IMG/VR virus record: IMGVR_UViG_3300006802_000391
Location: 1 to 28,793 of that record
Reading direction: 5' to 3' (one strand)
DNA length: 28,793 bases
Source of the DNA: a virus
The notes under the pieces were generated by a model that was given only the letters and a program-made list of their open reading frames with translations, made no database searches and was not told the DNA's origin. Positions 1 through 28,793 of the stretch are shown piece after piece. How positions within the stretch are numbered: the first letter of the stretch is position 1; each line of letters starts with the position of its first letter. The translations under genes and the position numbers were made by a program.

Positions 1-360
1 CGTTACAGCATCATCAGCGATATGAATAGTGTCAATAGATCCGTCAACGTACTGATCGCTATCTACGGAATTAGCAGACATGTGAACCAAGTCGATAGCA
101 CCATCAGCAATATGCTCGCTATTGACAGCATCATCAGCAAGTTTGCTTCCGTCTACAGCATCTGCTGCCAATTTACCATTAGTAACTTGAAGATTACCAA
201 TATGGACAGTATCAATAGATCCGTCAACATATTGATCGCTATCCACAGAGTTAGCGGACATATGCTCAAGATCAACGGCGCCAGCGGCAATATGCTCACT
301 GTCAATAGCGTCATCAGCAATCTTGGTTCCATCTACCGCATCAGCGGCAAGTTGCGCAGT
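1..360. repeat. Tandem 180-bp repeat (two units) inside fibre gene
   Basis: Bases 1-180 and 181-360 align without gaps at a period of exactly 180 bp (60 codons). Examples are tcaatagatccgtcaac at 32-48 and 212-228, and the related 20-mers at 151-170 and 331-350. The units differ at many third positions, so they have diverged while the protein pattern was kept. Each encodes an 'LAADAVDGxK...YVDGSIDTxHI' segment. More units probably lie beyond the left edge. Confidence 0.9.
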
Positions 361-1851
361 ATCAATACCTAATGCTTTTACTCTTACAGCTCCGGTCCCA
401 TCGGTAGCAGAAAGTTCAACGGTTGTACCATCAACGGTAACTTCAATTTCATTAGCGTTTGCGGTAATACCGTCGCCACCAACAACATTTACTGTGCTAC
501 CTGTAGAGGTTAGACCGTCACCAGCCGTATCAAAGAAGTTACTACTAGCATTTGAGTAGTTAGACAAATCATTGTCTACTACAAAGTCAACCGTTCCGTC
601 TGCATCTTGATAGGTCACAGTGATTAAAGTTTCTGTATTTCCGGTGAACATTCCACCAGCGATATCTTGAACTTCTTCAGTCGTCAACTCATTAACATCA
701 GTCCAAGGAACGTTAACAACAAGGTTATCAGAACTGTCAACCTGAACAGAGTATGTTCTACTCGTAGTAGTTGTAATGCTGTTAGCAGCGGTTGACTGAA
801 CGGTGTATGAATTTAGACTTGCATGAACACCGTTTGTATCAACTGTGATACCAGTACCAGCAGTAACACTAATACCTTGACTTGAATCAAACTCAACACC
901 AGTGCCAGCAATAGCACTAGCAATGCTAAATGTTGCAGTATCTGTAGCGCCAGCCGCAACGCTGATCATTGCCTGAGTACCACCAGTTAAAGTCATGGTG
1001 TTACTATCTTCTATAGTTTGGCTACTTCCAGTATCACCAGCAAGGGTGAAGCTACTCATAGTACCGCCACCAAGGTCGCTAATAAATTGCCCCTTAGTAA
1101 TTCTCTTTAGGTTATTACTATCTGCGGAGTCAGCAATAAGAAGAATATCATTAGCTGCTGCGCTGGTTTTTGCACCCTGACCAGTGATAGCCGTGCTATC
1201 GAGTACTGCACTTAGTTGGACATTACCTTGACCGTCAAAAGAAACAGCACTTGCTGTAACCTCTCCAGTCAAGCTGAAGTTTCTAGCTGTCTCAAGAGCG
1301 GTAGCAGTACCTGCATTGCCTGTTACATTGCCTGTAACATTGCCAGTAACATTACCCTCAAGATTTGCAACAATCGTACCAGCAGAACCAGAGAAAACTT
1401 CTGAGTTATTGGTAGCGTCTGGAATAAATGTAAATTTACCAGTGCTGTCGTCGAAACCAAAGAAACCTAACTTTGCAGTAGATCCATTATGGTATCTAAA
1501 CTCAATACCCCTATCTTTGTTGTCATCACTTCCGGGGGCAGTATCGCCACCCAGAGTGAAAATAGGGTCATCAATTGTTACGGTTGTAGAATTAACAGTC
1601 GTTGTAGTACCATTAACAATCAAGTCGCCACCAACAGTCAAGTCTGCGATGGTTGTTATATCACCTACATGATCTATACGAATAGCATCGTCTTGATCAA
1701 CAGTTCCAATATAACCGCTAGAGGGTATAATAAGCTTATTACTATTATCATCAAATTTCAAGTCAGAATCTGACTGAAACACAGGATCTGAGCCAGCATC
1801 GCCAAAGTAGACGAGGCTTTTCGCGTTTCTATTATAAGGTTGATATGACAT
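1..1851 (-). CDS. Tail fibre / structural protein with 60-residue repeats (partial, 3' end beyond window)
   Basis: The frame is open from an ATG at 1851 to the window edge, giving 617 residues with no stop, so the C-terminus is missing. GGAG lies just upstream (1857-1860). The N-terminus (MSYQPYNRNAKSLVYFGDAG) is followed by the module TVGGDLIVNGTTTTVNSTTV then IDDPIFTLGG, common in virion proteins of marine T4-like phages, and short LEGNVTGNVTGN repeats. The middle (VPWTDVNELTTEEVQDIAGG and neighbouring text) is beta-rich and also fibre-like. From about residue 498 the chain enters alanine/aspartate-rich repeats such as KIADDAIDSEHIA, typical of cyanophage fibres and probably a long trimeric shaft. 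It is the last visible gene of the fibre block. Role as a virion fibre is inferred from family resemblance; which fibre is unknown. Confidence 0.85.
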   Translation of the reverse strand, partial: MSYQPYNRNAKSLVYFGDAGSDPVFQSDSDLKFDDNSNKLIIPSSGYIGTVDQDDAIRIDHVGDITTIADLTVGGDLIVNGTTTTVNSTTVTIDDPIFTLGGDTAPGSDDNKDRGIEFRYHNGSTAKLGFFGFDDSTGKFTFIPDATNNSEVFSGSAGTIVANLEGNVTGNVTGNVTGNAGTATALETARNFSLTGEVTASAVSFDGQGNVQLSAVLDSTAITGQGAKTSAAANDILLIADSADSNNLKRITKGQFISDLGGGTMSSFTLAGDTGSSQTIEDSNTMTLTGGTQAMISVAAGATDTATFSIASAIAGTGVEFDSSQGISVTAGTGITVDTNGVHASLNSYTVQSTAANSITTTTSRTYSVQVDSSDNLVVNVPWTDVNELTTEEVQDIAGGMFTGNTETLITVTYQDADGTVDFVVDNDLSNYSNASSNFFDTAGDGLTSTGSTVNVVGGDGITANANEIEVTVDGTTVELSATDGTGAVRVKALGIDTAQLAADAVDGTKIADDAIDSEHIAAGAVDLEHMSANSVDSDQYVDGSIDTVHIGNLQVTNGKLAADAVDGSKLADDAVNSEHIADGAIDLVHMSANSVDSDQYVDGSIDTIHIADDAVT

Positions 1852-1890
1852 ATAGTCTCCAGTAAAATGTGAGTAGATCTACAAAAAAAA

Positions 1891-2496
1891 TTAAAATACG
1901 TACCAATTACTATCATCTGAAATTACAGAAAAACTTTGGCCTTGATGATAGATTGGAAAAACAGCATTTCCGTCTATAGTTTCCGTCCCACTACCTATTA
2001 ATACACCAGAATTGCTACCTGTCTTCAACTTTATTAAAACCTCTTTTCCGCCTTGTCCTACTGCGGTTGGTAACTCGACGTTAATAGGTCCACTCGTCGT
2101 ATCCAAAAAAACAACATCTGAATCACTTGACATGGAGAAGTCAGATGTTATATTATTATATGTTCTTCTTGAACTACTTCCACCGGTGCTGAATTCAGAC
2201 CAGTTGCCAGAATTATTCGGAAGAAAGCCTGTATCACCGTTTCTAGATTCACCGTCTAAGATAGAGTATTTATAATATTTATCAGCAGAGACATCAGCGT
2301 GATAACCACTAGCCACATACGCCAACATGCCGTCTTGAAGCATACCGGATGGTATATTTACAAGAATGTCCGTTCCGCTTCCAGATACGTATCTTAAACC
2401 ACCTCTTTGCTCTGTATCCAAGATAATCGGATGCGTGCCGTTGGTACTCCAAGTCCCCGGCCAAGCATTTCTCGATAATCCATCGTAATTTGCCAT
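1891..2496 (-). CDS. Fibre-associated virion protein, 201 aa
   Basis: ATG start with AGGAG at 8-nt spacing, lying between two fibre genes. The N-terminal half (RGGLRYVSGSGTDILVNIP, then MLQDGMLAYVASGYHAD and YYKYSILDG) matches a pattern I know from small fibre/neck-type proteins of marine phages. The C-terminal about 75 residues (VVFLDTTSGPINVELPTAVG, GVLIGSGTETIDGNAV, SVISDDSNWYVF) form a beta-rich tail seen in many phage fibre tips. No enzymatic motif, signal peptide or membrane segment is visible. It probably forms a distal tip or accessory subunit for one of its large neighbours. The virion role is inferred; the exact position in the particle is not known. Confidence 0.75.
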   Translation of the reverse strand: MANYDGLSRNAWPGTWSTNGTHPIILDTEQRGGLRYVSGSGTDILVNIPSGMLQDGMLAYVASGYHADVSADKYYKYSILDGESRNGDTGFLPNNSGNWSEFSTGGSSSRRTYNNITSDFSMSSDSDVVFLDTTSGPINVELPTAVGQGGKEVLIKLKTGSNSGVLIGSGTETIDGNAVFPIYHQGQSFSVISDDSNWYVF

Positions 2497-2507
2497 CCTT
2501 CAGTCTC

Positions 2508-5204
2508 CTAAGATATCTGTACGTATGTGTTGCCGGGATTAAGAGTTATACCATAAAGATTATACCCCTCCGCTACATACCCCGCAGCAGGACTATCTGG
2601 CTCTAAATCAACCGTAGTTTCTGTTATGTCTTCAGACGATAAAGTGGATAGAAGCGATGAATCGTTACCAGTTTTAAATGTGGTCGGCTGAGAGGCAGAA
2701 GACCTAACGGCAAACCACCAAGCTTTTGGAACAGAATCGGAATTCGTAATATAACCGTCTATTGTTTTGACTTGGTTTCCAAGCTCTGTTACGACAGATG
2801 AATCAAAATCATTTGTATCTACAATATCCGCTCTAGACGGAGGGTTAGATTTACTAGTTGTGAATATATAAAAGCTAGGATAAGTAAATGAAGCAGATAT
2901 ACTACTGTCGCTAACCACTCGTTGTGTAGTGTATTCCGCTCCGGTTACAGTACTAGGTCTAGTAAAGTCTGTTGTAGCAGTAATAGTTCTGCCGCTATTA
3001 TTATCTTTATGTATTGGCGTAGTAAATGTCATCGTTCCATCATCACTGGAATTACTAAGAGTACCCTGACCCGTGGTAATTGTAGTAGAAGCGTTTGAAG
3101 AGTTAGACAATCCAGTGATTGTTAGATTATAACCGACAGAGGAGTATGATTGTAGGAAATTATTTCCAGTTAAATTATTGAATGATATTGAGCTTGACGC
3201 GCTTTGCCAACTAAAAGAAATAGATGCCGTTTCTGAAATAGTGCTATTATCTTTATCAAGAAAGCTAACAGTCGCACTAGCAGATCCACCAGACAGGTCA
3301 GATGTAGAGGAGTAAATTGGAGAGTCTCCATCAACCGTAAAGGTCTGTGTCCAATCAACCCCTCCTGCGGGTGTTACTGAAGGACCGGTGGTGGTATATA
3401 AAGAAACATCCGATGTTACAGAACCAACAACGGAAGTTAAAGTAGATTTAACACTATTTACATAATTAGTTGTAAAGTCTGAAGGGTTGTCAACACTAAC
3501 TGTCCACTGAGAAACTGGCTGATCCCAATATCTAGACTGACCATTTGCAGAAACAGACGGGCTAAACTGAGCAACTTCTAATTGAAACAACCCATCGCCA
3601 TTTATAGAGGCAGTTCTAACTGTCTGCTCAGTACCATCTGCGTCGATAAATATTGTATTGATTCTGTACTGATTATCTCCACCACCAACAATAAACTGCA
3701 TACCAGATGGATCTGGCGTTGAATTCACAGCTATTCCAGAAACTGTAACTATATCCGATGTATTTTGTGTAATTTGAGGTTGGAGCGCACCACTAACTGA
3801 TAAAGCACTGTGGTCTTGAGAATCTACATAATCTCTAGCCCACCCAGAGACAGCAACCGCACTATGATCTTGAGAGTCAACGTAAGATTCTGCCCAACCT
3901 GAAACGGCAGTTATTTGTGATTCGTTTGTATCTACTCTTGACTCAAAATAACCAGAAATAGGCGTATCGTCATAAGAATCAGACAAAAGACCTGAAACAG
4001 TAGCTATATCTAGAACGTTTTGTTCTGCGAGGCCAGAAGCGTATGTGGCGACTCCAGAAACATAGCTATCATCATCCTGAGTTAAAAATGTAGCCTCTGC
4101 CCACCCAGAAACAGCAACCGCGCTGTGATCCTGAGAGTTAACATAAGATTCTGCCCATCCAGAAACCGCTAGAATGTCTGCTTGATTTGCAACCGCCTGA
4201 CCACTACCGTAAACCGCAATGCCGGAAACATAGTTAAGTTCAGTAGTTGTAACATCGCCGCCAGTAGCAGCTAAGCCGCTTACAGCAACAATGTTTGCCG
4301 CATTTTGATCTATAAGATATCCACTTGAAGACGGCAGGGCCGCAGATGTTTGGATTGTTCCATCTGCAAAATTTACTGCGCTAAAAATACCTGTTACACC
4401 AGAGACATTACCCAAGGTGTTAAAATTACCTTCAGCGTCAACACTTGCTTTTTCGGTAGTTGAAACATTCCAAGTTTGAAGGTTTGCTACATGTCCAACT
4501 CCACCTTCAATAGATAAAACATCTTGAGATATATCAGCATTTTTAATATTTAGACTATCTACAAATATTTCACCACCATTTTCTTTTAAGTGAATAATTG
4601 TAGTTAATTGATGAGATATTTTAAATCCCTCTTCATTTGCATCTCCAACTTCCAAAGATGCTAAAGAACTGCCATTTAATTCAACAAAACCTTCTTTGGC
4701 AGATATGTAACCATAATAAGGTTCTATTGAATCAGAAGCAGATGTTTTTAATCCAATTTTCCATTCTGGATCAAAACCTTCTTTTAGGAAAAAAGAGACA
4801 ACCCTAGAACCGTAATCGGTAGAAAACGCTTGCCAGTAATCTCCGTTATCAGATCTTTTAAAAATAAAGGGTGTTGGAAAAACAACGGCATTGTCGGCAT
4901 CTTTATAGACAATCCTATCAGCAGGAATAACGCAAAACACCGTAGAGGCGCCAGTCAAAGATATTTTGCTATCGGAATCAGAACTTTGTAAAACAGTGTC
5001 TCTGCTTAACAAACCTGATGAAAACGTACCAATACCGATTTCAAATCTATCACCGTTTTGAATACAGTAATAGGTTGTGTTGCCATTTCCTATGGCACTT
5101 GAGAATGTTTGGAAACCACCAAACGTAGCACCGCTAAGGGTCAGGGAACCAGTCCCCTCGGTAATAGTAGTTTCTTTAACTCTATCTGATATAATCAGCG
5201 CCAT
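2508..5204 (-). CDS. Large tail fibre protein with 'DRVKETT' N-terminal domain, 898 aa
   Basis: ATG start with AGGGA close upstream; it begins 2 nt after the glycosyltransferase stop. Residues 1 to about 105 (DRVKETTITEGTGSLTLSG, FQTFSSAIGNGNTTYYCIQN, SRDTVLQSS, CVIPADRIVYKD) are the widespread N-terminal domain of environmental phage fibres and probably attach it to the particle. The middle, about 290-480, carries VSG repeats with four copies of VSGWA[ER] and three of DSQDHSA, often YVDSQDHSAxxVSG. The last about 400 residues are Ser/Thr-rich and beta-strand-like, possibly Ig-like or tip domains. The SGW repeats are shared with the 1418-aa fibre upstream, so the two may be built from a common repeat stock. 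Fibre assignment is strong; receptor and exact location are unknown. Confidence 0.85.
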   Translation of the reverse strand: MALIISDRVKETTITEGTGSLTLSGATFGGFQTFSSAIGNGNTTYYCIQNGDRFEIGIGTFSSGLLSRDTVLQSSDSDSKISLTGASTVFCVIPADRIVYKDADNAVVFPTPFIFKRSDNGDYWQAFSTDYGSRVVSFFLKEGFDPEWKIGLKTSASDSIEPYYGYISAKEGFVELNGSSLASLEVGDANEEGFKISHQLTTIIHLKENGGEIFVDSLNIKNADISQDVLSIEGGVGHVANLQTWNVSTTEKASVDAEGNFNTLGNVSGVTGIFSAVNFADGTIQTSAALPSSSGYLIDQNAANIVAVSGLAATGGDVTTTELNYVSGIAVYGSGQAVANQADILAVSGWAESYVNSQDHSAVAVSGWAEATFLTQDDDSYVSGVATYASGLAEQNVLDIATVSGLLSDSYDDTPISGYFESRVDTNESQITAVSGWAESYVDSQDHSAVAVSGWARDYVDSQDHSALSVSGALQPQITQNTSDIVTVSGIAVNSTPDPSGMQFIVGGGDNQYRINTIFIDADGTEQTVRTASINGDGLFQLEVAQFSPSVSANGQSRYWDQPVSQWTVSVDNPSDFTTNYVNSVKSTLTSVVGSVTSDVSLYTTTGPSVTPAGGVDWTQTFTVDGDSPIYSSTSDLSGGSASATVSFLDKDNSTISETASISFSWQSASSSISFNNLTGNNFLQSYSSVGYNLTITGLSNSSNASTTITTGQGTLSNSSDDGTMTFTTPIHKDNNSGRTITATTDFTRPSTVTGAEYTTQRVVSDSSISASFTYPSFYIFTTSKSNPPSRADIVDTNDFDSSVVTELGNQVKTIDGYITNSDSVPKAWWFAVRSSASQPTTFKTGNDSSLLSTLSSEDITETTVDLEPDSPAAGYVAEGYNLYGITLNPGNTYVQIS

Positions 5205-5205
5205 A

Positions 5206-6255
5206 TCAATCCCTGTTATATAAGTATTTCGCTTCTCTTACAAAAGAATTATACACTATTTCATCAAAATTATTGTCCGTAACAAAATGTTTGTAGACGG
5301 GAGACAAATCTAAATTTAACTCTGTGAATTCTAGAATATAATTTCTTAATTTGTAAGAAGTTTCTAGTGGGTATGTAGGAGGATTTACTCTTGCGAATCT
5401 GTGCAACCACATTAAAAATGGTAAACAGTAGGTTTTATTGCCAGATTTTCTAAATTTTTCGTGTATGTAACACTCTTCCCCTCCAAATCCTCTTACGTGC
5501 TGGTTATAGCCAAGCCAAGCATCTTTTCTAACAAATAAACATCCGGTACCCTGACCAAATATTTCAAATGGTTCCTCCGAACCGTTATTAACTGCTAGTT
5601 TAAAACCATTATCTACCAATGATTTAACTGGGTCTTCTTCGTCAATTTTTAATTCACATTCGCATATTGGAGATTTATCGTAAAGTTTTGAATCTTCTAC
5701 AGACCTAAATTTAAATCCATCTAGCGTTTGCTTGACATCAAAGAAAAATTTATTACACTTACACCTCCAAGCTGTGGACCAGCTACCCCACATGCCTTCG
5801 CTCCACACGTCAACGAAATGTGTATAAAAATTGTTAAGGTTATCATAAACTAACGGGCCGCTGTAAAGATCGTTGGTGTTAGGATTTTCGTCCATAAACT
5901 TAAATATCTTGTCAATAACCCTTGCGACCGGACAAAGTAACACATGACAATCTAAAAGTAAAACAAATTCACCGTTTGCGCTTTTTATTACTTCATTTTT
6001 TGCGATACCAGTACCCTTAGTGGACACAATATTATAATTCAAACTACCATCTATTGACAGAGTATTAATTACAAATTTTTTAAGTTCATTGGCGTGTCTG
6101 CTTGTTTTGTTGTTTTCAACTATAACAAATTCTATTTGATCTAATAAATCTTTTCTTCCATTAAATATTAATTCTTTTCTTATGTCTTGAATTGTAAACC
6201 ACGCGCCATCAAAATCATCATGATGAGCGAATCCTATCGAAAGTCTTTTCTTCAT
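5206..6255 (-). CDS. GT-A family glycosyltransferase (GT2/GT27-like), 349 aa
   Basis: ATG start with strong AGGAGG that overlaps the stop of the Cys-rich gene before it. The N-terminal GT-A fold shows FVIVENNK (about 43-50), GTGIAKNEVIKSANGEFVLL (81-100) and then the metal-binding DxH motif as D102-C103-H104. DxH rather than DxD is the form found in polypeptide GalNAc-transferases (GT27) and their relatives. The acceptor-side motif GFGGEE (256-261) followed by F-R, a Cys-Leu-Pro and H285 parallels the WGGEN...H region of those enzymes. No signal peptide or membrane helix is seen, so it is a soluble enzyme. Sitting between a poly-Thr adhesin and a fibre, it probably glycosylates virion proteins, or less likely host surface material. 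The enzyme class is well supported; donor and acceptor are inferred. Confidence 0.85.
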   Translation of the reverse strand: MKKRLSIGFAHHDDFDGAWFTIQDIRKELIFNGRKDLLDQIEFVIVENNKTSRHANELKKFVINTLSIDGSLNYNIVSTKGTGIAKNEVIKSANGEFVLLLDCHVLLCPVARVIDKIFKFMDENPNTNDLYSGPLVYDNLNNFYTHFVDVWSEGMWGSWSTAWRCKCNKFFFDVKQTLDGFKFRSVEDSKLYDKSPICECELKIDEEDPVKSLVDNGFKLAVNNGSEEPFEIFGQGTGCLFVRKDAWLGYNQHVRGFGGEECYIHEKFRKSGNKTYCLPFLMWLHRFARVNPPTYPLETSYKLRNYILEFTELNLDLSPVYKHFVTDNNFDEIVYNSFVREAKYLYNRD

Positions 6256-6263
6256 CTTTCCTC

Positions 6264-7268
6264 CTACGGTAATTCTATCTTCCTAGTTATCTGCACACCT
6301 TGATACGGAGCGTAAACTGCATAAATTTCGGTTGCGCAGCAGTAAAAATCTAAGTAAATGATATCTGGAGACTCTGGTGTATATTCCGAGAAATATGTAC
6401 TAAATATTGTTGATATAGACGTATTGCCATAACTAGTAGAGGCAGAAATATTACTCTCAACAATGTTTTTGTCTGGACATTCTGACAAGTCGGATTTTAA
6501 GCACCCGTAACCACCAGCGTAACTACCGTTAACAAAACCCCATTGATTAGGGGCAGTGTACTCATATTGATATGTAGCTCTAAAAGCTTGGAGCGTTTCG
6601 CACTCCGAGTCGCATGGTGGCAAGGTAGTGGTCGTTGTTGTGGTGGTGGTAGTAGTGGTAGTAGTTGTGGACTCCTTGTCGCAACAACACGGAGTCCTAA
6701 CGAAGTCTCCATTAGATTGATTTAGCGATAGTGGTGGGCAGTTTGGTTTAAGATTACATTCGCCGCCCTGCGGACAATTAGAATAAGTTAGTTTCCAGTA
6801 TCCATTCCCATACTCTTCCGGTGCCGTAAAGTCATATTCAACAAATGTATAGTGACATGAGTTATTTTCTTTCGGTTCAAGACAAGTTAGTTTATCTAAA
6901 TCAGAACAAGAGCATGGAGATACTCGTGGCGGAGCAGTTGTTTGTTCTTGTACGCATGGGCTAGAGCAGTTTGCTTCAGGGTTAAATTCTCTCTCTGTTA
7001 AAAACTGTATACCGTTAATTATATATATTTTATTAAGGCACTCAGATCGAGTCAAAAAGTCTTCACAAAATCTAATATTAGGATTTTTTCTTGGTCCGTA
7101 ACAACATCGACCTCTTTTCTTTTGTGGGCAGTCGTCAATACTGTAGACGCAAACGCCACCAAGACTCTCGCAGTCAGACCTAGAAACTCCAGTTGTCGTA
7201 TTGCCGTCGATGCAGCAGAACTCACACCCCTTATCTGAATTACTTGTTATGGAAAATTTATACGTCAT
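6264..7268 (-). CDS. Cys-rich virion protein with 15-threonine linker, 334 aa
   Basis: I start at the ATG at 7268 (MTYKFSITSN), preceded by AGAGGTGAT, rather than upstream at 7328. It overlaps the previous gene by 11 nt. Residues 15-130 hold Cys modules: CEFCCIDGN...C...GGVC, and RGRCCY followed by spaced C residues. Short Pro/Thr linkers and a CCC cluster (194-196) follow. Residues 201-215 are fifteen threonines in a row (bases 6624-6668), ending in LPPCDSEC. The C-terminal about 115 residues are aromatic, beta-rich and have only a few Cys. There is no signal peptide. The layout suggests a two-domain, disulfide-capable adhesin or fibre tip joined by a mucin-like linker. It shares the RG[AR]CCY module with the preceding gene. 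Virion location comes from context only. Confidence 0.75.
   Translation of the reverse strand: MTYKFSITSNSDKGCEFCCIDGNTTTGVSRSDCESLGGVCVYSIDDCPQKKRGRCCYGPRKNPNIRFCEDFLTRSECLNKIYIINGIQFLTEREFNPEANCSSPCVQEQTTAPPRVSPCSCSDLDKLTCLEPKENNSCHYTFVEYDFTAPEEYGNGYWKLTYSNCPQGGECNLKPNCPPLSLNQSNGDFVRTPCCCDKESTTTTTTTTTTTTTTTLPPCDSECETLQAFRATYQYEYTAPNQWGFVNGSYAGGYGCLKSDLSECPDKNIVESNISASTSYGNTSISTIFSTYFSEYTPESPDIIYLDFYCCATEIYAVYAPYQGVQITRKIELP
6624..6668 (-). repeat. Poly-threonine tract (15 Thr codons)
   Basis: Forty-five bases encode 15 consecutive Thr using all four codons (ACC six, ACT five, ACA three, ACG one). The mixed codons argue for selection on the protein rather than recent slippage of a DNA microsatellite. 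It forms the linker of the Cys-rich virion protein. Confidence 0.95.
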
Positions 7269-10200
7269 AGAAATCACCTCTATAAATCTGAACCTTGATA
7301 GGGGAAATGGTTCTGTATCGAGTGCCATAGTCTTTAGGAAGCTGATGTCTCTTAATGTATTTATTATCTATATTTGGCGTTCTCCAGTAAGGATTGTCTG
7401 GAAGATCTATATAGCCTCTCTGAGAAAATACGGGATTATATGGGTATTCTCTCTTTGAAACATTTGAAATTATATTATCATTAAAATTAACAGTCGTGTC
7501 GTCAACTCTATATATATACATAGAATAAAGAAGAATATCTACATAATCATATGGATATGGAACTCTCATCTCAAGAACCACACGTCCAGAAATTGGCTCT
7601 ACAATATCCTCGACTGGCACTGAAGCCGTGTAAATGTATGGGTTTGAACCTGCACTTGTTCCATCAGAAAAGTAACCAGCAGCTACTCCGTCAACCCTTA
7701 CTTTATATTGATAACTAGAGTTAAAGTTGTGACTTCCGTCGATCTGAAAATAATCTAAAAACAGGAAGCACTTTCCATCGCTTGTAACCTCTCCTCCAAA
7801 TATAGATGGAGAAATAATAATTTTATCACCTGTTCCGACCTTGGGGTAAAGCGTCCTGTCATTTGGACCTCTCGCAAAAGGTGCTTCTAGATTTGGAAAC
7901 AAATCGTTACTATCCCTGTAGCAGACAGACCCAATATTAGAAATCGGGTTTGGTTCAACTATGTCAAGTAACTTAGAACTAATGGTAGAGTTTGTATTGG
8001 TATAGGTTTTACCATTAATTTGAACGGATTCTGGTGGAGCGCATAGGTTTTTATCGGAAGCTCTAAAGGTGTTGATATAGACTAACCTCCCATCGGTATT
8101 TCTAACATAGATGCCACAACAAGATTGGGTATTAGGGGTACAATCCAAAGGTGAGTTAACAACCGAATTCGGAAAATCAGAAGAATAAACCCCATCTGTA
8201 GGTATTCTAGTTTCTCCTGTTAAGTGATCGCACTGAAGTAGCGTCGTGTTGCACCTTGTCCCACACGCCTCGAAAGCATAATCATATTGACCGGGAATAA
8301 ACACTATTGGGTAGGGATACTTATTATTAACAAACTGAGAAATAGATTCATAAGTTGAGATGCTAGGGTCTTGACCGTAAAGACTCCTCTGGTAAAGCGA
8401 CTTTTCTTCTCCTATGTAATTAAACACAGATCCATAGTTTTCATTAAAAGCTAATGGAAATAATTTTTCTTGTACAACCTTAAAGTTTTCAGTGCTAGAG
8501 GAATAATGCCCCGTATTAGAGTATCTACCCAAAACAATTGCGTCTGTTTTTCTAAAAACCGATATTGTTTGTGTTTTCTTTGATTCAAAAACCGTTTGCT
8601 TTTGATCGAAAGGGAAAGAGAATGTAGATCCAAGCCTACAGTCAATTACATTTTCAAATGTGTAAAGTTTATAAACACCATCTGAACCCTCTATGTCGGA
8701 AACTGTAAAATATGGATCTGTCGAGGTGCTTGGTAAGTATCCAGAATCGTTACCTTCTTTGAAGCAGATTTCAAGTTTATTGTCACTATATAATATAGCG
8801 TAACATTCCTCTGCACCAAATATGTCTATTACATTATCTATGACTTTATTGGTCAAATACGAATCAGAAGAAGATGTTGAATCGAGCGAAACATTATTAA
8901 AGTAAGATTTATTTCCACCGTACAAGTTTTTATTTAAAAATTCGATTGAACATTTACCATTGTCCCACAATATTATTATATAGGAATTAGAGTCAACCGC
9001 TTTTACTACAGAGGAAGCTCCTTCTGGAATATTAAATTCTCTATTATGTCCATTTATATGTTTTCCACAAACCCGATACGTAGAACTACCGAGTAATAAA
9101 AAATTGCTGTGTAGTGGTATGACTTTTTCTATACCTATAAATAAATCTTGGTAAGAAGCAAAACGATTAATTATAATAAGGAGGTTTTGGGTAGCACGGC
9201 TATTAGTATTGTAATAGCTTTGATTTCTAGATATACCTAAAACAGATCCTTCTTTAGATTCAGAATTGTAAACAAAGAAGTGTTCGTAGGATCTATAGAT
9301 ATCTGAATAAGTATTGGTTGATACTAAAAATGTTGAATTATTAGTGGTTACTCCTTCTGTTCCACTTTGGGCGTATATGCCAGCACCATAAACAAGTTCG
9401 GCAACACTATCTTCAAAAGAAAACGGTCCTCTTGAGGAGTTTATAAACTTATATTCACCCAAGAAAAATAAGTCTCCACCAGAATCTCTATCGCCAAAAG
9501 ACGTAGGTTTGCCATCTTTTTTTAGAACCAAGAAAGCTTTATTATTAGCTATGATCCCAGACGCATTTTCAATAGAATTTATATTATCTATTCTGTTTTG
9601 TACGAATCTAAGATCGTTATCAATATAATCTTGACTTACATTTAGTGGTATATTTCCGATATCACCGGTGGCGAGTGGACAAGCCCCATTTGTGTACGAC
9701 CCAATCGTAAAAACTTTACCGCGCTTAGAAGCGTCAAAATGCGATTCGTCGTAAATAGCGGCTATCGCACCACAAAGCTCTTTACCTTCAGTTGAAGTCA
9801 TAGCAAAATCTTTAAACTTAGAATCAGTCCAAGTTTGGTTATTAGCTTTGAAGTCTTGATCGTATGCTATAAGTTGATGTTCGCCTCCAGCACGCGGATC
9901 TGGAAAAAGTCTTTGAAACGTTTTATAAACATAAGCGGGATAAAAAAATTCATATGCGTTTTTAATATAAAGCGTTTTATCGGAACGTAGCGAAGCAAAG
10001 GAAAATGACCTGTCTGAATCTTTAGTTGTGGACCATATTCCGTCTGTTCCTAACCGATCCCTCTTATAAGCGTATAAGCTTCTATCAAATAATATTTGAT
10101 CTTTTAAGTTCCCCTGTAAAAAATTAGAACTGCTATAGAGTTGCCTCTGGATTTGTTCACCAACATATAGTATGTTTTCTTCATTTAGAGATGCTTGCCA

Positions 10201-10464
10201 GTAGTAGTAGTCATCATTAGATTTAACAATATAAAAATCATCACCTTTATATATATTGACAGGAGAAATAGAATCTCCTTCTCTAGCGCATATGATTTTT
10301 TCTCCGCACGCAACCTCTGAAGAAAAACTACTCTGATTGTATTTTGTGAAACAATCTATCTCTAAGACACTATTTGCGCATCTCAAAGAACCCAAGTCGT
10401 CTATATAACAACAGGCTCCGCGAGGTGGTGGATCTGGCGGCGGGGTGCAGCAGCAATCGCCCAT
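7258..10464 (-). CDS. Large Cys-rich / RCC1-like virion protein, 1068 aa
   Basis: The likely start is the ATG at 10464 (MGDCCCTPPPDPPPRGACC), with GGAG 8 nt upstream, 1 nt after the stop of the 1418-aa fibre. An alternative start at 10509 would overlap that gene more. Residues 1-60 are Cys- and Pro-rich with a CCC triplet and an RGACCY module. From about 215 on, beta-propeller-like blades recur: GAIAAIYDE...GKVFTIGS (232-256), KAFLVLKKDGKPTSFGDRD (309-327) and, later, IIILWDNGKCSIEF and AILYSDNKLEICF. These follow the RCC1-type pattern of a buried strand, 'DG', then a W/F-G turn. The C-terminal third has more Cys (CCGIYVRNTDG) and a jelly-roll-like region. Its context makes it a host-recognition protein. 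RCC1 similarity is read by eye, so moderate confidence. Confidence 0.75.
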   Translation of the reverse strand: MGDCCCTPPPDPPPRGACCYIDDLGSLRCANSVLEIDCFTKYNQSSFSSEVACGEKIICAREGDSISPVNIYKGDDFYIVKSNDDYYYWQASLNEENILYVGEQIQRQLYSSSNFLQGNLKDQILFDRSLYAYKRDRLGTDGIWSTTKDSDRSFSFASLRSDKTLYIKNAYEFFYPAYVYKTFQRLFPDPRAGGEHQLIAYDQDFKANNQTWTDSKFKDFAMTSTEGKELCGAIAAIYDESHFDASKRGKVFTIGSYTNGACPLATGDIGNIPLNVSQDYIDNDLRFVQNRIDNINSIENASGIIANNKAFLVLKKDGKPTSFGDRDSGGDLFFLGEYKFINSSRGPFSFEDSVAELVYGAGIYAQSGTEGVTTNNSTFLVSTNTYSDIYRSYEHFFVYNSESKEGSVLGISRNQSYYNTNSRATQNLLIIINRFASYQDLFIGIEKVIPLHSNFLLLGSSTYRVCGKHINGHNREFNIPEGASSVVKAVDSNSYIIILWDNGKCSIEFLNKNLYGGNKSYFNNVSLDSTSSSDSYLTNKVIDNVIDIFGAEECYAILYSDNKLEICFKEGNDSGYLPSTSTDPYFTVSDIEGSDGVYKLYTFENVIDCRLGSTFSFPFDQKQTVFESKKTQTISVFRKTDAIVLGRYSNTGHYSSSTENFKVVQEKLFPLAFNENYGSVFNYIGEEKSLYQRSLYGQDPSISTYESISQFVNNKYPYPIVFIPGQYDYAFEACGTRCNTTLLQCDHLTGETRIPTDGVYSSDFPNSVVNSPLDCTPNTQSCCGIYVRNTDGRLVYINTFRASDKNLCAPPESVQINGKTYTNTNSTISSKLLDIVEPNPISNIGSVCYRDSNDLFPNLEAPFARGPNDRTLYPKVGTGDKIIISPSIFGGEVTSDGKCFLFLDYFQIDGSHNFNSSYQYKVRVDGVAAGYFSDGTSAGSNPYIYTASVPVEDIVEPISGRVVLEMRVPYPYDYVDILLYSMYIYRVDDTTVNFNDNIISNVSKREYPYNPVFSQRGYIDLPDNPYWRTPNIDNKYIKRHQLPKDYGTRYRTISPIKVQIYRGDFYDV

Positions 10465-10465
10465 T

Positions 10466-13400
10466 TTAAACTCCGCTACAAGAGTTGTATATCGGTCTGT
10501 ATTCTCCATTTACAAGTGTGGCTACAGCAAATAAGCCACCGCTTATGGATAAGTAATAGTCTCTGTTTGTTAAGTAAACTTCGTAATCTGAATTAAATTG
10601 ATCATTTTTAACTATCATTCTACCGCTAGTTGGATTATTGTAAGATGAAGCTGACAATAGCTGTTCTGACAAAAATCCTTCTATCGTTGTCGGTCTTGTC
10701 CAACCTAATTTTCCACGAGACTGATAAATATAATCGCCAGCGAAAACAATCGCTCCGCTGTTGGCTGTAGATGAGGGTATTGAAATTTTAAGATCTGATA
10801 AAGATTCGTATCTAGGAGTTACTAGATATCCGCTTGCATTTACAACGTCGTGATAAGCACCCGTATTTGCAACAAACTGTCCAGAGGGGTCGTTTACGTC
10901 AGATATTCTACTTGTAATAACCTTATCGAAATGCCCACTACCATATGTGTGAATAACATTATTACTATCTATTCTTACACCGCTAGTGGCTTTATATACG
11001 TCGATATTGTCTAATAAACCACCTACACCGCTGATTTCATTTAAATCGCCATATATAACATTATAGTTATAATTATTCCAGCCGCTATGACTTCCGAATT
11101 GGCCGTCTACCCCGGAGATGGCTTCATGTGAGTATTCAGCCCATCCGCTTACATTTCTAAGAAGTCCATTAACACCAGATATTTTGTTATGACTATAATC
11201 AGCCCAACCGCTAACTAAAGCTGTGTAATCATTGTTAGCACCACTAGAAAGCAAAGTATAGTTTTCGTTCCAGCCGCTAGCTTGATAGAGAAGACCTCTT
11301 GGGTCGTAGCCGGAAATCTCTAATAACTGGCCGCTTATCCAATGTCTATGTCTATCTAATATTTGATCTCTTGTTTGGTTGATTGAAGCGTATAATAACC
11401 TTCTATTAAGATCGGTATGCTGGCGCTGAATCTCGCCGTCAGCAATCCCGGAAATGGCTAGAAGCTCTGTTCTCATTATTCCAGATAATTCTGATAGAAC
11501 TCCAGATAGAGGGCTTGCGTCTAAGGTAAATGTTCCCTGAGAGTCGTCAAATGCAAGTGAAACATCAATACCCTTTGCCCCAGTAAGGTAAACTGTCTCA
11601 TTCGGTTCTACCTGAAACGTGGAAACTCCGTCCGAAGCGTTCCACCAGCCATAACTATCTGCTTCTAAAAACTTACTTGATATTTCTTTATCTAGATATC
11701 CACTCACGCTCCAAATTAAACCGCTTGGACCGTAAATCGTTGTGTCAACGCCAGACAAAGTTGATAGATTATACTGAACCCATCCGCTAATATTATCGGA
11801 TGTTTCTACCGCTCCACCGGGACAGTTTATGTCAATTAGGCAATCTAGTCTACTTGTTACAGAATCTATCTTGTCTTTCAAGTATCCAGATAGACTACAG
11901 GCGGAAACCTCTAAGGTGTCAGCCTCAGACACTAAAATGTCCACGCCACACTTGCCGTCTATGTTTATTACATCCCCACCAACTATTTGTTGGTTATTTG
12001 TGCGGTCTGAAATATTAAACGAGAATATGTTACCTTCTGCTCCAGCAGCTGCAAATCTTCTATCTAATATACCCCCGACACCACTAATCTCAAGTAAACC
12101 ATCTACTGTTAATCCAGATAAAGAAGAAGCAGAAATTTCTAAATTAAATAAACCTTCTTCATTTCTAAAGGATGTTTCTAAGCCATCTTTTCCTGTAAAG
12201 TTAACAGTTCTTTTTGTGCCAATAGCCTGTGGTCCATCTCTATCAGAATCTAAGAACCAGTGAGTATACTGAGACTCACCGTTTGGAAATGTGATAGCAT
12301 TAATTTGATCTATCGTGTACTGCTTGTTCCAACCGCTAGCTAAATATATAAGACCGTCTGGAATTCCAGATAAAGTATTAAATGTTTGATAAGCCCAACC
12401 ACTAGTTAATGTTAGAGTGCCATCTTTTAATCCTGAAACTTTATTTATCTCTCTAAGCAGCGTTTCTCCCGTGGTCTGTATATTACCTGTAATTACACTG
12501 TCTTTTGATGATGCATCTTCGTTAGCCGCTGTTAATGTTTCTATCGCCGTCGCCCTTATAGCACCGGAGACAGATCCGTTAAAGCCAGAAATGCTAAGAA
12601 ATTGTGATTCGTAGTATCCGCTAACAGCTTTTAATTGTTCGACTAGCTGACCAGATAGCCCAGACGCGCTAATAGCCAATGTGTGAAATGTTCCATCTGA
12701 ATACAGGTGCGTGTTCAAGCCGCTAACACCACTTATAAATACGTGTTCAGCAAATCTGACATTTGCACTGCCTTCGTTTTCTCCGTCTATATTCCAATAT
12801 GTGTAGGAACCAGCATCCAAAGTGACCTGATCGGTATAAGATCTTGCGAATCCACTAACCATGTATATCAAACCGCTTTCACCAAATTGACTTCTGCCAA
12901 CTCCAGACAAAGATTCAAAATTACTAAATGTCCAACCGCTGGCTTGGTCTGTATAATTCTCATTATGACCGCTTACGCTCCAGATGATACCGCTAGCCCC
13001 ATATTGAGAATAAACCGGACTGTGTCCGCTTATGGCAAGAGTATCTATAAAAGACAAAGCGTAAGATTCATCGGCTTCATTTCTTGCTATATCGCTAGCC
13101 CACCCGCTAATTAAAACAGCGCTAGCTGTAACCTGCTGATCAATGATGCCGCCGTAACCACTAATTTGTGTGAACACGCCAGAAGTCCAACCGGACAGTG
13201 GATGTGCAGACACAGATAAATTATAAAAATTAGTATTTCCAGCGCCCTCGTCTATGATCATTCTTGTTTCAATGCCGCTAACACCGCTTATCCTAAGCGT
13301 ATCAGCGTGATGGATCATTCCAGAGGCGCCATGTTCACCCTCTATTTCCCAAAACGTAAAACTACCCGCATCAAACACGGCGTCATCGGTGTACTTTTTA

Positions 13401-14722
13401 TTCCAACCGCTCGCAAGATATATTAGACCGTTGGGATCATTACCGAGATTTCCAGAAATTTCGTATAATAATCCATCCAGACCTGAGACACTGGTTATTT
13501 CATCTCTTGCCCAGCCGCTTGCTTGGTATATCAAGCCATTATCAACGCCGCTAAGTTGATTAAGTAATCCGTTAAAACCGCTAATCGCATTTTGGTTGTA
13601 GTCAGCCCACCCGCTAACCGAGTCAATCAACCCATCAACACCGCTAATCTCTGCGAGATCTGGATAAATTCTCTCATCTAAATTATATAAAGTCCATCCG
13701 CTTACATTGTAAAGCTGACCACTGAGAGAAAGCAACTGTCCGTCTTTACCGCTTATTTGTATTATTTGATTTGTTAAATCTGTAAAGTTACCGCTAGCCC
13801 AACCGGAAACAGGTTGTGCGGATATAATCATGTTTCTTATATTGTGATTATAAGATGTTTCAATTCCACTAACGCCACTTATGTAAATTGTATCATCTTT
13901 GTCAATTGTTCCAGATGTTCCATGTTGGTCAGATAGATCAAACCGCCAAGCTAAAGGAACATCAATGTTTCCAGCAACCGTTATGTTTCTGAAGGCGGCA
14001 TCCCACTCGTACCCAGCCTTTCCAATGCTAAATATTTGTCCACTAGCGGGGAGTATATCGCCAGAAACTGCTAGACCAACGTTTTCGTCAACTAAAACAT
14101 CCGTTCCAATACCAAGTTGTCTTGTATGGAGATCGCCGTAAAGGAGTGGTGGTATGCCACTATGATCTATAGTATCGCAATCACCAGAAGCGTTTGGGTA
14201 TGCCCCAAGATAAAATTTATTGTCTTCTCTTTCTCTTACATAATATGCTGCGCCGTGACCAATGGCTATGTTGAAATTACCCCTCGGCCTTGAGACAGAA
14301 GAATAACTACCGATAGAAACATTTCCAGAACCCACAGTGTTTGATGATAGGGCATTAAATCCTACCGCAACATTATCTGAACCTAAAGAGTTACAGGATA
14401 ACGTAAAAGATCCTACTGATGTATTTCTTGATCCATTGTAATTTAAACCTAAAGAATTATAACCGAAAGCAGAATTGTCTACAGAAGTTCTTCCGGTTAA
14501 GTTTAATTGAGATAAGACATTTTTTCCAGACTTTGTTGTTCTTGTGTCAGGAGTGGCAAAATTATTAGATACTAAATCTGCCCCTTCCATTAATCGACCA
14601 ACAGAATCGGCTAAATCTATAAGCGCAATTCTTATATCTTCAGGAGATATAAGTCTAGATGTATTGTCTGGAAGAATTGTATTTATATACTCGATATACT
14701 CAGATTTTGATCTTATAGTCAT
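10466..14722 (-). CDS. Giant tail fibre with YadA-head-like N-terminus and SG-W repeats, 1418 aa
   Basis: The ATG at 14722 has only a weak AAAG as RBS. Residues 1-60 (SRLISPEDIRIALIDLADSV) look like a small helical attachment domain. Residues about 80-160 carry repeats of the type NSLGSDNVAVGFNALSSNTV and GNVSIGSY, as in left-handed beta-roll heads of trimeric adhesins (Hep_Hag/YadA head). From about 270 to 1290 the chain is a long array of 'SGW' and 'ISG' units, at least 15 SGW such as IYLASGWNKKYT and VSGWADYN, interrupted by several longer beta modules each holding a 'SGVSGIETS'-like turn. The C-terminus (GYLVTPRYESLSDLKISIPS, YQSRGKLGWTRP) resembles fibre-tip domains. It is probably a homotrimeric fibre. 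It heads the receptor-binding block behind the Gp80-like gene. Virion role is confident, exact fibre type is not. Confidence 0.85.
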   Translation of the reverse strand: MTIRSKSEYIEYINTILPDNTSRLISPEDIRIALIDLADSVGRLMEGADLVSNNFATPDTRTTKSGKNVLSQLNLTGRTSVDNSAFGYNSLGLNYNGSRNTSVGSFTLSCNSLGSDNVAVGFNALSSNTVGSGNVSIGSYSSVSRPRGNFNIAIGHGAAYYVREREDNKFYLGAYPNASGDCDTIDHSGIPPLLYGDLHTRQLGIGTDVLVDENVGLAVSGDILPASGQIFSIGKAGYEWDAAFRNITVAGNIDVPLAWRFDLSDQHGTSGTIDKDDTIYISGVSGIETSYNHNIRNMIISAQPVSGWASGNFTDLTNQIIQISGKDGQLLSLSGQLYNVSGWTLYNLDERIYPDLAEISGVDGLIDSVSGWADYNQNAISGFNGLLNQLSGVDNGLIYQASGWARDEITSVSGLDGLLYEISGNLGNDPNGLIYLASGWNKKYTDDAVFDAGSFTFWEIEGEHGASGMIHHADTLRISGVSGIETRMIIDEGAGNTNFYNLSVSAHPLSGWTSGVFTQISGYGGIIDQQVTASAVLISGWASDIARNEADESYALSFIDTLAISGHSPVYSQYGASGIIWSVSGHNENYTDQASGWTFSNFESLSGVGRSQFGESGLIYMVSGFARSYTDQVTLDAGSYTYWNIDGENEGSANVRFAEHVFISGVSGLNTHLYSDGTFHTLAISASGLSGQLVEQLKAVSGYYESQFLSISGFNGSVSGAIRATAIETLTAANEDASSKDSVITGNIQTTGETLLREINKVSGLKDGTLTLTSGWAYQTFNTLSGIPDGLIYLASGWNKQYTIDQINAITFPNGESQYTHWFLDSDRDGPQAIGTKRTVNFTGKDGLETSFRNEEGLFNLEISASSLSGLTVDGLLEISGVGGILDRRFAAAGAEGNIFSFNISDRTNNQQIVGGDVINIDGKCGVDILVSEADTLEVSACSLSGYLKDKIDSVTSRLDCLIDINCPGGAVETSDNISGWVQYNLSTLSGVDTTIYGPSGLIWSVSGYLDKEISSKFLEADSYGWWNASDGVSTFQVEPNETVYLTGAKGIDVSLAFDDSQGTFTLDASPLSGVLSELSGIMRTELLAISGIADGEIQRQHTDLNRRLLYASINQTRDQILDRHRHWISGQLLEISGYDPRGLLYQASGWNENYTLLSSGANNDYTALVSGWADYSHNKISGVNGLLRNVSGWAEYSHEAISGVDGQFGSHSGWNNYNYNVIYGDLNEISGVGGLLDNIDVYKATSGVRIDSNNVIHTYGSGHFDKVITSRISDVNDPSGQFVANTGAYHDVVNASGYLVTPRYESLSDLKISIPSSTANSGAIVFAGDYIYQSRGKLGWTRPTTIEGFLSEQLLSASSYNNPTSGRMIVKNDQFNSDYEVYLTNRDYYLSISGGLFAVATLVNGEYRPIYNSCSGV

Positions 14723-14730
14723 ATTAATCT

Positions 14731-15255
14731 TTATTTAAAGGAGATTTGTAGAGCTTCGATTTCAAATTTTAACGAGTCCCCAGCGTAAATAAATCTAGGA
14801 TTATCTAGCCTTGATGCCATTATGACATTTCCCTCTCCTATGACATCACTATCTAAAATAGCCACCCCTGAAACCCATCCCCAGCCAATATTTTGTTTTG
14901 GGTCGTCTGGATCATATTCAGCTGCGGGCCAGTCTATTTGGAAACAGTTCTTGATAACGCCACTTCCAGCAGCATAATCTTCTTCTGTAAACTTCCAATT
15001 AACATTACCAGAATCAGCTGTATAGCCAAGATGATATCTAGAATATCGCGTGGCGGTTGTACCGTCCGAATAATACCGTGGAAGCTCTGGTAAATCAGCA
15101 GCAACTCGCAAAGGTCTATTTTCCAACTCGTTTGCCTCTGGATCGCCACTACAAAGAGCTATAGCTAGCGTGGTTGGCTTATTGAAAGTGCCACCCCTGA
15201 AAATATAATTCAATAACCCTGACTCAGCATAATCTGAAAGTGCTGCTTCTGCCAT
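14731..15255 (-). CDS. Gp80-like small virion protein, 174 aa
   Basis: ATG start with AGGAG 6 nt upstream, first gene after the capsid terminator. The N-terminus (LSDYAESGLLNYIFRGGTF, then KPTTLAIALCSGDP) is the hallmark of a phage structural family often labelled 'tail fibre protein' or Gp80-like, met near tail and fibre genes of many phages and prophages. The rest (YSRYHLGYTADSGNVNWKF, WGWVSGVAILDSD, NPRFIYAGDSLKFEIEALQI) has the usual pattern of these beta-sandwich proteins, and 174 aa is a typical length. No catalytic motif is seen. It may link the fibres that follow to the tail or form a small tail subunit; the exact role of the family is not known to me. Confidence 0.75.
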   Translation of the reverse strand: MAEAALSDYAESGLLNYIFRGGTFNKPTTLAIALCSGDPEANELENRPLRVAADLPELPRYYSDGTTATRYSRYHLGYTADSGNVNWKFTEEDYAAGSGVIKNCFQIDWPAAEYDPDDPKQNIGWGWVSGVAILDSDVIGEGNVIMASRLDNPRFIYAGDSLKFEIEALQISFK

Positions 15256-15277
15256 TTTGTTCTCCTAAAAAAGATCC

Positions 15278-15305
15278 TAGTATACATGTATGAAATATTA
15301 TACAC
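15278..15305 (-). promoter_or_regulatory. Candidate late promoter, two tandem -10-like elements
   Basis: On the minus strand GTGTATAATA (15296-15305) is followed 18 bp on by ATGTATACTA (15278-15287). Both lie between the capsid terminator and the fibre block. The first 10-mer also occurs at 20519-20528 and 27186-27195. No good -35 hexamer is present at 16-18 bp spacing. It probably restarts transcription for the fibre genes. Confidence 0.55.
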
Positions 15306-15323
15306 ATTTTATGTGAGTCTATA

Positions 15324-15357
15324 TAAAAAAAGAAAGCCACTCCAATTGGAATGGCTT
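15324..15357 (-). terminator. Rho-independent terminator after major capsid gene
   Basis: On the minus strand AAGCCATTCC - AATT - GGAGTGGCTT forms a 10-bp stem (one G-U pair) with a 4-nt loop. It is followed directly by TCTTTTTTT. It lies 32 bp past the major capsid stop and separates capsid from fibre genes. Confidence 0.9.
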
Positions 15358-15389
15358 CCCATTAGTATTAACTTTATTATCAGGTAAAC

Positions 15390-16397
15390 TTAGAAGCTAC
15401 CGAGGATAATTCTACGATTATCAAGAACGCCGAAGCCAAGTTCAGCAAATCCGTACCAACCAACTCTCTGCTGACGATGCAGAGTTGGGTCTTCGTGGAT
15501 AGAAACCTGTTGCTTCATTGGCATAACGAAGCTATCGTTTGAGCCTTGATCAAGACCGATAACCAATTCGGTATCGCTACCCTGAACAGCACCGCCAAGA
15601 CCAGTCTCGAAGAATGTTTGATATTCTTGACCTTCTCCAAGCTCATCAAGATCATGAAGGCTTACACCAAAGATATTGGTGATAGGAGCGCCGTCGCCAC
15701 CTGCGTTGTAGATAGCAGTTCTGGTTGCGTCAGAAACCTGATCAAATCCCCAGTTACGTACATCTTCAAGCGCTTCAGGAGAAACGTAGAGGTCAGTCAA
15801 GCGTCCACGATTGCCGCTACCGGTGTTACCACCAGCATTACGACGCATAACAGTTTGCATCAAGCTGACAAGTCTCTTAGAGAACATACCAGCAGTTGCG
15901 TCACCGTCGTAAACCAAGATGTTGCGGTCAACACCAGCAGCAAGAAGGGTGTGCCATCCATCGTCATTCATTTTCTTGACGAAGCCAGCTTCCAAAACTT
16001 GCATAGCGCGAGCAGTGATGTCCCAACGAGCTTCGCGAGCATAACGAAGCAAGAAATCAATCGAGCTAGCGATTGAGTAAGTTGGGATCATGACGTAATC
16101 GCTCTCGACCGCACGCTCAGGAACGCGACCATGACCCGGATTGGTGTAAGCAACATGCTCACCCTCAAGTCCCGGAGCAAGAAGATCCAAAGGATATTCG
16201 GTGCTTCCACCCGGCTCTACATTAATCGTTTCAAAAATATTACCAAGAATATTACCGATTAAGACACCTTTGCGAAGAGGAAGTTCCAAAGCTTTGGCAA
16301 ACTCTCTCTGCGCTGCGAGCGCGACTTCCATATCGGAGTCGCCACACTTGCGAAGCACTGAAATAAACTCTTCGCTAGGTCTTTCTGTATATGACAT
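15390..16397 (-). CDS. Major capsid protein (HK97-fold type), 335 aa
   Basis: ATG start with AAGGAG upstream. It follows protease-scaffold and decoration genes and is closed by a strong terminator, the standard position of a major capsid protein. The N-terminal helical arm (SEEFISVLRKCGDSDMEVAL, REFAKALELPLRKG) is followed by an E-loop-like stretch and the spine-helix region (TARAMQVLEAGFVKKMNDDG). The A/P-domain pattern comes after that, including LTDLYVSPEALEDVRNWGFD and NIFGVSLHDLDELGEG. The end (RQQRVGWYGFAELGFGVLDN) matches the C-terminal strand of many myovirus-like capsid proteins. The length is usual. About 1 kb of GC-richer, well-biased codons fits a highly expressed gene. It forms the icosahedral shell around the 230-residue scaffold. 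Confidence 0.9.
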   Translation of the reverse strand: MSYTERPSEEFISVLRKCGDSDMEVALAAQREFAKALELPLRKGVLIGNILGNIFETINVEPGGSTEYPLDLLAPGLEGEHVAYTNPGHGRVPERAVESDYVMIPTYSIASSIDFLLRYAREARWDITARAMQVLEAGFVKKMNDDGWHTLLAAGVDRNILVYDGDATAGMFSKRLVSLMQTVMRRNAGGNTGSGNRGRLTDLYVSPEALEDVRNWGFDQVSDATRTAIYNAGGDGAPITNIFGVSLHDLDELGEGQEYQTFFETGLGGAVQGSDTELVIGLDQGSNDSFVMPMKQQVSIHEDPTLHRQQRVGWYGFAELGFGVLDNRRIILGSF

Positions 16398-16420
16398 TAT
16401 TTATTCTCCTTGTTAATTAA

Positions 16421-16915
16421 TTAGGCACCGTGGTTAGGAAGATTGACATAAACTTTAGCGTAGCCGTCTGCGTCTTTTTGACTCATGAAACGACCAATAG
16501 CCAAGTTACCTGATCCTTCTGCGTCTGCGGCAGAAGTGCTGATATTACCAGCAACACTGTTCGATGCGTAAGCAACGTTGCCCGCAGCTGGTGTTCCATC
16601 AACATTGCTGGTAACAACCCATCCACGAGTCAAAACAGTGACCTTACCACCCTTTTGAACTTCATCTTTATATTGGTTAAGATGAGTTCTTGTGAGATCC
16701 TTATTAACAACGTCATTAAGAAGGATGCCAACTGGAACGTCGGTAACGGCAGCTGCTGCGTATTTAACCAAGTTAGCGCCTTGATCCATAGCAGCACCAG
16801 ATGGATTGTTGTTAGCCGCATCTAAAACAACAACACCACCACGAGTAGCAGTCCCTTCGTTATAGAAGAAGCTGATATCTGTTGATTCTTCATATCTATC
16901 TGCTTTAAGAGCCAT
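16421..16915 (-). CDS. Capsid decoration / head-stabilising protein, 164 aa
   Basis: ATG start with AGGAG at about 8 nt. It lies between the scaffold and the major capsid gene, where lambda-D-like or DUF2190-like proteins are usually found. The sequence is small, Ala/Gly/Val-rich and beta-type: FFYNEGTATRGGVVVLDA, then VPVGILLNDVVNKDL, KVTVLTRGWVVTSNV and GNVAYASNSVAG. The 'GILL.DV' and 'AG..AY' turns are common to decoration proteins that trimerise on mature capsids. No enzymatic motif is present. The call rests on order, size and fold-like pattern; I cannot name a family with certainty. Confidence 0.7.
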   Translation of the reverse strand: MALKADRYEESTDISFFYNEGTATRGGVVVLDAANNNPSGAAMDQGANLVKYAAAAVTDVPVGILLNDVVNKDLTRTHLNQYKDEVQKGGKVTVLTRGWVVTSNVDGTPAAGNVAYASNSVAGNISTSAADAEGSGNLAIGRFMSQKDADGYAKVYVNLPNHGA

Positions 16916-16935
16916 AGTTTAATCTCCTATTTTAA

Positions 16936-17628
16936 TTATTTAGTTGAGAGTACGTTATTGGAAAGCCAGTCCGAAATGCTTGCTCTAGTTGACTCTACTT
17001 CGTCAACATCTGGAGTTGCATCTACAAGAGTTGCTTCAGAAGTTTCTACATCCTCAAGAAGTTCTGGAGTTACTTCAGCTTCAGCTTCTTCGTCAGCTTT
17101 AGCTTCTTTTTCCTTTTTCTTTTTTTCAATTGCTTCCTTCATTTCGGGAGGCATTGCTGCTTCAGCTTCATCTTCTTTCTTGTCTTTTTTTGCTTTCATT
17201 TTGTCATACATTTTTGCAACGATAACATCAAAAGCTTCGTCATTTACGGAATCAAAAGCGGCAAGAGTTTCCTCTGCTTCTTCTTGTTCAAAACCAGCTT
17301 CTACGAGAGCTGCCATTCTCTTTCTGCCCTTCTCTTTTTTCTTCATGTCTTCCATGTCTTTCATGGCGACAGAAAGTTCTTCTTGAGACTTAGTAAGAGC
17401 GTCTTCGAGTTCGGCAACGCGAGCCTGTGAACTTTTTATACTCTCTTCTAGTTCTGCAATGCTATTGTCTTTAGCTTCAATATCTGCTTGAAAAGACTCT
17501 ACCTTGGAAGCAAATTCTTTATCTTTTGCTTCTTCGATTTGAGCTTTAATCGCGTCATTCTCGGATTTTGCAGTAGCAAGTTCAGCGCGAACTTCTTCCA
17601 GCTGCTTTTCCAGCAAGTTATCTGACAT
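16936..17628 (-). CDS. Internal in-frame start: free scaffold protein, 230 aa
   Basis: In frame with the protease-scaffold gene, codon 259 (ATG at 17628) is preceded by AGGAG (17637-17641) with 8-nt spacing, as good as the RBS of the surrounding genes. Translation from here gives MSDNLLEKQLEEVRAELATA and onward, i.e. exactly the coiled-coil scaffold without the protease domain. The same nested arrangement is known for lambda C/Nu3 and related phages, where scaffold is made in excess over protease. The start sits precisely at the domain border, which argues against chance. Expression is inferred, not shown. Confidence 0.75.
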   Translation of the reverse strand: MSDNLLEKQLEEVRAELATAKSENDAIKAQIEEAKDKEFASKVESFQADIEAKDNSIAELEESIKSSQARVAELEDALTKSQEELSVAMKDMEDMKKKEKGRKRMAALVEAGFEQEEAEETLAAFDSVNDEAFDVIVAKMYDKMKAKKDKKEDEAEAAMPPEMKEAIEKKKKEKEAKADEEAEAEVTPELLEDVETSEATLVDATPDVDEVESTRASISDWLSNNVLSTK

Positions 17629-18402
17629 ATTAAATTCTCCTATATTGAAATCAGAATTGTCATCTAAATTAAATGCTACACTTTTAAGAATTACACTTCT
17701 CGGATTAGCAGGTTTAGATACTAGACCCTTGCCAGAAAAAGAAATGTTTCTCAAAGCTCTACCTATTTTATATCCTTGATACTCTCCTGTTCCGCCGTAA
17801 GCTCTAAGATGTTTAGTTAAAAATGATGACTCCTCATCTATAGCTAAAACTTTCTTAGCGCCGTCGTCGTTTGATAGAGCGTAATCAAATCCGGCAAATA
17901 GACATTCCATCGAAACGTACCACTTGCCCCCATCTATTTCAGAGATTATTTTCTCCATTCTTTCGCGATTTTCTTCGCCAGTCCAGCTATTGTAAAGGAC
18001 AGCTTGAGTAATAATATCAAAATCTTCAGGCATTTCTGAATCATTAGATACTGCCTTTCCGTCTTTTGTTAAAACATAGCTACCAGTAATATGTCCGATG
18101 ATATCATTTTCATCGTGCATAAAGTTGAACTGTTTATCTTCAGGTGTGTTCCTTGCTGCCCAAGTTGGTTCTGGCATAAATACATCATCGTTTTTATTCC
18201 AGCCACAAGAAACTAACACAGACTCTAAATAATAGAGATCTATTTGGTCTTTGTTTTCAGCGAAAGCCCTGTCGGTAATAGTTGCTGGAACTTTAAAAGC
18301 GTCAGCTTTAATAGCCTCAGAGCAATATGCAACACTAGCGGTACTCTTAACGAGTTCGCCAATACCGTCATTTATTTCGTTTTGATATATTTTTATATTC
18401 AT
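16936..18402 (-). CDS. Prohead protease fused to capsid scaffold, 488 aa
   Basis: ATG start preceded by AGAGGTAAT. Residues 1-245 look like a prohead serine protease of the herpesvirus-assemblin / T4 gp21 / S78 type. Candidate catalytic residues are H96 in NFMHDENDIIGHITGS and S164 in KWYVSMECLF; the domain ends in GLVSKPANPRSVIL. Residues 259-400 form a long charged coiled coil (LLEKQLEEVRAELATAKSEN). A Lys/Glu-rich stretch and a C-terminal helix (ISDWLSNNVLSTK) of the kind that binds capsid subunits follow. So one polypeptide holds protease and scaffold, and it probably cleaves itself and the capsid delta domain during maturation. An internal start gives free scaffold (next entry). The downstream neighbours are decoration and capsid genes. 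Confidence 0.85.
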   Translation of the reverse strand: MNIKIYQNEINDGIGELVKSTASVAYCSEAIKADAFKVPATITDRAFAENKDQIDLYYLESVLVSCGWNKNDDVFMPEPTWAARNTPEDKQFNFMHDENDIIGHITGSYVLTKDGKAVSNDSEMPEDFDIITQAVLYNSWTGEENRERMEKIISEIDGGKWYVSMECLFAGFDYALSNDDGAKKVLAIDEESSFLTKHLRAYGGTGEYQGYKIGRALRNISFSGKGLVSKPANPRSVILKSVAFNLDDNSDFNIGEFNMSDNLLEKQLEEVRAELATAKSENDAIKAQIEEAKDKEFASKVESFQADIEAKDNSIAELEESIKSSQARVAELEDALTKSQEELSVAMKDMEDMKKKEKGRKRMAALVEAGFEQEEAEETLAAFDSVNDEAFDVIVAKMYDKMKAKKDKKEDEAEAAMPPEMKEAIEKKKKEKEAKADEEAEAEVTPELLEDVETSEATLVDATPDVDEVESTRASISDWLSNNVLSTK

Positions 18403-18418
18403 GTATTACCTCTACATT

Positions 18419-18428
18419 TAGTATACAC
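18419..18428 (-). promoter_or_regulatory. Candidate promoter element GTGTATACTA upstream of protease-scaffold
   Basis: In the 57-bp gap between portal and protease-scaffold the minus strand reads GTGTATACTA, one base from the repeated GTGTATAATA. A T/A-rich run lies upstream, with TTAAAA at 17 bp. It is 17 bp before the start codon. Confidence 0.45.
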
Positions 18429-18459
18429 AAAAAAATTATTTTTTTTAAAAAACGTGATT

Positions 18460-20475
18460 TTAACTATCCAGAAAATACTCTATGTAGCAAGAGATCGCAT
18501 GTTTTCTAAAATTTTCAATGTTCATATTTTCTAAATTTGTATTAGTTGAATTTAGCCTTTCTTGAAGTTTCTGTGGCATCTTCTTAGTAGATCCTATAAT
18601 CTTTTGTATTGATTCCACGGTGACTTCAGACATTGGATTGAGATTAGATAAGACATGAAGCTTGATCTCTTCTAGGTCATTTGCTTGAGATTTATTTAAA
18701 CCTCTAAGATTTTTCTTTCCGAGTACAGATAAATACGCCTCGTTTGTTATTTCTGATATTTTGTCAAATGATTTGTTTGCCCAGACAATAAATTCAGCAA
18801 CTCCCGGTTTAGATTTAGGCGTCTCAGTTCTCTGTTTTCTTGGTCCTTCGTCTAGTTTGTTTGCGGGCCTACCGTTTGGATTAACAGGTTTTTGTTTTTC
18901 TTTTTTCTCAGCCATCTTTTCGTTGATCTGCCCCTGCTTTTCCATTTTTTCTATTTCAAACTGCTTATTTGGATTATGATATGGACTGGCCTTTTCTGGT
19001 AAATTCTCTTTTGATCTATCTTTATCTTCTCTTTTTAATCTCATCTTTTCTACAGATGGAACCTCTTTAAATCTTTCCAGAACAGTTTCGTGGGAGATAA
19101 TGTCCCTGTCTGCTAGTTGTATTAACAGGTTTTTCTCAGAGGCTTCGTCAGATAGGCTCATTTGATCGTACATAATGTGTGGAGACTTTCTGAAACCCAT
19201 AGCCTTTCTGACTATTTCACACTCTTTCTCCCAAAAAGACGTTAACTGATCTCTTCCGTATTGCAATCTCTCAACCAAGGTTTTCAAAGAAATGAAGTTG
19301 TTTGTGAATCCTCCACCGTTTCCAGCTATACCCGTTAAGGTTGGAGGAACGCCCAGTCCTGCATATATACTATTGAGAACAGAGTTATATTTCTCAGATC
19401 CTAAGAATTTATATACTTGACTATTAGATTCAGTGTAAGAAAGCTCTGGACCCCAAACTAACTCCATCGTACCTCCACCAACATTACTAGAAAGTATATC
19501 TCTTAGTTTATTAATGGCAGCCTTATTAGGTAATATTTTATGATCTAGATTACCGAGAGTCCAAAGTCTAATATTCGAGATAGCACCGTCTAGAGCGGAT
19601 AAATCAGCAAGTCGCATCTTCTCTAGCATAATAACATCGTCAAGAATAGCATAAATTAAGGGGTTGGCCCAGTTAGACCAATCATCCTTTTTGTAGTAAA
19701 ACATAGAGAGTCTTTCTGGATCAAGCTCAATTTTCTTATCTCCATTTTTAATTCTAGACTTTACCTCTGGAGGTAACGTGTCAAGTAGATGGGCTGGTAT
19801 AGCGCCGTCTTTAAAGTTGTCTAAGAAGCTTGTTGGAGAAAGCTCAAACTTCCTAGTACCTAGAAATAAATTAATATTACTGTCTTTGATTTCAAGAGAT
19901 ATAGGGTTAAAGAAATTATATCTCCAAGGTATTAAGTTCTTTTCAAAATTAGGAACTTCTACAACAATATCCTGCCCCATAGACTTGATGTATTTCGTTA
20001 CTTCGGGGGTCATGTTAGCATAACTACGATATACTGGGACTTGACCAGCTCTATATAGAAGATTTAAGAATCTTTCAGATCTTTCTTTACCATTTATCTT
20101 CTTGAACCATTGCTGGTAAAATTTTTCTACGCTCCTATTCTCGTGAACAATATTGATACCCTGACAGCCGAAATCGCCCATTAGGTCGATGACATTTCTA
20201 ATTATACCAACTTTTTCATATGCGTCCATACACATCTTAATGGCGCGTTTTTGTCTGTAGGGTACTCTTTCTTCTGGTCTAAAGGCGTAATAGTCAGAGG
20301 TTCTAAAACCGGGACGAACACTTCTGTTAGGCTCAATGTCCTTAAAATCTCTGTAGTGGTTAGCCTTGCTAACACCGCCATAGCTTTCACCAGCTTCTGA
20401 AAATTGTTGAAATGCAGTAGCTCTACTTGAAGCGTCTGAATCATTCCAAGTTATGAGAGATTTATCTTTGTTCAT
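18460..20475 (-). CDS. Portal protein, 671 aa
   Basis: ATG start with AAGGA 7 nt upstream. It lies between large terminase and prohead protease, the canonical portal position. The N-terminal third (AYEKVGIIRNVIDLMGDFGC, then FLNLLYRAGQVPVYRSYANM) shows the clip/wing pattern of phage portals. The middle (LYAILDDVIMLEKMRLADLS-like helix at about 266-285, SEKYNSVLNSIYAGLGVPPT, LVERLQYGRDQLTSFWEKEC) matches the long stem helix region. The C-terminal about 150 residues are basic, Pro-rich and disordered-looking (QKPVNPNGRPANKLDEGP), then helical, and are longer than in minimal portals. It should form the dodecameric ring through which the terminase pumps DNA. No sign of frameshift is seen. The call is secure from motifs plus order. 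Confidence 0.9.
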   Translation of the reverse strand: MNKDKSLITWNDSDASSRATAFQQFSEAGESYGGVSKANHYRDFKDIEPNRSVRPGFRTSDYYAFRPEERVPYRQKRAIKMCMDAYEKVGIIRNVIDLMGDFGCQGINIVHENRSVEKFYQQWFKKINGKERSERFLNLLYRAGQVPVYRSYANMTPEVTKYIKSMGQDIVVEVPNFEKNLIPWRYNFFNPISLEIKDSNINLFLGTRKFELSPTSFLDNFKDGAIPAHLLDTLPPEVKSRIKNGDKKIELDPERLSMFYYKKDDWSNWANPLIYAILDDVIMLEKMRLADLSALDGAISNIRLWTLGNLDHKILPNKAAINKLRDILSSNVGGGTMELVWGPELSYTESNSQVYKFLGSEKYNSVLNSIYAGLGVPPTLTGIAGNGGGFTNNFISLKTLVERLQYGRDQLTSFWEKECEIVRKAMGFRKSPHIMYDQMSLSDEASEKNLLIQLADRDIISHETVLERFKEVPSVEKMRLKREDKDRSKENLPEKASPYHNPNKQFEIEKMEKQGQINEKMAEKKEKQKPVNPNGRPANKLDEGPRKQRTETPKSKPGVAEFIVWANKSFDKISEITNEAYLSVLGKKNLRGLNKSQANDLEEIKLHVLSNLNPMSEVTVESIQKIIGSTKKMPQKLQERLNSTNTNLENMNIENFRKHAISCYIEYFLDS

Positions 20476-20518
20476 TTTGGTCCTTTTGGGTAATCTGATT
20501 GCAATTACATTGGTATTG

Positions 20519-20528
20519 TATTATACAC
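20519..20528 (-). promoter_or_regulatory. Candidate promoter element GTGTATAATA upstream of portal
   Basis: In the 56-bp gap between terminase and portal the minus strand reads TGTGTATAATA, the same 11 bases as in the gap before the fibre block. A possible -35, ATGAAA, lies 18 bp upstream inside the terminase 3' end. It is 43 bp before the portal start. Confidence 0.55.
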
Positions 20529-20531
20529 AGA

Positions 20532-22523
20532 TTAGTAGATATCTTTCATATTATCCGAAAACCAATTTGGACCAGTATATAGATTTTCTGTTTTCTTTTG
20601 ATTTGAATCCTTTGGCATTGTAGAAGCAAAACCGCCAAAAAACTCGTACTGTTCTTGTGTAGGCATCCTAGCTAAAACTCTAGCTGCCATATTAGCCATG
20701 ATTAAAGATGAGTATCGGTCTTTTCTCATCTTGCTCTTTTTGCCAGCAGCCACAACCACTTCTGGTGTATCCCACCTGTCGCGACCATTAGCAGTCTGGG
20801 TCATTTGGATCATGGATAATTCATCTTTAAGTTCTTCAATATCCATAACACATTCTTCTAGGGTGTCATACATTCTACCCTTCATGCCATCTTCAACGTT
20901 AGATATACCAATAGTAATAGAATCAAACCTTGGAAACAAAAGAACCTTATCTTCTAGGTCTTTTCTAAGCCCATGATTTGCCTCTGCTAACCAGTCATAT
21001 TTTGCAAATTGGCACATTTCTAATATGTGTAATCCGCGTTGATCATCAGTATCTTTAGGCTTATCGTCGTCAATGGTGGGCCATATTTCGACTTCTCCCG
21101 GCTGGAGCTTATCTTTGTCGTGAAGGGATTCCATAACTGCGATACCACCACCCTGAGCGTCCATAGCAATGTGAATACATGGAAATAATTTCATCAAGTC
21201 TCTAATTTTTCTAGCGCAATAGGAGTAAAAATCAGTCTCAGTAGAATAGCCCTTCTTGACCTTTTCTTTGTGTTCTGAACGTGTAGTAGTCCAGCAATGA
21301 ACAATGCGTCTATGATCTTGATTTATTTCAAGAACAATTATACTAAAATTATCAACTTCGGAAGCGGGGTCAACCCCAAATATATATTTTTTATTGGAAT
21401 CTCCAATAAGTTTGGCTTCAAAGATTATGTCTTCGCCTTTTGAGTCTTTTATTGGCTCTTGATCACTAACAACACAAGATTCTATCAAAGACCTCTTAAA
21501 GAAACCCTCTGAGTCACGAGTAAAAACTGCTCCGAACTCCATCTGGTAGATACCAGCATGAACAGTTGCTTTCGATCTAGCAACCTGAGCAGCATCCATA
21601 AAGCCATCTGGAAGAAGTTCGTAGGGTATTCTCATGATTGAATACTCTGTCCAGTCAAAGTTTTCTGGAACGTCATCTCCACCAAAGACTTCTCTAAGTT
21701 TTATACTGTCCCCTTGGCTTTTTATGATGGACTTCCATCTCTTCCAGTATGTCGCAAAATGATTAAAGTCATAATAAGCGGTTCCACTTAGAATAATTTG
21801 GTTGTCTTTGTTCTCTAGCTTTTGCTCATCTTTACCTCTTATCTCTACGCCAAGCTCTCTTGCCTTTTTTTCTGACGCTAAACGTTTTACATTCTCGATA
21901 GGGTCAGAAGACACAGCAGCAAAACCAGCAACAACAGTCTCGAAGATATCGCGAGGAATAGAAGCAAACTCGTCAGAGATAATGTCATTAGCACGCTGAC
22001 CTCTAATCTTCTGTCCATCACCAAGCGGTAAACAAGTAACCCTACTATCGTTAATACGCATAACGCAGCGATCCACATCTCGTCTAGGGCCAGAATTGGC
22101 ATCGCATATATCCCTTAGTATTGGTGAATTATTCCATATTGTCTCCATGTATTCAAAAAGAACTTTAGACTGTCTAAACGCAGCGCCGACAACCACCACC
22201 TTTCTGTTTGGCAGCAGAAGCGCCCTCAACATGGAATATAAAGAAAGCATAAACGATTTACCAAATCCACGACTCGCTATTAGCATTGGAAACTTTCTAT
22301 TCCATAGTTCATGTAGAATAAGGGCTTGTGATGGTAGGATTTGTATATTAAATATGTGCTTTACCAGAAAAGAGAAATATTCAGGTCTAGTCATCAACCA
22401 AGATAGCTTTAAATGGTAGTCATCTTCTGCACTATTTAAAATTGACATTGGGTTAAACAGATCTTTATCGTCTACATCTAGCTTCAGCCACGCTTCATCT
22501 ATTTGTTTTAGTTTTTTATTCAT
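20532..22523 (-). CDS. terL: Terminase large subunit, 663 aa
   Basis: The start overlaps the ClpP-like stop as ATGA, so translation is probably coupled. The ATPase domain has Walker A SRGFGKS (84-90), Walker B IISDE (181-185, acidic pair D184-E185) and the coupling motif SGTAYYD (246-252). The RNase-H-like nuclease domain has D385 in IFGVDPASE and D455 in IAMDAQGGG. It cuts concatemeric DNA and drives it into the prohead through the portal encoded next. At 663 residues it is on the long side for the family. This is the most reliable phage marker in the window and the best gene for placing it in a tree. Confidence 0.95.
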   Translation of the reverse strand: MNKKLKQIDEAWLKLDVDDKDLFNPMSILNSAEDDYHLKLSWLMTRPEYFSFLVKHIFNIQILPSQALILHELWNRKFPMLIASRGFGKSFMLSLYSMLRALLLPNRKVVVVGAAFRQSKVLFEYMETIWNNSPILRDICDANSGPRRDVDRCVMRINDSRVTCLPLGDGQKIRGQRANDIISDEFASIPRDIFETVVAGFAAVSSDPIENVKRLASEKKARELGVEIRGKDEQKLENKDNQIILSGTAYYDFNHFATYWKRWKSIIKSQGDSIKLREVFGGDDVPENFDWTEYSIMRIPYELLPDGFMDAAQVARSKATVHAGIYQMEFGAVFTRDSEGFFKRSLIESCVVSDQEPIKDSKGEDIIFEAKLIGDSNKKYIFGVDPASEVDNFSIIVLEINQDHRRIVHCWTTTRSEHKEKVKKGYSTETDFYSYCARKIRDLMKLFPCIHIAMDAQGGGIAVMESLHDKDKLQPGEVEIWPTIDDDKPKDTDDQRGLHILEMCQFAKYDWLAEANHGLRKDLEDKVLLFPRFDSITIGISNVEDGMKGRMYDTLEECVMDIEELKDELSMIQMTQTANGRDRWDTPEVVVAAGKKSKMRKDRYSSLIMANMAARVLARMPTQEQYEFFGGFASTMPKDSNQKKTENLYTGPNWFSDNMKDIY

Positions 22524-23134
22524 TTATATATCCCGTCTACGAATCCATAGTATACTGCTTCTTCAGCGCTCATATACCAGTCTCCGTCTTTCATTTTTCT
22601 TTTTATAAAGGATTTTGTCTTAGATAAGTTATATTCTCTTTCTTTAAAATAAGCTCCGTATCTATAGCATTTCTCGGCGTATATAGAAACCATAGTTTCT
22701 GCGTTTTTCTTGTCTACTATTGAATAATTTTGTGCGCTAAGATAGTCTCCGGTCAAGTCACTAGATCCATAGTGACACATGAATACCGAATTAGGGGTTA
22801 GTAGTCTCTTGTTTGCGGACTGGATTATGATAGAACCCATAGAGCATAGCTGTGAGTATCCTATCATCGTTGTTTTACATTTACAGTTATTGATGGCGTC
22901 ATAAATACCCATACCAGCATACCAACAGCCACCTACTGTTTGTAGATAGATCGTTATAGGTTCTTTGCTTATATTTTTTAGAAAGTTTATATTTTTATAA
23001 AAGTTTTGCAACATTCGGTGTTCTACACCAGCGCTTTCTCCTGAGTCGTCAAATTCATTTATGTATATCTCCCTATTCTTTACATCAATTCCATATGAAT
23101 GAATCTCAGATATAACATCTCTATTCATGGTCAT
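22520..23134 (-). CDS. ClpP-like serine protease, 204 aa
   Basis: ATG start joined as ATGA to the preceding ERCC4 gene and to terL after it. The fold pattern is ClpP/crotonase: REIYINEFDD at the N-terminus, PITIYLQTVGGCWYAGMGIY (oxyanion-loop strand) and the nucleophile S98 in CSMGS. H121 follows in FMCHYGS (ClpP has MIHQP), then the end KDGDWYMSAEEAVYYGFVDG that closes all ClpP proteins. The catalytic acid is probably an Asp in KDGDW. 204 residues equals typical ClpP. In many phages a ClpP-like enzyme is the prohead protease, but here a second, assemblin-like protease is fused to the scaffold. This one might therefore act elsewhere, for example on host or regulatory proteins. No ClpX-type partner is in the window. 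Confidence 0.85.
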   Translation of the reverse strand: MTMNRDVISEIHSYGIDVKNREIYINEFDDSGESAGVEHRMLQNFYKNINFLKNISKEPITIYLQTVGGCWYAGMGIYDAINNCKCKTTMIGYSQLCSMGSIIIQSANKRLLTPNSVFMCHYGSSDLTGDYLSAQNYSIVDKKNAETMVSIYAEKCYRYGAYFKEREYNLSKTKSFIKRKMKDGDWYMSAEEAVYYGFVDGIYK

Positions 23135-23634
23135 GATTTTCGCCCTATGGTATATTTCTCGTTGATTCTTTTTAGTAAACTACTTGTTAAGTCAAACGCA
23201 CCTCTTTCGCTACCAGCAAATATTACGTGGACATCGTTAAAGACAGCGAACTCCATTAGGCACCTGAGTATGTATTTTCCTGTTATCTTTACCTTGCCCT
23301 TCAGTTCTTTTGGTATGTTAGCGCCCTCTGGAAACTTCATAACATCTTCCATAGAAAACTCACAAACTATAAACTTGTGTTCGTAGTCTCTCATTCTTTC
23401 TACTTCATTGTAGAAAGCATATTTACCTTTACCTAGATTTAGGGCGATTTCCGAAACACTGGCTTTTCTTTCTATACAAACCTTATCCTCCATGCCTAAT
23501 ATAGAGTAATCGCCTGTGTCTAGCTTTCTTTGTACGGTACCTTGACAGGTGTTAAACTTCTTGAAAAAGTAACCCTGTTGTTCTCTTGTGTCTCTTACGA
23601 CGGTATATCCGGGTGCGGTTTTATATTTAGCCAT
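23131..23634 (-). CDS. ERCC4/XPF-type nuclease, 167 aa
   Basis: Overlaps the HNH gene by 8 nt and the ClpP-like gene by 4 nt. Visible motifs are VRDTREQQGYFF (D15, E18), TGDYSILG (G41-D42) and CIERKASVSEIA (E55-R56-K57), i.e. the GD...ERK metal-dependent core of XPF/Mus81-family nucleases. The aspartate usually found four residues after ERK is replaced here by S61-E62. A helical part (AFYNEVERMRDY) and a strand FIVCEFS follow, as in the family. There is no helix-hairpin-helix domain, so it is a stand-alone core, as in other small phage versions. It may resolve branched DNA before packaging or serve recombination; its place next to terL favours the first. Confidence 0.85.
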   Translation of the reverse strand: MAKYKTAPGYTVVRDTREQQGYFFKKFNTCQGTVQRKLDTGDYSILGMEDKVCIERKASVSEIALNLGKGKYAFYNEVERMRDYEHKFIVCEFSMEDVMKFPEGANIPKELKGKVKITGKYILRCLMEFAVFNDVHVIFAGSERGAFDLTSSLLKRINEKYTIGRKS

Positions 23635-23893
23635 TTTTACTTCTCACGATATCTTGAAATAGTCCTTGATAATGTTGTTCATGACCCGTTACCTTCTGGT
23701 GACAGTATCTACATAGTGTTATTCCGTTATCAACGTCATATCTCAATGTGGAGGCGCTTGCCCATTTTTGTATGTGGTGTGCATTTAAACTCTTTGTACG
23801 TTTGCATCCCGGCATCTGGCATTTAAAGCCATCTCTTTTGTATACCTTTACTCTCCAGTCTTTATAAACAGGGTCGTCATAGTTTCTTCTCAT
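23627..23893 (-). CDS. HNH endonuclease, 88 aa
   Basis: ATG joined as ATGA to the preceding 82-aa gene. It is a compact HNH protein with zinc pairs C25/C30 and C61/C64, the catalytic H39-H40 in NAHHIQKW, N56 in DVDNGITLC and a final H71. Nearly the whole length is the nuclease domain, with no homing-endonuclease DNA-binding tail. It is in phase with its neighbours, so it is an operon member rather than an insertion. HNH proteins beside terminase are needed for packaging cleavage in HK97-like phages (established for that group). The same job is plausible here, with strand nicking in recombination as the alternative. Confidence 0.9.
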   Translation of the reverse strand: MRRNYDDPVYKDWRVKVYKRDGFKCQMPGCKRTKSLNAHHIQKWASASTLRYDVDNGITLCRYCHQKVTGHEQHYQGLFQDIVRSKNG

Positions 23894-24138
23894 GGTGTCT
23901 CGATTTTAATTATTCTTACATCATAAAATATATCTTTTATAAATTCTAAAGTTTCCACAGAATGGTCTGACCTTAGTATTTTACTCGCGAGTTTATGCAT
24001 AGCTTTATAACACGCGTCGTCTGGATCATTCGCTTCTACAAAGATTATGGGCGATGCGCTATTATAGTCTTCTAGATCATATTTTTTTAATCTAGATATA
24101 ACTAAGGTTAGAATCATATGTACTTTGTAAATTTTCAT
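23890..24138 (-). CDS. Small protein of unknown function, 82 aa
   Basis: Overlaps gmd upstream and HNH downstream by ATGA on both sides, which supports it as a real coupled gene. The pattern KIYKVHMILTLVISRL (strand), IIFVEANDPDDACYKAMHKL (strand then helix) and IKDIFYDVRIIKIETP (strand) suggests a small alpha/beta ferredoxin-like fold. No catalytic or metal residues stand out, and I do not recognise a family. Its place suggests a packaging or nuclease accessory protein, but that is context only. Confidence 0.7.
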   Translation of the reverse strand: MKIYKVHMILTLVISRLKKYDLEDYNSASPIIFVEANDPDDACYKAMHKLASKILRSDHSVETLEFIKDIFYDVRIIKIETP

Positions 24139-25136
24139 TGTATATCATGTTGTACCATCATTTTAACTAAGTCCTCGAATGAATGTTTAGGTGTCCATCC
24201 TAGTTTGTTATTAGCTTTACTGCAATCTCCTCGTAGATAGTCAACTTCTGCTGGTCTATAAAACTCTGGGTCTTGAACTACATAGTCAGACCAATCGTCA
24301 ATACCAACCTCTTTAAATGCAACATCTAAAAATTCTCTAATAGTATATGTGCGTCCTGTGCATATTACATAATCATCGGGACAGTCTTGCTGTAGCATCA
24401 TCCACATCGCTTCACAATAGTCTCCTGCGTATCCCCAATCTCTATATGCGTCAAGATTACCTAATCTAAGTTTTGGGAAGTCAGCACTTTTTCCACTTTT
24501 TACAAATTCTCCGATCCATTTTGTAATCTTTCTCGTTACAAATTTTTCTCCTCTTCGTGGTCCCTCATGATTAAATAGAATACCGGCACTAGCATGTAGA
24601 CCATAACCCTCTCTATATAACCTAGTCATGTAGTGAGCGGCACATTTAGCAATAGCATATGGACTTTGAGGTAGGAATTTAGTTTCTTCGTTTTGGTATT
24701 TGCTTTCAGATGTCATGCCAACCTGTATGTCGTAGTTGCTACCAAACATCTCACTACTACTTGCTTGATAAAATCTTGTGTTCATCATCTTTAAATCTAC
24801 GATGCTTTGTAAAATATTTAAACAGCCTTTACCTGTGATATCCCAAGTTAAACCCGGTTGATTAAATGAGACCGCAACATGGGATTGCGCGGCAAGGTTA
24901 TAGACTTCATCTACTTGACCGTGATAACTTAAAGTATTTAAAACGCTAGATTGGTCCGTAATATCTCCTTCAAGTAATTTAAATCTATTGTTATCATGAA
25001 GGTGTGAAATACGTGTCGTGTTATCTGTACTGGTTCTTCTTGATACACCATAAACGATGTAGCCCTTCTCTAGCAATAGATCCGCCAAATGACTTCCGTC
25101 CTGTCCCGTAACGCCGTAGATTATAGCTGTCTTCAT
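24135..25136 (-). CDS. gmd: GDP-mannose 4,6-dehydratase, 333 aa
   Basis: ATG start with AAGGAC upstream, 1 nt after the small-terminase stop. It is an extended short-chain dehydrogenase: NAD(P)-binding GVTGQDGS (8-15), YNLAAQSHVAVSF (79-91), the active-site loop SSSEMFG (126-132) with E129, the catalytic Y160-x-x-x-K164 in SPYAIAKCAA and the substrate motif FNHEGPRRGEKFVTRKIT (188-205). This is diagnostic for Gmd, which turns GDP-D-mannose into GDP-4-keto-6-deoxymannose, precursor of GDP-fucose, rhamnose, perosamine and colitose. At 333 aa it is shorter than the E. coli enzyme but complete. No reductase or aminotransferase for the next step is in the window, so the host or a distant phage gene must act next. 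Its place between small and large terminase is unusual. Confidence 0.95.
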   Translation of the reverse strand: MKTAIIYGVTGQDGSHLADLLLEKGYIVYGVSRRTSTDNTTRISHLHDNNRFKLLEGDITDQSSVLNTLSYHGQVDEVYNLAAQSHVAVSFNQPGLTWDITGKGCLNILQSIVDLKMMNTRFYQASSSEMFGSNYDIQVGMTSESKYQNEETKFLPQSPYAIAKCAAHYMTRLYREGYGLHASAGILFNHEGPRRGEKFVTRKITKWIGEFVKSGKSADFPKLRLGNLDAYRDWGYAGDYCEAMWMMLQQDCPDDYVICTGRTYTIREFLDVAFKEVGIDDWSDYVVQDPEFYRPAEVDYLRGDCSKANNKLGWTPKHSFEDLVKMMVQHDIQ

Positions 25137-25137
25137 T

Positions 25138-25923
25138 TTAGTCCTTGATTGTATCTGAGTTTAAAAAGGGTTGATCAACTTGTCCGTCTGTATATTTATG
25201 AAATCCTGAGAGTCGTTCTCTTTCTTTACGCATTGCTAGTCTCATTTTTTCCATCTCAATACCATACTGCTGAGTTATATCTGGATTACTCATCAAGTAT
25301 GCTATCCATCCGGTAAGACTTTGTTTGCTATCTTCTAATCTTTTGACTCTTTGTTCCCTAGTCGCCTTCATTTCTTTAAGCATAGAGTTTTTCTTTGTTT
25401 GCAATTCTCTGTAGTCTTTGTTGAGTGATTCCTGTGAAGCCTTCAGAGAGGCCACCTGACGCTCCATATTAAACACCACGTCTACATTCTGCTGGTCAGG
25501 GTCGCGCGCTCTCTCGTCGCGTATGAGGGTCTCTAGAGCTGAAATCTGTTGTATGTTATCTTTGTTCTGCTTTAAAGACCTATTCATTAATAATTCAAGT
25601 TTAATTAAATCAACAACTTGTAGTTCTTCTGTTGGTATAACATCGTCACGAAACTGCGAAATGATTCTAGCCCAATGGTATTTGAATAGCTTTAGTTCAT
25701 CTTCTGTAAACTGCTGCTGAACTTCTAACCAGTAGGGTCTGTTCTCTAGGTCGAAAGCTGCAATTTCTTCTCGTGAGGCGCCCTTGCCATGCTTTTTCTT
25801 GATAAAATTTTCTACACTTTCTGGATCTCTATCTAATTGTTCAGCAATTCTCTCTGGAGACTCCGTAAGAACATGACTTTCTATGTATTGTATCTCCTGC
25901 TTGGAGAACCTACCCTTTTTCAT
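25138..25923 (-). CDS. Probable terminase small subunit, 261 aa
   Basis: I choose the ATG at 25923 (MKKGRFSKQEIQYIESHVL) because GAGGAGG lies 6 nt upstream; an upstream TTG at 25938 would put the RBS inside the gene. Residues 4-45 form a helix-turn-helix (SPERIAEQLDRDPESVENFI). The middle part is helical (FTEDELKLFKYHWARIISQF). Residues about 120-215 form a long coiled coil (VASLKASQESLNKDYRELQT). HTH plus oligomerisation coiled coil, a few genes before terL, is what small terminases look like; they bind the pac/cos site and load TerL. No sequence family is recognised with certainty, so a DNA-binding regulator remains possible. Confidence 0.65.
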   Translation of the reverse strand: MKKGRFSKQEIQYIESHVLTESPERIAEQLDRDPESVENFIKKKHGKGASREEIAAFDLENRPYWLEVQQQFTEDELKLFKYHWARIISQFRDDVIPTEELQVVDLIKLELLMNRSLKQNKDNIQQISALETLIRDERARDPDQQNVDVVFNMERQVASLKASQESLNKDYRELQTKKNSMLKEMKATREQRVKRLEDSKQSLTGWIAYLMSNPDITQQYGIEMEKMRLAMRKERERLSGFHKYTDGQVDQPFLNSDTIKD

Positions 25924-26419
25924 ATCCAGCCTCCTCAATAATCTCGATAATCTTATCTACAACGTCTTGCTTCTTGTTTTTTGGAAGGTATATATTATTA
26001 ATAAGTTTAAGGTAGTCCATTCTCATAGAAGCCGGTAGAAATCTATCAATGAAAGAAACGTAATGATCTAAATCAATAGAATTTTCAAGCTCAAAGTCTT
26101 CTTCGTCGTCCACGAGGTATTCTTCGTATTCAAGCTGTGCTGGCTGTAAAACCTTAATCCTGCTATTGTTGGCGTCAGATATGAAGTAATTATCTCTAAC
26201 AAAATTCTTTAGACGGTTAGATAAATTGACACTTAGGAAGTTTTCTAACGGGCGTATACCATCATATCTGTCAACTGCCTCCATGCATATAATATAAGAT
26301 TCTTGTTTTATGTCATGTACGTCATAACCATAGAATGTATATCTAGGAGCAATTCTATTAATAACTATTTCCATAGTGTCGAGTATTTCTTGTTCTGTCA
26401 TGTTGGCAGGTATTTTCAT
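25910..26419 (-). CDS. Sigma-factor-like protein (region 2, gp55-like), 169 aa
   Basis: Start overlaps the preceding stop as ATGA, with GGTGA upstream. Residues 25-78 follow sigma70 region 2: APRYTFYGYDVHDIKQESYI then AVDRYDGIRPLENFLSVNL and RLKNFVRDNY. It keeps the D-x-x-D-I-x-Q-E signature and the 'YD...F..FL' core-binding helix. After it comes an acidic stretch (about 97-117) and a helical end; no clear region 4 is seen. The length is near that of T4 gp55 (185 aa), the late-transcription sigma of T4. It likely directs host RNA polymerase to phage late promoters; candidate targets are the GTGTATAATA sites in this window. Similarity is by eye and short, so an alternative DNA-binding role stays open. 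Confidence 0.7.
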   Translation of the reverse strand: MKIPANMTEQEILDTMEIVINRIAPRYTFYGYDVHDIKQESYIICMEAVDRYDGIRPLENFLSVNLSNRLKNFVRDNYFISDANNSRIKVLQPAQLEYEEYLVDDEEDFELENSIDLDHYVSFIDRFLPASMRMDYLKLINNIYLPKNKKQDVVDKIIEIIEEAGYEKG

Positions 26420-27048
26420 TCTTCACCCCACATTAATGCGCGCCATCGTTCTCCGTTGTATCCCTCGAAGCATTGGTCTTTTTTGTTATACCTGATACTA
26501 CCTTTAACGGGATTTCTATTATTAGAAATCAATATTGACCATAACTCATTTTGGTCTATAGATTGTATGACATCTTCATACATACCTAGTAAGGTATTAT
26601 TTTGTAATTCTATTGGTGTTGGTTTGTACTTATCTGAACAACAGAGAGCGCTATTGGGTATTACGAATAGCGATTTCAGATCGTTGGGTATGAATGTAGA
26701 TACAAGTAGGGTTTCCCCGTCTTGTAATTTAATTTTACTAAGCTGACCGCCTGTTCTATCAGGTGGTGCATTTCCATGAACGCAATATAGACTATCCAAC
26801 CTTTGTATTGTTGTTTTTGATTTCGACTTCTTTACTAAAGCATATCCGTATTCTGAAAACCTGAAGGACTTAAAGTCCTTGGTAATACGAGCTAAATAAA
26901 AGAAGTGCGATCCGTTTTTGAGTGAATTAGCTAGATTTTCCGGGCCTGTTGGTATTTCTTTGTCTATTAATTCAAAGTTTACCGTCCCCTGAACAGGTAC
27001 AGCCGCGCTTACAGCCGCCACTTGCGTCTGAAATAATTTCTTTTTCAT
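26416..27048 (-). CDS. Putative virion protein with fibre-like C-terminus, 210 aa
   Basis: ATG with a modest AAGGA 8 nt upstream; its first 77 nt overlap the 60-aa ORF before it. It ends in ATGA overlap with the sigma-like gene. The body (HFFYLARITKDFKSFRFSEY, IQRLDSLYCVHGN, GETLLVSTFIPNDLKSLFVI) is beta-rich with no enzyme motif. The C-terminal 30 residues (VKGSIRYNKKDQCFEGYNGE, then RWRALMWGEE) match the short 'G.IRYN...FEGY.G..W' motif that ends many phage fibre and baseplate proteins. It is odd to find such a protein at the head of the packaging operon. I do not recognise the family; a structural role is inferred only from that motif. Confidence 0.65.
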   Translation of the reverse strand: MKKKLFQTQVAAVSAAVPVQGTVNFELIDKEIPTGPENLANSLKNGSHFFYLARITKDFKSFRFSEYGYALVKKSKSKTTIQRLDSLYCVHGNAPPDRTGGQLSKIKLQDGETLLVSTFIPNDLKSLFVIPNSALCCSDKYKPTPIELQNNTLLGMYEDVIQSIDQNELWSILISNNRNPVKGSIRYNKKDQCFEGYNGERWRALMWGEE

Positions 27049-27154
27049 CTAATAAATCCTTAATTGACTTGTCCTCTTGATCTAATTCCGAAGCAACCTG
27101 TCTGTCTAGACTAGCGGTAGCCTTGCATACCAGTTCTGATTCTACTTTTTTCAT
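26972..27154 (-). CDS. Small Cys-containing ORF, 60 aa, first of leftward operon
   Basis: ATG with GGAG 7 nt upstream, 32 bp after the -10 of a good promoter, so it is well placed to be translated. The charged helical body (SLDRQVASELDQEDKSIKDL) ends in a glycine/cysteine tail (GGCKRGCTCSGDG). Its 3' part overlaps the 210-aa gene in another frame. The tail shares the liking for Cys clusters seen in the large virion proteins. No family is recognised. It could also be a leader peptide coupling translation to the next gene. Confidence 0.5.
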   Translation of the reverse strand: MKKVESELVCKATASLDRQVASELDQEDKSIKDLLDEKEIISDASGGCKRGCTCSGDGKL

Positions 27155-27186
27155 TTCTTTCTCCGAGTTTATAACCTTTCACTCTT

Positions 27187-27215
27187 ATTATACACCAGCT
27201 ACGGGGATTTGTCAT
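27187..27215 (-). promoter_or_regulatory. Leftward sigma70-type promoter for packaging operon
   Basis: Minus strand: -35 ATGACA (27210-27215), 17-bp spacer, -10 TATAAT (27187-27192). The -10 is part of GTGTATAATA, the 10-mer found before portal and fibre blocks. It should start transcripts about 25 nt before the 60-aa ORF. Confidence 0.75.
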
Positions 27216-27251
27216 AAATTTATATAAAAATATGATTAAAGCGCATAATTT

Positions 27252-27265
27252 AACTATAGTATAGT
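27252..27265 (+). promoter_or_regulatory. Possible rightward promoter for FkbM unit
   Basis: TAACTATAGTATA at 27251-27263 is identical over 13 bases to the -10 region of the strong promoter at 28761-28788. Here the -10 would be TATAGT (27260-27265) and the -35 is poor (TTAAAG at 18 bp). It lies back-to-back with the leftward promoter. Confidence 0.4.
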
Positions 27266-27621
27266 GGCAGAAATGCCGGGATTCTAAGAATTGATAGTTT
27301 TTTATAACGCAGTCACGTAAAAAATTTGTCCTGTCCGTGGCGCTTGGACGCGAAAGCAGATAAAAAATTTGATAAGATTGTTAGGAATTGGACTCAGGTG
27401 TTACCCGCTCCTGATACATTTGGCAGACGGTCGGTTTTAGTAATAAAAAATTAAGTAAGAATTTGCTTAGTTGTGAGTTGTTAGCTCTCACCCACAGGAT
27501 CAAATCCAAGCAAGCGTCTGGTTGGTGGTTCTTTAATTAGTCTCTCATATCCTCCCACGCACCTCGGACTTGCTTGGTAGGATAAAAGCTAGGGGTTTAT
27601 ACAAACAGGTAAAGGTGATAA
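27266..27621 (+). other. Long non-coding leader with several hairpins upstream of FkbM gene
   Basis: No ORF with RBS is seen on either strand in this stretch. Possible secondary structures in order: GGCA-GAAA-TGCC (27266-27277, GNRA loop); TCAGG/CCTGA (27394-27398 with 27410-27414); GTGAG/CTCAC (27473-27477 with 27487-27491); and a 9-bp perfect long-range stem CCAAGCAAG (27506-27514) with CTTGCTTGG (27569-27577). The 11-mer TAAAAAATTTG occurs twice, at 27318 and 27361. No tRNA cloverleaf fits. It may be a structured 5' UTR or small RNA; the family is not recognised. Confidence 0.4.
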
Positions 27622-28233
27622 ATGTTTTTTAGTCAGATGCGACAAGATGAAGCGGCAAACTATCTACTAAACAAGGATGGTGGATATTTTCTTGACATTG
27701 GGGCCGGTACCAACTGCGAGACCAACTGGAGACCACCCGGATACCATAGTGATACGCTATTTTTGGAGAAACAGAGGCAGTGGACGGGCATTTGCATAGA
27801 CTTAGAGCAGTACTGGGTTGACTCCAGTAAGCTATTTCGCGATTGCCATCTGGTGCAGGCGGATTTAATTAAAGAAAATATTAATGATATACTTGAAAAA
27901 TATAATTGCCCGAATATCATAGACTATGTGTCATTAGATGTGGATGCTGCTCAAAGTAAAGTTTTTAATGATTTCGACTTTGATAAATATAGATTTAGGT
28001 TTATGACAATTGAACATAACCTGTATATGTCAAAGAGCGATGATAGTCAGCTAGCCAAAGAGTGTCAGATATACAGAGATAAATTACATAGTTTAGGATA
28101 TCTAATGCTTTGTAAGAATGTTATTTTTGATAATCATGGGGCTGTTGAAGATTGGTGGGTCGATGAAGAAACATTTCAACGGCATAGCGACTTGGTGGCG
28201 TCTGACATCAACTGTAAGGACATAAAAATATGA
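27622..28233 (+). CDS. FkbM-type SAM-dependent methyltransferase, 203 aa
   Basis: ATG with AAAGGTGAT just upstream; the first rightward gene. SAM-binding motif I is FLDIGAGT (23-30), the acidic end of strand 2 is ICID (57-60), motif III is QADLI (79-83) and the motif-IV region is VSLDVDA (103-109). FMTIEHNLY (127-135) follows, a typical FkbM feature. The length fits the short phage/marine form of the family. FkbM enzymes O-methylate sugars or other small molecules, often in polysaccharide and glycan pathways. With gmd and a glycosyltransferase also in the window, methylation of a phage- or host-linked sugar is plausible, but DNA or protein targets cannot be excluded. Its opposite direction suggests expression separate from the structural operon. 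Confidence 0.85.
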   Translation: MFFSQMRQDEAANYLLNKDGGYFLDIGAGTNCETNWRPPGYHSDTLFLEKQRQWTGICIDLEQYWVDSSKLFRDCHLVQADLIKENINDILEKYNCPNIIDYVSLDVDAAQSKVFNDFDFDKYRFRFMTIEHNLYMSKSDDSQLAKECQIYRDKLHSLGYLMLCKNVIFDNHGAVEDWWVDEETFQRHSDLVASDINCKDIKI

Positions 28234-28328
28234 TTAATCACCATGCACGAAGCATTGTAGAGTCCATGAGGGGCATTGCACGGGCTGTTATAGGACAGTT
28301 CAAGAAATATCTAACTGGAGGAATATGA
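28230..28328 (+). CDS. Small ORF, 32 aa
   Basis: The ATG overlaps the FkbM stop as ATGA, and its stop abuts the GTG of the zinc-ribbon gene, so it fills the space exactly in a coupled series. The peptide (MINHHARSIVESMRGIARAV, then IGQFKKYLTGGI) is a basic amphipathic helix. No family is recognised. It may be a real micro-protein or a device for translational coupling. Confidence 0.4.
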   Translation: MINHHARSIVESMRGIARAVIGQFKKYLTGGI

Positions 28329-28478
28329 GTGAGCAAGAAAAAAGAGAAGTTTGTTTCAAGATATGTAATAGACGATCAAGTGTGCAAACATTGCGGGACG
28401 AAGGTGTTTCTGATGATGAGCAAAACTAAATTCAAATGTGTTCTATGTAGATCGGTTAGGACCGAGAAGCGTCAATAG
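28329..28478 (+). CDS. Small zinc-ribbon protein, 49 aa (GTG start)
   Basis: The start is GTG, with GGAGG 7 nt upstream. An ATG four bases earlier in another frame has only 3-nt spacing and gives a featureless 34-aa peptide. The chosen frame has two CxxC knuckles, C19-K-H-C22 and C37-V-L-C40, 14 residues apart, in a very basic chain (SKKKEKFVSRYV, RSVRTEKRQ). This is the zinc-ribbon pattern found in many small phage proteins that bind nucleic acid or RNA polymerase. Function beyond zinc and nucleic-acid binding is a guess. Confidence 0.7.
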   Translation: MSKKKEKFVSRYVIDDQVCKHCGTKVFLMMSKTKFKCVLCRSVRTEKRQ

Positions 28479-28662
28479 GGGTGGATTGGGTAATACATAT
28501 ACATAATTTATGGTTATTGTGTTTAAACCACCCCCCTCTTTCGGGGGGGAGGGGCGCGTTAACCGTTTGAAGATAAAACTCCCACCGATGTCAATAGCAA
28601 AAATGCAGAAAAAAGCAAAAAAAATATTTCCGAAATAATCCTAGAATAACTGCACACACCTA

Positions 28663-28690
28663 TTGACTTTTGCCGATAAGTATGTATAAT
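28663..28690 (+). promoter_or_regulatory. Rightward sigma70 promoter 1
   Basis: -35 TTGACT (28663-28668), 16-bp spacer, -10 TATAAT (28685-28690) with GCCGATAAGTATG in the spacer. It reads towards the right edge. Confidence 0.75.
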
Positions 28691-28760
28691 GGGAGACATA
28701 CAAGAGACAACAACAATCAAACAAGTAATAAAAAACTTTCAGAATTACTAAAGATTGCTC

Positions 28761-28788
28761 TTGACAAATCCGATAACTATAGTATAAT
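28761..28788 (+). promoter_or_regulatory. Rightward sigma70 promoter 2
   Basis: Perfect consensus boxes: -35 TTGACA (28761-28766), 16-bp spacer, -10 TATAAT (28783-28788). The spacer holds CCGATAACTATAG, close to the spacer of promoter 1 (shared CCGATAA). It drives genes outside the window, probably early ones. Confidence 0.8.
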
Positions 28789-28793
28789 TAAGA

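Follow-up and report, generated by a model that had tools for sequence, protein, structure and literature searches.

Phage-encoded glycosylation of virion proteins is already known from mycobacteriophages where, in the passages of PMC12363180 and PMC12619734 that cite Freeman et al. 2023, glycosyltransferases (GTs) of Che8, Corndog and Myrna modify capsid and tail-tube proteins at their C-termini. These passages mention neither pairing with a threonine tract nor a GT27-like enzyme. At the level of the enzyme, the nearest described proteins by predicted fold are the GT27 polypeptide GalNAc-transferases, including human GalNAc-T2 and Toxoplasma gondii GalNAc-T3; the latter holds Mn2+ through Asp276, His278 and His414, and is described as efficient on stretches of Thr (PMC11074326). 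The open-access literature yielded no account of poly-threonine, GT27 or mucin-type glycosylation in phages, which is weak evidence of absence.

The locus and its predicted glycosyltransferase

The window is the whole stretch analysed here, a 28.8-kb linear fragment of an uncultured tailed phage (IMG/VR IMGVR_UViG_3300006802_000391) whose minus strand carries head genes, those for terminase and a cement protein among them; window features given below lie on that strand unless indicated. Within the tail/fibre gene region, a 334-residue Cys-rich protein (6264–7268), the presumed substrate, contains 28 Cys and 39 Thr, with exactly 15 consecutive Thr at residues 201–215 (6624–6668) that are written with all four Thr codons (ACA three times, ACT five, ACC six and ACG once). 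The next gene (5206–6255) encodes a 349-residue protein that we assign as a GT27-like GT-A glycosyltransferase from an AlphaFold model, PDB fold matches and the detection of PF00535 in its relatives; its AGGAGG Shine-Dalgarno sequence (6260–6265) precedes the enzyme ATG and overlaps the TAG stop of the Thr-tract gene. The same arrangement, including a 15-Thr run, is present in the near-relative locus L002. The first-pass annotation of this DNA had correctly read the Cys-rich protein, its 15 Thr in four codons and the overlapping ribosome-binding site, as well as the DCH, GFGGEE and distal His motifs discussed below, but its label of “adhesin” finds no support: searches of the Thr protein and its neighbors with PHROGs, NCBIfam and Pfam return nothing informative, and this is a Cys-rich tail/fibre-region protein with no family match.

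Upstream of this pair lies a 1083-residue Cys-rich protein (7258–10509) that has CCY/Cys motifs in common with the Thr protein and no family match above cut-off, while downstream of the enzyme is an 898-residue fibre-like protein (2508–5204) whose DRVKET-type start recurs after the enzyme in near relatives (L001–L009, L013, L021 and L024–L028). A non-adjacent GDP-mannose 4,6-dehydratase (24135–25136; PF16363, E = 4.8e-115) is a possible source of nucleotide sugar for the enzyme. We reject it as proof of a GDP-sugar donor because only 12 of 23 related contigs carry a gene of this kind and because other dehydratases match the model too. On the plus strand, a 203-residue ORF (27622–28233) containing GGYFLDIGAG resembles an FkbM-type methyltransferase by eye, with no Pfam match.

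The enzyme carries DCH at residues 102–104 (5944–5952), a predicted metal-binding DxH motif, GFGGEE at residues 256–261, of which GGEE (258–261; 5473–5484) aligns to the GT27 GGEN loop, and His285 (5401–5403), a predicted third metal ligand that aligns to the His of VGHVF in GT27. Among 122 phage and bacterial homologues, D102 and H104 are found in 121, the remaining one having a gap; E260 is present in 121, E261 and H285 in all 122, and W283 and F287 are also invariant or near-invariant. An hhalign comparison of a wider family profile with three GT27 sequences pairs DCH with DxH, GGEE with GGEN and H285 with the third metal ligand at 75% probability, a figure that, like the corresponding E-values, describes a single pair and a small GT27 set and is not database-calibrated. 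An insertion at residues ≈165–206, which the window enzyme shares with its closer relatives and which L040, L043 and L046 lack, contains CxC and CxC/CxxC pairs and may be a metal knuckle.

Sequence searches give only GT2-type matches, so that sequence alone would point to GT2. These are the only matches that Pfam and NCBIfam see for the enzyme; PF00535 matches 38 of the 38 family members scanned at E ≤ 0.01 (best, 1e-14), with the window enzyme itself, at 21.6 bits, slightly under the 23.3 cut-off. Phmmer and profile searches of PDB sequences with the enzyme recover no GT27 chain at E ≤ 1 and only weak GT2 fragments, PF11397 (GT60 polypeptide GlcNAc-transferase) matches neither the window enzyme nor family alignment A1, and tblastn queries with the window enzyme and the L109 homologue find no match in 50,697 cultured phage records.

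The predicted structure is closest to GT27. An AlphaFold model built from 38 relatives (mean pLDDT 91.9) gives polypeptide GalNAc-transferases as the best Foldseek matches in the PDB (6nqt, E = 5.8e-14), and upon realignment with VIA-align the first 29 PDB entries are all GT27 (Z 19.4–23.2 over 254–273 residues, rmsd 2.8–3.5), with T. gondii GalNAc-T3 among the closest, although similarity of a predicted fold fixes neither donor nor acceptor. The next fold family is chondroitin polymerase (Z 18.6); this enzyme, RmlT, GlfT2, WrtF, B4GALNT1 and LARGE1, all lower in the list, were set aside as reflecting the common GT-A fold. Weaker fold matches include phage proteins named “Glycosyltransferase, GlcNAc”.

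A ricin-type lectin domain at the C-terminus is usual, not universal, in GT27; we find none in the window protein or the relatives scanned. The phage enzyme resembles human GalNAc-T2 and T. gondii GalNAc-T3 in its predicted GT-A catalytic fold, in DxH and a distal His that profile alignment places in register, and in a GGE loop, but differs from GT27 in its low identity (10–16%), in having GGEE for WGGEN, in the missing lectin domain and in its expression in the bacterial cytoplasm. Alignment A1 has FGGEE with F, GG and EE invariant and contains no W or N at these positions, and similarity to characterized GT27 enzymes appears in the pairwise hhalign comparison only, and in neither the phmmer nor the profile searches. 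The GT27 identity proposed in the first-pass annotation thus stands as regards nearest fold, which the 29 best PDB entries bear out, and a near-invariant predicted D/H/H metal site, and falls as regards strict membership. Since WGGEN, the lectin domain and a sequence-level GT27 match are all absent, we classify the modeled enzyme as “GT27-like” and leave it outside CAZy GT27. A protein clearly GT27-similar by sequence (E = 7e-32 to GalNAc-T4/T2) is encoded at L394:2487–3206, on a 148-kb viral contig; it is outside the window's family, hhalign of A1 against it gives no significant match, and the product of the gene next to it resembles, by eye, a UDP-galactopyranose mutase.

Pairing of the enzyme with threonine tracts

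Relatives of the enzyme are found at 46 IMG/VR loci with a single-sequence search and at 401 with a profile, to ≈33% identity; a quick tree places the window enzyme within a phage-only clade. We then scored neighbors as Thr/Ser-rich if they contain at least 13 Thr/Ser per 20 residues, and find that such a gene is immediately adjacent to the enzyme in 37 of 52 phage loci (non-redundant at 80%) and within two genes in 40, keeping in mind that ORF selection can lose overlapping neighbor genes in the locus counts of this and the second enzyme family described below. Counted per gene, 38/100 neighbors are Thr/Ser-rich at distance one, 5/87 at two, 2/75 at three and 0/158 beyond (Fisher p = 1.8e-20 for 38/100 adjacent vs. 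2/233 at three or more genes). Many of the Thr-rich neighbors are also Cys-rich. The Thr-rich gene is upstream in some loci and downstream in others, and the remaining neighbors vary, a pattern that speaks for a link in function and against mere preservation of gene order.

This association, though strong, has exceptions. By the threshold used, 12 of the 52 loci, several of them from close relatives of this phage, have no Thr/Ser-rich gene within two genes; loci that miss the threshold include the window relatives L005, L171, L172, L174 and L175, as well as L001, which does so despite an 8-Thr run. A search of the contigs without a tract for a run of 7 Thr found none in most of them, and most are fragments. 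In the reverse direction, an enzyme-independent scan of IMG/VR for any 11-Thr coding pattern (120 loci) recovers a window-family enzyme in five, three of them directly adjacent, which is far above the background of this family (≈400 members among 2.9 million contigs). About 80% of the poly-Thr genes in this unselected sample (L050–L169) have neither this enzyme family nor the second nearby in the sequence covered, and these tracts may be served by a third enzyme family or by a host enzyme.

Two neighbor proteins have additional features. The neighbor at L013:2471–3370 contains a 19-Thr run together with a run of ≈25 Ser, and the Thr/Cys-rich neighbor at L021:2524–5886 contains what appears by eye to be a Hint/intein-type segment (CFIGDSPVLMADGSYKRISEVSVGEKV...HNC).

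We consider it likely that the two genes encode an enzyme and its substrate, with the GT27-like protein glycosylating the Thr tract of the adjacent Cys-rich structural protein of the assembled particle. The model rests on what was observed: a predicted fold closest to GT27, an active site that hardly varies and a pairing that is conserved across loci. The metal-dependent enzyme would act in the host cytoplasm during structural-gene expression, taking a sugar from a nucleotide-sugar donor and adding it to the hydroxyls of the Thr tract; this sugar might be GalNAc, GlcNAc or a GDP-derived 6-deoxy sugar. The product would be a short, stiff, sugar-coated linker within the assembled particle, and could provide stiffening, protease protection, masking or adhesion. 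O-glycosylation of Thr as the reaction, and the presence of its product in the virion, are what we infer from this model. The first-pass annotation had proposed such a pair, and the co-occurrence in phage genomes that it proposed to look for is seen in the 37 loci, with the pairing kept over large sequence distances; it had also counted homologues without a Thr-rich neighbor against the pair, and roughly a quarter of the loci are of this kind. Its wording of “mucin-type” glycosylation, with GalNAc as the sugar, is not supported as stated.

The acceptor might instead be another protein, either the downstream fibre-like or the upstream Cys-rich one, modified at scattered Ser/Thr. A fibre-like gene does follow the enzyme in many relatives, and relatives that lack a Thr run retain a Cys-containing neighbor, e.g., L004 and L007. 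We nonetheless regard this reading as unlikely, as it is the Thr/Cys-rich gene, and not a fibre gene, that lies beside the enzyme in L010, L014, L018, L020 and L022, and the Thr tract is the feature that recurs over all clades.

A further reading, in which the enzyme is a GT2 that modifies the host surface (LPS, capsule or teichoic acid) in the manner of serotype conversion and the Thr neighbor is incidental, is consistent with the GT2-type database matches and with a statement in PMC12619734 that phage glycosyltransferases modify host serotypes. We judge it decidedly improbable, given a fold and active site that are GT27-like, a position inside the structural module with no adjacent flippase or membrane GT gene, and a Thr neighbor that is kept while other neighbors change.

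The enzyme–tract pairing is also seen at some loci in bacterial genomes. Among 97 relatives in bacterial genomes, some of which are probably prophages, 15 of 141 adjacent genes are Thr/Ser-rich vs. 0 of 259 at four or more genes, and several loci (e.g., L243, L269, L275 and L286) encode a short protein with an RR-type start and a Thr/Ser-rich tail. Several bacterial homologues (L228, L233, L234, L244, L248 and L265) are fused to, or lie beside, PqqD-type peptide chaperone or HprK-related kinase A domains; these belong to the same GT family as the phage enzyme and some are beside Thr/Ser-rich tails, but they differ from it in being mostly cellular and in having peptide-chaperone-type partner domains. 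These bacterial genes are possibly a cellular protein-modification cassette. In distant relatives (L030:6004–8025, L033, L036, L046:5998–7767 and L220:5983–7932), the enzyme has an extra C-terminal domain of ≈250–330 residues, recognized as Methyltransf_24 in L046 and L220, where the added sugar is perhaps methylated.

A second glycosyltransferase family in cultured phages

Scanning the neighbors of poly-Thr genes exposed a second GT family (members include L077:3898–4812, L050:2–1117 and L380:3004–3912), which is within three genes of the tract in 13 of 95 usable poly-Thr loci and adjacent to it in 11. D101, D103 and H256 are invariant, and a structural model (pLDDT 97.3) adopts a GT-A fold like that of glycogenin, LgtC and UGGT, with Z up to 14.4. 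A search of IMG/VR with the family's own sequences finds at least 595 relatives, and an adjacent gene is Thr/Ser-rich in 28 of 34 non-redundant loci compared to 4 of 170 control genes, the seed sequences having themselves been taken from poly-Thr loci. It shares with the window family a GT-A fold and a gene position close to a Thr tract, often in the structural module; it differs in having DxD rather than DxH and a glycogenin/LgtC/UGGT-like fold, there is no detectable relationship between the two, and they do not co-occur, as the second family is never found together with the window family in the poly-Thr loci and is absent from ten window-family contigs.

This second family is present in 74 cultured-phage records, where it is annotated as hypothetical or as “prophage pi2 protein 34”. 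In all 15 records inspected, a Thr- or Thr/Ser-rich tract lies no more than six genes from the enzyme, and in this set the tract is often located at the very C-terminal end of the major tail protein or the capsid protein. The major tail protein of phiFL1A (gp50) ends ...TTTTTSTTTTTTSSTTTTTTTQASSK and is followed by the enzyme (gp51), that of Lactococcus phage 1706 (orf13) ends ...TTTTTTTTTTHHD with the enzyme (orf14) again next, and that of VPE25 ends ...TTTDTTTTTTTTTTAGK; in CHPC836 and 4995_1, the Thr tract is at the C-terminus of a capsid protein. Major tail or capsid genes with a C-terminal Thr run in second-family genomes include L380:2348–3004, L385:1738–2475, L386:5141–5758, L384:4629–5237, L390:1208–2485 and L392:1337–2497. 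The weakest of the 15 cases are Planchet and the TTVAP- and TETQT-type tails of 521B and LP65; the annotation of LP65 gives the gene two upstream as a structural protein detected by mass spectrometry. We find it most likely that the two families have one role in common, the O-glycosylation of Thr tracts in virion proteins. The C-terminal glycans of mycobacteriophages provide a precedent for the location predicted here on tail and capsid C-termini.

Might the tract be a replication-slippage repeat or an unglycosylated linker that came to lie beside the enzyme by hitchhiking in a variable tail region? Many phage poly-Thr genes indeed have no such enzyme nearby. In 75 runs of at least 7 Thr, however, identical neighboring codons number 151 compared to 214.1 expected from shuffling, and at least three different codons occur in 67 of the 75; this alternation above chance indicates selection on the amino acids, with DNA that avoids perfect repeats. 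As the same adjacency is also seen in two GT families that have no detectable relationship, we assign this explanation a very low probability. Glycosylation of phage DNA bases is the most remote reading and can be set aside, since although phage-encoded DNA glycosyltransferases exist (cited in PMC12619734), no base-modification gene is recognized among the window genes scanned, the enzyme is encoded among structural genes and its fold is nearest to protein-modifying enzymes.

Threonine tracts as candidate glycosylation tags

The pairing of enzyme and Thr tract is well supported on comparative and structural grounds and is broader than first stated. We describe the system as a new variant of phage protein glycosylation, GT27-like in its enzyme, directed at threonine tracts and predicted in its chemistry; phages that carry the pairing probably glycosylate proteins of their own at threonine tags built into them. 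As PMC12363180 and PMC12619734 describe it, mycobacteriophage glycosylation shares with this proposal a phage-encoded GT, virion proteins as targets and modification at C-termini; the present enzyme is encoded in or near the structural module. The first-pass annotation's statement that it knew of no bacterial-virus counterpart must therefore be narrowed: phage virion glycosylation was already known, and it is the enzyme–tract pairing that appears to be new.

On balance, we favor the more general view that tailed phages encode Thr homopolymer tracts as tags for sugar attachment, and that these are acted on by two or more GT families, unrelated, mutually exclusive and independently recruited, one GT27-like with DxH, the other glycogenin/LgtC-like with DxD and found in many cultured phages whose hosts are lactic acid bacteria, enterococci or staphylococci. 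If this is true, bacterial viruses would carry out mucin-like protein glycosylation on C-terminal tails and linkers of major tail, capsid and tail-region proteins, giving a concrete function to the poly-threonine tracts that are common in phage proteins and a name to a family of “hypothetical proteins” encoded by many cultured phages. It predicts sugars at the C-termini of major tail or capsid proteins in known laboratory phages. A GT27-like enzyme in bacterial viruses would also bear on the origin of mucin-type glycosylation and on the production of Thr O-glycans in bacteria, and virion sugars may influence stability, adhesion and recognition, and thus the behavior of these phages in nature.
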